A DNA stretch of 64,000 nt from an uncultured Flavobacteriaceae bacterium. GTDB lineage: Bacteria; Bacteroidota; Bacteroidia; Flavobacteriales; Flavobacteriaceae. The position numbers and the translations under genes are program-made. The notes under the pieces were generated by a model. That model was given only the letters and a program-made list of their open reading frames with translations, was not told the origin of the DNA and searched no databases. Of this stretch, positions 1-64,000 are shown in pieces. Numbering within the stretch: the first letter of the stretch is position 1; every line of letters begins with the position of its first letter. The DNA lies in the NCBI GenBank assembly GCA_938029725.1, contig CALHGE010000031.1, positions 124,001-188,000 on the forward strand, read 5' to 3'.

Positions 1-3000
1 GAACATTAGTTTCATTTGTCAAATCTTCTTCGCTGTTTGCTGCATTTATAGCAAAATCATATGCATATTCAGTTAACGCAGTATCTGTGCCAGTCCATTG
101 CGCTCCCGGGCAATTCTGGCAATCATTAGCTGCGCCTGAATTTTCGTTTGTTCGATCACTGTTATACCAATTCGGTTGGCTATTTAGGTTTCCTAAAACA
201 TTCCAGGTAGCGCCACTATTTATTGAATATTGAACATAAACAATATCAAAGTTGATTTCGAGATCAAAGCCCATGTTGAATTTAAGGGTAGGCGCAAGCA
301 TACTAGATAAATCATAGCACCTACTAAGCAGAATACCCTGGGTATTATCAGGGTGATTACCGTTTAATACGGTGCCAAAAACTTGAGTACCTGAGCTAGT
401 TTCATTAAGTAAGTTGCCCGTAGGCACCCCTCTTTCCCAAACACTACCTTCACTACCGTCATTAAATGAAATTAAAGCGTTGTCTTCAGTTTCAAATGCG
501 AATACAGTAGTTGTCGCCTCGAATTCGTTTTTTATAAAATTAAGACGAATCGCATTGTTGTCATCAAATGCATCATTCGCGATACTTAGGCTTGCATTTA
601 AGGTAACTTTTCCAAGAACATTTAACGCTATAGCGGGTAAACTTATAACCGTTGTTTGAGCAGGAGCTAAATCGCCTGTCCAAGTAAAGTTTTCAGTAGT
701 GCCTCCGGTGATATCATAGGTGATATTTACTTCAGTAATTTGATTAGTCCCTTTATTTTCAATAGTAATTTCAGGAAGAACAAGGTCACCACAAAATACT
801 TCGCCTTCTTGAGGAGTGATACTCACCAAGCGTACATCATTGTCGGGCACTTGAACTGGAATTGCAGATTGCCATACTCCGCGGCCATAAGTTGATGCAG
901 ATATTAGTTCATCTTCAAGACTTATTTCTAAATCACTTACTGCAGTATTCGGAAGGTTTGTAAAATAATCTTCCCACTCAGTTAAGGTATCATCTAGCCT
1001 ATATACTCCCAAATTCGTACCTACGTAAATAGGATTTTCACTATGTCTTCCTTGATGAACAATAGATAAATATGCTTGATCGGTAGGTAAATTAAAACTG
1101 ATGCTTTCTACGCTAACGTCAGTTTCATTTATGGTCAATTTAAAAACACCTCTAAGTTCTTGTTGAAAACTTTGAGGAACACCAACTCGATTTGAAGTTG
1201 TAACATAAATTATATTTTCATTCACAGCAATATCTGATATATCAGATTCGAACTCACTTAGCTCTGTAAATGTCACCCCCCCATCTTCGCTACGATAGAT
1301 AAATTCACCTTCTACCGCATACATAATTAATGGGTTAGTAAGGTCTACTTCTAAATCATCAATATTGCCTGTTCCTATATCATCTGATATCTTTTCTAAT
1401 GTATTGCCAATTAATTTGTAAACAGCATTATATCCTGCATATACTTCACCAATGCTGTTAACGGTCAATGGTGTAATCCAATTTCCTGCAGCAGGCCCTT
1501 GGATAGCACCAACTGATTGACCTGTGTCAGTTGAAATAAACAAGTTTCCTCCAAATTGGGTGAAACCGTAGACTATATTATCATTTGACGGGTCTACTTC
1601 ATAATCCATGCCATCACCCCCGGTATAAACGTTCCAGTCTCCATTATTTCTTACAAATCCAGCGTTATCTTGAAGTCCGCCAACCATTTTCGAGGCGTTA
1701 TTTTTAGCTACTGATAAACGATAGAATTGACTTATGGCAATACCTTCGGTATGATCAACAAAGCTATTTCCGTTATCTTCAGAAACATATATTCCACCAT
1801 CGCTGCCGCAGAAAAGTTGATCATTGAAAAATTTTAAGGTATGAATATCGGCATGGGTATAGGAAGGTGTATTTAAAAACCATTCGTTCAATTTTGTGAA
1901 ATCATTCCCTCCATCTACACTTTTCCAAATATTTAGGCAGCCAATGTAAACTTCATCAGCATTTGTAGGTGATATTTCTATGGCCAAATCGAACCATGCT
2001 TGACTAGACTCGAATATATCGACACTATTGGAGGTTTCTATAAAAGATTCACCACTATCCGTAGACTTAAATAAACCTTGATAGGCAAAATCGTTTTGCC
2101 CGGTATTGGCACTTAGCAAATAGAGTATTTCAGGGTCAGCAGGCGATACGCCTAGCACTAATCTGCCCGATTGAGCAGGAAGGTTGCTATTAATTTGCAC
2201 AAATGTGTCACCTCCATCGGTAGACTTGTAGTACAAACTGTTGGTAACGGCGTATACGGTTTGACTGTCTTGTGGTTTTAGTTTAAAATCGGTGACATTC
2301 CCTATTCTTTTAATAGTCCACGTATCACCCCCATCTTCTGATTTCTGAAGTCCATCACTAGTACCTACCCAAACAATATCTGAATTTACTGGGTCAACTA
2401 CGATTTCGTTCATTAAACTATTTATAGTGCTGTTTGCTGGGTTTAGACCGGTTTCATTCCATGTGGTTCCGCCATCCAAAGATTTGAATACACCTACGCT
2501 ATATGAATCTGCAGCATCATCATCGCCAGTTGCAACATAAATAATATTTGAATTTTTTGGGTCTATTGCTATCCCAGACACTCCTATTTGTGGAAAGTCG
2601 TCAAATAAGCTAGCCCATGTAGTTCCTGTATTTGTAGACTTCCATAATCCGCCAGCGGGTGCACCAACATACCAAGTATTCTCATCATTTGGGTCTACGG
2701 CAACTGCATTTACCCGACCTTGACCAGGTAAGGATCCTGATAGCGTGCCTGTCGAAAAAGGACCAATTGATGACCATCCACTAATCGGGTTTACAGCCTT
2801 ATTAATTCTATCTCTTTTCTTTTTCCAACTATTCCATAAATCTCCTGATGTTGGTAATTTTCCATTAGAATAGGCAAGTTCTTTCCATCGATTTTCCCAT
2901 CTCATGAATGGTTTATATCCACTTCCCTTTTTATTCGGATTCCGATCTTTCCAGTAGGCATCAAAAGAATCAGATATTTCGTAAATAGTAAAAGGCGTGT

Positions 3001-3127
3001 TTGTACTTTTTGAAACAGAAGAAGATTGTTTTTTATCCAAACCTTCCATCCAGGGGGCATTTTTATTATACTGGGCACTAGTTAGTAATGTGGAAAATAA
3101 AATGAATGTGAGTATTGGTTTTTTCAT
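1..3127 (-). CDS. Secreted BNR/sortilin-type beta-propeller protein, 3' end outside the window
   Basis: The frame is open from an ATG at 3127 down to the window edge (about 1042 codons in view), so the C-terminus is missing. It starts with a signal peptide (MKKPILTFILFSTLLTSAQ). The N-terminal half has many Asp-box/BNR repeats of the type 'VGTSDGLQKSEDGGDTW' and 'VFKSLDGGTTW', alternating with 'AVDPNDENTWYVGAP'-like blades, as in VPS10/sortilin-like propellers. These end with 'LISASTYGRGVW', the usual close of such propellers in Bacteroidota. A CARDB/Ig-like domain follows, then a jelly-roll-like region with 'VQYSINSGATWNVLG'. Proteins of this build usually end in a T9SS sorting domain, which would lie outside the window. 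The exact role is unknown; export and adhesion or glycan or peptide contact is inferred. I translated several stretches by hand but not every codon. Confidence 0.85.
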   Translation of the reverse strand, partial: MKKPILTFILFSTLLTSAQYNKNAPWMEGLDKKQSSSVSKSTNTPFTIYEISDSFDAYWKDRNPNKKGSGYKPFMRWENRWKELAYSNGKLPTSGDLWNSWKKKRDRINKAVNPISGWSSIGPFSTGTLSGSLPGQGRVNAVAVDPNDENTWYVGAPAGGLWKSTNTGTTWASLFDDFPQIGVSGIAIDPKNSNIIYVATGDDDAADSYSVGVFKSLDGGTTWNETGLNPANSTINSLMNEIVVDPVNSDIVWVGTSDGLQKSEDGGDTWTIKRIGNVTDFKLKPQDSQTVYAVTNSLYYKSTDGGDTFVQINSNLPAQSGRLVLGVSPADPEILYLLSANTGQNDFAYQGLFKSTDSGESFIETSNSVDIFESSQAWFDLAIEISPTNADEVYIGCLNIWKSVDGGNDFTKLNEWFLNTPSYTHADIHTLKFFNDQLFCGSDGGIYVSEDNGNSFVDHTEGIAISQFYRLSVAKNNASKMVGGLQDNAGFVRNNGDWNVYTGGDGMDYEVDPSNDNIVYGFTQFGGNLFISTDTGQSVGAIQGPAAGNWITPLTVNSIGEVYAGYNAVYKLIGNTLEKISDDIGTGNIDDLEVDLTNPLIMYAVEGEFIYRSEDGGVTFTELSEFESDISDIAVNENIIYVTTSNRVGVPQSFQQELRGVFKLTINETDVSVESISFNLPTDQAYLSIVHQGRHSENPIYVGTNLGVYRLDDTLTEWEDYFTNLPNTAVSDLEISLEDELISASTYGRGVWQSAIPVQVPDNDVRLVSITPQEGEVFCGDLVLPEITIENKGTNQITEVNITYDITGGTTENFTWTGDLAPAQTTVISLPAIALNVLGKVTLNASLSIANDAFDDNNAIRLNFIKNEFEATTTVFAFETEDNALISFNDGSEGSVWERGVPTGNLLNETSSGTQVFGTVLNGNHPDNTQGILLSRCYDLSSMLAPTLKFNMGFDLEINFDIVYVQYSINSGATWNVLGNLNSQPNWYNSDRTNENSGAANDCQNCPGAQWTGTDTALTEYAYDFAINAANSEEDLTNETNV

Positions 3128-3385
3128 ATTATTCTTTTTTCATAAAAATGAGGTAAATAAGTCACGCACGCAAATTGTTCGTTAAAAAAAGGGACACCAC
3201 ATTTGAACAGATCTCCTCTATAGCGTTAGTAGCACTTTTTGTTAGTTTTAAATCAATTTTAATTTATGAACCCATAGTACCCTAGAACTCGGTAGGGCTT
3301 CTAGTGTTATTGAAATAATTAAGTATTTTAACTCTGGTAACGAATCATTGAGATATCTTAACTTAGTAATCGCAAAGCGTGTATT

Positions 3386-4006
3386 ATGGCAGAGTTTATT
3401 AAAATCTATAAGGAGAATCCTAACCCTAAAGAAATTAGGCGGGTGGTCAGTGTATTGCGTAAAGGCGGACTTGTAATCTACCCTACCGATACGGTCTATG
3501 GTTTGGGTTGTGATATTACAAACACAAAGGCTTTAGAGAAAATTGCCCGTATTAAGGGTATAAAACTGGAGAAAGCCAATTGGTCATTTCTTTGTGCCGA
3601 CTTGAGCAATCTTTCTGATTATGTACGTCAAATTGATACAGCAACTTTTAAGATTTTAAAGCGAGCACTACCTGGTCCATATACCTTCCTACTACCTGGT
3701 AACAATAATCTACCAAAAGTTTTTAAGAAGAAAAAAACGGTAGGAATTCGAGTCCCAGATAATGCCATAGCTAAAGCTTTGGTAGAAGAACTAGGCAACC
3801 CTATAGTTTCTACATCTATTCATGATGAAGATGAAATGTTGGAATATACTACAGACCCTAGCTTGATATATGAAAAGTGGGAGAATCTTGTAGATATTGT
3901 GATTGATGGCGGTTATGGAGATAACGTAGCATCAACAGTAATTGATCTTTCAGGAGATGAACCAGAGATCATACGAGAAGGAAAAGGCAGTATAGATATC
4001 TTATAG
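3386..4006 (+). CDS. YciO-type Sua5/YciO/YrdC family protein
   Basis: A 206-residue protein of the YrdC-fold family. YrdC/Sua5 enzymes make threonylcarbamoyl-AMP for the tRNA t6A modification. The typical core is visible: 'GLVIYPTDTVYGLGCDI' near residues 28-44, 'LPGPYTFLLPG' near 95-105, 'VGIRVPDNAIA' near 118-128 and 'STVIDLSGDEPEIIREG' near the C-terminus. Over its whole length it resembles E. coli YciO more than YrdC. The basic motif after the first core (KxR followed by SK in true YrdC) reads 'IKGIKLEKANWSF' here. Pipelines usually name it L-threonylcarbamoyladenylate synthase, but that activity is doubtful for the YciO branch. It is a single gene, facing the OmpA gene across a shared terminator. 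Confidence 0.85.
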   Translation: MAEFIKIYKENPNPKEIRRVVSVLRKGGLVIYPTDTVYGLGCDITNTKALEKIARIKGIKLEKANWSFLCADLSNLSDYVRQIDTATFKILKRALPGPYTFLLPGNNNLPKVFKKKKTVGIRVPDNAIAKALVEELGNPIVSTSIHDEDEMLEYTTDPSLIYEKWENLVDIVIDGGYGDNVASTVIDLSGDEPEIIREGKGSIDIL

Positions 4007-4135
4007 ATTAGAAGAGAGAAACTCGTCTTGAGCGGGGTCAAACCGCTGTAGCGCTACAAAAATAATTCTCAAGCAATAGTTTATAAAAAAAATAACTCTT
4101 CAAAGCTAATAGCGTCAAGGGAAAAATATAACAAT

Positions 4136-4164
4136 AAAAAAGTGCGCCGTTTAGCGCACTTTTT
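4136..4164. terminator. Bidirectional terminator between convergent genes
   Basis: A perfect 7-bp stem (AGTGCGC / GCGCACT, loop CGTTTA) is flanked by five A's on the left and five T's on the right. It therefore works as an intrinsic terminator on both strands, serving the YciO-type gene and the OmpA gene. Confidence 0.85.
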
Positions 4165-4186
4165 ACATTTCTAAAAATTTTAAAGT

Positions 4187-5041
4187 CTAGTTGCTGATAG
4201 CAGGATCTTTCATTCCTTCTTCAATCATACTATAGAATTGGTCAATTTTTGGAAGAACAACAATTCTTGTTCTTCTGTTTCTAGATTTCTCTGTACTCGA
4301 AACGGGAACATATTCAGCTCTACCTGCTGCAGTCATACGCTTAGGATCTACTCCATAATCGTTTTGAAGAATGCGAACAACCGCTGTTGCGCGTTTTACA
4401 CTTAAATCCCAGTTATCTAAAATATTACCTTTTTTAGTGTACGGCACATCATCAGTATGGCCTTCCACCATAAATTCGAAATCAGGTTTGTTGTTCACTA
4501 CTTGAGCAACTTTTCCTAAAACGGTTTTAGCTTTACTTGTGATATTGTAGCTTCCGCTGCTGAATAATAACTTATCAGAAATTGAAACGAATACAACTCC
4601 TTTTTCAACGCTGATTTCTATATCCTCATCATCTAAATTACCAAGAACACCCTTTAAACTCTGTACTAGAGAAAGGTTTACAGAATCTCTTCTTGTAATA
4701 GCATTATTTAATTTACGAATGGTAAGATCTTTTTCTTGAAGACTCTCAAGAGATTTTTCCAAGTTTTCAGCACCTTTGGTAGTTAATGTAGTCAAGTTAC
4801 CCATGTTGTTGATGAGTTCTTGATTGTTTGCTTTTAAAAATGAATTTTGATCTGCTAAAGTTTGCATTCTTGACGTTGCAGAAGCTTTTTCTTCTAAACA
4901 GGTATTCAACTTCACTGTAGCTGAGTTCAATAAATCTTGGGCTTCTTTTGCTTTAGTCTCCATATCAGCAAATTTCTTTTGTGATACACAAGAGGATAAC
5001 AATAAGGTAACTCCTAATGCTCCTAAAATCAGTTTTTTCAT
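4187..5041 (-). CDS. OmpA-family lipoprotein, peptidoglycan-binding
   Basis: A 284-residue lipoprotein. The signal is MKKLILGALGVTLLLSSC with lipobox LSSC (Cys18). A heptad-rich coiled-coil region follows (about residues 24-125). A C-terminal OmpA/MotB domain (about 150-270) has 'VEGHTDDVPY', 'WDLSVKRATAVVRIL' and 'AAGRAEYVP', and the peptidoglycan-contacting 'NRRTRIVVLP' arginines. It probably sits on the inner face of the outer membrane and ties it to the cell wall through the long coiled coil. It ends at the bidirectional terminator. The 95 bases upstream contain an inverted repeat (5092-5115) that may affect its expression or end the upstream transcript. Confidence 0.9.
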   Translation of the reverse strand: MKKLILGALGVTLLLSSCVSQKKFADMETKAKEAQDLLNSATVKLNTCLEEKASATSRMQTLADQNSFLKANNQELINNMGNLTTLTTKGAENLEKSLESLQEKDLTIRKLNNAITRRDSVNLSLVQSLKGVLGNLDDEDIEISVEKGVVFVSISDKLLFSSGSYNITSKAKTVLGKVAQVVNNKPDFEFMVEGHTDDVPYTKKGNILDNWDLSVKRATAVVRILQNDYGVDPKRMTAAGRAEYVPVSSTEKSRNRRTRIVVLPKIDQFYSMIEEGMKDPAISN

Positions 5042-5091
5042 AATGATGCTTAAGTATTAATTTTTATTATTTGTTTTCTGGTTCTTTAATC

Positions 5092-5115
5092 AGTGCTAAA
5101 TTATAAAATAGCACT
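5092..5115. repeat. Inverted repeat AGTGCTA-N10-TAGCACT
   Basis: Seven-bp arms at 5092-5098 and 5109-5115 lie between the GT2 gene and the OmpA gene. No T-run follows on either strand, so it does not look like a standard terminator. It shares the half-site GTGCTA with the palindrome at 10370-10395. Confidence 0.4.
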
Positions 5116-5136
5116 CCGATACTTTTCTAAAATTAG

Positions 5137-6138
5137 TTAATCTTTTTCTAAAACCGTGAAAACATTCTCTTGATGTACGAAGTGTGACCACACAATGGAC
5201 TTCTTTGTGTAGTAATTTAATATAAAATTAGCTTTTTCTCTTTTGCGATATATTTTTCTAAAGTGCTTATAAAAACTTAGATGGGCTTTTAGAATTGCAA
5301 AGCAATGTTTAAATTTTAGTTGAAAAATAAAGCGTAGGGCTGCGATTGCATCCAAGACCAATCGAATAAAAATTATTAAAAATGCCTTTCGCCGAGGAAG
5401 GTTCTTGGTAATAGAAAATAATGAATTCCTAAAGTTTAGGAACGTCTTTTTAGGATTCATATTACTTAATGTAGACCCCCCTAAGTGATAGACTTTTGAT
5501 GCACCTACATAGTATACTTTATGGCCTAAATTCTTTGCGCGCCAGCACAAATCAACCTCTTCTTGGTGCGCAAAATAATCTTCATCAAACCCGCCTAATT
5601 CATGAAACACACTACTCTTTATGAACATACAGGCGCCCGTTGCCCAAAAGATTTCTCGTGTGTCATCATATTGCCCCTCATCTTTTTCAAGAGATTGAAA
5701 AATACGTCCACGACAGAAAGGGTATCCGAGTTGGTCAATAAAACCGCCAGCTGCACCAGCATACTCAAAATAATCTTTGTTTTTTAAATCTAATATTTTT
5801 GGCTGTAAAATCGATACATTGGGTAGCTCTTCAAATGATTTTTTTATAGGCTCTAACCAATTTGGAGCGACTTCTACATCAGAATTGAGAAGACAATACA
5901 CTTCTGTATTAACATGTTTGAGCGCATCATTATACCCTTTTGCAAAACCATCATTATCAGTATTTTGTATGATTTTAATTGATGGATAATTTTCGGTAAT
6001 AAAGGCAACTGAATCATCAGAAGAAGCATTGTCAGCTACATAAATTTCTGCACCTTCAGAATAGGACATAACAGCAGGCAGGTAACTTTCTAAAAGTCCC
6101 TTTCCATTCCAGTTTAGTATGACTACAGCTATTCGCAA
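5137..6138 (-). CDS. Glycosyltransferase family 2 (rhamnosyltransferase-like)
   Basis: A 333-residue GT-A fold enzyme. It begins with the nucleotide-binding strand 'VVILNWNGKGLLESYLP' and has 'VADNASSDDSV' (about 35-45). The metal site is 'LLNSDVEV' (about 83-90; NSD rather than a strict DxD), and the acceptor-side motif is 'QEEVDLCWRAKNLGH' (about 192-206). The C-terminal 80 residues are basic with hydrophobic patches, suggesting loose membrane contact. Such enzymes transfer a sugar, often rhamnose, to cell-surface glycans; donor and acceptor cannot be told from the sequence. The stop of the HsdR-N-like gene is only 12 bases upstream, so the two are probably co-transcribed. Confidence 0.88.
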   Translation of the reverse strand: MRIAVVILNWNGKGLLESYLPAVMSYSEGAEIYVADNASSDDSVAFITENYPSIKIIQNTDNDGFAKGYNDALKHVNTEVYCLLNSDVEVAPNWLEPIKKSFEELPNVSILQPKILDLKNKDYFEYAGAAGGFIDQLGYPFCRGRIFQSLEKDEGQYDDTREIFWATGACMFIKSSVFHELGGFDEDYFAHQEEVDLCWRAKNLGHKVYYVGASKVYHLGGSTLSNMNPKKTFLNFRNSLFSITKNLPRRKAFLIIFIRLVLDAIAALRFIFQLKFKHCFAILKAHLSFYKHFRKIYRKREKANFILNYYTKKSIVWSHFVHQENVFTVLEKD

Positions 6139-6150
6139 AACGGTAGCAAA

Positions 6151-6597
6151 TTAACGCTTAAAATCAGGAATATCCTTCAGAAACTCATACTTTTCTTGCT
6201 CGAAATTCATTTTACAATAAAAATGTTCCAGCCCATTGGTGACCATAAGGTAATTCGCCTTTAAGTTCATGTTATATCGAGCAATTTGATTGAAAGTAAT
6301 TTGATTTATGGTAATCTCAGGGGCTTTGCACTCGACTAAAACTTCGATAGTGCCATCCGAATTAAAAACGACTACATCGTATCTTTTTTTTAGGCCATTT
6401 ACGCTCAGTTGTTTTTCGACATTAATATGACTTAAGGGATAGTTTTTATTTTCGATTAAAAATTTAACTACATGTTGTCTTACCCATTCCTCAGGTTGTA
6501 AAACCACAAATTTTTTGCGAATAACATCGAAAATCTGGACTTTATTTTCGCTATTTTTGAAACGGAATTCGTATGCTGGAAAATTCAGTTGAAGCAT
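6151..6597 (-). CDS. HsdR N-terminal-like (HSDR_N_2) nuclease-fold protein
   Basis: A 148-residue stand-alone domain like the N-terminal part of type I restriction subunit R. The likely PD-(D/E)xK core is 'KKRYDVVVFNSDG' (about 70-82, Asp) followed by 'VLVECKAPEITI' (about 87-98, ExK). The N-terminal 'EEWVRQHVVKFLIEN' helix is also typical. There are no HsdM/HsdS genes or helicase domain nearby, so this is not a restriction system in itself. This small gene commonly lies head to head with holA in Bacteroidota, and the two starts are only 26 bases apart here. Its function is unknown. Confidence 0.8.
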   Translation of the reverse strand: MLQLNFPAYEFRFKNSENKVQIFDVIRKKFVVLQPEEWVRQHVVKFLIENKNYPLSHINVEKQLSVNGLKKRYDVVVFNSDGTIEVLVECKAPEITINQITFNQIARYNMNLKANYLMVTNGLEHFYCKMNFEQEKYEFLKDIPDFKR

Positions 6598-6623
6598 GTA
6601 GCAAATTTGATGATTTTTTTTGA

Positions 6624-7625
6624 ATGGATGAAGTAAAACAAATTGTTAAGGACATCAAAGAAGGCAAGATCAAACCTATATATTTATTGACGGGTGAGGA
6701 GCCGTACTATATCGACCGTATTTCTGAATTCATTGAACAAAATGTGCTGTCAGAAGCTGAACGTGGTTTCAATCAAATGGTACTTTACGGAAAAGAAGTG
6801 ACTATTGAAGATATTGTTGCTAACGCCAAAAGATATCCGATGATGGCTGAGCGGCAGGTGGTTATTGTAAAAGAAGCACAGCATTTAGCACGAAGCATAG
6901 ATAAGTTATTTTCCTATGCAGAAAACCCACAACCTTCAACCGTTTTGGTGCTATGCTATAAATACAGCAAGTTCGATAAGCGTAAAAAAGTATACAAGCA
7001 AATTAAGAAAACAGGAGTTGTTTTTGAAAGCAAGAAACTTTATGAAAATAAGGTTTCTGATTGGATTCGAAAGGTGCTTCAGGGAAAAGGATATCGTATC
7101 ACTCCAAAAGCTTCTAGTTTATTGGTCGAATTCCTAGGTACAGATTTAAGTAAAATTAGTAACGACCTTGAAAAACTCCAATTGGTTCTTTCCAAGGAAA
7201 AAGAAATCACTGCAGTAGCTATTGAAGAGAACATCGGGATTAGTAAAGATTATAATAATTTTGAATTAAAGAAGGCGATAGGCGAGCGCAATGTTTTAAA
7301 GGCAACTCGCATTTTAACCTATTTTGCTCAAAACCCAAAAGACAATCCTTTCGTAGTAACGGTTACTTTACTAAATACTTTTTTTACTCAGTTACTGAAG
7401 TACCATGGTATGAAAGATCATAACCCAAAGAGCGTTGCGAGCGCATTGGGTATTAACCCCTACTTTATAAGTGAATTTCAAGTGGCTGCAAGAAACTACC
7501 CGATGAAAAAGGTAAGTTCCGTTATTTCGAGCTTACGCGAACTAGACCTTAAAGCTAAAGGTGTAGGTTCGGCAAACATTTCGCAGGCTGACTTACTTAA
7601 AGAACTCCTGGTAAAGATCATCTAG
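6624..7625 (+). CDS. holA: DNA polymerase III subunit delta
   Basis: A 333-residue clamp-loader delta subunit. It opens with the expected 'IYLLTGEEPYYIDRI' (residues 18-32), a degenerate AAA+ P-loop region, continues with 'RQVVIVKEAQ', and has the delta lid/collar regions 'LVEFLGTDLSKISNDLEKL' and 'NPYFISEFQVAARNY'. Delta opens the sliding clamp in the DnaX complex. Length and order match the family. It is divergent from the HsdR-N-like gene; the shared 26-bp gap holds the self-complementary CAAATTTG, a near match to the -7 element on both strands. Confidence 0.93.
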   Translation: MDEVKQIVKDIKEGKIKPIYLLTGEEPYYIDRISEFIEQNVLSEAERGFNQMVLYGKEVTIEDIVANAKRYPMMAERQVVIVKEAQHLARSIDKLFSYAENPQPSTVLVLCYKYSKFDKRKKVYKQIKKTGVVFESKKLYENKVSDWIRKVLQGKGYRITPKASSLLVEFLGTDLSKISNDLEKLQLVLSKEKEITAVAIEENIGISKDYNNFELKKAIGERNVLKATRILTYFAQNPKDNPFVVTVTLLNTFFTQLLKYHGMKDHNPKSVASALGINPYFISEFQVAARNYPMKKVSSVISSLRELDLKAKGVGSANISQADLLKELLVKII

Positions 7626-7683
7626 ACTCTGTTGTGAGTAGGTCATTAGAAAATAATAAACGTATCTTAAAACAGGCTTTGAA

Positions 7684-8061
7684 TTACTTTTTGTCGATAC
7701 TGTACTTGCCAGGGCCTAAAAATATTACAGCAATAAAAATAACTAAATAAAGTAGCGCCATTTCTTTTTTAGCAAAGGGGTCTGCACCGTGAACTAGTAG
7801 ACCAGCAACCAACATGGTTACAGCAGGCAGTACAGCTGACCAACGTGTTTTAAACCCTATGATAATCAATATTGGGCAGACAACTTCAGCAATTACAGCA
7901 AGAAATAAGGTTGGTGCTGCGCCTATTCCTATGGGGTCAGCAAACCCAAAATCACCGCCAATCATTTTTTGGAGTTTAGGAATACCATGTGCCAGCATAA
8001 ATGCAGCGGGAAGAATTCTTAAAAGTGCTAAGCCAATATTGCTTTTTAAAGTCAAAGTCAT
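7684..8061 (-). CDS. DoxX family membrane protein
   Basis: A 125-residue integral membrane protein with four hydrophobic segments: about 7-27, 43-65, 73-92 and 98-115. It has the DoxX signature 'RILPAAFMLAHGIPKL' near the start and 'PILIIIGFKTRWSA' in the middle. DoxX proteins are small inner-membrane proteins linked to quinone or thiol redox chemistry, and the exact function is usually unknown. It is convergent with holA and lies 40 bases downstream of the kinase/phospho-lyase start side of the leftward block. Confidence 0.85.
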   Translation of the reverse strand: MTLTLKSNIGLALLRILPAAFMLAHGIPKLQKMIGGDFGFADPIGIGAAPTLFLAVIAEVVCPILIIIGFKTRWSAVLPAVTMLVAGLLVHGADPFAKKEMALLYLVIFIAVIFLGPGKYSIDKK

Positions 8062-8101
8062 TGAGATGTTGTTTAGTTTTTATAAAAGTAGTATTATATT
8101 T

Positions 8102-10360
8102 TTATTTTTTCAAAAATATACTGAGTTGCTGCGAAATATGAAAGACCAGTTTGTCAGCGTCTAGCAGATTAAAGGTCAAAGGAGGCTTAATTTTTAGAAC
8201 ATTATCATAGGGGCCGTCGGTACTTATTAGAATATGGTTTTCTCTAAGACCATTTTTTATACTTGCTGCTAACTGGGTGCTTGAACCCTCTTTTGACTCC
8301 GCCAATTCAACACCTATAAAAAGGCCACTTCCCCGAACATCTAAAATTTCAGAATGGTGGGTTTGTAATTTCTTCAATCTTTCCATCAGATAATCTCCCA
8401 CTGTCTTAGCATGCTGTTGTAAGCCTTCTTCTGCGATAACATCTAGAACCGCCTCACCGATGGCACATGAAACCGGGTTGCCTCCAAAAGAACTAAAAAA
8501 TTCTAATCCGTTATCAAAACTTTCAGCAATTTCAGAAGTAGTTACAACAGCACCAATCGGATGCCCGTTTGCCATGGGCTTTCCAAGGATTATCAGATCT
8601 GGTACTACGTCATACATTTCATATCCCCAGAAATAATCACCTAAACGTCCGAAGCCCACTTGTACTTCATCACTGATGCAAATTCCGCCTTGCGCTCTTA
8701 TGGTTTTATATACTTGTTTTAAGTAGCCTTTTGCCAGTGGCACCTGTCCGCCACAACCTATAATTGGCTCTGCAATAAAGGCTGCGATTTGATTTGTATT
8801 GCTACTAATCTGCTCTTTTGTTTGTTTGAAAAAGTGGTTGCCAGCATCTCCATTATCTTTAAATCCAGAATCGAATGCTTTCGGCATAGGCGTCGCGATA
8901 ATGTATTCTTGTTTTCCAGTACCACCTTTGTGGTCGTATTTGTAATGACTGATGTCAATGCCTATTCTGGTATTCCCATGATAGCCATGTTCTAAAACCA
9001 TAACTTTATTTTTTTTGGTGTGATTAGTCGCCATACGAATCGCCAAATCACTGGCAGCACTACCAGAATTAACAAAGAAAATTTTATTGAGTTTTTTAGG
9101 AAATTTCGCTAATAACTTTTCACTATACGACAGCAATTCATCATATAAATAACGCGTATTGGTATTTAGTTTTACCATGGTGCTTTGGCCAGCCCTAACC
9201 ACTTTTGGATGACAATGACCGGCAAGCATGATGTTATTATAGGCATCTAGAAATGTATGCCCTTCTGTATCATACATGTATTGAAATGCAGCCTGCTGCA
9301 TTTGAATGGGACTGGCATAGCTTAATGAAAGTGCAGCACCGAAATTGGTCTTCCTTCTTTTAAGTTGCTGCGTGTTTGTCTTTTTTTTCGAAGGATGAAA
9401 TTTTGTCGCCTCTCGAAATAAATCTTTAGCTTCTATAGGGTTTATTGCAACCCATTTGCCTAGTAATTCCCAAGCAGGTTTCTCGCTAACAGTTATGTAT
9501 TCTGAATCGGGCTTAAGCGTTTTTGCATAGGCAGAGTTACAAACACTAGTACATAACCGTGCAGCTACTAAATAATATAGAATATCGAGCTCTTTCTCTT
9601 GAAGCGGAAATATAGCATGGTATCCTTGAATAACATGAGAAGCAACTTCCAAGGGCTTTTCTTTACCCATCATAACGTAAGTGATAGCAATGGCAACTTC
9701 ATTTATGATCCATGAATGACACATATCTCCAAAATCAATAATTCCAGATACTTTGCCATACTTTGTTAGTACATTCCAGTCGTTGCCATCATTATGAATA
9801 AGCCCCGTACGCAGCTGATATGCTATAGGAGAAATATGCGCGTCGAATTGTAAAAAGAAATAATCAACAAGGCTTCTATCTTTTGGATTTGAGATGTACT
9901 TTAAATAGCTATGATTTGTTTTGAAGTGTTTTAAATCCCATTGGGTCTCTTTTCCAACTAGGGCACTCTGATAGGTACTATGGATTTGATTACCCATTTT
10001 GGCTAAAAATATACCAAATGAATGCAGTAGTTCAGCGGTATGCTCAACATCACCTAGAAACGCTCCTTCAACAAAAGATAGTAATCGAAATATTTGGTCT
10101 TCTACAACAACTACGGTCTTATTTTGTACAGATGAAATTGCGATAGGAAAATCATAATCCTTTAAAACTTGAAGCCCCTTAAAAATTTCATTTTCAGCTT
10201 TTAATATACCTAGAGTTTCTTCAGAATAGGAATTTTGTTTTAGAACGTAGGTTTCATTCTCACTCTTAACTTTGTAATTGGTGCTGTCGTAGCCCTCTAA
10301 AGTAGTTACGGTCGCATTGGTAATACCGTAATAGGATTGCAAAATGGAGTTGATGTGCAT
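8102..10360 (-). CDS. Fusion of APH-type kinase and class III aminotransferase-fold phospho-lyase
   Basis: A 752-residue two-domain enzyme. Residues 1-320 are an aminoglycoside/choline/hydroxylysine-kinase-like domain with the Brenner motif 'HNDGNDWN' (His189, Asp191, Asn196) and metal site 'IIDFGD' (Asp209). Residues 335-752 are a fold-type I, class III PLP domain with 'NSGSAASDLA', 'ISDEVQVGFGR' (Asp564) and PLP lysine 'ILGKPMANG' (Lys594). Known relatives come as separate kinase and lyase proteins: hydroxylysine kinase plus 5-phosphohydroxylysine phospho-lyase, or ethanolamine-phosphate phospho-lyase. The fused order suggests that an amino alcohol is phosphorylated and then eliminated to an aldehyde plus ammonia. 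The substrate is inferred, not seen. A strong palindrome lies 10 bases upstream of the start, and an E1 dehydrogenase gene lies 92 bases upstream in the same direction. Confidence 0.88.
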   Translation of the reverse strand: MHINSILQSYYGITNATVTTLEGYDSTNYKVKSENETYVLKQNSYSEETLGILKAENEIFKGLQVLKDYDFPIAISSVQNKTVVVVEDQIFRLLSFVEGAFLGDVEHTAELLHSFGIFLAKMGNQIHSTYQSALVGKETQWDLKHFKTNHSYLKYISNPKDRSLVDYFFLQFDAHISPIAYQLRTGLIHNDGNDWNVLTKYGKVSGIIDFGDMCHSWIINEVAIAITYVMMGKEKPLEVASHVIQGYHAIFPLQEKELDILYYLVAARLCTSVCNSAYAKTLKPDSEYITVSEKPAWELLGKWVAINPIEAKDLFREATKFHPSKKKTNTQQLKRRKTNFGAALSLSYASPIQMQQAAFQYMYDTEGHTFLDAYNNIMLAGHCHPKVVRAGQSTMVKLNTNTRYLYDELLSYSEKLLAKFPKKLNKIFFVNSGSAASDLAIRMATNHTKKNKVMVLEHGYHGNTRIGIDISHYKYDHKGGTGKQEYIIATPMPKAFDSGFKDNGDAGNHFFKQTKEQISSNTNQIAAFIAEPIIGCGGQVPLAKGYLKQVYKTIRAQGGICISDEVQVGFGRLGDYFWGYEMYDVVPDLIILGKPMANGHPIGAVVTTSEIAESFDNGLEFFSSFGGNPVSCAIGEAVLDVIAEEGLQQHAKTVGDYLMERLKKLQTHHSEILDVRGSGLFIGVELAESKEGSSTQLAASIKNGLRENHILISTDGPYDNVLKIKPPLTFNLLDADKLVFHISQQLSIFLKK

Positions 10361-10369
10361 TCAAAATTT

Positions 10370-10395
10370 ATTTGTGCTATAAATTTAGCACAAAT
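10370..10395. promoter_or_regulatory. Perfect 10-bp-arm palindrome upstream of the kinase/phospho-lyase gene
   Basis: ATTTGTGCTA (10370-10379) and TAGCACAAAT (10386-10395) are exact inverted copies around TAAATT. The start codon is at 10360, so the site sits in the core promoter or 5' leader. It is probably an operator for a dimeric regulator, or a hairpin in the leader that affects translation. Confidence 0.55.
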
Positions 10396-10452
10396 CATCG
10401 TATTCTTTAATATTGATATTAGAGAAGAAATACTATTTAAGAAAAACAGTAG

Positions 10453-12864
10453 CTATCTTAAATTGGGATAGTCTTCAGGATTGGCTTCATGAATAATGGA
10501 ATATACTTTTTCAAAAATATCTTCTGCGTTTGGCTTTGAGAAATAATCTCCGTCTGTACCGTAAGCAGGTCTATGGGCTTTCGCCGAGAGGGTTTGTGGA
10601 GCACTATCCAAATGTTGATAAGCCCCCTGCTTTTCTATAATTTCATTTAAAAGGTATGCAGAACATCCACCAGGTACATCTTCATCAATAACTAGTAAAC
10701 GATTCGTTTTTTTAATACTTTTTACTACGTCATGATTTATATCAAAGGGAAGTAGCGATTGCGCATCTATAACTTCAGCATCAATACCAACCTCCAGCAA
10801 TTCTTTGGCCACTTGCATAACTATTCTTAGTGTAGAACCGTAAGAAACTAAAGTGATATCTGAGCCTAGCTTCATTGTCTCAACGATTCCGATAGGTGTG
10901 CAGAACTGTCCAAGATTATTTGGCATTGGTTCTTTTAGGCGATATCCGTTTAAGCTTTCAATTACCAAGGCTGGTTCATCACTTTTCATAAGGGTATTGT
11001 AAAAACCTGCTGCTTGTGTCATGTTTCTAGGAGAAAGAATATACATTCCTCGAAGCACATGAATCAAACCACCCATCTGCGAGCCAGAATGCCATATACC
11101 TTCTAATCGATGCCCTCGCGTTCTAACAATTAAAGGTGCTTTTTGCTTTCCTACGGTTCGATATCGAAGTGTAGCTACATCATCGGTAAGGGTTGCCATG
11201 GCATAAAATATATAATCTAGATATTGAATCTCTGCAATTGGACGTAAGCCTCTTAATGACATACCTAATCCTTGGCCTATAATTGTAGCTTCTCGTATTC
11301 CAGTATCAGCTATACGAATTTTACCGTACTTGTCTTGAAGCCCCTCAAGTCCTTGGTTTACATCACCAATAGTTCCTGTGTCTTCTCCAAAAATTACAAT
11401 TTCTGGGTATTTTTCTAAGAGTTCGTCAAAATTTTCTCTTATAATAACTCTTCCATCAACTTGCTCTGCATTTGTCTCATATTCGGGTTTTACTTCAGCG
11501 ATATTCGTTGCCTTGTTCGCATTTTCGCTATACAGGTGTTGGCTATACTTGGGTTGTTCTTTTTTAAGAAAATTATTTGTCCATGCTAGTAAAGCATCTT
11601 TTTCTGGGGTGGTTTCACCTAAAAGATGGCGTAAAGCCCTTCTGGCTGTTGATGCTAAATCCTTCTTTATAGGTTCTTCAATGGCAATAAGGTTATTTTT
11701 CAGCTTTGCGATGAAGGCTTTATTTGGACTGCTATTGGCTGCATGGTCAAGTAAAATTACTAAAGATTTTTTCTGAGACAAATGCGAGGCTAAAAACTCC
11801 GACCAAGCTTCTTTTTTTGCAGTTCGCACTAATTTTTTTAAAGATGCTTCTGTTGCATTCAACTCTTCTTCAGAAGCAATGCCAGATTCTATAATCCACT
11901 CTTTAAAGCGCTTATTGCAGTCATTTTCACGCTCCCATTCTAAGCGTTCCTCGCTTTTATAACGTTCGTGAGATCCAGAAGTGGAGTGACCCTGTGGCTG
12001 TGTTAATTCCTTAACGTGCACTATAACAGGCACGTGCTCCTCGCGAGCAATATCAGATGCATTTTCATAGGCATGCATTAAAGCGGTATAATCCCATCCT
12101 TTTACCTTTAATATTTCATAGCCTTTATGATTTTCATCGCGCTGGAAGCCTTTGAGCGCTTCCGAAATATCTTCCTTAGTGGTGTGGTATTCTTTGGGTA
12201 CTGAAATACCATATTCATCATCCCATATACTTACTACCATTGGTACTTGTAAAACGCCACCAGCATTTATGGTTTCGAAAAATAAACCTTCGCTAGTACT
12301 CGCGTTACCGATTGTACCCCAAGCGACCTCATTTCCATTTACGGAAAATTTTGAGGCATCAATATCTTTCAGATTCCGATACATTTTCGATGCCTGTGCC
12401 AAACCTAATAATCTCGGCATTTGCCCAGCAGTGGAGGAGACATCAGGAGCAGTATTCTTTTGTTTGGTTAAATCTTTCCATGTGCCATCTTCATTTAAAC
12501 TATGTGTCAAATAATGGCCAATCATTTGCCTTCCGCCGCTCATAGGTTCTTTTTCAATATCTGTCGTTGCGTACAAGGCATGAAAAAGTGCTTTTGGCGT
12601 AAGTAAGCCCAATGCCAGCATGAAAGTCTGATCACGGTAGTAACCACTTCTAAAATCACCATTTTTGAAAGCACGTGCCATTGCCAATTGTGGCAATTCT
12701 TTTCCATCACCGAAAATTCCAAATTTTGCCTTACCCGTTAGCACCTCTTTTCTCCCCATCAAACTACAAAGACGACTTAAAACAGCAGTCTCATAGTCCT
12801 TTAGGATTTGTGATCTGAAGTCTTGAAAAGAAATGTCATTGCTTGTTTTAGGCGATATGTCCAT
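10453..12864 (-). CDS. Fused alpha/beta thiamine-diphosphate 2-oxoacid dehydrogenase E1
   Basis: An 803-residue fusion of E1-alpha (about 1-390) and E1-beta (about 470-803). The alpha part has 'GQMPRLLGLAQASK' and a ThDP-binding segment at about 185-215. That segment reads 'IGNASTSEGLFFE', ending in 'WDDEYG', where the usual enzyme has GDG or GEG and ends in NN. The beta part looks complete: 'VIFGEDTGTIGDV', 'ADTGIREATIIG', 'YGSTLRIV'. Such proteins feed acyl groups to a lipoyl E2; no E2 or E3 is in this window. The ATG at 12864 is chosen because a TTG at 12885 would fall inside the -7 element of a good promoter. A second, more canonical fused E1 is at 53982-55958. Confidence 0.85.
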   Translation of the reverse strand: MDISPKTSNDISFQDFRSQILKDYETAVLSRLCSLMGRKEVLTGKAKFGIFGDGKELPQLAMARAFKNGDFRSGYYRDQTFMLALGLLTPKALFHALYATTDIEKEPMSGGRQMIGHYLTHSLNEDGTWKDLTKQKNTAPDVSSTAGQMPRLLGLAQASKMYRNLKDIDASKFSVNGNEVAWGTIGNASTSEGLFFETINAGGVLQVPMVVSIWDDEYGISVPKEYHTTKEDISEALKGFQRDENHKGYEILKVKGWDYTALMHAYENASDIAREEHVPVIVHVKELTQPQGHSTSGSHERYKSEERLEWERENDCNKRFKEWIIESGIASEEELNATEASLKKLVRTAKKEAWSEFLASHLSQKKSLVILLDHAANSSPNKAFIAKLKNNLIAIEEPIKKDLASTARRALRHLLGETTPEKDALLAWTNNFLKKEQPKYSQHLYSENANKATNIAEVKPEYETNAEQVDGRVIIRENFDELLEKYPEIVIFGEDTGTIGDVNQGLEGLQDKYGKIRIADTGIREATIIGQGLGMSLRGLRPIAEIQYLDYIFYAMATLTDDVATLRYRTVGKQKAPLIVRTRGHRLEGIWHSGSQMGGLIHVLRGMYILSPRNMTQAAGFYNTLMKSDEPALVIESLNGYRLKEPMPNNLGQFCTPIGIVETMKLGSDITLVSYGSTLRIVMQVAKELLEVGIDAEVIDAQSLLPFDINHDVVKSIKKTNRLLVIDEDVPGGCSAYLLNEIIEKQGAYQHLDSAPQTLSAKAHRPAYGTDGDYFSKPNAEDIFEKVYSIIHEANPEDYPNLR

Positions 12865-12882
12865 ATAGAGCTGAAGTTTTAG

Positions 12883-12913
12883 CAAAATTACTCAAAGGCA
12901 ACGATTAATGCAA
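12883..12913 (-). promoter_or_regulatory. Promoter of the fused E1 gene
   Basis: On the minus strand there is TTG (12911-12913), a 20-base spacer and TAATTTTG (12883-12890). This is an exact match to the Bacteroidota -33/-7 pattern. Transcription would begin around 12876, leaving a leader of about 12 bases before the ATG at 12864. Confidence 0.65.
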
Positions 12914-12965
12914 CCCCATGGGAGTCATATCTATTGAATTATCGCTAATAAAACAGAAATAAAAA

Positions 12966-12994
12966 TGAATTTTTGTTAGAAAAACAATAATTCA
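12966..12994 (-). terminator. AT-rich hairpin after the M1-like gene
   Basis: A 12-bp stem with one mismatch (TGAATTATTGTT / AACAAAAATTCA on the minus strand) is followed by a T-rich stretch. It lies 30 bases past the stop at 13025. It is a weak but plausible intrinsic terminator. Confidence 0.35.
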
Positions 12995-13024
12995 TGCATA
13001 TTGTACTGAGAATTTGCTAAAGAA

Positions 13025-15874
13025 TTAGAACCACTTTCTTGTGAATAAACCTGTAAGTGTTTTAATATCTACAGTAACAATAAAACGAATTTTTTCACCG
13101 TAATCAGGTTGTGAAACTTCCCAACCATTATTGGAATATAGGGGCAGGTAGAGTTCGAAATAATCAGTGACCAGATTTAAACGAACTCCTGAGTCATAAA
13201 CGAATTTTTCTTTTAAACCTCTATTTTTAACTAAACCTAGATCTCCATATAATTCAATCCATCGCCATAGGTTTACACTTGAGTTTGCAGTTACAATCCA
13301 ATCATTGGAAAAACGATAGCGCTCATCTAAGAAAGATTTAAAACCTCCTTCGGCTATAATAAGTTGTTGGCTGTACAAACCAGAATCTTCAGAACGGCCT
13401 AGGTAGGCATAATCAAAAAGGTAATCGGTTGGTCTATCAAGTGCAAAGCTGAAGAAGTCCGAGTTGGTTTTATTTCTCAAAAATTTTCCTGCATAGAGTC
13501 GAAGGTTAAATTGGGTATTGTTATCAAATAACTTTCGATATTCGTATTCTGCTGATATTTTGGTAAACTTACTTGCTTGTTGAAAGTCCAATAGCCAAGA
13601 GGAATAATTCAAAATATTATTATCTACATTGAGATACCTTACGTTGAAAACGCTGTAGTCAGGGTTTTCAGCATCATTACCTAAATCGATTAAACTTTCA
13701 TCGATATTTCTAAAGATATTAAGATATCGAAAGGAAAGGAACTGTCTTTTATTAGAAATTAAATTTTCAGGTCGCCACCCAAAGCTTATTGATGGTGTTA
13801 TCGTTGCGAATCGAGAATTCACATTGAAATGTGATGTAGAACCACGAATTCGATAATTAGCTACGTAAAGTCCGCTTTTGCTTAAATATTTTCGATACCC
13901 AAGACTAGCACTACCAACCAATGCTTTTTCACGAAAAGAGTAGGTGGGTGAAATATCATAAACAAAAGGTCTTTCGAGAAATGTTTTGTTATACAACCGA
14001 AGGCCTGGTGTCCATCCATCATAAATATTAAAATTGACTATGGGTACATAGAAAATCTGATTATGATAAGGGTTCTCAGAATCCCTAAAAAAAGTAAATT
14101 TTAATTTCTTGTTCCCTGATAAAAACCCACCAAGTGATTTCCAGTTGTCACGCTGATTTAATTCAGGTATTTTTCTATCGTAGTTTAAAACAAGTTTATC
14201 TTCCTCGTTTCTTGGAATAGTTACCGTTCTTTCTCCCTGAATATTAGAAAACCAGTATTTTGATACTACAGAATCATTTTTCAGGCCAAACATAGAAATA
14301 GGAACAACGGTGCCTTCTTTGTTTTTTAGAGTAACCTTAAGCGAATCTTCAGTTTTTTCTACTCTTTTGATTTTGTAATCAATTTTTCGGTCAGAATACA
14401 CATAGTTGTTGAAAAACCAATTAATATCTTGGTCTGCAGAACGCTTTAAAATAGATTCAAAGTCTAAAACTCGAACTCGATTTAGTTGATAATATCTATA
14501 GAAGGTTTTTATACTTTGATCAATCTTTTCCTTACCTATATAACTTGCTAAGTAAGCTAAGCCAAGGCCTGCTTTATATTTATTCCCTACTTTTTGATTT
14601 GCTACAATCAGTGAGTCATTGGGTGTGATTAGAGGTTGGTCTAAATTTTTACGTGCTAAGCCAAGGTAAACAAAAGGGTATTGGTCATTGAAGCCCATTT
14701 TCGCTAAGTTGAAGTTTCGAATACCCCAAACAGTGGACAACTTGCCTAATAGCTTTTGGTTTGGATAAAATTCTTCTACATAAGCGATCATTAAGTAATT
14801 GGCGATGGCATCATTAAGCCATTGCTCTTTTCTAGGATCTAAATAGATGGTTTCTTGAAGAATTTTGTTTAAGGCAGTTTTAAGAATTTTCATTTCATAT
14901 TGAAATCGTTCTTCGTAAGGCCTTATAAATTTGGGCAGTGAATTGAGGCCATAAAGTGGATTTTTACTATAGTCAATTTTGCTTATCAAAAGCTCTTCAT
15001 GTGGATATTTTCCGAGGTTATCATAAATAAATTTTGTGACTCTATTTATGGATAACCCTTGCAACACGGCCTCGTATTTTCTCGCAGTGATGTCCGTTTT
15101 TATCGTCATGTCAGGAGTTACATGAGTGGTGAAGGTGTCTTCTTTCGATAAAATCAGCTCGCAACTTTTATGTTTATTGCCTTCCAATTGAGCCTGTTGC
15201 CCATTTGGAAATACAGAATTTCCTAAAATTCTATAATTTGAGGTCAAGTAAATACCTTCAGGATAAATAAGATTTAATTCTGTTTCAGTGACATCTGTAT
15301 GTAAATCTTCTAAATTTTTATTCGAATATAGATGCCACTTACCATCAAAAACGGCAGGGGTTAAATACCAGTCTTTTAAATAATACCCTCCTCTGCTATC
15401 ATAGCCATAAGGAGTATATTTATTAGGGGGGAGTTTCACCGTATAGGTAATAAATATCTTGGCTGACTGATTTGGGAGTAAAGGTTTATTTAGGTGTAGC
15501 TTGATAATATCTTTTCCAGAAGCGCGCTCCCAAGTGATTCCTCTATAGTCATCATCTACAACGGTCATGATGTTTGTATAGCCCCTTTCCTCATCTTTCG
15601 CTAAGTGCAAACTTTTTTTGAACTGTTGAGCGAAACTCTTGGCTAGAGCTGTATTCTTATCAGAATATGCATTTGCCCAATCATTAAAATATAGCGTTTC
15701 AAGTGTTTTGTTAGAGGTGTTTTGATAGGTGAAATCTTGTTGAATATTTAGTTCTTTGGTTTCGTTGTTCAGCCTAACATTTAGCGTGTTCAGATGCTGT
15801 GCCATTACTGAGTAGGTGCTCAGTAATATCATTATTATAACAATGGCGATATTTGATAGCGTTCTGCGCTTCAC
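13025..15874 (-). CDS. M1-peptidase-like domain fused to outer-membrane beta-barrel
   Basis: 949 residues. After a signal peptide (KRRTLSNIAIVIIMILLSTYSVMA) comes an M1-like N-terminal beta domain, then a gluzincin-like helical domain with 'EQWLNDAIANYLMIAY' (about 350-365). The C-terminal 350 residues alternate polar and aromatic strands ('FRYLNIFRN', 'AEYEYRKLF', 'VNLWRWIELYGDLG') and end in F, as outer-membrane barrels do. No HExxH motif is found before the WLND segment, and the glutamate of the usual WLNE is Asp, so peptidase activity is unlikely. GTG at 15874 is preferred: it lies 10 bases after the upstream stop and gives a clean signal peptide. Longer TTG or ATG starts at 15937 or 15925 would overlap the upstream gene. 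Confidence 0.75.
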   Translation of the reverse strand: MKRRTLSNIAIVIIMILLSTYSVMAQHLNTLNVRLNNETKELNIQQDFTYQNTSNKTLETLYFNDWANAYSDKNTALAKSFAQQFKKSLHLAKDEERGYTNIMTVVDDDYRGITWERASGKDIIKLHLNKPLLPNQSAKIFITYTVKLPPNKYTPYGYDSRGGYYLKDWYLTPAVFDGKWHLYSNKNLEDLHTDVTETELNLIYPEGIYLTSNYRILGNSVFPNGQQAQLEGNKHKSCELILSKEDTFTTHVTPDMTIKTDITARKYEAVLQGLSINRVTKFIYDNLGKYPHEELLISKIDYSKNPLYGLNSLPKFIRPYEERFQYEMKILKTALNKILQETIYLDPRKEQWLNDAIANYLMIAYVEEFYPNQKLLGKLSTVWGIRNFNLAKMGFNDQYPFVYLGLARKNLDQPLITPNDSLIVANQKVGNKYKAGLGLAYLASYIGKEKIDQSIKTFYRYYQLNRVRVLDFESILKRSADQDINWFFNNYVYSDRKIDYKIKRVEKTEDSLKVTLKNKEGTVVPISMFGLKNDSVVSKYWFSNIQGERTVTIPRNEEDKLVLNYDRKIPELNQRDNWKSLGGFLSGNKKLKFTFFRDSENPYHNQIFYVPIVNFNIYDGWTPGLRLYNKTFLERPFVYDISPTYSFREKALVGSASLGYRKYLSKSGLYVANYRIRGSTSHFNVNSRFATITPSISFGWRPENLISNKRQFLSFRYLNIFRNIDESLIDLGNDAENPDYSVFNVRYLNVDNNILNYSSWLLDFQQASKFTKISAEYEYRKLFDNNTQFNLRLYAGKFLRNKTNSDFFSFALDRPTDYLFDYAYLGRSEDSGLYSQQLIIAEGGFKSFLDERYRFSNDWIVTANSSVNLWRWIELYGDLGLVKNRGLKEKFVYDSGVRLNLVTDYFELYLPLYSNNGWEVSQPDYGEKIRFIVTVDIKTLTGLFTRKWF

Positions 15875-15884
15875 TATAACAGGT

Positions 15885-16571
15885 TTAAAAATTGGGGCTG
15901 AGTGACCGTCCTTTATAGAATGCATCAATAATATCAACGACTTCTTTTTCAGTGTCTACCAAATGGATAAGTTCTAAATCTTTTGAGCTAATGGTTCCAG
16001 CGACTAGCATGGTATTTTTTATCCATTCAAGTAAACCTTTCCAAAATTCGGTACCTACAAGAATGATTGGAAATTTTTCAATTTTGTTCGTTTGAATTAA
16101 GGTAATTGCTTCAAAAAGCTCATCTAAAGTACCGAAGCCACCAGGCATAACTACGAAGCCCTGCGAGTATTTGACGAACATCACTTTTCGCACAAAGAAG
16201 TAGTCGAAATCTAGACTTTTATCATTGTCAATATACGGGTTGTCATGTTGTTCAAAGGGAAGGTCAATATTAAGCCCTACTGAAACGCCACCTGCTAAAT
16301 TTGCTCCGCGATTACCAGCTTCCATGATACCAGGCCCTCCACCAGTGATAACACCATATCCGGCCTCAGCTATACTTTTAGCGATGCTTGTCGCTAATTT
16401 ATAGTACAGGTCATCTTCTTTAGTTCGAGCTGAACCAAATATGGAAACACAGGGGCCAATCACACTCATTTTTTCAAAACCATTGACAAATTCGCCCATA
16501 ATTTTGAATAGAGCCCATGAATCATTCGTTTTGATTTGATTCCAACCTTTGTGATTTTGTTCTTTCCTCAT
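15885..16571 (-). CDS. LOG-family (TIGR00730) Rossmann-fold nucleotide hydrolase
   Basis: 228 residues. The lysine decarboxylase-like/LOG fold is seen as 'SIFGSARTKEDD', the glycine loop 'VITGGGPGIMEAGNRGA', 'FFVRKVMFVKYSQGFV' and the diagnostic 'PGGFGTLDELFEA'. Relatives remove ribose 5-phosphate from nucleoside monophosphates, as in cytokinin activation or nucleotide salvage. Here nucleotide 5'-monophosphate nucleosidase activity is inferred. The ATG at 16571 is chosen over a TTG at 16619, which would add 16 residues unlike the family. It is co-directional with the next gene with an 11-base gap, so they are probably one transcript. Confidence 0.9.
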   Translation of the reverse strand: MRKEQNHKGWNQIKTNDSWALFKIMGEFVNGFEKMSVIGPCVSIFGSARTKEDDLYYKLATSIAKSIAEAGYGVITGGGPGIMEAGNRGANLAGGVSVGLNIDLPFEQHDNPYIDNDKSLDFDYFFVRKVMFVKYSQGFVVMPGGFGTLDELFEAITLIQTNKIEKFPIILVGTEFWKGLLEWIKNTMLVAGTISSKDLELIHLVDTEKEVVDIIDAFYKGRSLSPNF

Positions 16572-16651
16572 GCCTGGTATTTTAATTTTGATTTGCACCG
16601 TTCGTATATCTTGGAACAAACTGCTGCATTTTTTTTTTGATTTGTAACCAC

Positions 16652-19486
16652 CTACAAACCTAGTTCTTTCTTTAAAAACTTAGCGGTGTAACTTTTTTTG
16701 TCTTTAGCAACCTGCTCTGGTGTACCTTTTGCAACTACCTTACCGCCGCCTCGGCCGCCTTCATAGCCAATGTCGATAATGTAATCTGCTATTTTAATGA
16801 CATCCATATTATGTTCTATAACCAAGATGGTGTTTCCTTTATCTACCAAACGATTTAAAACGTCCATTAGTACGCGGATATCTTCGAAATGAAGTCCCGT
16901 TGTTGGTTCGTCAAGGATATAAAAAGTATTGCCAGTATCTCGTTTAGAGAGTTCGGTCGCTAACTTTATTCGTTGTGCTTCTCCACCTGAGAGGGTAGTG
17001 GATTGTTGCCCTAAAGAGATGTAGCCTAAGCCAACATCTTGAATGGTTTTTAATTTTCTATGGATTTTAGGTATTAATTCAAAGAAATCAACTGCCTCAT
17101 TAATAGTCATTTCAAGCACATCGGAAATTGATTTTCCTTTGTAACGAATTTCTAAAGTTTCTCTATTAAAGCGTTTGCCATTGCAGGTCTCACATTCTAC
17201 ATAAACATCGGGCAAAAAATTCATTTCTATAACGCGAAGTCCGCCGCCTTGGCAAGTTTCGCATCTTCCGCCTTTAACATTGAAACTAAAACGGCCTGGC
17301 TTGTAACCCCGAATAGCTGCTTCTGGTGTTTTTGAAAAAAGAGAACGAACTTCACCAAAAGTACCGGTGTAGGTCGCCGGATTGGAGCGTGGTGTTCTAC
17401 CAATCGGACTCTGATTGATATCAATGACTTTATCAATATGCTCCAGACCTTTAATCTTCTTGTAGGGCATGGGTTTTTTAACGCCATTGAAATAATGCGC
17501 GTTCATAATAGGGTAGAGGGTTTCGTTGATTAATGTAGATTTTCCACTACCTGAAACTCCAGTTACTCCAATCATTTGACCTAATGGAAGGTCTATTGAA
17601 ACATCTTTAAGGTTATTTCCTGTACAACCAGAAAGTGTAATTTTCTTGCCATTTCCTTTTCTGCGTTCTTGAGGAACAGCTATTTGCTTTTTACCTGTAA
17701 TATAATCTGCGGTAAGGGTGTTTTCTTTTTTTAAATCTTCTGGTAGTCCTTGAGAAATAATTTCACCACCATATCTGCCTGCTTTTGGACCAATATCGAT
17801 AACATGATCAGCTCGCTCGATCATATCTCGATCATGCTCCACAACGATAACTGAGTTGCCAAGGTCACGTAAAGCTTCTAAAGATTTAATCAAACGGTCA
17901 TTATCTCTTTGATGCAAGCCAATACTTGGTTCATCTAAAATATAGAGAACGCCAACCAATTGCGAACCAATTTGTGTTGCGAGTCGAATTCGCTGAGCCT
18001 CTCCGCCTGATAAGGATTTTGAACTTCGGTTCAAGGATAGATAATCTAAGCCTACATCTAACAGAAATTGAATTCTTGTCTTGATTTCTTTAATGATTTC
18101 TTCTGCAATCTTTAATTGATTGCCCTTTAGTGTTTTTTGTAAATCCTTAAAAAAGTCAGCTAATTCGGCGATATCTAAATGAGCTAATTCCGCAATGTTC
18201 TTTTCGTTAATCTTAAAGTTTAGCGATTCTTTCCGCAGTCGAGAACCTTCACATACCGAACAGGTAACCTGGTCCATATATTCTTTAGCCCACCTTTTTA
18301 TAGAAGTTGAAGCAGCCTCATCAAATTGATTTTTGATGAAATTTGAAATTCCCTCGTAATCGATTTTATAGGTTCGCTTTACGCCTAAGGTCTTCGAATC
18401 AACTTCAAAATTATCGACGCCACCATTTAGCAAAACGGCCATAGCAGCTTCTGGAATAGTTGATATTGGGTCGGTTATTTCAAACTCGTAGCGTTGGGCA
18501 ATAGTTTCAATCTGTTTGAAAGCCCAAGAATTTTTGTATTCTCCTAAAGGTGCGATTCCGCCTGATTTAATAGATAGTTTTTTATTCGGAAATATTTTTA
18601 ATTCATTTACTTCATGTACGTGACCAAGTCCGTTGCAATACGAACACATTCCCTTAGGAGAATTAAATGAAAACGTATTAGGTTCAGGACTGGGATAAGA
18701 TATTCCTGTGGAGGGACACATCAAGTCACGACTAAAATATCGGGCTACTTTAGCACCTTCTTCTAGAACCATTAAAACATTGTCGCCACTATACATAGCA
18801 GTATGTATAGATTCGGAAAGCCTTTTGTCTAGGTCTTCCGTATCGGTTACTTTTAATCGGTCTATTACAATTTCAATATCATGAACTTTATAGCGGTCGA
18901 CTTTCATTCCCTTAGAAATATCAACTATAACACCGTCAACGCGCACTTTTATAAAACCTTGCTTTCCGACCTGCTCGAAAAGTTCGCGATAATGCCCTTT
19001 TCTAGATTTGATGATAGGAGCGAGAACATTTATTTTTTTACCATCGTAATCTTTTTTAATAAGTTCTTTTATTTGCGCATCGCTATAACTAACCATTTTC
19101 TCGCCTGTGTTATAGCTATATGCATCACCGGCTCGCGCAAATAGTAGACGTAAAAAATCATAAATCTCGGTTATCGTGCCAACTGTAGAGCGGGGTGACT
19201 TTGAAGTTGTCTTCTGCTCAATGGCAATTACAGGTGAAAGCCCATCAATTTTATCGACATCGGGTCTTTCTAAGCCACCTAAAAACTGACGCGCATAGGC
19301 TGAAAAAGTTTCTATGTATCTTCTTTGGCCTTCTGCATAAATGGTATCAAAGGCTAAGGAAGATTTTCCGCTGCCCGAAAGCCCTGTTATTACCACTAAT
19401 TTTTCTCTAGGAATAGTGACATCAATGTTCTTCAAATTATGAACTCGTGCCCCTCTAACTTCTATGTTTTCTTCGTACTTAATCAT
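16652..19486 (-). CDS. uvrA: Excinuclease ABC subunit A
   Basis: A 944-residue UvrA, the damage sensor of nucleotide excision repair. The start '[20 protein letters not shown]' is typical. There are two ABC modules: Walker A '[10 protein letters not shown]' near the N-terminus and '[10 protein letters not shown]' in the middle, and two signature motifs '[13 protein letters not shown]' and '[13 protein letters not shown]'. Zinc-finger cysteines are seen in 'CSYCNGLGH', 'CSVCEGSRL' and 'CETCQGGG'/'CETCNGKR'. A TTG start at 19546 is possible on paper but would lie upstream of an exact -7 element (19505-19512), so the ATG at 19486 is used. Confidence 0.97.
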
Positions 19487-19504
19487 TTTTTTATAGCAAG
19501 GTTG

Positions 19505-19512
19505 CAAAAATA
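19505..19512 (-). promoter_or_regulatory. -7 element of uvrA
   Basis: TATTTTTG on the minus strand matches TAnnTTTG exactly, 18 bases before the uvrA ATG. No clear -33 TTG is seen at the right distance. Confidence 0.45.
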
Positions 19513-19546
19513 CGATTTTGACATCTAAAACGAGAATTGGTTTCAA

Positions 19547-20276
19547 TTCCTTTTTGTTATTTGAAACTTAGATTTCAGCTTTGAGAATTAAATCAAAAAA
19601 CACAACAAATGAAGGTACTAGCAATAGATTCGTGAATCAATCACAACGAATTTGGCAAAGGTGTTGTCACTAATATTAGCGCTAAATAGTATTGAGTTAC
19701 ATTTTTAGTTAAAGATTTGTAAATCAAATAGTTAAATCATAATTTTTAAGTTATAGTAAAGGTTGGTGATGAACTTTTTAACATAAATTTTTCAGAAGTA
19801 GAACAATCCTTAAGCCCTGTTTTAAGAAAATGGAGTGATGCCTCTTCGATTAGTGCAATAGTTGATAATTGAAAAGGCCGCAAGCTGCTATTAGAAACTA
19901 AAGTTTCAAGTATTTCAAATAAAGAGATTCTTACGGAAACATTTTTTTAAACAATAATAACGGTACGCGACGTACATTCGGGTAATGGAGCAAAGGATTA
20001 GGGCGAATAAAATAGTAATGACCTAGCAGAGGTATACTTGGCACAGTACTGCACGCCTATGTATAAAAGTAAGCACCTTCAATAGGCTCTTAGGAGTTAG
20101 AGTGATTATTTTATAGGGGAGAGGTCTAAATGAGTTTGAGTAATTCGCAGGCAGTAATTAAAGCATCTTAAGAGTTTACACCAAATTTCGAACCGAGCTT
20201 TTTACTTGTACTTCGCAGAAGTAGCTAGAACAAAGGCTGCTTGAAACTGACGCCTGCAAATGCCTACTGCGCGCCT
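19547..20276. other. Stretch of about 730 bases without an intact gene
   Basis: Every frame is broken by frequent stops. Besides the possible remnant at 19609-19950, short gene-like pieces appear on the plus strand, such as 'NDLAEVYLAQYCTPMYKSKH' around 20017-20076. A small hairpin (TACTTC / GAAGTA) lies near 20210. I see no transposase, tRNA, terminal inverted repeats or direct repeats. It looks like degraded DNA beside an eroded repair-associated gene. Confidence 0.55.
19609..19950 (+). pseudogene. Possible decayed reading frame with seven in-frame stops
   Basis: Read in one frame from ATG 19609 to TAA 19948-19950, this stretch gives protein-like text, especially 'HNEFGKGVVTNISAK', 'VGDELFNINFSEVEQSLSP' and 'LRKWSDASSISAIVDN'. 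It is interrupted by seven stops (TGA, TAG, TGA, TAA, TAG, TAA, TGA). The parent gene is not recognised. It may be a gene remnant or chance; the single consistent frame and gene-like composition favour a remnant. Confidence 0.3.
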
Positions 20277-20990
20277 TCAAACCGCTGCTCGTTCTTGGAT
20301 ATAACCAATTCTTTTCTTTTGCATGGGTTGTCTGTGTAGTTTTCTAACCAGCAGCGATTTAATATTCAATTTACTACAGACCATATCTTCGTGTAGGGCA
20401 TCCGTATCTAAAGAAATAAGTTCGACTGATTGTAAATTATAATACAAGCCATAATTTCTTTTGCTATCAAATATCAACCAAGGGGTTTCTGAAATTTGAA
20501 ATCTATAATGTCTTGATATTAGCGGTAGAACATCATTAACGGGTTTTATAAAAGCAAATTGAACCTTATCTTCTGTGGTATTGAATTTCACTGAAACTTC
20601 CAAAGATTGCTTTTCTCTTGCTACTGTTTTCGCCAATTGGTTTATTCGAGGCTCCAAATCATCTGTAAAATTCAAGGCTAACATATCTGAAGGAGAAAAT
20701 AATTTCTTTATGTATTTATAGAGTAGTATTTCAATGCCTTTTTGTTCACTTAAAAAGGCGAAATAGATATTGCGTATGGCAATATGACTTTTAGTTTGAA
20801 TACCGTTCCAAACCGATTTTGCATTAGCCATTTCTGTAAAGACGGTCTCTGTATCAGAAAACAATCCGTTTTGAGAGATCGTGTTTTTTTGAATATCCGC
20901 TATCTGAATATTTTCATCAAAGGCTCTATAAACTGTCGTTAAGAAACCATTGAAACTTCCATCGTAAATTAAAATTTTTGCATTGTCCAT
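20277..20990 (-). CDS. TIGR03915-like DNA-metabolism protein, C-terminus apparently eroded
   Basis: 237 residues. The N-terminal part fits the TIGR03915/DUF4130 family: 'ILIYDGSFNGFLTTVYRAF' at the start, 'YKYIKKLF' and 'KFNTTEDKVQFAFIKP... LISRHYRFQI' in the middle, 'PWLIFDSKRNYGLYYNL' near 180-196. The normal C-terminus has a 'LW..YF' segment and a basic tail ending around 'MPKRYW'. Here the sequence jumps from 'DALHEDMVCSK' to 'LNIKSLLVRKLHRQPMQKKR', as if a piece were lost and the tail mutated. The usual partner, a radical-SAM protein (TIGR03916), is absent; the downstream DNA is decayed. It may be a young pseudogene or a divergent copy. It faces away from an S24 repressor gene. Confidence 0.7.
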   Translation of the reverse strand: MDNAKILIYDGSFNGFLTTVYRAFDENIQIADIQKNTISQNGLFSDTETVFTEMANAKSVWNGIQTKSHIAIRNIYFAFLSEQKGIEILLYKYIKKLFSPSDMLALNFTDDLEPRINQLAKTVAREKQSLEVSVKFNTTEDKVQFAFIKPVNDVLPLISRHYRFQISETPWLIFDSKRNYGLYYNLQSVELISLDTDALHEDMVCSKLNIKSLLVRKLHRQPMQKKRIGYIQERAAV

Positions 20991-21033
20991 ACTGTGTTGC
21001 TTTTAAATGAAACGAAGACTATTCTTGTAATCA

Positions 21034-21089
21034 TTCCAAAATTATGGAATTATTCCCAATTATGGAAATAATCCAAATAATATTTTGGA
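21034..21089. promoter_or_regulatory. Three tandem operator-like palindromes
   Basis: The near-perfect inverted repeats are TTCCAAAATTATGGAA (21034-21049), TTCCCAATTATGGAA (21053-21067) and TCCAAATAATATTTTGGA (21072-21089). All share TCC/GGA half-sites and sit on about 19-base centres between the divergent genes. They are probably binding sites of the S24-type repressor encoded at 21206, giving autoregulation and control of the divergent gene. Confidence 0.6.
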
Positions 21090-21113
21090 TATATTCCAAA
21101 TTTCGTATATTTG
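21084..21113 (+). promoter_or_regulatory. Promoter of the S24 repressor gene
   Basis: TTTG (21084-21087), an 18-base spacer and TATATTTG (21106-21113) match the Bacteroidota -33/-7 consensus. The -33 box lies inside the third palindrome, so a bound dimer would block polymerase. A minus-strand -7 candidate (TAATTTTG, 21037-21044) lies inside the first palindrome. Confidence 0.65.
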
Positions 21114-21205
21114 AGAGTGTTGAAAGATCAGTTTTTAGCATAGTATGAATCGCACCGCATTGAAAACGAGTTACTTTCGATTCATAGATTAAACAAGAAC
21201 AACAT

Positions 21206-21970
21206 ATGGAGAATGAAATCACTTTAAAGCGTTTTATTGAAATTAGAAGAGATTTGGGCTATACTCAAGCCGAGTTTGCGAAACTTTTAGGTATTTCAAG
21301 TACAACCGCTGATATTGAGCGTGGTCGCACCAAACTTTCGGGTAGAGTGGTGGTGGAGCTGTTCAAACAATTTAAAGTGAATCCGCTTTGGCTTTTTGGT
21401 GAAAGTGAAAACAAAAACTTAGCGACTTCCAATACAAGTGTGATTCCAAAAGTGGTTACCGTAGATTCTTCTGATCAAGAGAATATGGTGCTAGTAAATG
21501 CTAAAGCCGCTGCTGGATATCCTCAAAATATTCAAGATACTTCTTGGTATAAAGAATTGCCTGCTTTTGACTTGCCCTTGCCAGAATTCAGAAATGCTAC
21601 TTATCGTGGTTTTCAAGTGGAAGGCGATAGTATGTTGCCCAACTTGAAACAAGGAGAGTGGGTGCTCGCAAAAGCTATTGACAACATAGATGAAGTTAGC
21701 CCCAATAAAATGTATGTCGTGGTTTTGGAGGATGCGGTGCTTGTTAAAAAAGTGATTCGTAAGCCTAATTCGAATAATGTGACTTTGGTTTCTCTTAATG
21801 AGACCTATCCGCCTTATGAAATCAAACCTTTTCAAATTCAAGAAATCTGGCAAGTCAACAGCAAGATCACTTTTGGGGTAGATGCAACTACTGAAACGGG
21901 TTTGCTGAAACAACTACAGGAGTCAATGGAGGAATTGAAAAGTCAATTTAAGAAGCAACAGGCGAGTTAG
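21206..21970 (+). CDS. XRE-type HTH / S24 (LexA-CI-like) self-cleaving repressor
   Basis: 254 residues. The N-terminal HTH is 'RDLGYTQAEFAKLLGISSTTADIERG' (split here: helices at about 15-40). The C-terminal S24 protease domain has a likely cleavage site Ala103-Gly104 in 'AKAAAGYP', nucleophile Ser142 in 'VEGDSMLP' and general-base Lys181 in 'AVLVKKV'. Such proteins repress target genes until RecA-triggered self-cleavage. The likely targets are its own promoter and the divergent gene, given the operator triplet upstream. The stop codon overlaps the convergent GNAT gene by three bases. Confidence 0.9.
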   Translation: MENEITLKRFIEIRRDLGYTQAEFAKLLGISSTTADIERGRTKLSGRVVVELFKQFKVNPLWLFGESENKNLATSNTSVIPKVVTVDSSDQENMVLVNAKAAAGYPQNIQDTSWYKELPAFDLPLPEFRNATYRGFQVEGDSMLPNLKQGEWVLAKAIDNIDEVSPNKMYVVVLEDAVLVKKVIRKPNSNNVTLVSLNETYPPYEIKPFQIQEIWQVNSKITFGVDATTETGLLKQLQESMEELKSQFKKQQAS

Positions 21971-22395
21971 TTTAGTTTAAGGTTGTAAATGCCGCTCTTC
22001 CGCAAATGAAAGCCTAAACTTGTATACAGCGCAATTGCAGGGGTGCGATGATGGCCGGTAAATAACAAAATTTCATCAAGCCCTATTTTTTTTCCCTCCT
22101 CTAAAAGTTTTTGCATTAACTTTCTACCGATGCCTTTGCCGCGGTGTGAAGCGTCGACAACTACATCATCCACCATCCCTCGATAACCTGAAATTACTTT
22201 ATAGGTTGATAGTAATGCAGTGCCAACAATAAGGTTATTTATTTTACAACTAATAAAAAGTACCTGGTTATCGGAATCAAGAATTTCTGATAAAGGTCTT
22301 TGACTATTGTTTGCATTCAATTGTTGGTATAAGTCTGCTACTTGGTTTTGAATCTCAGGGGTTAGTTCAGAAAGCGTTAAAATTTCTATTTGCAT
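21967..22395 (-). CDS. GNAT family N-acetyltransferase
   Basis: A 142-residue acetyl-CoA-dependent acyltransferase. It has the GNAT acetyl-CoA loop 'DASHRGKGIGRKLMQKLL' (about 82-99, R/QxxGxG/A type), preceded by strand 'GYRGMVDDVVV' and followed by 'LLFTGHHRTPAIALYTSLGF' (split; about 111-130), the usual C-terminal substrate pocket. The substrate cannot be predicted. Its stop overlaps that of the convergent S24 gene. Confidence 0.87.
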   Translation of the reverse strand: MQIEILTLSELTPEIQNQVADLYQQLNANNSQRPLSEILDSDNQVLFISCKINNLIVGTALLSTYKVISGYRGMVDDVVVDASHRGKGIGRKLMQKLLEEGKKIGLDEILLFTGHHRTPAIALYTSLGFHLRKSGIYNLKLN

Positions 22396-22486
22396 ACAGA
22401 AGAATTTTCTCTAAAGTTAGGAAAGATGAACTGATTTAATACTTTTTTGAATTATTGTATATTTAGAAAATAGAGCTAGTCAAACC

Positions 22487-23557
22487 ATGAAGAAAGTCCT
22501 TATTATTTTTGTTTTAAGTCTATTCAGTCAGCCGGTGTCTGCCCAAATCGTAAAAGATACTTTGCGCGTAGGGTATACAGCAGCTCCACCTTTTATTGTG
22601 CAAGAAGAATCGGTATTGGAAGGAATTAATGTTTGGCTTTGGAAAAGAGTTGCTAGTGATCTTGATCTCAATTACAAGCTTATGCCTATGGGTTTTTCAG
22701 AGATGTTAGATTCTCTTAGTGTGGGCAGTATTGATGTGAGTATAAACCCCCTGACCATTACAAGTGAGCGAAGCAAGAAAATGGAGTTCACACATTCGTT
22801 TTATGCTTCGAATTCCACTATTGTTGTCGCTGAGGCTTCTTCTTTTCAAAAGTTCACACAGTTTATTAGTAGTTTTTTTAATCAGAATTTTTTAAAGGGA
22901 TTGTTAGTGTTGTTGTTTATTATTTTTCTCTTCGGATTGATAGGCTGGTATTTTGAACGCAAAGACGATGAACAATTTAGAAAAGGCTATCGGGGTATTT
23001 GGGATGGTGTTTGGTGGTCTGCAGTAACCTTGACCACAGTAGGTTATGGCGATAAAGCACCCAAAACACGGATGGGTAAAATCGCTGCACTAGTCTTAAT
23101 GTTTGGGGGCCTCTTGTTTATATCAGGTCTTACTGCTAGTATCGCTTCTAGTCTCACTGTAAATCAATTGACGCGCAACCCTGAGGGTTTTAATGAATTT
23201 AAAGAGCGGGGGGTGGGGACAATTAAAAACTCCAGCTCCAATGATTTTTTGAAAGAACATTTTTTTAAAAATATTGAATTATATACTAGTATTGTTCCCG
23301 GCTTAGAAAGCCTACGTGATGGTAATATTGAAGCTTTTATGTATGACGAGCCGATTTTGAAATATCGCATTCAGAAGGACTCTAGTTTTCAAAACCTACA
23401 AGTATTACCGGTTAAGTTTGATGTGCAGTTCTATGCTTTTGGTCTTGCTAAAGAGAAAAATAAACTAGAGCAAGCCATATCACAGCGTATACTTGAAATA
23501 ATGGAAACCCAAGAATGGCAAGTCATTTTAAACGAGTATGGCTTAACGGAACTTTAG
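22487..23557 (+). CDS. GluR0-like ligand-gated potassium channel
   Basis: A 356-residue prokaryotic ionotropic glutamate receptor-type channel. A signal peptide (1-19) is followed by the first lobe of an SBP_bac_3 amino-acid-binding domain (about 24-118; likely ligand Arg95 in 'LTITSERSKKMEF'). Next come a membrane helix (136-154), a pore loop with a potassium filter 'TTVGYGDKAP' (183-192) and a second helix (about 198-222). The second lobe (about 230-340) carries 'AFMYDEPIL' (Asp287, likely amine contact). This is the GluR0 order: lobe 1, channel, lobe 2, without a third membrane helix. The ligand is probably an amino acid. The gene stands alone, so it is not part of an ABC system. Confidence 0.9.
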   Translation: MKKVLIIFVLSLFSQPVSAQIVKDTLRVGYTAAPPFIVQEESVLEGINVWLWKRVASDLDLNYKLMPMGFSEMLDSLSVGSIDVSINPLTITSERSKKMEFTHSFYASNSTIVVAEASSFQKFTQFISSFFNQNFLKGLLVLLFIIFLFGLIGWYFERKDDEQFRKGYRGIWDGVWWSAVTLTTVGYGDKAPKTRMGKIAALVLMFGGLLFISGLTASIASSLTVNQLTRNPEGFNEFKERGVGTIKNSSSNDFLKEHFFKNIELYTSIVPGLESLRDGNIEAFMYDEPILKYRIQKDSSFQNLQVLPVKFDVQFYAFGLAKEKNKLEQAISQRILEIMETQEWQVILNEYGLTEL

Positions 23558-23713
23558 AGCGTTTTGAAATATTTTGAATATTTTCTCACAAACTGTTTCG
23601 CTGCTACTTTCGTTGAAATTTTAGACCAGAGCTCCGCTGGTTTTAAAATCAGGTCTCATTCTTCCTTTAAAATAGAAGGTTTCAAAGCTGTGAACATATT
23701 TTAATACCCATTC

Positions 23714-24313
23714 TTAACCTTTTCTTCTTTCTAGAAGCACCATCATCATTAAACCAAGAATAATAATGTCGTCGTCTAGACCGTCTAATTTTTTGATTTC
23801 ACTCAGCTTAAATCTGCGCCCTACTAGAGATTTTTCTTTGGAAAGTCGAACAACGATTTCATCTCGATTATTCATAACATTATAAGCCGGGTTCAGAAAG
23901 AGACCAGTAAATAAATTAAGAATAGGAATTTGCCCAACAAGCCCGTCTAAAACTTTTACCCAGGCATTTTCTTCACGAACCGTAAATTTTAATTGTTCAT
24001 GCTTGTCGTAGATTTCGTAATGTGCTTTCCATAAGGAAACCCATCCTTTGCGACCTATTTTACCTAATTCCTCTCCTTCGGCACTTGAGAAAGAATAGCC
24101 AGCGGAAAAATCAATCCATTTATCCGCTTTTATTTTGTACAAAACTTTGGTTTGACTTTCATTTTCAAATATGCTGACATCTTCTTTGAACTTAAATAGT
24201 TTTTGTTTTACATACGCCACCGTTCTTTGGTTTGCATCTACAGCTGAGAAATCGTTAGAAAATGTACCGATGTTAAAGGTAAAGTCAATAGGAAATTTAA
24301 ACTCTTGCATCAT
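23714..24313 (-). CDS. LURP-one/scramblase-like beta-fold protein
   Basis: 199 residues without a signal peptide. Repeated strands such as 'FTFNIGTFSNDFSAVDANQ', 'TVAYVKQKLFKFKEDVSIFE' (short parts) and 'SSAEGEELGKIGRKGWVSLWKAHYEIYD' resemble the LURP1/tubby-like fold, in which 'G.I.RK......A.Y.I.D' is typical. The C-terminus is hydrophobic ('DDIIILGLMMMVLLERR'), perhaps a membrane tail. The function is unknown; the fold assignment is from pattern only. It lies co-directional with, and 71 bases downstream of, a membrane-anchored protein gene. Confidence 0.6.
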   Translation of the reverse strand: MMQEFKFPIDFTFNIGTFSNDFSAVDANQRTVAYVKQKLFKFKEDVSIFENESQTKVLYKIKADKWIDFSAGYSFSSAEGEELGKIGRKGWVSLWKAHYEIYDKHEQLKFTVREENAWVKVLDGLVGQIPILNLFTGLFLNPAYNVMNNRDEIVVRLSKEKSLVGRRFKLSEIKKLDGLDDDIIILGLMMMVLLERRKG

Positions 24314-24384
24314 GATGGTTTTGAAGTGGTTGTAGGTATAGAAAAGTATAGCGAAATTAATAGCGCAAAACCAATGATATCAAG

Positions 24385-25116
24385 TTAATTAAATGCTCTA
24401 ACTGATCTCATATAAAATGTCATAGGTCCAAGTTTGTGAGATGCTGGTAGTGCGAGTCCATTCTCCATAATTTTCCAATCGTCCCAAGTAGCTTCTATGC
24501 CTCCTATGGGAATGATCTTAACCCACATTTGATAGCTTTGAGGAAAACCGTTTGGGAGTAATTTCCATAAATATGCGTCACCGGGTGTGGTACCGCCAGT
24601 TGTATAACTCACTAGTAGGCCATCAGAGCCATCTTCAAGTCTAACTATGCTTCGTGAAGTTCCTTGGTCAAAAACCTTAAAAGGGGCTACTAACCAAAAA
24701 GATTCGTTGTTGAAATAATCCCAAGCAGTGCTGATCAAATCCTCAGAGTCTTTTTTTGAAACCAGTTTACCGTCTTTACTGACCAAACTTTTTGTTGTGT
24801 CATTGAGATTTAGATGCACCTTATACGCATCCCAAGCTACTTCAACTTTTCCGTTTTCTTTATCCCATTTATAATGATGGGCACCACCGGCGAAAGACCA
24901 TTCTAAGTAAGTAGTGTTTTTATACGTCTCATTATTAATAGCTTTTAGCATTTTTGTGGCCAAAGCATCTGCCAAAGGGCCTTCTTTTCCTTCTGGAAGC
25001 GGTTCGTTGTAAATAGCATAGAGTACAGCAAACACAGCCAGCCCTAAAACAATAAGGCCTCCTGCTATTTTTAAAAGAAGTAGAAGTAGTTTTTTCATTT
25101 TAATAAATTTTTGCAT
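24385..25116 (-). CDS. Membrane-anchored protein of unknown function
   Basis: 243 residues. One N-terminal membrane segment (about 9-38) is followed by a soluble outer domain with 'GPLADALATKMLKAIN', 'YLEWSFAGGAHHYKWDKENGKV' (in parts), 'VAPFKVFDQGTSRSIV' and 'DAYLWKLLPNGFPQSYQMW'. The pattern of aromatic and glycine residues resembles small outer proteins that bind lipids or heme, but I do not recognise a family with confidence. The ATG at 25116 is taken; another in-frame ATG at 25098 is also plausible, and a TTG at 25128 is less likely. Confidence 0.6.
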   Translation of the reverse strand: MQKFIKMKKLLLLLLKIAGGLIVLGLAVFAVLYAIYNEPLPEGKEGPLADALATKMLKAINNETYKNTTYLEWSFAGGAHHYKWDKENGKVEVAWDAYKVHLNLNDTTKSLVSKDGKLVSKKDSEDLISTAWDYFNNESFWLVAPFKVFDQGTSRSIVRLEDGSDGLLVSYTTGGTTPGDAYLWKLLPNGFPQSYQMWVKIIPIGGIEATWDDWKIMENGLALPASHKLGPMTFYMRSVRAFN

Positions 25117-25213
25117 TTGTATAAACAAATTGAAAAATATTCCTAAAGCCGCTCAAAACGGCCATGCAACAAATACGCCTCTTGAGTACGCATGAATGCT
25201 CTTTTTATGAACT

Positions 25214-26899
25214 TTAGTATCCAACAGCGGTATCATCCCCTCGTTTATCAGCACCACCCTCTAGTCTTCCGTCTGGTAAAACTCGAATCGCGTCAACTTT
25301 TCCAATGATAGGCGTTCGCTCTTCGTTGATAATATATCCTTTTGCTGAGAGTTCAGTTTTGAGCTCTTTTGAAAAACCATCCGGCTCAAAAATGATCATA
25401 TCAGGAAGCCATTGGTGATGAAAACGGGGTGCATTCACAGCTTCTTGCATGCTCATGTCGAATTCATATCCATTAAGAATAGTTTGAGCCACTGCAGTGA
25501 TAATTGTAGACCCTCCAGGCGTACCTACAACCATCCAAAGTTTGCCGTCTTTTTCGACAATTGTGGGTGTCATGCTGCTCAACATCCGCTTTTCAGCAGC
25601 AATGCTATTTGCTTCAGCACCGATTAAACCAAACATATTAGGTATGCCAGGCTTAGCACTGAAATCATCCATTTCATTATTTAGAAAGAAACCCAGTTCA
25701 TCAGAGTACAGTTTAGAGCCATAGGCACCGTTTAGCGTAGTTGTTCCAGAAACAGCATTTCCTTCAGCATCTACAATAGAGTAGTGGGTGGTTTCCATAC
25801 TTTCAACAATTTCGATATTGCCACGCTCAACTTCCGATGACTTCGTGGCTTTATCCCAAGAGAAATTTTCCATTCTTTCCTTCAGATAAGCATCACTTAA
25901 AATTATATCTAAAGGAATATCAACAAAATCAGGATCTCCGAGAAAGTAATTTCTGTCTGCATAAGCACGTCGAGAAGCTTCTGTAAATAACTGAACCGTT
26001 TTTGCAGAGTTAAACCCGTAGGATGCTACATCATGAGATTCCATCATCTTAAATATTTGATTCATAGTAACACCTCCGCTACTTGGCGGGCTCATTGAAA
26101 CTATCCGCAAATCTTTATAGTTAAAGACAATAGGCTGTCTCCATTTAGCTTCGTATTTGGCTAAATCTTCTTCGGTTACAAACCCACCGTTATCTTGAAT
26201 CAACGTTGCTAATTTTTGTGCCACTTCACCTTTATAGAAACCATCACGCCCGTTTTTGGCAATACTTCTGAAAGTGTTTGCTAAAGCTGGATATTTAATA
26301 CGATCTCCTTTCTTAAATTTTTGCGCAAACTTGGTGCTATCTCCATTTATAGCTATAACTCTATCGCGCAGCGTGGCTAGTCTTTTTTCTTGATTTTCGG
26401 TAACTACAACTCCGTTTTCCGCTAAGGCAATTACGGGTTCAAAAATTTCTTCTAAAGTTAGTTTCCCAAATTTCTTATGAACTTCGATAATTCCAGCAAC
26501 TGTGCCAGGCACTCCTACTGCCGTTCCACCCTTGGTACTCATTCCAGGAATAACATTCCCTAAAGAATCTAAATACATGTCTTTGTGCGCTGAAAGAGGC
26601 GCTTTTTCGCGATAATCAATTCCGCCTACAGCACCACCGGCTTTCCGATACACCATAAAACCTCCACCTCCGATACTTCCGGCAAAAGGGTACGCAACTA
26701 CCAGAGACATTTCCATGGCCACCATAGCGTCAAATGCATTGCCGCCTTTCTTCATAATTTCAACTCCAATAGCTGAAGCCTCTTTACGTGCTGAAACGAC
26801 CATTGCTTTTTCGGCCACTACGCCTAATGGGGCAGCGGATTGCTTTTTACAAGTAACGAATAGAGTTATGACTAGCAGTGTTACGATGAATTTTTTCAT
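25214..26899 (-). CDS. ggt: Gamma-glutamyltransferase, lipoprotein form
   Basis: A 561-residue N-terminal nucleophile hydrolase. The precursor cleaves itself before Thr370 ('METTHYSIVDAEG'), giving large and small subunits. The gamma-glutamyl site is seen as 'PPSSGGVTMNQIF' (271-283) and the lid/oxyanion region 'LSSMTPTIV' further on, with 'GTPGGSTIITAV' near the C-terminus. The signal ends at LFVTC (Cys17), so it is anchored as a lipoprotein rather than free in the periplasm. It hydrolyses or transfers the gamma-glutamyl group of glutathione and related peptides for amino acid recovery. It lies 43 bases downstream of the ACP-phosphodiesterase homologue. Confidence 0.95.
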   Translation of the reverse strand: MKKFIVTLLVITLFVTCKKQSAAPLGVVAEKAMVVSARKEASAIGVEIMKKGGNAFDAMVAMEMSLVVAYPFAGSIGGGGFMVYRKAGGAVGGIDYREKAPLSAHKDMYLDSLGNVIPGMSTKGGTAVGVPGTVAGIIEVHKKFGKLTLEEIFEPVIALAENGVVVTENQEKRLATLRDRVIAINGDSTKFAQKFKKGDRIKYPALANTFRSIAKNGRDGFYKGEVAQKLATLIQDNGGFVTEEDLAKYEAKWRQPIVFNYKDLRIVSMSPPSSGGVTMNQIFKMMESHDVASYGFNSAKTVQLFTEASRRAYADRNYFLGDPDFVDIPLDIILSDAYLKERMENFSWDKATKSSEVERGNIEIVESMETTHYSIVDAEGNAVSGTTTLNGAYGSKLYSDELGFFLNNEMDDFSAKPGIPNMFGLIGAEANSIAAEKRMLSSMTPTIVEKDGKLWMVVGTPGGSTIITAVAQTILNGYEFDMSMQEAVNAPRFHHQWLPDMIIFEPDGFSKELKTELSAKGYIINEERTPIIGKVDAIRVLPDGRLEGGADKRGDDTAVGY

Positions 26900-26942
26900 T
26901 GAGAATTCTTGTTTTTTTGAGTTAGTTGAAATATTTTTTAGT

Positions 26943-27527
26943 CTAAAGAGAATTATATTTTTGCTTAGAAAAGGTGGTTAATTCTTCAAAAAAAGAAGTA
27001 AACTCTTTTTGGAATTCATCATAATGCTCTTCCAAATCTAGAATAGCAAAGTTCATTTTTGATTTGTTTTTGGTTCTGCGATTCATTCCGTGAAGGACCT
27101 TCGCAATACCTTCCATTTTAGCGTAGTTAAAAATCCAATTGTCTGATATCATATACGGCATCATACGATGAACCCCGATGGGAAGTATTTCGTAATTGTC
27201 CTCCAATAAATCATAGAAATTATCAACGAATATGTCTAAGGGGGTATCGGAATAAGACTTCCAATTCTTTGCCAGATAGTGGTCGTAAAATATGTCTACA
27301 ATGATTCCGCTATAATGACTATAATTCTTATGTAAACGTTTGGTGCTTTGTCGAACTGTTGGGTGCGCATCGGTGAACGAATCTATGTGACGGTGCAGTT
27401 TGATTCCTTTTTGAACGCGTTCAGGTAAGTGCTTGTATTTATTACCCCGAATACTATCTGCAATAAAATTTCCTATAGTAACCTCTTCATCTCCAAAGGA
27501 TAAATAAATATGGGCCAAAAAGTTCAT
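26943..27527 (-). CDS. Acyl carrier protein phosphodiesterase (AcpH-like, DUF479)
   Basis: 194 residues with the AcpH HD-like core: 'MNFLAHIYLSFGDEEVTIGNF' (N-terminus), 'GIKLHRHIDSFTDAHP' (about 40-55; metal-binding His and Asp), 'SGIIVDIFYDHYLAKNW' (about 73-89) and 'MISDNWIFNY'. AcpH removes the 4'-phosphopantetheine arm from ACP. In Bacteroidota the true substrate has rarely been tested. It is divergent from glmM and followed by ggt in the same direction. Confidence 0.88.
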   Translation of the reverse strand: MNFLAHIYLSFGDEEVTIGNFIADSIRGNKYKHLPERVQKGIKLHRHIDSFTDAHPTVRQSTKRLHKNYSHYSGIIVDIFYDHYLAKNWKSYSDTPLDIFVDNFYDLLEDNYEILPIGVHRMMPYMISDNWIFNYAKMEGIAKVLHGMNRRTKNKSKMNFAILDLEEHYDEFQKEFTSFFEELTTFSKQKYNSL

Positions 27528-27594
27528 AAATCGGAATTAATAGTCTTAAAACCGAATTTACAAAGAAGCACAATAGGTTTAAGAGCGATACGTT

Positions 27595-27602
27595 TATATT
27601 TG
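27595..27602 (+). promoter_or_regulatory. -7 element of glmM
   Basis: TATATTTG exactly matches TAnnTTTG and lies 19 bases before the glmM ATG, giving a leader of roughly a dozen bases. No clear -33 TTG is present at the usual spacing. Confidence 0.55.
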
Positions 27603-27621
27603 TAAAAACTTTTCAAGATAT

Positions 27622-29010
27622 ATGACACTTATCAAATCTATTTCAGGAATACGAGGAACTATTGGAGGTGCTCCAGGAGAAAATCTAACACCAATTGACG
27701 CCGTTAAATTTGCAGCTGCTTATGGTGTTTGGCTAAAAGAGTATTCTAAAAAGGACAAATTAAAAGTGGTTATTGGTCGTGATGCTCGTTTATCTGGAGC
27801 AATGATTCAAAACTTGGTGGTTTCAACCCTATTAGGGCTTGGGATAGATGTTATTGATTTAGACCTGTCTACCACACCAACGGTTGAAATTGCTGTGCCT
27901 TTGGAACAAGCTGATGGTGGAATTATACTTACTGCTAGTCACAATCCGAAGCAGTGGAATGCTTTAAAGCTATTAAACGAAAAAGGGGAATTCTTAAATG
28001 CTGCGGAAGGCGCTTTAATATTGGAAATCGCAGAAAAAGATGCTTTTGATTTTGCAGAAGTAGATGACTTAGGAACGATTACAAGAAATGACGCTTATAT
28101 TGATATTCATATTGATGAAGTATTAAATTTAGCCTTGGTTGATGCTGATACTATTCGAAAAGCAAAATTTAAAGTTGTTGTAGATGGCGTAAATTCTACT
28201 GGCGGCATCGCTATTCCTGCTCTTTTAGAAGCGCTAGGTGTGGAGGTGGTAAAATTATATTGTGACCCAACAGGTCACTTTCCGCATAACCCTGAACCCT
28301 TAAAAGAACACTTGGGAGATATCTGTGATTTAGTGCTTAAAGAAAAAGCAGATTTCGGAATTGTTGTAGACCCTGATGTAGACCGTCTTGCTTTCATTAG
28401 TGACGATGGAGAAATATTTGGAGAAGAATACACCTTGGTAGCCTGTGCGGATTATGTTTTAGGTAAAACCAAAGGAAATACCGTTTCTAACTTATCCTCT
28501 TCAAGGGCGCTTCGTGATATTACAGAAAAACATGGAGGCATATATGAAGCAGCGGCAGTAGGAGAAGTGAACGTTGTTACTAAGATGAAAGCAAACAATG
28601 CTGTTATTGGCGGTGAAGGTAACGGAGGTATTATTTACCCAGAAAGTCATTATGGTCGTGATTCTTTAGTAGGTACTGCTTTGTTCTTAATGTTAATGGC
28701 TGAAAAGGGTGGAACCGTTGCGGAACTTCGCGCAAGCTACCCGTCTTATTTTATGAGTAAAAAGAAAATTCAATTAACTCCTGGATTGGATGTTGATGGA
28801 ATTTTAAAAGCTATGGCTGAAAAATATCAAAATGAAGATATCTCCACTATAGATGGAGTAAAAATAGATTTTTCAGAGAACTGGGTACACCTTAGAAAAT
28901 CAAATACCGAACCAATTATTAGAATTTATACAGAAGCGAAAAGCCAATCAGAAGCTGATGGCCTTGCAGATAGAATCATTGGAGAAATCAAAGCCGTAGC
29001 GGGTATTTAA
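27622..29010 (+). CDS. glmM: Phosphoglucosamine mutase (alpha-D-phosphohexomutase)
   Basis: A 462-residue phosphohexomutase. The phosphoserine loop is 'TASHNPKQWNALK' (Ser106), the metal loop 'VDPDVDRLAF' (near 255), the sugar-specificity loop 'GGEGNGGIIYPE' (near 335) and the phosphate-binding 'RKSNTEPIIRIYTEA' (near 430). Proteins of this type in Bacteroidota make glucosamine 1-phosphate for peptidoglycan and lipid A; phosphomannomutase side activity cannot be excluded. It is a single gene with its own promoter. Confidence 0.9.
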   Translation: MTLIKSISGIRGTIGGAPGENLTPIDAVKFAAAYGVWLKEYSKKDKLKVVIGRDARLSGAMIQNLVVSTLLGLGIDVIDLDLSTTPTVEIAVPLEQADGGIILTASHNPKQWNALKLLNEKGEFLNAAEGALILEIAEKDAFDFAEVDDLGTITRNDAYIDIHIDEVLNLALVDADTIRKAKFKVVVDGVNSTGGIAIPALLEALGVEVVKLYCDPTGHFPHNPEPLKEHLGDICDLVLKEKADFGIVVDPDVDRLAFISDDGEIFGEEYTLVACADYVLGKTKGNTVSNLSSSRALRDITEKHGGIYEAAAVGEVNVVTKMKANNAVIGGEGNGGIIYPESHYGRDSLVGTALFLMLMAEKGGTVAELRASYPSYFMSKKKIQLTPGLDVDGILKAMAEKYQNEDISTIDGVKIDFSENWVHLRKSNTEPIIRIYTEAKSQSEADGLADRIIGEIKAVAGI

Positions 29011-29031
29011 GTAGCATTGTCTTACCGAGGC

Positions 29032-29072
29032 AGTTGAAGATTTAAAAGCGCTTAGTCTTTAACTCTTCAACT
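29032..29072. terminator. Hairpin between convergent glmM and acyltransferase genes
   Basis: AGTTGAAGA (29032-29040) pairs exactly with TCTTCAACT (29064-29072). The loop is long but has further TTTAA/TTAAA pairing. There is no strong T-run, so it is a weak candidate for a shared terminator. Confidence 0.3.
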
Positions 29073-29096
29073 AGCTTAGGGTTGACAACTAGGTGT

Positions 29097-29984
29097 TTAC
29101 TGAAACTCAGGAGGCACCTTGTCACGATGTTTCCAGCGCTTATGACTCCATAAATAGTATTCTGGCTGCTCGTAAATCTGTTGTTCTGCAAGGGCTATGA
29201 ATTTTTTGGTAATTTCATTAGGTTCTGTATTCTTTCCTGATAGCGTAATAGGAATAAACTCCGCCTCGTAATACCCTCGCTTGACTTTGGTGACTTTTAG
29301 GAAAACAACAGCCAAATCTAATTTGCGAGCTAGAACTTCGGTGCCGTTATAAATGGGCACGGTAATTCCCATAAATTCACCCCAATAATGGGCATGAACC
29401 ACCATCGGTGATTGATCGCTGACCATTCCATAAATAGCCTTGGTATCATTCCTTTTATTGCGCATGACCGTTTTAACCGTTTCATGAGTAGTTATCAGCG
29501 CGGTATTCCATCTAGACCTAAAATCTTTCACTAGCTTATCAAAGTATTTATTTGCTACGCGTTGGTAAACAGCATACCCTTTACTCTTTACATACAAGTT
29601 CAAACTAACGTTCCATTCCCAATTAGCGTAATGAGAACATGGAATAAGAATACTCTTCTCTTTTTCAATTTCTTGAATGAGTTCTACATTCTTGATGTGA
29701 TACCTTTTCTTGATATCCTCTTTTGAAAGGCCCATAGTTTTCACCATCTCAAGAAACATGTCACACATGTGTTTGAAAAATTCTTTTCGAATTCGTTTGA
29801 TTTCCTTTTCTGGTTTCTCTGGAAAAATCAATTTCAGATTTTCATAAACTACTTTTTTTCGATAACCGACAATGTGGAATACCAAGAAAAAGACAAGATC
29901 AGAAAAGAGGTAGAAAGCGCGAAATGGAAGTCTGGAAATTACCCAAAGTGCAGGATACACTAAAATAAATACAAGTAGCTGCAT
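29097..29984 (-). CDS. LpxL/HtrB-like lysophospholipid acyltransferase
   Basis: 295 residues with an N-terminal membrane helix (about 3-30). The acyltransferase motif is 'IPCSHYANWEW' (HxxxxE type), and further family features are 'MVSDQSP', 'GTEVLARKLDLAVVFLKV' (in part) and the C-terminal 'PEYYLWSHKRWKHR'. It probably adds a late acyl chain to lipid A or a related lipid at the inner membrane. GTG at 30002 is rejected as the start because it falls inside an exact -7 element; ATG at 29984 is used. It is divergent from the rhomboid gene. Confidence 0.9.
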   Translation of the reverse strand: MQLLVFILVYPALWVISRLPFRAFYLFSDLVFFLVFHIVGYRKKVVYENLKLIFPEKPEKEIKRIRKEFFKHMCDMFLEMVKTMGLSKEDIKKRYHIKNVELIQEIEKEKSILIPCSHYANWEWNVSLNLYVKSKGYAVYQRVANKYFDKLVKDFRSRWNTALITTHETVKTVMRNKRNDTKAIYGMVSDQSPMVVHAHYWGEFMGITVPIYNGTEVLARKLDLAVVFLKVTKVKRGYYEAEFIPITLSGKNTEPNEITKKFIALAEQQIYEQPEYYLWSHKRWKHRDKVPPEFQ

Positions 29985-30001
29985 GCAAAGAATTATGAAC
30001 A

Positions 30002-30009
30002 CAAATATA
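30002..30009 (-). promoter_or_regulatory. -7 element of the acyltransferase gene
   Basis: TATATTTG on the minus strand is an exact TAnnTTTG match 17 bases before the ATG at 29984. A TTTG lies 16 bases further upstream (30026-30029). It overlaps the promoter region of the divergent rhomboid gene. Confidence 0.6.
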
Positions 30010-30013
30010 ATGC

Positions 30014-30021
30014 TATATTTG
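30014..30021 (+). promoter_or_regulatory. -7 element of the rhomboid gene
   Basis: TATATTTG on the plus strand is an exact match, 25 bases before the ATG at 30047 and only four bases from the minus-strand element. Confidence 0.6.
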
Positions 30022-30046
30022 AGTCCAAACCGAATAAGATATTTTA

Positions 30047-30697
30047 ATGGACGGAATTGAAATAGTGACTTTAGTAATAATAGGTGCCAACGCGCTATTC
30101 TCTTTCAAAGGTTTTAGTGATACCGCTTTTTTTGAACGCTATAAATTTAGTATTGGAGGTATAAATTCTGGTCAAAAAGACAGAATGCTGACGTCAGGCT
30201 TTTTACATGTCGACATTTCTCACCTGCTTTTTAATATGTTAACGCTCTATTTCTTCGCAGATGTCGTTATTGGTGGCTTCGGGCCTATCAAATTCCTTAT
30301 TATTTATTTTATCAGTTTGGTGGCAGGTAGTTTGCTGGCACTTTTCTTTCATAAAAACGAGCCTCAGTACAGCGCTGTTGGTGCAAGTGGTGCCGTTACC
30401 GGCATACTGTATTCTGCCATACTCTTACAGCCTGGTATGGATTTATACCTATACTTTATACCCATTCCGATACCTGCATATGTTATTGGTATCGGCTACC
30501 TTCTGTATTCTATCTACGGTATGAAGAAACGTTTGGGTAATATTGGTCATACTGCGCACTTTGGTGGCGCCATAGGAGGTTATGCAGCAACGCTATTGTT
30601 TAATCCTGATTTGGTGTTTACTTCAACGTTAATGGTCGTTCTTCTAGCCATTCCAATTATTATTTTATTTGTTATGGAAAAAACAGGAAAAATATAG
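30047..30697 (+). CDS. Rhomboid-family intramembrane serine protease
   Basis: 216 residues with six hydrophobic segments. Catalytic Ser114 is in 'VGASGAVTG' and catalytic His171 in 'GHTAHFGGAIGGY'. The supporting 'LHVDISHLLFNMLTLYFF' (about 53-70) carries the family His and Asn residues. Rhomboids cut membrane proteins inside or next to the bilayer; the substrate is unknown. It is transcribed divergently from the acyltransferase gene from overlapping promoters. Confidence 0.93.
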   Translation: MDGIEIVTLVIIGANALFSFKGFSDTAFFERYKFSIGGINSGQKDRMLTSGFLHVDISHLLFNMLTLYFFADVVIGGFGPIKFLIIYFISLVAGSLLALFFHKNEPQYSAVGASGAVTGILYSAILLQPGMDLYLYFIPIPIPAYVIGIGYLLYSIYGMKKRLGNIGHTAHFGGAIGGYAATLLFNPDLVFTSTLMVVLLAIPIIILFVMEKTGKI

Positions 30698-30788
30698 ATA
30701 GTTTGACCACTCATCTTTAGAAAACCTACTAAAACACAGTAAAAGCTGCAGTTCGTCGAAAATGTTACAATAAATTATACACTTCATC

Positions 30789-30796
30789 TAAATTTG
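30789..30796 (+). promoter_or_regulatory. -7 element upstream of the LVIVD-type lipoprotein
   Basis: TAAATTTG matches TAnnTTTG exactly, 44 bases before the ATG at 30841. Confidence 0.45.
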
Positions 30797-30840
30797 CCGT
30801 TCAATTAGTCCCAAATCTAATTGTATAACCTACTTAATCA

Positions 30841-32478
30841 ATGAGAAAAATTTCCCTCGTGGCAATCGCCACCCTATTCATTGCTGTATCTTGTAGTGAC
30901 GAAACTACGGTGTATAGTGACCCCCAAAGTGATGTATCAATAGAGAGTAATCAAGCGATATTAGAAAGTAGTATACTTTATGATAATGCTGGTGTACTTG
31001 ACATTACTGATGAATCAACAATTTCCGGCAAATTTTCTAAGAGTAATGCCGATCAACCTGCAGGTGATTACCCATTGACCTTAGTTGCTCAAGTGGCAGC
31101 GCCCTCTAGAAGTGGTGCTGAGAACTTAACAGCTTCTCATGTTCATGTGGTAGATGATTATGCCTATGTGTCTTATAATACTGCAGAAGATGGGTATTCG
31201 GGCGCTATTGATATTATCAATGTTAGCGATCCAACAAACCCAAGAATATCTAGTCGTGTATATTACACAAATGCTGATGTGAATGCTGTAAAATATGATA
31301 ACGGATATGTCTATGCCGTTGGTGGTGTAGATTCTGAAACATCTGTTAGGGCTGATTTTAATTCTTTTCTAGCCAAGATTCCTGTTTCTAATGGAAGGTT
31401 TGACCTTAGTTCCATAGAATATGGCTTTCAAGAAGGTTTTAATGCTACGGACGTAGAAACTACTTCAAATTCAATTTTGGTGACAAGCGGTAAAGATGGT
31501 TACTTAAAATCTTATGCTAAAAATGACCTAAGCACTCTTAATGAGGTTCCTTTCGCCGATTTACGTTCTGTGTCTATAGATGGAAGTAGTATTGCAATAT
31601 TGAATGCGGATACCGGTGTGAATATACTTGATAGTAATTTTAATATCACTAAAGAAATCTCAATTAGTTCAGATTTTGGAGACTTTAGCAAACGTACTGT
31701 AGCATATTCAGGAGGAAATATTATAGTTGCTGAAGGCGCTAGAGGTGCTGGTATTTATAATGCAAGTACTGGAGACCTAATAGAATATGTTCCAATATTA
31801 ATAAACCCTGAAGGAGTTGATCAGGTAAATATTGTAACCAATGCTGTTGCTAAGAATGAAGAAGTATTACTAATGGCTAATGGTGGAGCCGGACTTTGCC
31901 TTTCAGAAGACCAAGGAAGTAATACCAATTTAGTTGGTATCATCGAATTATCTGGCTCAACAAATTTTGTGGCCTCTAAAGGAGATTACATTTTTGCGGC
32001 TACCGGTACATCTGGCTTGCAGATTATAAAACTAAACAGGCCAAGTGATAGTCTTGTGGCGAGTTGCGCTGATATACCAGTTTACTCTGGTGATAAAAAT
32101 CTAAATGTAAATACCGGAGAGAACTTGTCTTATAGAGGCTCAAAAAGATTCAATAGCATCACAGTTAATGGAGCGTTATTGTTATGCGGTGCGTGGACAG
32201 TTAGCAATCAAACTAATATTAACGACAATGCTTCTTTTTCAATGAATGGAACGTTTGTGGTGGGAAGAAACAATAAAAGAAAAAATATAACTGTGGGTGA
32301 AGGCGCAACTTTTATAGTAGAAGGTAACCTTACCGTTTATGGTGACCTCATCTTAAACGATGGTGCTACCATAGAGTTTTTAGGTGTTGATTCAGTTGTG
32401 AATATTTTTGGGAGCGTAAAAAAATCAACAACTGCTGTAGTTAAAGGATCTTTTGACGATGTTCGAAACAAATTCTAA
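30841..32478 (+). CDS. Lipoprotein with LVIVD-like propeller and C-terminal beta-helix-like segment
   Basis: 545 residues. The lipoprotein signal ends at AVSC (Cys18). Residues about 75-400 repeat short blades such as 'YAYVSYNTAEDGYSGAIDIINVSDP', 'GYVYAVGG' and 'DYIFAATGTSGLQIIKLNRP', as in LVIVD-repeat propellers. From about 425 to 535 the sequence changes to short, regular strands ('SITVNGALLLCGAWTVSN', 'FVVGRNNKRKNITVGEG', 'FIVEGNLTVYGDLILND') like a right-handed beta-helix or polymer-like stack. The role is unknown; surface exposure is inferred. Confidence 0.75.
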   Translation: MRKISLVAIATLFIAVSCSDETTVYSDPQSDVSIESNQAILESSILYDNAGVLDITDESTISGKFSKSNADQPAGDYPLTLVAQVAAPSRSGAENLTASHVHVVDDYAYVSYNTAEDGYSGAIDIINVSDPTNPRISSRVYYTNADVNAVKYDNGYVYAVGGVDSETSVRADFNSFLAKIPVSNGRFDLSSIEYGFQEGFNATDVETTSNSILVTSGKDGYLKSYAKNDLSTLNEVPFADLRSVSIDGSSIAILNADTGVNILDSNFNITKEISISSDFGDFSKRTVAYSGGNIIVAEGARGAGIYNASTGDLIEYVPILINPEGVDQVNIVTNAVAKNEEVLLMANGGAGLCLSEDQGSNTNLVGIIELSGSTNFVASKGDYIFAATGTSGLQIIKLNRPSDSLVASCADIPVYSGDKNLNVNTGENLSYRGSKRFNSITVNGALLLCGAWTVSNQTNINDNASFSMNGTFVVGRNNKRKNITVGEGATFIVEGNLTVYGDLILNDGATIEFLGVDSVVNIFGSVKKSTTAVVKGSFDDVRNKF

Positions 32479-32499
32479 ATCAAACCTTATATAGAAAAA

Positions 32500-32531
32500 A
32501 AAAGCCCTGATGATAAATCATCAGGGCTTTT
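32500..32531. terminator. Strong bidirectional terminator
   Basis: A perfect 14-bp stem (AAAAGCCCTGATGA / TCATCAGGGCTTTT, loop TAAA) has A-rich and T-rich flanks and serves both convergent genes. Confidence 0.92.
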
Positions 32532-32549
32532 CTTTTCTAATTTTTTTCT

Positions 32550-33674
32550 TTAATCGAGTAACTCAGCTACTTTAGCCTCCAAAGCAGGTCCTCTCAAGTT
32601 CTTTGCTACAATAACTCCGTTTTCATCTAAAAGGAATGCCGCAGGAATAGCGCTCACATTATAGAGCTTTGCAATTGGATCATTGAAGTATTGTACATGC
32701 GAGACATGGTTCCAGGTAAGTCCGTCATCGGCAATTGCTCTTTTCCAGTCCTCAGCTTTTCTGTCTAGTGAAACACCAACAACATTCAATCCTTTGGCAT
32801 GGTATTTTTTATACACAGCAACTACGTTAGGGTTTTCTCTGCGACATGGTTTACACCAGGCTGCCCAAAAATCTACTAAAGTAATTTTTCCAAGCATGTC
32901 TTTAAGTGCTAACTGCTGTCCGTCGACGCCTGGAGCAGTGAATTCTGGTGCTTTTGCTCCAACCTCGGTAGCTTTATCTTTTTTAGCTTTTTCTTTAAGC
33001 GCATCTAACTGTTCAGAAATCTTTTTTGCAGCAGCGGTCTCTTTCATTTCAGGAGTGAATGAATCAAAAATACCCTGAACATCTTCAGCCTTTATAGCTC
33101 GAGTTGCAATGCCCTTATCCAGTAATAAAACGGAAATCAATGCACTCGGGTTTTCTTTTATAAAATCCATTTCAAAAGTTTTGTACTCCTCTTGAAAATC
33201 TTTCATTTCATCGCTTAGCGATGCCATAGCTGCTTCATTGCCGTTGGCCGCTTGCATATCTGATTGAATAGCAATGGCCTGTTTAGACATTGATTGTGCC
33301 TTCGTAATATATTTAGAAAATAAATCGTTTTGGGGTGTTCCTTTTATTTTGGCTAAGCCCAAGCTATCCTTGTGGGCTGTTATTTCAATTTCGCCATTCT
33401 CAATTACAATAGCAGTATAACTTTTTAGCTTATCTATAAAGATGTAATTCACTTCAGGAATTCCGGCTTGCCCGGTTAAAATAAACTTTCCATCAATAAC
33501 TTCGGTAGTATCAACATCCATAGGCTGGTTGTTTGGACCTTGTTTCTTTAGAAAAACCTTTGTGCCGTTTTCTAATTCTCCAGATAGGGTTCCTTGAATA
33601 GTATAGCCTTCAGGGGCTTGATTACAAGCAACTAAAGCAATCAAAATACTTAAGGATAAAATAATTTTTTTCAT
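32550..33674 (-). CDS. DUF4369/TlpA-type thioredoxin-fold lipoprotein
   Basis: 374 residues. The lipoprotein signal is MKKIILSLSILIALVAC (Cys17). An N-terminal DUF4369 beta domain (about 22-115, 'YTIQGTLSGELENGTKVFLKK') is followed by a helical linker and a TlpA/AhpC-TSA thioredoxin domain (about 235-374) with active-site 'WAAWCKPCRRENP' and cis-Pro 'SAIPAAFLLDENG'. It probably acts as a thiol-disulfide oxidoreductase in the periplasm or on the outer membrane. An exact -7 element lies 20 bases upstream. Confidence 0.93.
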   Translation of the reverse strand: MKKIILSLSILIALVACNQAPEGYTIQGTLSGELENGTKVFLKKQGPNNQPMDVDTTEVIDGKFILTGQAGIPEVNYIFIDKLKSYTAIVIENGEIEITAHKDSLGLAKIKGTPQNDLFSKYITKAQSMSKQAIAIQSDMQAANGNEAAMASLSDEMKDFQEEYKTFEMDFIKENPSALISVLLLDKGIATRAIKAEDVQGIFDSFTPEMKETAAAKKISEQLDALKEKAKKDKATEVGAKAPEFTAPGVDGQQLALKDMLGKITLVDFWAAWCKPCRRENPNVVAVYKKYHAKGLNVVGVSLDRKAEDWKRAIADDGLTWNHVSHVQYFNDPIAKLYNVSAIPAAFLLDENGVIVAKNLRGPALEAKVAELLD

Positions 33675-33693
33675 TATATATATTTATAAGCGG

Positions 33694-33701
33694 CAAAGGT
33701 A
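33694..33701 (-). promoter_or_regulatory. -7 element of the TlpA-type gene
   Basis: TACCTTTG on the minus strand matches TAnnTTTG exactly, 19 bases before the ATG at 33674 and just downstream of the terminator of the preceding gene. Confidence 0.55.
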
Positions 33702-33723
33702 ATATTAAATATTAGGACTAAAA

Positions 33724-33754
33724 AAAGCCCTTCTATTGAATTCAGGAGGGCTTT
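33724..33754 (-). terminator. Terminator of the small outer-membrane protein gene
   Basis: An 11-bp stem with one G-T pair (AAAGCCCTCCT / AGAAGGGCTTT on the minus strand) is followed by a T-run, just past the stop at 33776. Confidence 0.85.
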
Positions 33755-33775
33755 CTATAGATTGTAAAGATTCTT

Positions 33776-34294
33776 TCAGAACTGGTACCGCAGACCAAGC
33801 CCCACATCGAAATCGAACTTGTCATCAAAACTTTGGTATCCGAGAATTCCAATTTCTGGCCTAATATCTAAGGAAATCAATAGCGGTAAATTATCGAAAT
33901 TGAACTCTATGCCAATATCTCCAGCAGCTAATACGAAGAGCCCGCCTTCTGGTTGCACTATGTTATTGCTATTATTCGGGTCGGGTAAGGCTTCGAATTT
34001 TGCGGAGCCTGCGCCTCCACCAAAGCCGTAGTACCAGTTTAATCCGCCGCTAATGTTGTGCACCCATTGTAAAATAACGACTGCTTTTACGCCATCGTAT
34101 TCGCGACTATCTCTATAGCCTAGATTGACTTCAGCTCTAGTATATCTTCCAATTGATTTTTGATACGAGATTTCAGCGCCAAAACCGTCACTATCTCCTA
34201 ATCTTAGTCCAATGGTGCTACTGGCAATCTCTTGAGCACTTGTTGATGCGGTTACTAAAAATAGCATAGCAATAAGTAATTTTGTGATTTTCAT
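33776..34294 (-). CDS. Small outer-membrane beta-barrel protein
   Basis: 172 residues. A signal peptide (MKITKLLIAMLFLVTASTSA) is followed by alternating strands typical of an eight-stranded OmpW/OmpX-size barrel ('IGLRLGDSDGFGAEISYQK', 'EVNLGYRDSREYDGV', 'GLNWYYGFGGGAG'). It ends 'DFDVGLGLRYQF', with the C-terminal Phe used by the BAM machinery. The function is unknown. Confidence 0.75.
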   Translation of the reverse strand: MKITKLLIAMLFLVTASTSAQEIASSTIGLRLGDSDGFGAEISYQKSIGRYTRAEVNLGYRDSREYDGVKAVVILQWVHNISGGLNWYYGFGGGAGSAKFEALPDPNNSNNIVQPEGGLFVLAAGDIGIEFNFDNLPLLISLDIRPEIGILGYQSFDDKFDFDVGLGLRYQF

Positions 34295-34337
34295 GTGTTC
34301 TTTTGATTAAGTTGTAGTTTACCAAATTGGCTCTTTA

Positions 34338-34345
34338 TATCTTTG
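34338..34345 (+). promoter_or_regulatory. -7 element of the FAD/Fe-S dehydrogenase gene
   Basis: TATCTTTG matches TAnnTTTG exactly, 45 bases before the start. A TTG lies 23 bases further upstream (34312-34314). Confidence 0.5.
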
Positions 34346-34390
34346 TTCTAGTATTGAAAACTTTACTTTGTATCCAAAAATTGTTCCGTA

Positions 34391-37300
34391 TTGAATAAAA
34401 ATTTGCTAAAAGAATTAGAACAGTACCTTGATGGAGAGCTCAAATTTGACTCTTTAACAACAAGCCTGTATGCAACTGATGCTTCTGTTTATCGTAAAAT
34501 TCCATTAGGGGTAGCCTTTCCAAAGACGGTCTCGGATATTCAAAAGTTAATCTATTTTGCCTCGAAAAACAAGGTGGGGCTGATTCCTAGAACCGCAGGA
34601 ACTTCTTTAGCAGGGCAATGCGTGGGTGAAGGAATTGTTGTTGATGTCTCTCGAAATTTCACAGAAATCATTTCTTTTGATGCTGAGAAGAAACAAGTAA
34701 CAGTGCAACCCGGGGTCATTCGTGATGAACTCAATCAATATCTAAAACCCCATGGTTTGTTTTTTGGCCCGAATACTTCTACCTCAAATCGATGTATGAT
34801 GGGGGGTATGGTTGGCAACAATTCTTCTGGAACGACTTCCATTCAATATGGGGTGACGAGAGATAAGGTTGTTTCTATGAAAACTATCTTGTCAGATGGT
34901 AGCGAAGTGGAGTTTAAGTCACTTTCTAAGAAAGAATTTGAAGCAAAGCCACACGGAAACACACTTGAAGCATTACTTTATAGAGAGATACTTAAGGAAC
35001 TATCAAATAAAGATATACAATTTGAAATATTAAAAGAATTTCCGAAAGAGAGTATCCATAGACGAAACACCGGTTATGCTGTTGATGAGCTTTTAAAAAG
35101 CAATGTTTTCGGAGATGAATTTGAGAATTTTAACCTTTGTAAGTTGCTTAGCGGAAGTGAAGGTACTTTAGCTTTTAGAACAGAAATAACCTTGCAACTT
35201 GATGAAGTACCGCCAATTCTTGCAGCAATGGTGGTTACACATTATAAAACCTTAGAAGATTGTTTGAGTGATGTTGCGCCCAGTATGCAGCACAGTCTGC
35301 ACACTTGCGAAATGATGGATAAGGTTATTCTAGACTGTACCAAGAATAATAAGCAGCAACTAGCCAATCGATTTTTTGTTGATGGAGACCCCGCAGCTCT
35401 ATTGATGCTTGAAGTAAAGGCGGCAACACATGAAGATTTAGAAAAACAACTAAGCGAGCTACAGGCAACCATCAAGAAATCTGGTTTAAGCTATGCTAGT
35501 CCTGTGCTGTACTCAGAAGATATTAGCAAAGCTTTAGAGCTTAGAAAAGCAGGACTCGGACTTCTTGGAAACATGATAGGTGATCGTAAAGCGGTTGCTT
35601 GTATTGAAGATACGGCGGTTGCACTAGAGGATTTAAAAGATTTTATTGGCGAGTTCTCTGAAATCATGAAAGGTTACGGGCAAGATGCGGTGTATTATGC
35701 CCACGCAGGTGCTGGAGAATTACATTTAAGACCCATTCTTAATTTAAAAAAGCAAGAAGATGTAGCTCTTTTTAGAGCTATTACAACAGATGTTGCCAAG
35801 CTGACAAAAAAGTACAAAGGTTCTTTTAGCGGAGAGCACGGCGATGGTATTGTTCGTGCAGAATTCATCTCCTTGATGATTGGAGATGCAAACTATGAAT
35901 TACTCAAACGTATAAAGACCTATTTTGATCCGAATAATATATTTAATCCGGGTAAAATTGTGGACGCCTATCCGATGGATGAGTCTTTGAGGTATGAGAT
36001 TGACAGAACCGAGCCAGAAATAAAAACGCTTATGGACTTCTCTGATAGTCAGGGAATTCTAAAAGCAGCTGAGAAGTGCAATGGTAGTGGCGATTGTCGT
36101 AAGACTGAAAAAATGTCTGGTGCAATGTGCCCAAGCTATCACGCTACCCGAGAGGAGAAACACACCACTCGAGCCAGGGCTAACGCTTTGCGAGAATTCT
36201 TAACCACATCTGATGAAAAGAATAAGTTTAATCAAGAGGAATTAAAAGAAGTCTTTGATTTGTGTTTGAGCTGCAAGGCCTGTGCTAGTGAATGCCCCAG
36301 CAATGTGGATGTAGCAACTTTAAAAGCAGAATTTTTATACCAATACCAAGAAGAGAATGGCTACCCCTTGCGAAGTAAATTGTTTGCTTATAACACGAAA
36401 TTGAATAAGTGGGGAAGCGCTGTTTCGGGGCTAACAAACCGTGTTTATGATTCTAAATTGCTAAGCGGTTTATTGAAAAAATCTGCTGGAGTAGCCAAAG
36501 AAAGAAGCTTACCTAAAGTCTATAGCTTTAATTTCGATAAATACCTTCAAGAAATTGAAAAAGAGCATGCTGTGACTAAACGAAAGCTTATTTTGTATAT
36601 TGATGAGTTCACAAACTATCTTGATGTAGAATTAGGAAAAGATGCGATTGAAGTACTCACTAAATTGGGTTATGAGCTAGAATTATTTTACGCAGAAAGT
36701 GGCAGAACCTATCTGTCAAAAGGTTTCTTGAAACAGGCGAAAAAATTGGCTTTGAAGAATATTCCACGGTTGAAAATTTTTGCAGATAATGGGCTTCCCG
36801 TTATTGGTTTAGAGCCTTCAGCAATTCTTACTTTCCGTGATGAGTACAAGCGCTTGTCGAATGATAAGGTAGCTACAGCTGCTATTGCTAAGAACGCCTT
36901 TCTTTTCGAAGAGTTCCTGTCAAGCGAAATTGAAAAAGGTGTACTAAGTAAAGAACAGTTCACCAAAGATGTAAAAACGGTTAAGATACATGGGCACTGT
37001 CATCAAAAGGCTTTAAGTAATCAAAAAGTAACCTTTGATGTTTTGAATCTTCCAGAGAATTACAAAGTAACTATTATAAGTTCAGGTTGTTGTGGAATGG
37101 CGGGTTCCTTTGGTTACGAGAAAGAACATTATGAAGTCAGTATGCAGGTAGGAGAGTTGAAGTTATTTCCATCGATACGAAAATCGGAAGAGGCTGTCAT
37201 TATAGCTGCCAATGGAACGAGTTGCCGACATCAGATTTATGATGGCACGCAACGGAAAGCAAAACATCCTGTTACCATTCTAAAAGAAGCGCTTGCCTAA
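34391..37300 (+). CDS. GlcD-type FAD and Fe-S dehydrogenase (2-hydroxyacid/D-lactate type)
   Basis: 969 residues. An FAD_binding_4 domain (about 30-170; 'RTAGTSLAGQCVGEGIVVD') and an FAD-oxidase C domain (about 250-545, 'HAGAGELHLRP', 'FSGEHGDGIVRAE') are followed by Fe-S motifs 'CNGSGDCRK...CPSY' and 'CLSCKACASECP' (about 575-645). A CCG-type heterodisulfide-reductase-like region follows ('HGHCHQKALS', 'SSGCCGMAG'). It probably oxidises a 2-hydroxyacid such as D-lactate or glycolate and passes electrons to quinone at the membrane. No ATG fits: an in-frame stop lies upstream and the next Met is deep in the FAD domain, so TTG at 34391 is taken as the start. Confidence 0.92.
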   Translation: MNKNLLKELEQYLDGELKFDSLTTSLYATDASVYRKIPLGVAFPKTVSDIQKLIYFASKNKVGLIPRTAGTSLAGQCVGEGIVVDVSRNFTEIISFDAEKKQVTVQPGVIRDELNQYLKPHGLFFGPNTSTSNRCMMGGMVGNNSSGTTSIQYGVTRDKVVSMKTILSDGSEVEFKSLSKKEFEAKPHGNTLEALLYREILKELSNKDIQFEILKEFPKESIHRRNTGYAVDELLKSNVFGDEFENFNLCKLLSGSEGTLAFRTEITLQLDEVPPILAAMVVTHYKTLEDCLSDVAPSMQHSLHTCEMMDKVILDCTKNNKQQLANRFFVDGDPAALLMLEVKAATHEDLEKQLSELQATIKKSGLSYASPVLYSEDISKALELRKAGLGLLGNMIGDRKAVACIEDTAVALEDLKDFIGEFSEIMKGYGQDAVYYAHAGAGELHLRPILNLKKQEDVALFRAITTDVAKLTKKYKGSFSGEHGDGIVRAEFISLMIGDANYELLKRIKTYFDPNNIFNPGKIVDAYPMDESLRYEIDRTEPEIKTLMDFSDSQGILKAAEKCNGSGDCRKTEKMSGAMCPSYHATREEKHTTRARANALREFLTTSDEKNKFNQEELKEVFDLCLSCKACASECPSNVDVATLKAEFLYQYQEENGYPLRSKLFAYNTKLNKWGSAVSGLTNRVYDSKLLSGLLKKSAGVAKERSLPKVYSFNFDKYLQEIEKEHAVTKRKLILYIDEFTNYLDVELGKDAIEVLTKLGYELELFYAESGRTYLSKGFLKQAKKLALKNIPRLKIFADNGLPVIGLEPSAILTFRDEYKRLSNDKVATAAIAKNAFLFEEFLSSEIEKGVLSKEQFTKDVKTVKIHGHCHQKALSNQKVTFDVLNLPENYKVTIISSGCCGMAGSFGYEKEHYEVSMQVGELKLFPSIRKSEEAVIIAANGTSCRHQIYDGTQRKAKHPVTILKEALA

Positions 37301-37339
37301 AGCGGTGCTACTATCTTTTATATTTTGAAATTTAAGATT

Positions 37340-37347
37340 TACCTTTG
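37340..37347 (+). promoter_or_regulatory. -7 element of aroC
   Basis: TACCTTTG matches TAnnTTTG exactly, 23 bases before the aroC ATG. Confidence 0.55.
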
Positions 37348-37370
37348 TTAATTACTTTTAAGCAACTCAA

Positions 37371-38435
37371 ATGGCTGGAAATACTTTCGGAAACTTATTT
37401 AAACTTACCACTTTTGGAGAATCACACGGTGTCGCTATCGGAGGGGTTTTAGATGGATGTCCTTCAGGATTGGAAATCGACCTTGTAGCGATTCAAAAAG
37501 AGTTAAACCGAAGAAAGCCCGGTCAGTCTGCGATTGTAACCCAGCGAAAAGAGCCAGATACCGTTGAATTTTATTCCGGAATATTCGAAGGAAAAACCAC
37601 AGGAACGCCTATTGGGTTTGCGATTCACAATACCAATCAAAAATCACACGACTACTCGCATATCAAAGACTCATACCGTCCATCACATGCCGATTATGTG
37701 TATGACCAGAAATACGGTTTTAGAGATTATAGAGGCGGAGGACGCAGTTCAGCTCGTGAAACGGCAAGTAGGGTAGTGGCTGGCGCCATTGCCAAACAAA
37801 TGCTAAAAGGTATCAAAATAAACGCTTTCGTATCGCAAGTGGGTAACATGCGACTAGATAAGGCTTACCATGAATTAGATTTATCGCTTACAGAATCTAA
37901 TGATGTTCGTTGTCCAGATCCTGAAATGGCAGCGCAGATGGAAACGTATATCAAAGAAGTCAGAAAAGAAGGTGATACCATTGGAGGAATAATCTCCTGT
38001 GTGATTCAAAATGTGCCCGTCGGATTAGGCGAACCTGTATTCGATAAACTTCATGCTGAGCTAGGTAAAGCAATGCTCTCTATCAATGCGGTAAAAGGTT
38101 TTGAATACGGTAGCGGCTTTGAGGGTGTGAAAATGAAAGGTAGCGCCCACAATGACCAATTCAATTCAGACGGAAGTACCAAAACGAATCATAGTGGTGG
38201 CGTTCAAGGTGGTATCAGTAACGGCATGGATATTTACTTCAATATAGCTTTTAAGCCTGTCGCCACTGTTATTCAGGCCTATGAGACCATTGATAAGGAG
38301 GGAAATAAAGTGCAGACCAAAGGAAAAGGTAGGCATGACCCCTGCGTAGTACCGCGCGCGGTTCCTATAGTGGAAGCAATGGCTGCTCTTGTTTTGGCAG
38401 ATTATACACTACTCAATCGAACGATAAAATTATAG
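37371..38435 (+). CDS. aroC: Chorismate synthase
   Basis: A 354-residue FMN-dependent enzyme making chorismate from EPSP, the last common step to aromatic amino acids. Family motifs are complete: '[18 protein letters not shown]' (residues 16-33), '[29 protein letters not shown]' in parts (about 102-130), '[17 protein letters not shown]' (about 271-287) and '[18 protein letters not shown]' (about 321-338). Length and N-terminus are standard. Confidence 0.98.
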
Positions 38436-38497
38436 TTTTTCTTTTCTAGAAATTATCCCTTCAAAATAGTATCTTACTTGCCTAAATTAAACGAGGT

Positions 38498-39826
38498 ATG
38501 AAGAAGCTTGAACTGCATTGGCAAATAATGATTGGAATGGTACTAGGGCTACTCTTTGGTTTTGGTATGACCTACCTAGATTGGGGTAAAGAATTTGTAA
38601 CCAATTGGGTTGCTCCATTTGGTACCATCTTTATCAAATTGCTTAAACTTATTGCGGTTCCTTTAATTTTAGCCTCGCTGATAAAAGGAATATCAGATTT
38701 AAAGGATATTTCAAAGTTTAGAAATATCGGCTTACGCACCATCGGTATTTATGTTGGTACTACAACAGTTGCTATTATCTTAGGTCTTGTATTAGTAAAC
38801 CTAATAGAGCCTGGAGTTGGTATTTCTGAAGAAACCATTGAGAAGCTTACATCAACCTTTGCCAATGATAAGGGAGTTACCGCTAAACTAGAAGAAGCTT
38901 CTCGTCAGCAAGATAGCGGACCTTTAAAATTTGTTGAAGATATGGTGCCTGATAATGCAGTTGCTGCTTTAGCAAATAACCAATTGATGTTACAGGTTAT
39001 TTTCTTTACCATTTTTATGGGAATTTCAATGTTGCTCATAGGCGAAGACAAAGCCAGACCTTTGAAAAATTTCTTTGACTCTCTCAATGATGTCGTGTTA
39101 AAAATGGTCGATTTAATTATGTTGTCTGCACCTTTTGCTGTGTTTGCGCTGTTGGCTAATGTGGTAGTTTCATCAAGTGACCCTGAAATTTTATTGGCCT
39201 TGCTTAAATATGCAGGAGTGGTTGTTTTTGGGCTCTTTTTGATGATTGTTTTCTATTGTATATTGGTATGGGTATTTGCTAAAAAGAATCCGTTTTGGTT
39301 TTTAAAGCAATTGAGTCCAGCACAATTACTGGCTTTTTCAACAAGCTCAAGTGCTGCTACACTACCTGTAACAATGGAAAGAGTAGAAGAGCATATTGGT
39401 GTAGATAAAGAAGTGTCTAGTTTCGTACTGCCTGTGGGCGCAACGGTTAATATGGACGGTACAAGTCTGTATCAAGGTATTGCAGCGGTTTTTATAGCGC
39501 AAGCCTTAAGTTTTGAATTACCACTAATGGCACAATTGACTATTGTGTTTACAGCGCTATTAGCATCAATTGGTACCGCTGCTGTACCTGGCGCGGGTAT
39601 GGTGATGTTAGTTATTGTATTAGAGTCTGTGGGTTTTCCGCCAGACAAATATGCCATAGGTTTGGCTTTAATATTTGCTGTAGATAGACCTTTAGATATG
39701 TTGCGAACTGTAGTAAACGTTACCGGTGATGCTACTGTTGCGACAATTGTAGCTAAATCAGTTGGTAAATTACATGATGACCCCAAAGCTGATAATTGGG
39801 ATGACCATTATGACGAGGTAAAGTAG
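38498..39826 (+). CDS. Dicarboxylate/amino acid:cation symporter (DAACS)
   Basis: A 442-residue GltP/DctA-type secondary transporter. Transport motifs are the serine-rich 'FSTSSSAATLPVTMERV' (about 286-302), 'VNMDGTSLYQG' (about 314-324), 'AAVPGAGMVMLVIVL' (about 366-380) and 'VDRPLDMLRTVVNVTGDA' (about 394-411). It takes up glutamate, aspartate or C4-dicarboxylates with Na+ or H+. The N-terminal 'LIAVPLILASLIKGI' is also typical. The exact substrate is not decidable by eye. Confidence 0.93.
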   Translation: MKKLELHWQIMIGMVLGLLFGFGMTYLDWGKEFVTNWVAPFGTIFIKLLKLIAVPLILASLIKGISDLKDISKFRNIGLRTIGIYVGTTTVAIILGLVLVNLIEPGVGISEETIEKLTSTFANDKGVTAKLEEASRQQDSGPLKFVEDMVPDNAVAALANNQLMLQVIFFTIFMGISMLLIGEDKARPLKNFFDSLNDVVLKMVDLIMLSAPFAVFALLANVVVSSSDPEILLALLKYAGVVVFGLFLMIVFYCILVWVFAKKNPFWFLKQLSPAQLLAFSTSSSAATLPVTMERVEEHIGVDKEVSSFVLPVGATVNMDGTSLYQGIAAVFIAQALSFELPLMAQLTIVFTALLASIGTAAVPGAGMVMLVIVLESVGFPPDKYAIGLALIFAVDRPLDMLRTVVNVTGDATVATIVAKSVGKLHDDPKADNWDDHYDEVK

Positions 39827-39880
39827 AATCAACATCTAAATTAGCATCAAGATTGATCTTGAGTAAAGACGGGCAAAAAT

Positions 39881-40681
39881 ATGAGAGCAAGGCATTTTTT
39901 GAAAGTTTTGCCGATCGCAATAGTAGTTATAATAGGTATGCTTTATTTTTTTCAGGAAAAGCTGATTTTTCAAAGCAGTACACTTCCGCAAAATTTTGAA
40001 TATAAATTTCAAACAAAGTTCGAAGAGCTATTTCTTACTGCTGAGGATGGTGCGGTTTTGAACGGACTTCATTTTAAGGCTAAAAATCCCAAAGGAGTTA
40101 TTATTTACAGCCATGGGAATGCAGGAGAGTTGGATTCCTGGGGTAAATTTGGCGAAACCTTGGCCAAGCGGTATTCATATGATGTAGTAGTATGGGATTA
40201 TCGTGGCTATGGCAAGAGCACCGGAAAAAGAGAACAACAAGCCATGTTGGACGACGGATTTTTATTCTACAAGTATTGCACGCAATTGTATGCTGATGGC
40301 GAAATAATACTCTATGGTCGCTCTCTCGGGGGATTCTTTGCAACGCATTTGGCCAAATCAAAATCAGTAAAGCGATTGGTTTTAGAATCAACACCAGCAA
40401 CACTTTTAGAAGTAGCGAAAGAAAAATATCCATTTGTTCCCATTAAATGGCTATTGAAATATAAATTTAAGAATATAGAAAATATTGCGGCTATCGCAAC
40501 ACCCACATATTTAATTCATGGTACCGATGATGACTTAGTGCCTTTTGAGCATGGGCAGCGCTTGCTTGAGCTTTCAAAAGCCAGCAAGAAAGAGTTCTTT
40601 CCAATTAAAGGGGCTAATCATAACGATTTATCGAGTTTTGAAGCGCCCTACTTTAGTGCTTTAGATCGTATTTTAAAATAA
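39881..40681 (+). CDS. Membrane-anchored alpha/beta hydrolase
   Basis: 266 residues with an N-terminal membrane helix (about 6-26). It belongs to the BEM46/ABHD13-like subgroup. Oxyanion region 'YSHGNAGELDSW', nucleophile in 'YGRSLGGFFATH', acid in 'HGTDDDLVPFEHG' and histidine in 'GANHNDLSSF' give a full Ser-Asp-His triad. It is probably a serine hydrolase acting on acyl esters at the membrane. The substrate is unknown. Confidence 0.9.
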   Translation: MRARHFLKVLPIAIVVIIGMLYFFQEKLIFQSSTLPQNFEYKFQTKFEELFLTAEDGAVLNGLHFKAKNPKGVIIYSHGNAGELDSWGKFGETLAKRYSYDVVVWDYRGYGKSTGKREQQAMLDDGFLFYKYCTQLYADGEIILYGRSLGGFFATHLAKSKSVKRLVLESTPATLLEVAKEKYPFVPIKWLLKYKFKNIENIAAIATPTYLIHGTDDDLVPFEHGQRLLELSKASKKEFFPIKGANHNDLSSFEAPYFSALDRILK

Positions 40682-40684
40682 AAT

Positions 40685-40723
40685 AGTAGTCCGGAACAGC
40701 GCGTTTTGACGTTTCGGACTGCT
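40685..40723 (-). terminator. Hairpin terminator between convergent genes
   Basis: A 13-bp stem with two G-T pairs (arms 40685-40697 and 40711-40723) lies between the stops. On the minus strand it is followed by ATTTTATTTT, so it mainly serves the DUF4139 gene. Confidence 0.6.
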
Positions 40724-40730
40724 ATAGGTT

Positions 40731-42833
40731 TTAGATTGAAATACGTTTGTATTTCGGGTACTTTACTTGAAAAGAAAAGCTTTTGGTTTGTGTTTCTTTA
40801 GGATCAAGATTCACTTTCCAAGTTAACAGTCCTGTTTTAGTTTCATAATCGGCATCATCAGTTTCGATATCATCGACTTTAATTTCCTTCTGCTGAGATA
40901 TCGGTATTCTATCCATCAGTTTTAAATCGATAGCAACGGCCTTGTTGTTCTTAACCGCGACATCATACTTTCGTTCTAAGGTGCGGTTGCTTCCTGTGAA
41001 AGATTTACTTTTAAAATTCTTGTTTTGTTTTCTGGTAACCGTAATGTTTTGGTCGATTCCCAAGGAAATAGTCATTTCTTTTTTTGTAGTGTATGGGTCG
41101 ATGGTGGTTTTACCCGCATAAGTGCCTTTAAAGTAAATACTAGCTTCTCCTGGCAAAAGATTGTACTGTTCCCAATCACTGAATGTTGTGGTTAAGAATA
41201 CATTTTCGTTTACAATAGGGGCTGCAAAGTATTCGTATTTGGCATCTAATTTAAAGGTGTTGATTTCTATAGCTGTGATATCGCCATCCGATAAAATAGA
41301 GTAGGGTTTTTTGATTACAAATTTGGTACTGGTTACATCATCTTGAACACTACTCTTTTTGGTGGTAATTACGATTATACCCCTACTACCTCGGCTTCCA
41401 TAAAGGGCTAGTGCTTTATTTCCCTTTAGTACTTCTACGGATTGTATTTCATCCATGTCTAGGTCTCCCTCCTCAAACTCTTCTTTAATTACCCCATCAA
41501 TTAGATACAAAGGCCTTGAATTTCCGTTTAAGGACGAAGCGCCTCTAATTCTAATGCCATTTGAATTGCTGATATGAACACCCGCTGCTTTACCTTGCAA
41601 AGCTTGACTTGCATCGACCGAACTTACGGCATATCCAAGTGATCTCTTCTCTCTTTTGACGCCCATTGCGGTTACGATAACTTCATTTAAGGCCTCCATG
41701 TCTTCATCCAATCGAATATTCATTACAGAAGAGTAGATGGGCAACTCCTCAGGCCTAAAACCAATATACGAGACCATTAGTTTTTGTCCGTTTTGAATGT
41801 GAATAGAAAAATGACCATCAAAATCAGTTTGAGTACCATTTGTGGTTCCTTTTACCAAAATACTAGCACCAGGCAGTGGTGCTCCAGATTCGTCAATAAC
41901 TGTTCCGGTAACCTGTCGAACAGCTGGGTTGTACACATAGCGGCTCTTCTTGGTTATATTGACATTTTTGTTTTTATAACCATTGGTGAAATTGAGGTAT
42001 TTCGTGCCTAAATTCGGTTTGGCGACATTTATATTGGGGTTTCCGGTGGATAAGATTATGTACACATTATTCCAATCGTTTCCGGTCTTTTGATATACAT
42101 GCGCCTTATAACTTAAGAATAATGGCGTATTGATATCTTTAGATTTGATGTCATAGTTGGGAATCCAGCCTGCATCTTGCACTTGGTATGATACTATTAA
42201 GTTGAGTCTGCTTGCTATGGGGGCATCGAACTTAATTTTGATTTCACCCTGTTCTTTTTCGGGAGTGTTATTGAGTTCTGTCATTTGTCTTTGAACGATT
42301 CTAGTTTCCGTATTCAGCTTTTTAATTTCTAAGTTGGCTTTAAAAATCGCATTCTTGATAGCGGTGATACGTTGCCGGTAGTAGGTGCTTATTTCTTTTA
42401 ACTTTTCAAGATTTAAACCTTGCGTTCGTGCACTAATTAAGCGATTAGCATAAATTACTTGTTCTTCTTCTTCGAGTCCAGAAATGTTATTTTTCAATAC
42501 AGCAACTTCTGTTTCGATAGCAGTCAGTCTTTGCTGCAAAGGCCTCGAAGCTGTTTTGTTTTCAACGATTGGCATAAAATTGATGTTATAAGACATAGCC
42601 AAAATAGTAACTGCTTGCAGCCCTGAAATTTGTATGCTGGTTTCATCGATTTTAGTGGATAATCCGCTAAGTGTAATTTCAGAAGCGCCGGCGGCTAGGT
42701 CACATGCTGCAGTGCGAGTAATACTAGCTCCGTTTAAGTAAACGGTGACCTCTTTTATTTTAGAAAGCGTTTTTTTATCGTTCCCAAAAATCAATAAGGG
42801 GCATAATACAAATAATAGAATTAGATTTTTCAT
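40731..42833 (-). CDS. DUF4139 (MuiA-like) protein with inserted CarboxypepD_reg and TonB-plug domains
   Basis: 700 residues. A signal peptide (1-17) is followed by the DUF4140-like N-terminal beta domain (about 24-95), a coiled coil (98-190) and the first half of DUF4139 ('VSYQVQDAGWIPNYDI', 215-230; 'NDWNNVYIILSTGNPN', 252-267). Residues 302-395 are a CarboxypepD_reg-like domain ('VTGTVIDESGAPLPGASI'). Residues 395-490 are a SusC-type plug ('LYLIDGVIKEEF', 'IQSVEVLKGNKALALYGSRGSRGIIVITTK'). The second half of DUF4139 then resumes ('AAPIVNENVFLTTTFSDW', 'LPGEASIYFKGTYAGKT'). No transporter barrel follows. The surface role is unknown. The nesting is the unusual point. Confidence 0.88.
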   Translation of the reverse strand: MKNLILLFVLCPLLIFGNDKKTLSKIKEVTVYLNGASITRTAACDLAAGASEITLSGLSTKIDETSIQISGLQAVTILAMSYNINFMPIVENKTASRPLQQRLTAIETEVAVLKNNISGLEEEEQVIYANRLISARTQGLNLEKLKEISTYYRQRITAIKNAIFKANLEIKKLNTETRIVQRQMTELNNTPEKEQGEIKIKFDAPIASRLNLIVSYQVQDAGWIPNYDIKSKDINTPLFLSYKAHVYQKTGNDWNNVYIILSTGNPNINVAKPNLGTKYLNFTNGYKNKNVNITKKSRYVYNPAVRQVTGTVIDESGAPLPGASILVKGTTNGTQTDFDGHFSIHIQNGQKLMVSYIGFRPEELPIYSSVMNIRLDEDMEALNEVIVTAMGVKREKRSLGYAVSSVDASQALQGKAAGVHISNSNGIRIRGASSLNGNSRPLYLIDGVIKEEFEEGDLDMDEIQSVEVLKGNKALALYGSRGSRGIIVITTKKSSVQDDVTSTKFVIKKPYSILSDGDITAIEINTFKLDAKYEYFAAPIVNENVFLTTTFSDWEQYNLLPGEASIYFKGTYAGKTTIDPYTTKKEMTISLGIDQNITVTRKQNKNFKSKSFTGSNRTLERKYDVAVKNNKAVAIDLKLMDRIPISQQKEIKVDDIETDDADYETKTGLLTWKVNLDPKETQTKSFSFQVKYPKYKRISI

Positions 42834-43019
42834 AGTGGTGGTTGTTTAAAGTTTTGGTAAACATAGAACCAACTATAAAATGTGACAAGGTGAAATAGGG
42901 AAGAGGTACGGTCTAATTAGGGAAGTAGTGGTTTGGGTTAGTTAGGCTAAAATATCATTTCACGTAATTTTTATGAAACGCATTGAAACAAAAATTGTAT
43001 CGAGAAGTCTTTCGTGGTA

Positions 43020-44267
43020 TTACTTCAATTTAAAATTGGTGCTACTAGGCAACTCAAAACCTTCAAGTTCAAAATAAGGCACAGCTGCTAATAGGTGATC
43101 GAATATATCAGCCATGATGTATTCGTAATTTGCCCAACGCTTATCGGTACTAAAGGCATAGATTTCTATTGGAATACCTTGAGATGTTGGATTTAGTTGA
43201 CGCACCATTATCGTCATTTCTTCATTCACTCCAGAATGACCATTCAAATACGCATCGATGTATTTTCTAAAAACACCTATATTCGTCAGGTTTCTTCCAT
43301 TGATTAGAAGTGACTTATCAATATTATTTAGGGTATTGTAGCTAGCGATATCTGCGCTTTTTTTATGGATATAGGCTGAAATTAATTCTATTTTCTTTAG
43401 TGACTCGACATCCTTAGCGCCTAAGAAGCGAATGCTTTCCTGTTTGATAAGCAAAGCTCTTTTTATACGTCTGCCGCCCGAATCTGTCATACCACGCCAG
43501 TTCTTGAATGAATCAGATATCAAAGCGTAGGTAGGAATAGTAGTTATGGTATTATCAAAATTCTGAACTTTTACCGTCGCCAAATTTATTTCGGTAACAT
43601 CACCATCTGCACCGTATTTATCAAAAGTGATCCAATCACCAATACGCACCATATCATTGATAGAAACCTGAATACTGGCAACAAAACCCATAATGGTATC
43701 TCTAAAGACAAGTATAATAACAGCAGATGCCGTACCTAGCGCCGTAAAGAATTTCCATATTTCAATTTCTGTAATAATTGAAAAGGCAAAAAAGATTCCG
43801 AATGCCCATAGAAAAAGCATGAATACTTGAATATAACTATCTATCGGTTTATCTCTTAAGCTTGGCAGCGTTTTTAGAAAGTCTTTAATCGTATGGAGCA
43901 GGCTTCGTACAATCCATAGAAAAAGAAAAATACCAAAGACCTCAATGATTTTTAATAAAATAGGTTCAACCACAGGAAAATCTCGAAAAACAAATGGAAT
44001 TGTTTTATATAAGATGATCACAGGAATAATGTGTGCTATATTTCTTGGCGCACGATTTTTAACTAATAGATCATCAAAATGAGTTTTGGAGTTTAGCGAT
44101 AATCGTGTAAATAACTCAACTAATATTTTTCGAAATATAAAATCAATTACAAAAAGAACGGCAAGAAGAGCAAAAACAAGAATTACGGCGTTGATTATAG
44201 CTGCCCAATCTGATGACAGCCCTGAATCAACTAAATAATTATAGATTTTATGTGATCGTTTTTCCAT
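43020..44267 (-). CDS. MscS-family mechanosensitive channel (YbdG/MscM-like)
   Basis: 415 residues with about five hydrophobic segments (about 22-45, 70-90, 100-120, 145-165, 170-195). The MscS pore and beta domain follow: 'ALGTASAVIILVFRDTIMGFVASIQVSIN' (in parts), 'VRIGDWITFDKYGADGDVTEINLATVKVQNFDNTI' (in parts) and 'IPTYALISDSFKNWRGM'. The Arg/Lys-rich 'GGRRIKRALLIK' is typical of the YbdG branch. It releases solutes on osmotic downshock. It lies 5 bases after the DCC gene in the same direction. Confidence 0.92.
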   Translation of the reverse strand: MEKRSHKIYNYLVDSGLSSDWAAIINAVILVFALLAVLFVIDFIFRKILVELFTRLSLNSKTHFDDLLVKNRAPRNIAHIIPVIILYKTIPFVFRDFPVVEPILLKIIEVFGIFLFLWIVRSLLHTIKDFLKTLPSLRDKPIDSYIQVFMLFLWAFGIFFAFSIITEIEIWKFFTALGTASAVIILVFRDTIMGFVASIQVSINDMVRIGDWITFDKYGADGDVTEINLATVKVQNFDNTITTIPTYALISDSFKNWRGMTDSGGRRIKRALLIKQESIRFLGAKDVESLKKIELISAYIHKKSADIASYNTLNNIDKSLLINGRNLTNIGVFRKYIDAYLNGHSGVNEEMTIMVRQLNPTSQGIPIEIYAFSTDKRWANYEYIMADIFDHLLAAVPYFELEGFELPSSTNFKLK

Positions 44268-44272
44268 GGGTG

Positions 44273-44683
44273 TTATGAATCTAAAAATTTGGACTTCAGT
44301 TCAGGGGTGGGAATCATGCATTGATCATTTTTGCCAAACCAAGCATAGCGGTATTGAGCTATTAAATCGTATACGAAGTTGCGTAAACCACTAGGAATCA
44401 AGTTTAGTACCTTTGAAAATGTGCGATATCCTTTGAGCTGTTTTCCAATCTGTAAAGCAGCATCTGATTTGATGTAGTACGCGATGCCCGGCTCAATCAA
44501 AACAACTGAATCTATAGTTTTCGTGTCAATTCCACGCTCAGAAACTAGCTGTTGTCCGATGTCACTTTGCAAAGAAGCATAGCGGAAGACATCAGTTGCA
44601 TCATGCTTTATGACAAACTGAATAAAGCCATTACATAAATTGCAAACGCCATCGAATAAGATTATTTTTTTATTGCTTTCCAC
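44273..44683 (-). CDS. DCC-family (DUF393) thiol-disulfide protein
   Basis: 136 residues. The family signature DxxCxxC is near the N-terminus ('LFDGVCNLCNGFIQFV', Asp and two Cys), with 'YASLQSDIGQQL' and 'LIPSGLRNFVYDLIAQYRY' following. DCC proteins are small, thioredoxin-like proteins of mostly unknown role. The start is GTG at 44683: no ATG lies between it and the DxxCxxC core. An exact -7 element is only about 5 bases upstream, which suggests a leaderless or almost leaderless mRNA. Confidence 0.88.
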   Translation of the reverse strand: MESNKKIILFDGVCNLCNGFIQFVIKHDATDVFRYASLQSDIGQQLVSERGIDTKTIDSVVLIEPGIAYYIKSDAALQIGKQLKGYRTFSKVLNLIPSGLRNFVYDLIAQYRYAWFGKNDQCMIPTPELKSKFLDS

Positions 44684-44687
44684 AGCG

Positions 44688-44695
44688 CAAAGATA
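44688..44695 (-). promoter_or_regulatory. -7 element next to the DCC gene start
   Basis: TATCTTTG on the minus strand matches TAnnTTTG exactly and is 4 bases before the GTG start, so the predicted transcript would begin at or inside the start codon. Confidence 0.5.
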
Positions 44696-44914
44696 CGATA
44701 GCGCTTTGGCCTGACATTGAAGTTTGTGACGTATTTAATACAGTGCTTAAATCATTGCGAATAGGTCAGTACTCGAGCGGCACGACCGAAGCAATATTTT
44801 GAAGAAATAAACTAGTATATCGCATATCGAAAGTGCTCTTCGAAGCGGATGATAAAGGGTGTGTAATCATATACGATTTAAGGTAACTCACTGATAATCA
44901 AATTAATTATGAGT

Positions 44915-47086
44915 TTATTTCTTACGTTCTACTAGCTCCAGTTGATCAACGCTAACATTTGTAGTAAACATACCGTAATTCACAACTGCTTTTCCCTTTT
45001 CAAGCTTGTCAATACTGCCGACAGCCTTGCCATCGGTCATGCGTACGCGATCATCAATCTTAAAAACAGGTCTCGGTTTGTTCTCTTCTTTGATGATGGC
45101 TTTTTTCTTTGCGACTATCTTTTTTTCGCGAATTACTTTGACTTCTTTTTGCACCTCTTGCGCTACTTGGGCCTTTTTGCTGCGCTCGGTCTTGGCTTGA
45201 CTGGCAGTTTTCTTCTTACGTTTGCTATTTTCTGTTTCAACTAGCCTCAGTAGCTCTGAAACCAAACTGCGTTTCTTGTTGTCTTGAAAATACTTGTCAG
45301 CTGCAACGTTGACTCTATTTCCCAACTGAATCATTCGTTGATCATGGTCGTATAATTCTTGATAATTCTCAAGCTTTGATTTGACTTTTGCATTCAATTT
45401 TTCCAATCGGGCTGCTTCATCTCTTGCTTTAGACTCCTCTTCTTTCAATCTAGAGCCTGTTTGAGCCATTTTACTGCGTTCTTTCTGCATTTTGGCTATA
45501 GTGGCATCAAAACGGACTTTTCCCCGCTCTATCTTCTTCTTTGACTTGTTAATGAGCGAGTAGGGGATGCCATTCTTCTGCGCTACCTCAAAAGTGAACG
45601 AGCTTCCTGCTTCTCCCAGCACCAATTGAAAGGTCGGTTCTAAAGTTTTTCCATCAAAAAGCATGTTCGCGTTTGAAATTTCAGGCAATTCATTTGCTAG
45701 GAGTTTTAAATTCGCATAGTGTGTCGTTATCACGCCGTATGCGCCACGTTCGTAAAACACCTCTAGAAAAGTTTCAGCTAAAGCGCCACCAAGTTCAGGA
45801 TCACTTCCTGTGCCGAATTCGTCAATTAGAAAAAGTGTTTTATCGTTACACTTCTTTAGAAATGAGTTCATGTTCTTAAGCCGGTAACTGTACGTACTTA
45901 GATGGTTTTCAATAGATTGGTTATCTCCTATATCTGTTAGTATCTTATCGAATAAACATACGGTACTCCGCTCATGAACAGGTATCAATAAGCCGCTTTG
46001 CAGCATCAGCTGCAGCAAGCCGATGGTTTTTAGTGTGATGCTTTTTCCACCAGCATTCGGTCCTGAGATAACGATAATCCGGTTTTTAGGATGCAGTTCT
46101 ATGGTTTGCGGGTGGGTCGTTTCTCCTTTTAAAGTATTATTGAGGTATAATAGCGGATGGTATGCATCCCTTAAAAACAATCGTTTATCTGTATTTATAT
46201 TAGGAAGGAGTGAATTGGTATCTGATGCGTACCTTGCCTTGGCGGCGGTAACATCGATTTGTGCTAAAAATTCTTGATAACTAGATAAATCGTTAGCAAA
46301 TGGGCGTATTAAAGCTGTAAGTTGATTTAATATGCGTTGAATCTCCTCTTTTTCATCAAACTCTAAGTTGTTTAATTCTCGGCTGTATTTTAAGGTCGCC
46401 TCAGGTTCAATATAGACGATACTTCCGGTTTTAGAATTCCCCATCACCGTGCCTTTTACTTTTCGGCGATACATTGCTTTAACGGCTAATACACGACGAT
46501 TTTCATAAACCGATTCTCGTATATCATCTAAATAATCAGACCCATTGTAAATATTTAAAGCGGAGGAGAAGCTTTGACTGATTTTTCCTTTGACTTGATT
46601 CATTTGTCTTCGGATGTTAAAGAGTTGATCTGAAGCTCGGTCTTTTACTTCGCCGAAGCGATCTATGATGCTATCAATTTCTTTAGGAATCTCTGTATTA
46701 AGCTCTATTTCATGCGATGCTGCGAACAACAGCGGATAGTATTCCTTGAATTTTTTAAAGAATTTTTTATGGGTAGCAATAGTCGTGCAGATATTTCCAA
46801 TTTTTCGAAAACTACTGACCTCTAAAGTTGTGTTTTCAATTTTGAGAAGACTCAATTCCGTATCGATGCGGTCGAATCCGTGATTGGGAATTCGGTTTTC
46901 GCTTACTAAGGAAGATAAATACTCAGAAGTTTGACCAAGAACCAATTGAATGGTTTCGGAATCTGACAAAGGGGCTATTTCTAAAGCACGTTCCTTGCCT
47001 AGCTCCGTATTGCAGCGAGAAGCTAGTTGTTGCAGAACCGTTGAAAATTCTAGGTCTTGAAGCGTTTTTGTTTGTATTGAAATCAT
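44915..47086 (-). CDS. mutS2: MutS2-family ATPase without Smr domain
   Basis: 723 residues. MutS core with lever and clamp helices (about 1-290), P-loop 'VISGPNAGGKSITLKTIGL' (about 340-358), Walker B 'LFLIDEFGTGSDPELGGAL' (about 415-433) and 'VITTHYANLKLLA'. A basic coiled-coil region (about 520-670) is followed by a small beta domain ('DDRVRMTDGKAVGSIDKL', 'YGMFTTNVSVDQLEL') that ends the protein. MutS2 acts in recombination control and in rescue of collided ribosomes. The C-terminal Smr nuclease domain of the classical form is missing. ATG 47086 is supported by an exact -7 element at 47106-47113; a TTG at 47146 would lie upstream of it. Confidence 0.92.
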   Translation of the reverse strand: MISIQTKTLQDLEFSTVLQQLASRCNTELGKERALEIAPLSDSETIQLVLGQTSEYLSSLVSENRIPNHGFDRIDTELSLLKIENTTLEVSSFRKIGNICTTIATHKKFFKKFKEYYPLLFAASHEIELNTEIPKEIDSIIDRFGEVKDRASDQLFNIRRQMNQVKGKISQSFSSALNIYNGSDYLDDIRESVYENRRVLAVKAMYRRKVKGTVMGNSKTGSIVYIEPEATLKYSRELNNLEFDEKEEIQRILNQLTALIRPFANDLSSYQEFLAQIDVTAAKARYASDTNSLLPNINTDKRLFLRDAYHPLLYLNNTLKGETTHPQTIELHPKNRIIVISGPNAGGKSITLKTIGLLQLMLQSGLLIPVHERSTVCLFDKILTDIGDNQSIENHLSTYSYRLKNMNSFLKKCNDKTLFLIDEFGTGSDPELGGALAETFLEVFYERGAYGVITTHYANLKLLANELPEISNANMLFDGKTLEPTFQLVLGEAGSSFTFEVAQKNGIPYSLINKSKKKIERGKVRFDATIAKMQKERSKMAQTGSRLKEEESKARDEAARLEKLNAKVKSKLENYQELYDHDQRMIQLGNRVNVAADKYFQDNKKRSLVSELLRLVETENSKRKKKTASQAKTERSKKAQVAQEVQKEVKVIREKKIVAKKKAIIKEENKPRPVFKIDDRVRMTDGKAVGSIDKLEKGKAVVNYGMFTTNVSVDQLELVERKK

Positions 47087-47105
47087 CAGTTGCGTAAATC
47101 GATTA

Positions 47106-47113
47106 CAAAGGTA
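47106..47113 (-). promoter_or_regulatory. -7 element of mutS2
   Basis: TACCTTTG on the minus strand is an exact TAnnTTTG match, 19 bases before the ATG at 47086. It supports the short start. Confidence 0.55.
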
Positions 47114-47301
47114 TGCAATAGGGCTAAGACTAAAAATAATCAACATCCTGAAGTGTGTAGTGTTCTTATTTTGATCATTAAGGCATTCCTTTTTGGGTAA
47201 AAAAGAGCTTGTGATACAATATATACACCGTAATAGTTGTTTTATACTGACTATTATATTTTAATTTAAGACATTCAACCTTAGCCTTATCCCTTCTGAT
47301 T

Positions 47302-48369
47302 ATGAGACAATTATTAAAACTCTTGTCCTGTTGCACACTCTTTTTTGTGATCTCAAGTTGTACTTCAACAAAACAATTAACCATTAGCACCATAGAGCCT
47401 TCGCCTGTTGATTTTTCTAATCAAATCAGGAAAATAGGAATTATTAACAATAGTAAATTTTCTGCTACGGAGACCTATTCAACGCGATTAGAGCAACTGA
47501 TAGTTATGGAAGAAAGATGGCTTTCTGAAAAGGGAGCAGAAGCTGCATTGACTGGACTTTTCGATGAATTAGCTCAAGATGAACGCTTTGATACGGTGCG
47601 AATTTTGGATAATTTAAAAGATCAACAAACGGGTTTTGGAGCCAAACCAAGTTTGCATACATGGGAAAAAATTGCGCTTATTTGCCAAGAAAATGGAGTA
47701 GATGCGATTTTCTCATTGGCTTCGCACGATAGTGAAACACAGTTCTCTTTAAAGAAGACCAAAATTAATCAGCGTGACATGATGCGTAATCGAACAAAGG
47801 TATCTGGGCAAGAGATAACATTAGAGACACTTATTGAAAATGGCTGGCGAATTTATGACCCTAAACAAAGAATATTAGTAGATGAGTTTACTTCAAACGA
47901 GCAAATAACTGCTTCGGCAAAAGGCCTTAGTCCGGTAGACGCACTGCAGGCAATAGACAAACGAAGAGAAACACTCATAGAGCAAAGTAAGAGTTCTGGA
48001 AATACCTATGGGCAAAGAATGCAACCTCAAAAATTAGATGTTCAAAGAGATTACTATGTCACTGGTACGCGCAACTTTGTACTAGCTGAGGATGAGATCC
48101 AAAATGGCGCTTATGGTCAGGCTATAGCACTATGGGAAGAAGAAATAGCGAACCCCAAGGCTCGTATAAGTGGTCGTGCCTGCTATAACCTGGCTGTTAT
48201 GAATGAATTTAACGGCGACTTGAATGCAGCACTGGATTGGGCTATCAAATCATATGGTCTTTACAAAGAAGACCTTACTCTTGATTACATCACAACTTTA
48301 GAACGTCGTCAAGCACAAACTGATGTGTTGAAGGTACAGCTAGCACATACTGCATTCCACGAAGACTAG
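47302..48369 (+). CDS. DUF6340-like lipoprotein with C-terminal TPR
   Basis: 355 residues. The lipoprotein signal ends at ISSC (Cys20). The middle part is 'KIGIINNSKFSATETYS', 'GVDAIFSLASHDSETQFS' and 'GWRIYDPKQRILVDEF', as in DUF6340 proteins. The C-terminal 90 residues hold a TPR-like pair ('YGQAIALWEEEIANPKAR', 'ACYNLAVMNEFNGDLNAALDWAIKSY' in parts). The function is unknown; it may assemble with other outer-membrane proteins. Confidence 0.75.
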   Translation: MRQLLKLLSCCTLFFVISSCTSTKQLTISTIEPSPVDFSNQIRKIGIINNSKFSATETYSTRLEQLIVMEERWLSEKGAEAALTGLFDELAQDERFDTVRILDNLKDQQTGFGAKPSLHTWEKIALICQENGVDAIFSLASHDSETQFSLKKTKINQRDMMRNRTKVSGQEITLETLIENGWRIYDPKQRILVDEFTSNEQITASAKGLSPVDALQAIDKRRETLIEQSKSSGNTYGQRMQPQKLDVQRDYYVTGTRNFVLAEDEIQNGAYGQAIALWEEEIANPKARISGRACYNLAVMNEFNGDLNAALDWAIKSYGLYKEDLTLDYITTLERRQAQTDVLKVQLAHTAFHED

Positions 48370-48419
48370 CAAGGTTTGTTATAAAGGGAATACCAGCAGT
48401 ATAACTGGCCTAAAACTGC

Positions 48420-48427
48420 TAATTTTG
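48420..48427 (+). promoter_or_regulatory. -7 element of ung
   Basis: TAATTTTG is an exact TAnnTTTG match, 27 bases before the ATG at 48455. It overlaps the alternative TTG at 48425, ruling that start out. Confidence 0.5.
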
Positions 48428-48454
48428 TTTTCCACTGCAAAAGGTGTATTTTAT

Positions 48455-49120
48455 ATGGATAATCGAATATATGAAAGTTGGAGGCAGCAACTACAACAAG
48501 AATTTAAACAAACTTATTTTCTTTCTCTCCTTGATTTTATAGAAAGAGAGTATGCTGAAAGTACTTGCTACCCGCAGCAAAATCAGATTTTCGCATCATT
48601 CAACAAGGCTCCTTTTGAGGCTACTAAGGTGGTCATTATTGGTCAAGACCCATATCATGGTCCGAACCAAGCCAATGGTCTTTGTTTTTCAGTAAAAGAA
48701 GGTATTGCGCACCCACCGTCGCTAAAAAATATCTTTAAGGAAATTGAAAATGATTTGGAGTTGCCTTATCCAGAAAATGGTAATCTTGATCGTTGGGCCA
48801 GACAAGGAGTTCTATTGTTGAATGCGACCCTTACTGTTCGTGCGCATGAGCCCGGAAGCCACCAAAAACAAGGCTGGGAACAATTTACAGATGCCGTTAT
48901 TCGAAAATTATCTGATGAAAGAGAAAATGTAGTTTTTTTACTTTGGGGTGGCTTTGCCAAAAGGAAGGCTAAACTCATCAATACAAAGAAACATCACGTG
49001 CTTAGTACAGGGCATCCGTCACCATTAAGTGCAAATAGGGGGTATTGGTTCGGAAATAAACACTTTAGTAAAACCAATTCTATCTTGTCTGGTTTGAAAA
49101 GAAAACCTATAAATTGGTAG
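48455..49120 (+). CDS. ung: Uracil-DNA glycosylase, family 1
   Basis: 221 residues. It removes uracil from DNA to begin base excision repair. The water-activating loop is 'IIGQDPYHGPNQANGLCFS' (about 54-72), the Pro-rich loop 'GIAHPPSLKNIFKE' and the leucine/His loop 'GHPSPLSANRGYWFG' (about 186-200). 'GVLLLNATLTVRAHEPGSHQ' in the centre is invariant in the family. The start ATG 48455 gives the usual N-terminus. Confidence 0.97.
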   Translation: MDNRIYESWRQQLQQEFKQTYFLSLLDFIEREYAESTCYPQQNQIFASFNKAPFEATKVVIIGQDPYHGPNQANGLCFSVKEGIAHPPSLKNIFKEIENDLELPYPENGNLDRWARQGVLLLNATLTVRAHEPGSHQKQGWEQFTDAVIRKLSDERENVVFLLWGGFAKRKAKLINTKKHHVLSTGHPSPLSANRGYWFGNKHFSKTNSILSGLKRKPINW

Positions 49121-49287
49121 GCTCAGCGCAAGTAAATAATGTTAATTCTGCTTAGTTTGTTTAAGATTTGGGCTTAATATGTTAATTTATGATAAATAAG
49201 GTGAAACAAAATAAGATATATAAGCTAGGAACTACTGTAATAGAAAGAAAAGTACTACTTTAGGTAGACCAAACCACCTATTCAGTT

Positions 49288-49728
49288 ATGAGTTACCCTA
49301 TTTTTAATTCGATTCTTTTCGTTGATGATGATGAGATCAGCAATCTGTTCAATAAAATTTTTATAAGAAAATTAAATTTGAATGTACAGGTAGATTTTGT
49401 TTTAAATGGAAGGGAGGCTATTGATTTACTTAGCCCTTCTGAAGAATATCCAACCATCTTAATGCCTTGTTTGTTGCTCTTAGACATAAAAATGCCCGTA
49501 ATGAATGGCTGGCAGTTTTTAGAGGCCTACGAAGAACATGTGAGTTCAGAAATCCGTGATAAAATTACCATAGTAATGCTTACCACAAGTGAGGATGAGA
49601 AAGATATCATTAGAGCAGTGAATGACCCTAACGTGACGGAGTTTATTCAAAAACCGCTTTCTGAAAAGACTATTAGAGGATTGGTAACTAAGCATTTATC
49701 GAATACTGAGATTGATAAAATATCATAG
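49288..49728 (+). CDS. Single-domain response regulator (CheY-like)
   Basis: A 146-residue receiver domain alone. Acidic pocket 'FVDDDE' (11-16), phospho-acceptor Asp66 in 'LLLDIKMPVMNG', switch Thr in 'VMLTTSED' (99-100) and Lys122 in 'FIQKPLS' are all present. No output domain and no histidine kinase lie nearby, so it must be an orphan that works by protein contact. It is convergent with the binding-protein gene, 6 bases stop to stop. Confidence 0.93.
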   Translation: MSYPIFNSILFVDDDEISNLFNKIFIRKLNLNVQVDFVLNGREAIDLLSPSEEYPTILMPCLLLLDIKMPVMNGWQFLEAYEEHVSSEIRDKITIVMLTTSEDEKDIIRAVNDPNVTEFIQKPLSEKTIRGLVTKHLSNTEIDKIS

Positions 49729-49734
49729 AGCCAA

Positions 49735-50580
49735 TTATAGCACGATGTTTTGAAACGGTAGAATGCGATCAATGCGATTTAGCTCTTTTAATGTATTAGA
49801 GACTTTATCAATAGCAGTTTCTTCTATTTGTTTTTGACTCCACCTAGTAAGTGATAGCCACTCTTTAATGTCAGTTAACTGTTGATTATAGCGATTAGAC
49901 AAGGTTTTGTCGATGCTTGGAATATTCTTAAACTCCGAAGTATAGACGTTTATAACTTCTAAGATGTGCTTTAAGGTGGCTGGACTTTCTGCAGTAAACT
50001 TATCGGTAGCAGCAACGACAAAGCAAGGCCATGGGGTAGGGCAGTCTCCTAATCTGCGAAAGACTCCTTTATCAACAATGGGTTTCGTGGTAAAATGCTC
50101 CCAAAGAAAGTAGTCTGCTGTGCCATTGGTTAATGCTTCAATGGCCCCGTCGAGGTTGTTGATTATCTCAAATTGTAATTTGTCTATATCCCAAGATTCG
50201 CTTTGCGCATTTACGTAAGCCATAAGATGACTTCCGCTTCCGAATCTACTGATCGCTGCTTTTGTGTCTAAAAGCTCTGCAATGGTCTTATATTTACTGT
50301 TAGCACCAACGTGTACGCCCCATAAAAGCGGAGTGGCTATAAATTCTTGGACAATCTTGGAGGGGTTACCCTCGGTAATACTTTTTACGATTCCTTCTGT
50401 TAAGGTAATCGCTAAGTCTGTTTCTTCCTCTTGAAGTAGTTGACACATTCTTCCGGTTCCTTCGGGAATATTCGTCCAGGTGAGTTCGATACCTCTCTCT
50501 TCAAAGGCCCCTTCTTCAATGGCCATATGCCAAGGCAGGTTAAAATGCTCTGGTACACCACTAATTTTTACTTTTTTCAT
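49735..50580 (-). CDS. Periplasmic-binding-protein-fold protein without signal peptide
   Basis: 281 residues with the SsuA/NMT1-like fold: 'VPEHFNLPWHMAIEEGAFEERGIELTWTNI' (in parts, near the N-terminus), 'DLAITLTEGIVKSITEG', 'SRFGSGSHLMAYVNAQ' and 'NNLDGAIEALTNGTADYFLWE' (in parts). Related binding domains bind taurine, pyrimidine precursors or similar. There is no signal peptide or lipobox, and no ABC permease or ATPase nearby, so it is probably cytosolic and may be a sensor or enzyme. ATG 50580 is used; TTG 50610 adds unlike residues. Confidence 0.8.
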   Translation of the reverse strand: MKKVKISGVPEHFNLPWHMAIEEGAFEERGIELTWTNIPEGTGRMCQLLQEEETDLAITLTEGIVKSITEGNPSKIVQEFIATPLLWGVHVGANSKYKTIAELLDTKAAISRFGSGSHLMAYVNAQSESWDIDKLQFEIINNLDGAIEALTNGTADYFLWEHFTTKPIVDKGVFRRLGDCPTPWPCFVVAATDKFTAESPATLKHILEVINVYTSEFKNIPSIDKTLSNRYNQQLTDIKEWLSLTRWSQKQIEETAIDKVSNTLKELNRIDRILPFQNIVL

Positions 50581-50627
50581 AGGGAATTTGATTGGGAAAC
50601 AGCACAACAATTTGTGTGTTTTCTGTT

Positions 50628-51500
50628 TTAGTAGCTAGTCAATTTTTGCAAGGTGTATCTTATGAGTTCATCCACTGCCTTTTGCGGGTTTTGAGAGAAC
50701 GCTCCGGTAACCCGATTAGCCAAAATACAATTCATAGAAACGGCGCGATGACCCAAGAGTTTTGAAAGTCCGTATATACCAGAAGTCTCCATCTCTAAGT
50801 TGGTTATTTTTAAGGAGTCATGACGAAAAGAAGTGATTTTGCTATTCAAAGATTCATCGGCTAAATTCAAACGTAGTTTTCGGCCTTGAGGCCCGTAAAA
50901 ACCAATATTTGTTGCTGTTGCGCCTAATCGTATACGATTTGATGTCATTTTTTTAGCTAAATATTCATCGTATTTTACCACGTAAGGCACTGATTTGTTG
51001 GGTGACCAATCGGTATGCTTTACAAAAGCATCTGAAATATCTTTATGTTGAATTTTAGTACTTTGATAACTGTGTAAAAGAGCGTCAAAACCTATAGCAT
51101 ATTCGCTAATTAAAAAGGAATCTATTTCAATATCAGATTGAACTGCTCCTGAGGTTCCGATACGCACAATATCAAGTTTGGTTTGAAGAGGTTTTAAAGT
51201 ACGCCTCTTAAAATCTATATTTACCAGTGCATCTAGCTCATTGAAAACGATATCTATATTGTCTGTACCAATCCCTGTCGAAATAACAGTAATTCGCTTT
51301 CCATTTAGCGTACCAGTATGCGTATGAAACTCCCGTTTGCCTTTTTTTACTTCTATAGTGTCAAAATATTGGGAAACATCAGAAACCCGGTCAGGGTCGC
51401 CAACCGTAATTATAGTGTTAGCAATATCTTTAGGGAGTAAGTTAAGATGGTAAATGCTGCCATCAGCATTCAGAATAAGCTCCGATGGGCCTAACTGCAT
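50628..51500 (-). CDS. Nucleoside phosphorylase (uridine phosphorylase-like)
   Basis: 290 residues of the PNP/UDP family: 'ANTIITVGDPDRVSDVSQYF' (phosphate site, in parts), 'VISTGIGTDNIDIVFNELDAL' (in parts), 'VRIGTSGAVQSDIEIDSFLI' (in parts) and 'NLEMETSGIYGLSKLLGHRAV' (in parts; nucleoside-binding ExE). It splits nucleosides with phosphate into base and ribose 1-phosphate for salvage. The DUF1835 gene ends one base upstream, so the two are co-transcribed. Confidence 0.9.
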   Translation of the reverse strand: MQLGPSELILNADGSIYHLNLLPKDIANTIITVGDPDRVSDVSQYFDTIEVKKGKREFHTHTGTLNGKRITVISTGIGTDNIDIVFNELDALVNIDFKRRTLKPLQTKLDIVRIGTSGAVQSDIEIDSFLISEYAIGFDALLHSYQSTKIQHKDISDAFVKHTDWSPNKSVPYVVKYDEYLAKKMTSNRIRLGATATNIGFYGPQGRKLRLNLADESLNSKITSFRHDSLKITNLEMETSGIYGLSKLLGHRAVSMNCILANRVTGAFSQNPQKAVDELIRYTLQKLTSY

Positions 51501-51501
51501 T

Positions 51502-52434
51502 CTATAATTTTAGAATTCTATCCGAATTATTATTGTAAAGAAAGTTGTACTTCAGCGCACCGCCTAAATATACATTGTTATCTTGAATGTTAGCGTAATA
51601 ATTGGTTTGCCCTTCCAATATGGACTTTCCTTTCTGGGTAAGTTTAACTGGATTGAAAGAATTAAATAAGGGTTTAAGCCTAGAAATGGCTCTTTCATAC
51701 TGGCTATCTCCAAAACCTAAGGTGCCCTGATTTTTTAAAACAGTATCTAAAAGTTCTTTTTTATCTTTTAGATTTTTGTCAAGGCTAAGTTGTAGAATGT
51801 TGTTTTCCATTGCATTTAGTCCATTTTTAATGGAAGGAAAACGATGTAAATGAGAGGTAACAGCTTCTGAAAGATAGTCGAATTGATAATTTTTAAAATC
51901 CGTAAGATTTTCTAAACGCATGGGGTTATCACTGCAATACAATTGCCATACGTAATCTGCATATTCTATGTCATCTTGTTTGAGAACTACTTTGTTCTCG
52001 TAACGTTTTAATAACTGTTCATCGCTGAGTTCATTTAGTCCGTACAATTTATCTGAGCTATCTTCCTTGCCGCTACAAACCAGTGTTATTTCGGCATATT
52101 TACGATGTGTTTTCAGCCAACTGATAACGGCAAGCATATTCACTTGACAAAAAAGATCATACTCAAACCAAAGTACAATTTGGTCTTGTTGTTTATGATT
52201 GCAAAGCGAACGATATTCTTTTAGTGTTTTTTCAATAAATGAAGATTTACTAACCTTATAATTCTTGTTTAGGAACTCAAAGCGTGTTTTCCAGAAAGAT
52301 TCGCTACCGACGTTGGTAAGTGTTGGTCCTTCACAAAGCATTTCGCGCCATGTAATAACATCGCCTTTAAGTCTTAGATTGCCTAGCCTTTGTGTAAAAC
52401 TATCTCCATTTGTTATGTGTAAAAGGGAACTCAT
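51502..52434 (-). CDS. DUF1835-domain protein
   Basis: 310 residues. The N-terminal half carries the DUF1835 pattern 'LHITNGDSFTQRLGNLRLKGDVITWREML' (in parts) and 'IVLWFEYDLFCQVNMLAVISW' (in parts). The C-terminal half is helical, with 'LTDFKNYQFDYLSEAVTSHLHRFPS' (in parts), and ends in a winged-helix-like stretch. The function is unknown; relatives are often seen near stress or development genes. It is co-directional with the nucleoside phosphorylase, one base apart. Confidence 0.85.
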   Translation of the reverse strand: MSSLLHITNGDSFTQRLGNLRLKGDVITWREMLCEGPTLTNVGSESFWKTRFEFLNKNYKVSKSSFIEKTLKEYRSLCNHKQQDQIVLWFEYDLFCQVNMLAVISWLKTHRKYAEITLVCSGKEDSSDKLYGLNELSDEQLLKRYENKVVLKQDDIEYADYVWQLYCSDNPMRLENLTDFKNYQFDYLSEAVTSHLHRFPSIKNGLNAMENNILQLSLDKNLKDKKELLDTVLKNQGTLGFGDSQYERAISRLKPLFNSFNPVKLTQKGKSILEGQTNYYANIQDNNVYLGGALKYNFLYNNNSDRILKL

Positions 52435-52569
52435 TAAGCAAGTAGTTTAGGTTGTAAGTACTAAAAGTAATGTTTATTTGAAACTGGCAAAATAAAATTA
52501 ACAGAAAATCTACAACTTTTTTCTAAAAAATAACAGGGTGGTGAAGGGCGCCATATTTTTTAGGAGGAC

Positions 52570-52896
52570 TTATCCTCCAACACGTTTTACGTTAAAGCCT
52601 TTGGCTTTAAGCATCTCCATTATGTTATCTCTATAATCACCTTGAATAATTATTGCGCCATTTTTAAAGCTACCCCCAACACTTAGTTTGGTCTTGATTT
52701 CTTTGGCGAGTTTTTTAAAGTCAGAATCGGCACCATTGTAGCCCTCCAAAATAGTAATAGGCTTGCCTTTTCGTTTTTCATACTTGCAAATAATGGGCTC
52801 ATCTTGCAACCAGATCGTGCTTTTTTCTGGAGACTTCTCTTCTTTTTCAGGGCTATGCCCTGGGAAAAGATTTTTAAGTTGGTCTTGTAAGTCCAT
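52570..52896 (-). CDS. SUI1/YciH-type translation initiation factor
   Basis: 108 residues. The SUI1 core is 'GKPITILEGYNGADSDFKKLAKEIKTKLSVGGSFKNGAIIIQGDYRD' (in parts), with the basic and glycine motifs that contact the ribosome, and it ends 'LKAKGFNVKRVGG'. Bacterial YciH is an eIF1 relative whose role in start-site choice or fidelity is unsettled. It lies 4 bases after the oxygenase gene in the same direction. Confidence 0.93.
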   Translation of the reverse strand: MDLQDQLKNLFPGHSPEKEEKSPEKSTIWLQDEPIICKYEKRKGKPITILEGYNGADSDFKKLAKEIKTKLSVGGSFKNGAIIIQGDYRDNIMEMLKAKGFNVKRVGG

Positions 52897-52900
52897 TTAA

Positions 52901-53851
52901 CTATTTTTTTATTAGGCCCAATTCAATAAGGCGTTCGTGTAAGAAGTCTCCGGCACTAATATCTTCATAGCTTTTAGGGTTCTCAGAATCAACACAATTT
53001 TCTAAACAATTTAAAGACATTTCACTTATCGGATGCATAAAAAACGGAATGGAATAACGAGAAGTACCCCAAAGTTCTTTTGGAGGATTAATAACTTGAT
53101 GAATGGTTGATTTTAGCTTATTGTTGGTGAGACGAGCAAGCATATCGCCAACATTAATCATTACCTGGTCAGGTCTGGCAATAGCATCAACCCACTCACC
53201 TTTGTGATTCATTACTTGTAAACCGCGGCCATGAGCACCCATCAACAAGGTAATCAGATTGATATCTCCATGAGCAGCAGCACGAACAGCATTTTTAGGT
53301 TCAGAACTAATAGGTGGGTAATGAATGGGGCGTAAGATGGAATTTCCATTTCTAATATAGGCGTCAAAATAGGTTTCTTCCAAGTCTAGATGCAAAGCCA
53401 AAGCCCGAAGTACATATTTCGCTGTCTTTTCAAGCATTTGATAGGTTTCTTTACCAATGGCATTGAATTTAGGAAGTTCTTTTACTGCTACGTTATCAGG
53501 GTATTCAGCTTCTAATTCAGCATTGTCTTCAACGTACTGTCCAAAGTGCCAAAACTCTTTCAAGTCTCCCACTTTTCTGCCTTTCGCATGTTCCTTTCCG
53601 AAGGAAGTATAGCCGCGTTGCCCTCCAATACCATCAATTTGATAGCTATCTTTGCGATCTTGGGGTAGCGCAAAGAATTGCTTTATCTCCGAATATAAAT
53701 CTGCTACCAATGGTTCAGATAAAAAGTGACCACTTAAAGCGACAAAGCCTATTTCTTCAAAGGCTTTTCCGATTTCCTTTATAAACTTTTTTTTTCTTTC
53801 GGAATCACCTGAGGTAAAATCCTTTAAATCAACACTTGGTACGATACTCAT
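52901..53851 (-). CDS. 2-oxoglutarate/Fe(II) oxygenase, isopenicillin N synthase family
   Basis: 316 residues with the DIOX_N region ('EIGFVALSGHFLSEPLVADLY', in parts) and the catalytic double-stranded beta helix. The iron triad is His-x-Asp in 'AAHGDINLITLLMGAHG' (about 208-224) and the distal His in 'KSTIHQVINPP'. The 2-oxoglutarate carboxylate Arg is in 'GTSRYSIPFF'. The substrate is unknown. It forms a tight pair with YciH downstream; an exact -7 element lies 24 bases upstream. Confidence 0.92.
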   Translation of the reverse strand: MSIVPSVDLKDFTSGDSERKKKFIKEIGKAFEEIGFVALSGHFLSEPLVADLYSEIKQFFALPQDRKDSYQIDGIGGQRGYTSFGKEHAKGRKVGDLKEFWHFGQYVEDNAELEAEYPDNVAVKELPKFNAIGKETYQMLEKTAKYVLRALALHLDLEETYFDAYIRNGNSILRPIHYPPISSEPKNAVRAAAHGDINLITLLMGAHGRGLQVMNHKGEWVDAIARPDQVMINVGDMLARLTNNKLKSTIHQVINPPKELWGTSRYSIPFFMHPISEMSLNCLENCVDSENPKSYEDISAGDFLHERLIELGLIKK

Positions 53852-53875
53852 GCGAACAAATTATAATGTTTCAAT

Positions 53876-53883
53876 CAAAGTTA
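53876..53883 (-). promoter_or_regulatory. -7 element of the oxygenase-YciH pair
   Basis: TAACTTTG on the minus strand is an exact TAnnTTTG match, 24 bases before the ATG at 53851. Confidence 0.5.
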
Positions 53884-53981
53884 ATAAATAATGCTACTGC
53901 TTCTCACATCTTTTAGCTGGTTTTGTATTCTTTATTGTTAAATTTATATCGCTTTTCAATGAAACTTCTTTAAAATATAAC

Positions 53982-55958
53982 ATGAAGTACCAGAACTCTA
54001 AGATTACCCATAAAACACAAGTTAGCCTTTACAAGCGGATGTTAAAGCCGCGAATGATTGAGGAAAAGATGCTTATTTTATTGCGCCAGGGAAAGATTTC
54101 AAAATGGTTTAGCGGTATTGGCCAGGAGGCCATTTCAGTGGGAGTGACCAGTGCTATGCAAAAAGAGGAGTACATTCTACCCATGCATAGAAACCTTGGT
54201 GTTTTTACCACACGAGACATTCCTTTATATCGACTTTTTGCCCAATGGCAAGGAAAATCGAGTGGATTTACAAAGGGGCGAGACCGCAGTTTTCATTTTG
54301 GTGCGCAGGAGTTTAATATCGTCGGAATGATTTCACATTTAGGGCCACAATTGGGTGTTGCCGACGGCATTGCTTTGGCAAATGTATTAAAAAAACAAAA
54401 ACACGTTACTGCGGTATTTACTGGAGAAGGAGGTACTAGTGAGGGCGATTTTCATGAAGCATTGAATGTAGCGGCTGTGTGGAACCTTCCGGTTGTATTC
54501 TGTATTGAAAATAATGGCTACGGATTATCCACACCTACAGCAGAGCAATACAAATGTAAAGACTTAGTAGATAAGGGTATCGGCTACGGAATAGAATCTC
54601 ATATTATAGACGGAAATAACATTTTGGAAGTTTACGAAACGGTCGACAAGCTCTGTAAAAAGATGCGTGAAAATCCAGCGCCTGTGCTGCTAGAGTTTAA
54701 GACTTTTAGAATGCGAGGGCATGAAGAGGCAAGCGGTACAAAATATGTGCCGGCCGAGTTGCTTGAGGAGTGGGCAAAGAAAGATCCTATTGCGAATTAT
54801 GAAAAATTCTTGTTAGATGAGAAAATTCTCGATACCGCTAAAATAGAAGAGATTAGAAAAGGAATCGAGACCGAAATTATTGAGAATTTAAAACTAGCCT
54901 TTGATGAAAGTGAGGTTGAATTAGATAAAACTAAAGAGTTAAGTGAAGTTTATAAAAAATTTGATTATCAGCATTTTAAAGAAGGAAGTGTTGTAGAGAA
55001 TATTCGTTTAGTAGATGCCATTTCTAATGGATTGAAACAATCGATGCAGAAGTATGATAACCTTGTAATCATGGGGCAAGATGTTGCGGATTATGGAGGT
55101 GTTTTTAAAATCACAGATGGCTTTGTAGCTGCTTTCGGTAAAGAGCGTGTTCGTAACACTCCCATTTGCGAGTCTGCTATTGTTTCCGCTGCAATGGGAC
55201 TTTCTATTAACGGTATGAAAGCTGTTATGGAAATGCAATTTGCAGATTTTGCAAGCTCAGGTTTTAACCCGATTGTAAATTATTTAGCGAAGTCACATTA
55301 TAGATGGGGAGAAAAAGCAGATGTGGTTATTCGCATGCCTTGCGGCGGCGGCGTAGGTGCAGGCCCATTTCATTCACAGACCAATGAAGCTTGGTTTACG
55401 AAAACCCCAGGTTTAAAGGTGGTTTATCCAGCATTTCCTGTAGATGCAAAAGGCTTATTGAATACCGCGATTAATGATCCTAATCCGGTATTGTTTTTTG
55501 AGCACAAAGGTTTGTATCGTAGTATTTATCAAAATGTACCCGCAGATTATTATACCATCCCATTGGGGCAAGCTAGTCTTTTAAAAGAGGGCAATGACAT
55601 TAGTATAGTTTCCTATGGCGCAGGGGTTCATTGGGCTTTAGAAACTTTAGAGAAGCATCCTGAGGTTAAGGCTGATTTACTTGATTTAAGAACGTTATCA
55701 CCTATGGACATGGATGCCATATATACCTCGGTAAAGAAAACAGGCAAACTTATCATATTACAAGAAGACAGCTTGTTTGGTGGTATTGCTAGCGATATTT
55801 CCGCTTTGGTTATGGAGCATTGTTTTGAAGCATTAGATGGACCTATAAAAAGAGTCGCTAGCATTGAAACGCCGATTCCATTTTCTACAGTTTTAGAAAA
55901 GAACTACCTGCCTAAAGATAGGTTCGCCGAAGAACTTCTCAATTTACTGGCCTACTAG
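53982..55958 (+). CDS. Fused alpha/beta 2-oxoacid dehydrogenase E1 with intact ThDP motif
   Basis: 658 residues: E1-alpha (about 10-325) fused to E1-beta (about 335-658). The alpha part has a normal ThDP motif: 'GEGGTSEGDFHEALNVAAVWNLPVVFCIENNGYG' (residues 148-181, given in parts), with GEG and NN. The beta part has 'IMGQDVADYGGVFKIT', 'RVRNTPICESAIVSAAMG' and 'VKKTGKLIILQEDSLFGG'. The branched-chain 2-oxoacid E1 is the most likely type, giving acyl starters for iso-branched fatty acids; pyruvate or acetoin types are less likely. No E2 or E3 gene is in view. It is distinct in length and motif from the fused E1 at 10453-12864. Confidence 0.92.
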   Translation: MKYQNSKITHKTQVSLYKRMLKPRMIEEKMLILLRQGKISKWFSGIGQEAISVGVTSAMQKEEYILPMHRNLGVFTTRDIPLYRLFAQWQGKSSGFTKGRDRSFHFGAQEFNIVGMISHLGPQLGVADGIALANVLKKQKHVTAVFTGEGGTSEGDFHEALNVAAVWNLPVVFCIENNGYGLSTPTAEQYKCKDLVDKGIGYGIESHIIDGNNILEVYETVDKLCKKMRENPAPVLLEFKTFRMRGHEEASGTKYVPAELLEEWAKKDPIANYEKFLLDEKILDTAKIEEIRKGIETEIIENLKLAFDESEVELDKTKELSEVYKKFDYQHFKEGSVVENIRLVDAISNGLKQSMQKYDNLVIMGQDVADYGGVFKITDGFVAAFGKERVRNTPICESAIVSAAMGLSINGMKAVMEMQFADFASSGFNPIVNYLAKSHYRWGEKADVVIRMPCGGGVGAGPFHSQTNEAWFTKTPGLKVVYPAFPVDAKGLLNTAINDPNPVLFFEHKGLYRSIYQNVPADYYTIPLGQASLLKEGNDISIVSYGAGVHWALETLEKHPEVKADLLDLRTLSPMDMDAIYTSVKKTGKLIILQEDSLFGGIASDISALVMEHCFEALDGPIKRVASIETPIPFSTVLEKNYLPKDRFAEELLNLLAY

Positions 55959-56100
55959 AATAGCAGTCAATTTTTGGTCTTACAGCTCCTAAAAAAGGCG
56001 CCTTAAACAAATGCTTTTTCATTAGATTATAAACAAGTTTACGCAATAGGTCATCCTTTTTGCTGTGCTGTACGTATATAGAAAAACCTAAATCTAGTAT

Positions 56101-56574
56101 ATGAAAAAATCAATTTTAGTAGTAGTTGTTTTTGCTCTAATGGCAAGTTCCTGTTCTGTTTCCAAAGCAGCACGAGCACAACGAAACCTTCTAAGTGGCT
56201 CCTGGACACTTAATAACATCAGTTATGAAAACAATGCAGGAAATTTCCAAGCTACTTTGTTTAACGATGCTAAGGATATCTGTTTTGAAGGTAGTGGTTG
56301 GTTTTTTAGAGATAACAACAGCACAGGTCGTTATACCATAAATCAATCTACACTTTGTACCGGTGGTGATCGCTTTATTCGATGGTCGGTAGTTGACGGA
56401 AGTCCCAATCAATTACAGTTCAAATTTATTGATGAGAAGTTGAAAGACATTTCAGGTGGAACCGGTTATAAGCTTAATATAACTGAATTGACGGTGCAAT
56501 CAATGACCTTAAAGTCAAATGTGACTGTGGAAGGCGAACGAATTACTGTTGTTTATGAATTTACAAAAAGATAG
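56101..56574 (+). CDS. Lipocalin-like lipoprotein
   Basis: 157 residues. The lipoprotein signal ends at ASSC (Cys18). The rest is a small barrel: 'LLSGSWTLNNISYENNAG', 'DAKDICFEGSGWFF', 'STLCTGGDRFIRWSVVDG' and 'LTVQSMTLKSNVTVEGERITVVYEF' (in parts). It carries two Cys after the signal. This is typical of the short lipocalin-like lipoproteins of Bacteroidota. It probably sits with the next OmpA gene as one transcript (4-base gap to its ATG). Confidence 0.8.
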   Translation: MKKSILVVVVFALMASSCSVSKAARAQRNLLSGSWTLNNISYENNAGNFQATLFNDAKDICFEGSGWFFRDNNSTGRYTINQSTLCTGGDRFIRWSVVDGSPNQLQFKFIDEKLKDISGGTGYKLNITELTVQSMTLKSNVTVEGERITVVYEFTKR

Positions 56575-56578
56575 AAAG

Positions 56579-57271
56579 ATGAAAAATATACATGTTAAGA
56601 GTATCACAGTTTTAATGACACTTACCCTGTTATTCAGTTGTAACGCATATAAAAATACCAATAAAACTCAAAGAGGTGCGGGAATAGGAGCTGCTGGTGG
56701 CGCTATAATTGGCGGAGTTCTTGGTAATAATGTTGGAAATGGAAACAATACAGCTTTAGGAGCAATTTTAGGCGCTGTAGTTGGTGGAGCAGCGGGTGGT
56801 TATATCGGTAATCGTATGGATCGTCAGGCCGAACGTATTGAAGAGGAAATACCTGGTGCTGTAGTAACGCGTGTCGGTGAAGGAATTAATGTAACTTTTA
56901 ATGAAGATGCAGGTGTTTATTTCGATACAAGTAAGTCTAACGTAAAAGGAACTTCGGCGACTACACTCGATAAATTAGCAGGTATTTTTAAAGAATATCC
57001 AAATTCTAACGTCTTGGTAGAAGGCCATACTGATAGTGCTGGTGCGGATGATTACAATATGCAATTATCTGAGCAGCGTGCGTTATCAGTAACCAAATAC
57101 CTTATTGCGCAAGGTATTGGAGGCGAGCGATTCACCACCAAATGGTATGGTGAGAATCAGCCGAAAGGAGATAATTTAACCAAAGAGGGTAAAGCAACCA
57201 ATAGAAGAGTTGAACTAGCTATTGTAGCAAGTGCTGAATTGAAAGACGAGGCTAAAAGAAAATCAAATTAA
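56579..57271 (+). CDS. OmpA-family lipoprotein with glycine-zipper segment
   Basis: 230 residues. The lipoprotein signal ends at LFSC. It is followed by a glycine-zipper region rich in Gly and Ala ('GAGIGAAGGAIIGGVLGNN', 'GAILGAVVGGAAGGYIGN') and a C-terminal OmpA domain ('YFDTSKSNVKGTSA', 'VLVEGHTDSAGADDYNM', 'YGENQPKGDNLTKEG', 'NRRVELAIVAS'). It anchors the outer membrane to peptidoglycan, and the zipper may oligomerise in the membrane. The start is ATG 56579; a longer ATG at 56549 would overlap the lipocalin gene. Confidence 0.9.
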   Translation: MKNIHVKSITVLMTLTLLFSCNAYKNTNKTQRGAGIGAAGGAIIGGVLGNNVGNGNNTALGAILGAVVGGAAGGYIGNRMDRQAERIEEEIPGAVVTRVGEGINVTFNEDAGVYFDTSKSNVKGTSATTLDKLAGIFKEYPNSNVLVEGHTDSAGADDYNMQLSEQRALSVTKYLIAQGIGGERFTTKWYGENQPKGDNLTKEGKATNRRVELAIVASAELKDEAKRKSN

Positions 57272-57288
57272 TATCAAAAATTTGATAT
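57271..57288. promoter_or_regulatory. Perfect 18-bp palindrome upstream of the type III PKS operon
   Basis: ATATCAAA-AA-TTTGATAT (arms 57271-57278 and 57281-57288) begins at the last base of the OmpA stop codon and is 68 bases before the operon start at 57356. It is a likely operator for a dimeric regulator. A near match to the -7 element (TATGTTTTG, one base inserted) overlaps its right arm. Confidence 0.5.
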
Positions 57289-57296
57289 GTTTTGTT

Positions 57297-57329
57297 GAAA
57301 TCCCGACCATTAGGTTGGGATTTCTTTTT
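57297..57329 (+). terminator. Terminator hairpin between the OmpA gene and the type III PKS operon
   Basis: A 12-bp stem with one G-T pair (GAAATCCCGACC / GGTTGGGATTTC, loop ATTA) is followed by five T's. It ends only 26 bases before the next start codon. It either ends the OmpA transcript or acts in the leader of the operon. Confidence 0.85.
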
Positions 57330-57355
57330 ATCCCCTAAATACCTATCTTCCCTCA

Positions 57356-58483
57356 GTGTACAACTATGACCTTATTATTGTTGGTGGAGGCCTTGCCGGC
57401 TTAACGGCCGCAATCCATTTATCTCAAGAAAATCATTCGGTTTTAGTCTTAGAAAAGAAACCCTATCCACATCACAAGGTTTGTGGGGAGTATGTATCGA
57501 ACGAGATTATTCCGTATTTAAATAAACTGGGGGTTCCTATGAGTTCTTCAGGTGCCGTACAGATAGATAATTTAGAGCTAAGTACAGCTTCTGGTGCATC
57601 TACTAAAACAAAATTAGCTTTAGGCGGTATCGGAATAAGCCGCTATGGCTTCGATAATCTATTGTATGAAAAGGCTATAGAAAGCGGAGTGGCGTTTGTT
57701 TTTGAATCTGTAACTGCTATAAATTATGATGATGATTCATTTCAAGTTACTACAGAAAGTAATACCTGCTATAGCGCAAGAATAACCATTGGTGCATACG
57801 GAAAGCGAAGTGCCCTAGATAAGGAGTTGCATCGCGATTTCATAAAACAGAAATCTGGTTGGCTAGGTGTAAAGGCACATTATCAGTTTGATGAATTTCC
57901 TGAAAATCAGGTGTCACTGCATAATTTCAAAGGTGGATACGGTGGTTTGTCTAAAACAGAATCCGGAGCGGTTAATTTTTGTTATTTAGCATCGTATAAA
58001 AGTTTTCAAAAGCAAAAGAACGTTCGTAACTTTAATGAAAAAATTGTTGCAAAGAATCCCTTTTTAAATGATTTCCTAGAAAAGGCAAATCCTATTTTCG
58101 AGGAGCCTATGAGCATTGCGCAAATTAGTTTTGATCAAAAAAAATCCGTAGAAAACCATATAATCATGTGTGGAGATACCGCAGGGCTCATACATCCACT
58201 ATGCGGTAATGGTATGGCAATGGCGATTCATTCAGCAAAAATAGCCGCTGAGCATATCGGCGAATATTTTAAAAACAAGGGTTTTGACCGGCAACAGCTA
58301 GAAAAAAATTACGAAAAAGAATGGAACAACACCTTCAAAAAACGCCTATGGATGGGCAGGCAATTGCAAACACTACTTCTTAATGAAGACTTGTCGAACT
58401 TGGCACTAAAATGCGTCACGACCTCGCCTGTTTTGCTCAGAAAACTAATTAAACAAACTCACGGGAAGCCGATTATATGTTAA
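57356..58483 (+). CDS. FAD-dependent oxidoreductase of the type III PKS cluster
   Basis: 375 residues, GTG start. The N-terminal FAD fold is 'YDLIIVGGGLAGLTAAIHL' with GGGLAG (about 10-15). The C-terminal FAD contact is 'IIMCGDTAGLIHPLCGNGMAMAIHSA' (269-294, in parts). It resembles geranylgeranyl-reductase- and PHBH-like flavoproteins that reduce or hydroxylate aromatic and polyene substrates. It is the first gene of the operon. In the known alkylresorcinol operon of Streptomyces, a flavoprotein oxidises the methylated type III PKS product, and a similar job is likely here. It overlaps the methyltransferase start by 7 bases. Confidence 0.88.
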   Translation: MYNYDLIIVGGGLAGLTAAIHLSQENHSVLVLEKKPYPHHKVCGEYVSNEIIPYLNKLGVPMSSSGAVQIDNLELSTASGASTKTKLALGGIGISRYGFDNLLYEKAIESGVAFVFESVTAINYDDDSFQVTTESNTCYSARITIGAYGKRSALDKELHRDFIKQKSGWLGVKAHYQFDEFPENQVSLHNFKGGYGGLSKTESGAVNFCYLASYKSFQKQKNVRNFNEKIVAKNPFLNDFLEKANPIFEEPMSIAQISFDQKKSVENHIIMCGDTAGLIHPLCGNGMAMAIHSAKIAAEHIGEYFKNKGFDRQQLEKNYEKEWNNTFKKRLWMGRQLQTLLLNEDLSNLALKCVTTSPVLLRKLIKQTHGKPIIC

Positions 58484-59196
58484 TAAACCTAAAAGAAAGA
58501 AGCAATCAGCCCGAATTGATGGATGATTTTCAGGAAGGTAGTGAAAGCCTTCAAATCGTCTTTGACGATATCAATCGGGTCAATACCATTTTGGGTGGAA
58601 GCAGTATTACCGTAAATGCTGTTGCAGATTTGATTAAGGCAAACCCTCAAGAAAGCTACACGATTGTTGATATGGGCTGTGGTGATGGGCATATGTTGCG
58701 TAAGGTAGCGGCCTATTGTAAAAGACATGCGATAGCTATTCAGCTAATAGGAATTGATTTGAATGCCGAAGCCTTAGAATTGGCAAAAGAAGCTTCGAAA
58801 GCTTATCCTGAAATTAAGTACCAACATCGCGATATTTTAGAACTGCAAGTCGCCGATTTGAATTGCGATATTGTTATTAATACGCTGACGATGCACCATT
58901 TCACAAACAAAGACTTACTCATTTTTCTTAAAAAATTCAATCAATTGGCGCGAATTGGGGTTGTTATCAATGACTTGCAAAGAAGTCGCTGGCCATACTA
59001 CCTTTTTAAAGCCTTTAGCCTTATTTTTATAAAAACAAAAACCGCTAAAATTGACGGATTGATTTCCATCAGTAAAGGTTTTGTAAAATCTGATTTAATA
59101 CAATATTCGAAGAGCTTGCCAGAGATTGAACACGATATTCAATGGAAATGGGCCTTTCGTTATGTATGGATTATGCAACCCAAGCGACTTACTTAG
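58477..59196 (+). CDS. SAM-dependent methyltransferase of the type III PKS cluster
   Basis: A 239-residue class I enzyme. The SAM-binding motif is 'TIVDMGCGDGHMLRKVA' (62-78), followed by 'GIDLNAEALELAKEA' and 'CDIVINTLTMHHFTNKDLLIFLKKF' (in parts, motif IV/V). The acceptor domain is not specific to any substrate by sight. Its place between the FAD oxidoreductase (7-base overlap) and the type III PKS (3-base gap) suggests O- or C-methylation of the polyketide product. Confidence 0.9.
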   Translation: MLINLKERSNQPELMDDFQEGSESLQIVFDDINRVNTILGGSSITVNAVADLIKANPQESYTIVDMGCGDGHMLRKVAAYCKRHAIAIQLIGIDLNAEALELAKEASKAYPEIKYQHRDILELQVADLNCDIVINTLTMHHFTNKDLLIFLKKFNQLARIGVVINDLQRSRWPYYLFKAFSLIFIKTKTAKIDGLISISKGFVKSDLIQYSKSLPEIEHDIQWKWAFRYVWIMQPKRLT

Positions 59197-59199
59197 ACT

Positions 59200-60255
59200 A
59201 TGAATGAGACACGAATTGTTACGGTTGCCAAAGAATTGCCTAAATATTGCCGTACAACTGATGATATTATCCCTTTTGTTGAATTATGGCTGGCTGATAA
59301 AGATGAACGTTTTCGCCGTAAAGTGGTAAAGATATTTGAAGGTGCTGCCGTTGACAAACGCTATGGAATTATGAATATTGAAGAGGTTTTTACGGCTACT
59401 TCTTTTGAAGAAAAGAACGCGATCTATGTTCGTGAGGTTAAAAAATTGGGGAAAACAGTTTTACAAAAAGCGTTGAAACAAAGTGGTTGGGAAGCGAACT
59501 CTCTAGACTATATTATTACCGTAAGTTGCACGGGAATAATGATACCTTCTTTGGATGCGTACCTGATCAATGATTTAGGTTTGAGGCAAGATGTTGTGCG
59601 CTTACCCGTTACAGAAATGGGTTGTGCAGCAGGCGTATCAGGATTAATTTACGCCCAGAATTTCTTGAAATCAAACCCCAATAAGCGCATTGCTTTGGTA
59701 GCCGTTGAGAGTCCGACTGCGACTTTTCAAATTAATGACCATTCTATGGCGAATATGGTAAGTGCTGCTATTTTTGGTGATGGTGCGGCTTGCGTATTGT
59801 TATCTTCAGAAGCTGACGCGGTGGGCCCTAAAATAATAGGTGAGGAGATGTATCATTTTAAGGATGCCACAGCAATGATGGGTTTTGATATGACTAATTA
59901 CGGATTGAAAATGATTCTAGACCCAGCTGTTCCAGAAACAATTGCTACTCATTTTCCAGATATTGTTCATCCTTTTTTAGAACGGAATGGAAGTTCTATT
60001 GATAAAGTTGACCATTTGATTTTCCACCCGGGCGGGCGAAAAATCGTGCAAACTGTTGAAGAACTATTTGGCAAATTAGGAAAGAATATAGATGACACCC
60101 GAGAAGTACTGCGCGAATACGGAAACATGAGTAGTGCTACTGTTTTATATGTGTTAGAGCGGTTTCTTGAAAAAGATATCAAAGAAGGAGAGCAGGGCTT
60201 GATACTTAGTTTCGGTCCAGGGTTTTCAGCCCAACGTGTTTTATTGGAATGGTAA
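59200..60255 (+). CDS. Type III polyketide synthase (chalcone synthase-like)
   Basis: 351 residues of the thiolase fold. The catalytic triad is Cys142 ('TEMGCAAGVSGL'), His276 ('LIFHPGGRK') and Asn309 ('EYGNMSSATV'). The gatekeeper region carries 'YHFKDATAMMGFDMTNYGLKM' (in parts). Such enzymes extend an acyl-CoA, or acyl-ACP in some phenolic lipid systems, with malonyl units and cyclise to resorcinols, phloroglucinols or pyrones. Nearby KS, dehydratase and ACP genes suggest a fatty-acyl starter made on the spot. The start lies 3 bases after the methyltransferase stop. Confidence 0.95.
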   Translation: MNETRIVTVAKELPKYCRTTDDIIPFVELWLADKDERFRRKVVKIFEGAAVDKRYGIMNIEEVFTATSFEEKNAIYVREVKKLGKTVLQKALKQSGWEANSLDYIITVSCTGIMIPSLDAYLINDLGLRQDVVRLPVTEMGCAAGVSGLIYAQNFLKSNPNKRIALVAVESPTATFQINDHSMANMVSAAIFGDGAACVLLSSEADAVGPKIIGEEMYHFKDATAMMGFDMTNYGLKMILDPAVPETIATHFPDIVHPFLERNGSSIDKVDHLIFHPGGRKIVQTVEELFGKLGKNIDDTREVLREYGNMSSATVLYVLERFLEKDIKEGEQGLILSFGPGFSAQRVLLEW

Positions 60256-60374
60256 ACAGCTGCTTATTTTTTTGAGAACCTCTGCAGCGAAATTTTTAGC
60301 CATGATGAAGCCTAACACGCTTTGATTGATCAATAACGGTACGTATAAGTCAAACAAGATATAAAAGCAGTGAT

Positions 60375-60827
60375 TTGAATTATAAAAACATCATACAAAA
60401 ACTACCCTACACGAAACCTTTTCTTTTCGTTGATGAGTTGGTACATGTCAATACGGAAGGGGCTAAAGGCAGCTATACATTTGATGAAAATTCGGATTTC
60501 TACAAGGGGCATTTTAAAAATAAGCCGGTCACTCCAGGGGTGCTACTTACGGAATGTTGTGCTCAAATAGGCCTAGTTGCTTTGGGTATTTATCTGCTCA
60601 ATAAAGAGGAGGATGTTGCTGTTAATACACTACAAATAGGCTTAAGTAGTTCTGAAATGGAATTCTATGAGCCCGTCTTTCCGAATGAAAAAGTAGTAGT
60701 CTGTTCTGAAAAAGTTTATTTCAGATTCCATAAGTTAAAATGTAAAGTGAAAATGCATAATAGCGCCGGTAAATTAGTGTGTAAAGGCACTATTTCTGGA
60801 ATGGTTAAATCAAACAAAAATGGATAA
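60375..60827 (+). CDS. FabZ-like hot-dog dehydratase of the type III PKS cluster
   Basis: 150 residues, TTG start (no ATG fits; the N-terminus aligns as 'YKNIIQKLPYTKPFLFVDEL', in parts). Active-site His46 in 'GHFKNKPVTPGVLLTECCAQ' and Glu60 in 'LTECCAQ' match 3-hydroxyacyl-ACP dehydratases. It would remove water from the beta-hydroxyacyl intermediate made with the cluster KS and ACP. A 119-base gap precedes it, unlike the tight spacing elsewhere in the operon. It overlaps the KS gene by 8 bases. Confidence 0.88.
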   Translation: MNYKNIIQKLPYTKPFLFVDELVHVNTEGAKGSYTFDENSDFYKGHFKNKPVTPGVLLTECCAQIGLVALGIYLLNKEEDVAVNTLQIGLSSSEMEFYEPVFPNEKVVVCSEKVYFRFHKLKCKVKMHNSAGKLVCKGTISGMVKSNKNG

Positions 60828-62106
60828 ACGCGTAGTAATTACAGGGCTTGGCGTTTGTGCCCCTAACGGAATAGGAATAAAAAATTTCACCATAGCTTTA
60901 CAAGAGGGTATTAGCGGAATTCGGTTTCACCAGCAGCTAAAAGATTTAAAATTTGGCTGTCAAATCGCAGCTGAACCTCAAGTTAATGAAGCGTTAATCA
61001 ATCAATATTTTACGCGCCTTCAATTGCGTGGCCTGAATGCTACCGGTATACGCTATGGTGTTATAGCAGGTAAAGATGCTTGGGCTGATGCGGGGCTTTC
61101 CATTTCAGAAAAAGATACGCCCGATTGGGATAGTGGTGTCATCTTCGGAACCGGAATTTTGGGTGTAGATAAATTTCGCGAATCTATTCATTTGGTAGAT
61201 GCTCAAAACGTGCGTCGCTTGGGTAGCACAACAGTTATTCAAACGATGGCAAGTGGTATTAGCGCTTACTTGGGAGGTATTTTTGGCTGTGGTAATCAGG
61301 TGACAACGAATTCCTCAGCTTGTACTACGGGCACAGAGGGTATTCTAATGGCGTATGACCGCATTGTTTCTGGAAAAGCAAAACGAATACTTACAGGAAG
61401 CTGCAGCGATAGCGGTCCTTATGTCTGGGGTGGTTTTGATGCGATGCGCATATTACCCAGACAATATAATGATAACCCGACAGCGGCAAGTCAACCCATG
61501 AGTGCTACTGCTGCAGGGTTTGTTCCTGGTAGTGGGGCAGGGGCTTTAGTATTAGAATCTTTGGAAAGTGCTTTAGCCCGGGGCGCGAAAATCTATGCCG
61601 AAGTTTTAGGTGGTGCGGTGAACAGTGGTGGGCAACGTGGAGAAGGCAGTATGACTGCTCCTAATAGTGTTGCAGTACAACGTTGTATTCGTGAAGCAGT
61701 TGCAAATTCAGGGATTCAAAAATCAGCAATAGATACCATTAATGGGCATTTGACTGCCACTACGAAAGACCCTACCGAAATTGAAAACTGGAGCAAGGCG
61801 TTGAACAGAACTGGCCCTGACTTTCCGTATGTAAATTCTTTTAAAGGGCATTTCGGACACTGCCTTGCAGCTTCTGGCAGTATTGAATCTGTAGGTGTAG
61901 TGCTTCAGTTTAAAGAGGGTCAGGTTTTTGGAAACCTAAACTGTTCAGCCATACACCCAGAGATATCAGCATTGGTAGACGAAACGAAAATTCCAAGAAA
62001 AACGATAGCACATTCCCCCAAAATAGTAGCAAAGGCAAGTTTTGGTTTTGGAGATGTAAATGCTTGTGTTATTTTTAAGTCCTATTCAGATGGAATGAAA
62101 AGTTGA
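60820..62106 (+). CDS. Divergent beta-ketoacyl-ACP synthase of the type III PKS cluster
   Basis: 428 residues, FabF-like. The catalytic set is Cys168 ('TTNSSACTTGTEG'), His310 ('INGHLTATTKDPTE'), and Lys342/His347 ('FKGHFGHCLAASGS'). These match KAS II chemistry but differ from FabF consensus in several places (SACTTG for ACSSS, GHLTAT for AHGTST), so it is a dedicated secondary-metabolism KS rather than housekeeping FabF. It overlaps the dehydratase and is followed by its ACP 59 bases later. Confidence 0.9.
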   Translation: MDKRVVITGLGVCAPNGIGIKNFTIALQEGISGIRFHQQLKDLKFGCQIAAEPQVNEALINQYFTRLQLRGLNATGIRYGVIAGKDAWADAGLSISEKDTPDWDSGVIFGTGILGVDKFRESIHLVDAQNVRRLGSTTVIQTMASGISAYLGGIFGCGNQVTTNSSACTTGTEGILMAYDRIVSGKAKRILTGSCSDSGPYVWGGFDAMRILPRQYNDNPTAASQPMSATAAGFVPGSGAGALVLESLESALARGAKIYAEVLGGAVNSGGQRGEGSMTAPNSVAVQRCIREAVANSGIQKSAIDTINGHLTATTKDPTEIENWSKALNRTGPDFPYVNSFKGHFGHCLAASGSIESVGVVLQFKEGQVFGNLNCSAIHPEISALVDETKIPRKTIAHSPKIVAKASFGFGDVNACVIFKSYSDGMKS

Positions 62107-62165
62107 AAATTTTAAAAAAAAAGTTTATAATACCCAATTAATCCCATACGATAACAAGCTATTTA

Positions 62166-62420
62166 ATGACGAAAGAAGAACGGTATCAAATATTACACAA
62201 CATTATAAAAATATACCTTCCTGAAGATGTGGCTTCGGAAGACATATCTGAAGAGAGCCACTTTATCAATGAATTGAATATCAATTCTGCTAACCTAGTA
62301 GACATCGTACTTGATGTTGAAGATGCTTTTGACATCCGTCTTGAAAATGAGGATATGGACCAAATGCAAACCGTGAAAGATGCGCTTCAAATTATAGATA
62401 CGAAGCTTTCGAAGGACTAA
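62166..62420 (+). CDS. Acyl carrier protein of the type III PKS cluster
   Basis: An 84-residue acidic helical protein. The phosphopantetheine serine is Ser41 in 'LNINSANLVDIVLDVED', where the usual DSL is NSA, followed by the typical helix II. Its position after the KS suggests it carries the growing acyl chain that primes the type III PKS. Confidence 0.9.
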   Translation: MTKEERYQILHNIIKIYLPEDVASEDISEESHFINELNINSANLVDIVLDVEDAFDIRLENEDMDQMQTVKDALQIIDTKLSKD

Positions 62421-62485
62421 TTAAAAAGTAGAAGTGGGGAAGTTAGCTTTAAGCACTTTAATATTTCAACAATCTAATCTAGCTA

Positions 62486-62914
62486 ATGACTGAATTTATA
62501 GAATGGGCGAAGTCCAAATTAAAGGTCGATAAACGCCTTATTGCAATTTACTGTATCGTATATTTTTTATGGGGTATGTTAATGGACTGGTTTGGTGCGC
62601 AAATTGAAATTGCTAGATTCACCTATTGGTGGCAAGTGATTACCTGCTATATTTTATATATGGTACCGGTTTCACTTTTACTAAGAGACCTTCCTTTTCA
62701 TAGACAATATGCCTACGGATTGGTTGCTATGTGTCTTTTGGAGTTTGGAGGTTATGCTTTTGAAACTTCCTATGCTTATCCGAATAACTTGTTAGACCAA
62801 TTTTTTAACGAGCGCAATTTTGCTTTGGGAATGGCGCTGTTTTTTGCTTTGTACTTTCCTATCGGGAATTGGGCTGTGCAAAAGATATACGATTCTATTT
62901 TTGGAAAAAAATAG
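62486..62914 (+). CDS. Small integral membrane protein next to the type III PKS cluster
   Basis: 142 residues with four hydrophobic helices (about 19-37, 46-67, 77-91, 109-128). Sequence marks such as 'FLWGMLMDWFGAQIEI' and 'LEFGGYAFETSYAYPNNLLDQFF' (in parts) do not call up a family I can name. It is 65 bases after the ACP gene in the same direction. It may belong to the operon, in product transport or membrane placement, or be independent. Confidence 0.7.
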   Translation: MTEFIEWAKSKLKVDKRLIAIYCIVYFLWGMLMDWFGAQIEIARFTYWWQVITCYILYMVPVSLLLRDLPFHRQYAYGLVAMCLLEFGGYAFETSYAYPNNLLDQFFNERNFALGMALFFALYFPIGNWAVQKIYDSIFGKK

Positions 62915-63015
62915 CCGTTCTATATCCAAAGCCTAAAAGGATATTGAACAAAGTATAAAAGAAGCAGCAAACCTGTACGCCGCTTTCGTGGTGCTAGCGA
63001 TCAGCGGAGGTAGGT

Positions 63016-63966
63016 TTATTCTTTAAGCTCCGATTTCTCTGGAATGGTCAATGAAGTAAGCACACCGCCCACAAGTGCCATTGAAATAACGGTTAATGAA
63101 ACCCATTCTGGCAGATGAATGTAATGTGATAAGAGCATTTTTAATCCCACAAATGCTAAAATTACCACCAAACTATAATTGATATATCTGAATTTTTCTA
63201 GCATTCTAGAAATCAAGAAGTACATTGAACGCAAGCCCATTATTGCTAAGATATTCGAACTAAAAACAATAAAAGGATCTGCCGTAATAGCTAGTATAGC
63301 TGGAATACTATCTAAAGCGAAAAGAATATCGGTAAGTTCGATAACGATAAGGGCTACAAACAAAGGCGTAGCAGCCTTGATTCCCATACGCTTAACAAAG
63401 AAGTTTTCTCCTTGAATATTTCCTGTAATTGGATATATTTTCTTAATCTGTCTAAATACGAATGATTTTTTAGGATTAAATTCCTCTTCTTCTCCTTGCA
63501 GCATTTTGAAAGCGGTGTACAGTAGAAATACACCAAAGACATAAATAATCCATTCGAAACGCGTAATCAAGGCAACACCAAAGAAAATCATGCTAGCCCG
63601 AAATACAAGGGCACCAACAATACCCCAGAACAAAACGCGATGCTGATACATCGCTGGAATCTTAAATGCAGCAAAAATGACCGCAATAACAAATACATTA
63701 TCTACACTTAAAGATAATTCAATGAGATACCCTGTGATGTATTTGAGAACGGCATTATTAGGAGTGAGCCCCGTGGGGTTATGAACCATTCCGTTACTAA
63801 ATAACCAATAAATGACAGCACTAAAACTCAGCGCGATAGTTACCCATATCGCTGTCCATATACTGGCTTCCTTTGTTTTTATGACATGGTTTTCCTTATT
63901 GAATACTCCTAAGTCGATTGCTAAGAAGATTAATATAAAGGCAATAAAGACAATCCAAACCCACAT
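63016..63966 (-). CDS. TerC/Alx-family membrane protein
   Basis: 316 residues with about nine hydrophobic segments. The family motifs are 'LSVDNVFVIAVIFAAFKIP' and 'ELTDILFALDSIPAILAIT', with membrane-buried acidic residues, and 'NILAIMGLRSMYFLI'. TerC/Alx proteins export or handle Mn2+ and help metalate secreted proteins. An exact -7 element is upstream. It is convergent with the PKS-adjacent membrane gene. Confidence 0.93.
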   Translation of the reverse strand: MWVWIVFIAFILIFLAIDLGVFNKENHVIKTKEASIWTAIWVTIALSFSAVIYWLFSNGMVHNPTGLTPNNAVLKYITGYLIELSLSVDNVFVIAVIFAAFKIPAMYQHRVLFWGIVGALVFRASMIFFGVALITRFEWIIYVFGVFLLYTAFKMLQGEEEEFNPKKSFVFRQIKKIYPITGNIQGENFFVKRMGIKAATPLFVALIVIELTDILFALDSIPAILAITADPFIVFSSNILAIMGLRSMYFLISRMLEKFRYINYSLVVILAFVGLKMLLSHYIHLPEWVSLTVISMALVGGVLTSLTIPEKSELKE

Positions 63967-63985
63967 AGATGCGATTTTAAGAGCG

Positions 63986-63993
63986 CAAATGTA
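63986..63993 (-). promoter_or_regulatory. -7 element of the TerC-family gene
   Basis: TACATTTG on the minus strand is an exact TAnnTTTG match, 19 bases before the ATG at 63966. Confidence 0.5.
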
Positions 63994-64000
63994 CCCATCA

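What the first reader, a model, noticed from the sequence alone, without database searches (positions are those of the whole stretch)
57356..62420. Self-contained type III PKS operon with its own ketosynthase, dehydratase and ACP
Seen: FAD oxidoreductase, methyltransferase, type III PKS, FabZ-like dehydratase, divergent KS and ACP in one direction with overlaps of 7 and 8 bases. Known: in Streptomyces srsABC a type III PKS, methyltransferase and flavoprotein make methylated, oxidised alkylresorcinols. Inference: the KS/dehydratase/ACP trio builds an unusual acyl-ACP starter, which the type III PKS takes directly or via CoA, giving a phenolic lipid or alkylpyrone-like compound not easily assigned to flexirubin or aryl polyene pathways. 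No ketoreductase or enoyl reductase is in the operon; they would be borrowed from primary metabolism, or the chain stays partly unsaturated.
Basis: partly seen in the sequence, partly recalled or inferred. Interest (0 to 1): 0.85.

Follow-up and report, generated by a model that had tools for sequence, protein, structure and literature searches.

The report
Type III polyketide synthase acyl-cassette operon
A conserved gene set in marine and soil Bacteroidota appears to carry its own small fatty-acid-building kit next to an aromatic-ring-making enzyme, so it probably makes a lipid-tailed phenol or pyrone whose tail is built on the spot rather than borrowed.

Summary
FAD enzyme, methyltransferase (MT), type III PKS, FabZ-like dehydratase (DH), ketosynthase (KS) and ACP lie in one direction with 7- and 8-base overlaps. 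The unit is conserved: in one sample of 296 genomes of the order, the PKS is in 44 and the KS in 43. All 43 KS lie beside the PKS; the odd one out is a contig end. Of 27 more distant type III PKSs fetched from the phylum, 0 have the trio.

Three additions. (1) 66 of 77 and 23 of 42 relatives carry a FabL-like enoyl-ACP reductase (ER) between PKS and DH; the window lacks it and no orthologue was found in its genome. No second reductase (KR) was found in any operon. (2) Many relatives have a PPTase after the ACP. (3) The cassette occurs without this PKS in 4 of 37 KS-bearing phylum genomes, in 3 with glycosyltransferase genes.

Best reading: a modular acyl-ACP-building cassette feeds a type III PKS, whose product MT and FAD enzyme modify, giving a phenolic lipid or alkylpyrone. 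Genomic coupling is well supported; the chemistry is inferred.

The parts
57356..58483 (+). FAD-dependent oxidoreductase of the geranylgeranyl-reductase/aromatic hydroxylase/halogenase fold (375 aa, GTG start)
   Evidence: Pfam FAD_binding_3, Lycopene_cycl, Trp_halogenase over cut-off; TIGR02032 121 bits, below cut-off 158.8; AlphaFold model pLDDT 87 nearest PltA, Bmp2, 3-hydroxybenzoate 6-hydroxylase; a GG reductase-like protein at rank 18
58477..59196 (+). class I SAM methyltransferase (239 aa), overlaps the FAD gene by 7 bases
   Evidence: PF13649 55.6 bits; PRK06202 125 bits, below cut-off 243
59200..60255 (+). type III polyketide synthase (351 aa), Cys142-His276-Asn309
   Evidence: PF00195, PF02797; triad invariant in 127 of 127 rows; Foldseek nearest Pks11 and CylI
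60256..60374 (+). 119-bp gap where most relatives carry a FabL-like enoyl reductase gene; no remnant detected
   Evidence: relatives; no tblastn match of 94 reductase proteins at E 0.01
60375..60827 (+). FabZ-like dehydratase (150 aa, TTG start), His46/Glu60
   Evidence: PF07977 55.8 bits; residues in 123 of 123 rows
60820..62106 (+). divergent FabF-like ketosynthase (428 aa), Cys168-His310-His347, Lys342; overlaps DH by 8 bases
   Evidence: PF00109/PF02801; residues in 119 of 119; 32% identical to the genome's other strong KS
62166..62420 (+). acyl carrier protein (84 aa), phosphopantetheine Ser in INSANL
   Evidence: PF00550 25 bits; Ser in 118 of 118
62486..62914 (+). ORF7, small hydrophobic (by eye, multi-helix membrane) protein, no known family; probable extra member of the unit in this lineage
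   Evidence: no Pfam match at 1e-3 and only DUF3149 at E 1.7, no NCBIfam match; 7 of 296 genomes, all 7 among the 44 with the PKS, 6 of 7 beside the operon; overlaps or abuts the ACP gene in several relatives
57297..57324 (+). terminator-like hairpin (12 pairs, T-rich tail) between the OmpA gene and the FAD gene, a likely upstream border
   Evidence: 7 found, 5.0 expected in shuffles, so weak

Best explanation
The operon encodes a type III PKS with its own discrete (type II style) acyl-ACP-building cassette. The dedicated KS extends a primer with malonyl units on the dedicated ACP. The host's FabG reduces the keto group (no KR in the operon), the operon's DH dehydrates, and a FabL-like enoyl reductase reduces in most relatives; in the window's lineage that step must come from the host's reductase or be skipped. 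The resulting acyl chain passes from ACP (directly, or through CoA) to the type III PKS, which adds malonyl-CoA units and cyclises to an alkylresorcinol or alkylpyrone; the methyltransferase and the FAD enzyme then methylate and oxidise the ring. Shown: the genes, intact catalytic residues, strict co-occurrence of the cassette with the PKS in the order sampled, the ER's place in relatives and absence here, and the existence of PKS-free versions of the cassette. Inferred: every reaction, the ACP hand-off and the product class (I put resorcinol over pyrone at about 60:40).
For: PKS in 44 and KS in 43 of the same 296 genomes, all 43 KS beside the PKS; in the 42 fetched, same strand and gap at most 4142 bases. 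ER in 24 of 296, all 24 within the 44 PKS genomes and beside the PKS. Pairwise protein distances of PKS and KS correlate at r = 0.85 over 80 loci (not corrected for kinship of the organisms). Distant type III PKSs lack the trio: 0 of 27 fetched of 73 found. The ER's Ser, Tyr and Lys columns are invariant in 94 of 94, the lysine seven residues after the tyrosine; best PDB match is the enoyl-ACP reductase 3oic, best NCBIfam model FabL. A PPTase gene lies within 700 bases after the ACP in 29 of 42 census loci and 10 of 73 genome-contig loci with an ACP. PKS model nearest Pks11 and CylI. Precedents read: Gcs/SCO7671 and ArsB/ArsC accept acyl-ACP (PMC6274091, passages); MT-oxidoreductase-PKS operons of planctomycetes and hidABC make alkylresorcinols (PMC10896814, abstract, passages and section 13).
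Against: The PKS clade is separated by a long stem (1.3 changes per column) from all other type III PKSs in my tree, and the four Bacteroidota PKSs with MT and FAD neighbours fall elsewhere, so product class cannot be read from kinship. No characterised alkylresorcinol synthase other than CylI was in that tree. No second SDR lies in the operon in 122 of 122 loci checked, so the cycle depends on an unproved borrowed FabG. The ER is absent in 20 of 44 census genomes, so it is not essential. The cassette has PKS-free cousins (4 of 37). The place of the usual DG motif of flavin hydroxylases reads Tyr-Gly or Phe-Gly (motif recalled; sequences), so hydroxylase action is uncertain.
Confidence: 0.6

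Rival explanations
1. The trio builds a non-fatty starter, as the KR-less ACP/dehydratase/KS trios of coronafacic acid (Cfa1-3, recalled) and cispentacin (AmcB/E/F) build a cyclic acid; the type III PKS then extends that unusual unit.
For: No second SDR (KR) in 122 of 122 operons checked; NCBIfam lists weak matches to AmcE, AmcF and AmcB.
Against: Those matches are far weaker than the ones to fatty-acid enzymes: AmcE 20 v FabZ 62 bits, AmcF 94 v FabF 250, AmcB 19.5 v ACP 47. An enoyl reductase in most relatives fits a normal elongation cycle. FabZ His/Glu are intact.
Confidence: 0.15
2. The type III PKS draws ordinary acyl-CoA or acyl-ACP from primary fatty acid synthesis, and the cassette acts later or elsewhere, e.g. 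building a second acyl chain that esterifies the phenol.
For: hid and planctomycete three-gene operons make alkylresorcinols, with no cassette mentioned in what I read (PMC10896814). The cassette also occurs without this PKS, beside GT2 genes and in one case a GNAT-like gene.
Against: Apart from the ER, no further gene recurs between FAD and ACP in the loci listed, so no obvious acyltransferase; the KS was not found without the PKS in the 296 genomes of the order sampled.
Confidence: 0.17
3. Malonyl-only enzyme (DpgA or phloroglucinol type), the KS/DH/ACP being an unrelated neighbour.
For: DpgA is the best NCBIfam model for the PKS.
Against: 174 bits against a cut-off of 425; none of the 9 window proteins scanned is a crotonase-type Dpg partner (partner type recalled); strict linkage; nearest structures Pks11 and CylI.
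Confidence: 0.04

Closest known systems
hidABC (hierridin, cyanobacteria) and the planctomycete methyltransferase-oxidoreductase-type III PKS operon (PMC10896814)
   Same: [quoted passage not shown] product a tailored alkylresorcinol.
   Different: Order there is MT-oxidoreductase-PKS, here FAD-MT-PKS; no KS/DH/ER/ACP cassette is mentioned there (the words 'ketoacyl' and 'dehydratase' do not occur in the main text). HidC itself was not compared.
Streptomyces srsABC (recalled)
   Same: Type III PKS with methyltransferase and flavoprotein.
   Different: No dedicated KS/DH/ACP (recalled); sequences not compared here.
Azotobacter ArsA with ArsB/ArsC (PMC6274091, passages)
   Same: A dedicated acyl-building synthase hands an ACP-bound chain to a type III PKS.
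   Different: There a fatty acid synthase with an ACP domain (type I, per the title of its reference in PMC3098273); here discrete proteins plus host FabG.
Cylindrocyclophane CylI (PDB 8ysp, 8yst, 8yw7)
   Same: Closest solved type III PKS fold together with Pks11; PDB titles describe acyl-SNAC and beta-ketoacyl-SNAC substrates and a resorcinol product.
   Different: About 25% identity; the recalled feeder is a type I PKS line.
Aryl polyene and flexirubin clusters (recalled)
   Same: Discrete KS, dehydratase and ACP.
   Different: No KR in the operon; the relatives' ER resembles FabL (168 bits) more than flexirubin FlxB (99.5 bits); only two strong KS hits in the window's genome, this KS and one other.

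Membership tests
Type III polyketide synthase | Chalcone/stilbene synthase domains over cut-off | tested here: met
   PF00195 89 bits, PF02797 75 bits
Type III polyketide synthase | Cys-His-Asn triad | tested here: met
   127 of 127 rows
Three-gene alkylresorcinol operon (hid/srs kind) | Type III PKS with methyltransferase and FAD oxidoreductase, co-directional | tested here: met
   MT and FAD in 43 of 43 census loci
Three-gene alkylresorcinol operon (hid/srs kind) | PKS of the HidC/SrsA clades | not tested
   No HidC or SrsA sequence was at hand; in my tree the clade stands alone on a long stem
Three-gene alkylresorcinol operon (hid/srs kind) | Product a tailored alkylresorcinol | not testable with these tools
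   needs chemistry
DpgA (3,5-dihydroxyphenylacetyl-CoA synthase) | NCBIfam NF042429 cut-off 425 bits | tested here: not met
   174.5 bits
Ars-type FAS-fed type III PKS | Type I multidomain FAS beside the PKS | tested here: not met
   discrete KS, DH, ACP
Ars-type FAS-fed type III PKS | Direct acyl transfer from ACP to the PKS | not testable with these tools
   needs assay
Aryl polyene / flexirubin cluster | Ketoreductase and paired KS in the cluster (recalled) | tested here: not met
   one KS and no SDR in the window's operon; no operon with more than one SDR in 122 loci; own-genome PF00109 search gives two strong hits and two weak ones
FabL enoyl-ACP reductase (relatives' SDR) | NCBIfam FabL cut-off 328 bits | tested here: not met
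   160.7-167.8 bits for 3 proteins, best of all NCBIfam models
FabL enoyl-ACP reductase (relatives' SDR) | Tyr-x6-Lys catalytic spacing of enoyl reductases (motif recalled) | tested here: met
   Tyr and Lys columns invariant in 94 of 94; a narrower regular expression (Val and Ser fixed inside) matched 90 of 94

The most novel reading that the evidence does not exclude
A plug-in, discrete acyl-ACP synthase cassette (ER-DH-KS-ACP, often with its own PPTase) has been coupled in Bacteroidota evolution to different chain-consuming enzymes: a type III PKS in this operon, and glycosyltransferase and GNAT-like genes in PKS-free cousins. With the PKS it makes a dedicated-chain phenolic lipid by direct ACP hand-off, and ORF7 is a membrane partner for the product. 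That would be the first type III PKS with its own type II chain builder that I know of.
Probability: 0.45. Interest if true: 0.7.

Novelty: new variant of a known kind. Interest (0 to 1): 0.55.

Why it matters
Type III PKSs are usually regarded as free-standing enzymes that take acyl-CoA. A conserved operon that couples one to a discrete chain-building cassette would give a clean test of ACP-to-type-III transfer. Natural ER-plus and ER-minus relatives offer a ready-made comparison of chain saturation. It would also assign part of a common but uncharacterised class of Flavobacteriaceae clusters: type III PKS clusters are 9% of predicted clusters in one survey of that family (PMC7440613, passages), though that figure is for all type III PKSs, not this operon alone. 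The PKS was found in 44 of 296 sampled genomes of the order.

Tried and rejected
DpgA/phloroglucinol reading: disfavoured on score and linkage. Trio as chance neighbours: rejected. ER moved elsewhere in ER-less genomes: searched 21 such genomes plus 3 positive controls at E <= 1e-20; the 3 controls matched at 61-64% identity, 0 of 21 gave an orthologue, 6 of 21 gave a 31-33% SDR; own genome best 32% (assembly 92% complete). ER remnant in the PKS-DH gaps of the window and 14 relatives: nothing beyond matches of 9 and 12 residues in two of them. Reading ring type from the ArsB Trp281/ArsC Gly284 switch: no ArsC alignment was shown and the primary paper is not held, so left open; a Phe in the MGFD motif is invariant in 127 of 127 rows, meaning unknown. 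Plasmid collection as a source of named relatives: 101 records with a match at E <= 1e-30, all under 60% identity. Of four regions opened, two (Rhizobium, Stenotrophomonas) show an annotated ICMT methyltransferase after the PKS, one (Marinovum) hypothetical proteins, one (Streptomyces) no annotation; no KS or ACP is annotated beside the PKS in the three annotated ones, whose gene tables are incomplete. NCBIfam on three FAD/MT proteins beside distant PKSs put them in the same families as the window's FAD and MT, below cut-off. Literature: ten searches listed no paper whose title or abstract start describes this operon; most papers were seen only as listings and the library lacks most subscription journals, so this is weak evidence of absence. 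Promoter scan gave no more than chance. The genome-contig scan kept only the best 80 of 95 relatives and the census stayed within the phylum, so other phyla are not excluded.
Full report
What is there. The six genes exist exactly as described, on one strand, with overlaps of 7 and 8 bases, and each falls in the stated Pfam family over its cut-off. Active-site residues of PKS, DH, KS and ACP are intact and invariant in all rows collected by similarity. The KS is one of only two strong ketosynthase hits in the held genome, and is 32% identical to the other. The assembly is 92% complete, so absences are provisional.

It is a conserved unit. A scan of the genome-contig collection returned 80 loci (best 80 of 95), mostly Flavobacteriaceae by record title, with a Spirosoma and a Sphingobacterium MAG. 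The order FAD-MT-PKS-(ER)-DH-KS-ACP recurs. Of the 80, 7 lack a KS and 7 lack an ACP in my sets, whose thresholds drop partial genes. Six of the 7 KS-lacking loci are contigs that end in or before the KS. The seventh, L077 (Lacinutrix neustonica), has FAD, MT, DH and KS reading frames split, through decay or assembly error.

Census. In one sample of 296 genomes of the order, the PKS is found in 44 and the KS in 43 at E <= 1e-60. The one genome with PKS alone (G091, 66% complete) has the PKS on a 3.9-kb contig that ends before DH. I fetched 43 of the 44 loci (all but the window's own): 42 have KS, DH and ACP, all 42 KS on the PKS strand, PKS-KS gap median 1227 and maximum 4142 bases; MT and FAD are in 43 of 43. 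The reductase is found in 24 of the same 296, each time in a PKS genome and beside the PKS.

Outgroups. In 395 genomes of the phylum the PKS query matches 106 at E <= 1e-40, with a clean break: 33 at 67% identity or more and 73 at 38% or less. Of the 73 I fetched 27; by the family HMMs none has KS, DH or ACP nearby (some stretches are cut by contig ends), and 4 have both MT and FAD, the FAD score being weak (33 and 37 bits) in two of these. The PKSs of the family form one clade on a long stem; the MT/FAD-linked distant PKSs are elsewhere. So linkage to MT and FAD is shared with some other type III PKSs, while linkage to the cassette was seen only in this clade. The three other distant PKSs whose neighbours I identified (L141, L143, L150) sit beside an ICMT-type methyltransferase instead.

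The missing enzyme. In most relatives a 260-aa SDR lies between PKS and DH: 66 of 77 genome-contig loci with PKS and DH, 23 of 42 census loci; a stricter position check gives 66 of 77 and 22 of 42. Its best NCBIfam model is FabL (168 bits, under the cut-off of 328) and its best PDB match is the enoyl reductase 3oic. Ser, Tyr and Lys are invariant in 94 of 94. It is absent in the window and in close kin L003, L004 and L006, while L005, 94% identical in the PKS, has it. On the PKS tree the state needs at least 9 changes; all five rows of the clade drawn deepest have it (midpoint root), which suggests repeated loss, though the count cannot tell gain from loss. No operon span held more than one SDR-like ORF in 122 loci checked, so no ketoreductase accompanies it.

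Cassette without PKS. In 385 phylum genomes the KS matches 37 at E <= 1e-55: 33 at 60% identity or more, in the same genomes that have the operon, and 4 at 45-52% without the operon; two of the 4 (G384, G365) also have a distant type III PKS on another contig. Those 4 (L173-L176) keep DH-KS-ACP; L173 and L174 also have the ER, L173 the PPTase. L174, L175 and L176 have a GT2 glycosyltransferase in the same gene run, and L175 a GNAT-like protein. In the KS tree the 4 fall on one side of one branch (support 88/66, weak). I read this as a module that supplies acyl-ACP to whichever enzyme it is paired with.

Mechanism. Discrete KS, DH, (ER) and ACP with borrowed FabG would make an acyl-ACP; a PPTase gene within 700 bases after the ACP in 29 of 42 census loci and 10 of 73 genome-contig loci suggests the ACP is truly used. 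Gcs/SCO7671 and ArsB/ArsC are type III PKSs known to accept acyl-ACP (PMC6274091, passages). The PKS model (pLDDT 79.5, 12-row alignment) is nearest Pks11 and CylI, 28% and 24% identical in the two top alignments. MT and FAD are as in tailored alkylresorcinol operons (PMC10896814); in that work co-expression of the Gimesia maris MT and oxidoreductase gave one extra, probably C-bound, methyl and the role of the oxidoreductase stayed open. The FAD enzyme's fold neighbours are halogenases, aromatic hydroxylases and a GG reductase-like protein, so its reaction is unsettled.

ORF7. A 142-aa hydrophobic protein follows the ACP. It is in 7 of 296 genomes, all with the PKS, 6 of 7 adjacent and one about 100 kb away; 41 of the loci held contain it, on the ACP strand in 40 of 40 with an ACP, and in several it overlaps the ACP gene. 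It is probably a lineage-specific addition to the operon.

Verdict. Real, conserved, not found described in the papers I could search, and a new variant of the known type III PKS phenolic lipid operons. The coupling is strong; the chemistry is inference.

Noticed in passing
window 62486-62914: ORF7: hydrophobic protein of no known family, found only in genomes that have the PKS (7 of 7 in 296), adjacent in 6 of 7.
   Followed up: partly
L077 8100-13909: Lacinutrix neustonica complete genome: FAD, MT, DH and KS reading frames are each split while PKS and ACP are open; decay or sequencing error.
   Followed up: no
L173 (6276-9786 and 10041-16001): ER-DH-KS-ACP-PPTase cassette without type III PKS beside it, with a divergent gene run that includes a KSIII-like protein (PF08541) and a 300-aa protein of no Pfam family.
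   Followed up: partly
L174 7597-12746; L175 5825-10189; L176 6106-10356: DH-KS-ACP cassettes in gene runs with GT2 glycosyltransferases and (L175) a GNAT-like protein: possibly an acyl-glycolipid pathway.
   Followed up: partly
window 53982-57271: A fused 2-oxoacid dehydrogenase E1 (recognised by eye), a lipocalin-like gene and an OmpA/glycine-zipper gene lie upstream; relatives of each occur in 61-64 of the 82 loci, but they are missing from many of the more distant operons, so probably chromosomal context only.
   Followed up: partly
L141 4339-9674 and kin L139-L145: Other Bacteroidota type III PKSs: L141 sits with an ICMT methyltransferase, a nitroreductase-family protein and a divergent 2-oxoacid dehydrogenase E2 gene; neighbours of similar size recur in L139, L140, L142, L144.
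   Followed up: no
L068 9421-12084: An 887-aa protein of no Pfam family sits between PKS and ER in an Aquimarina MAG.
   Followed up: no
L072 9761-10345; L130 between PKS and DH: ORFs of 194 and 174 aa occupy the ER position but show no similarity to the ER; replacement genes or spurious frames.
   Followed up: partly
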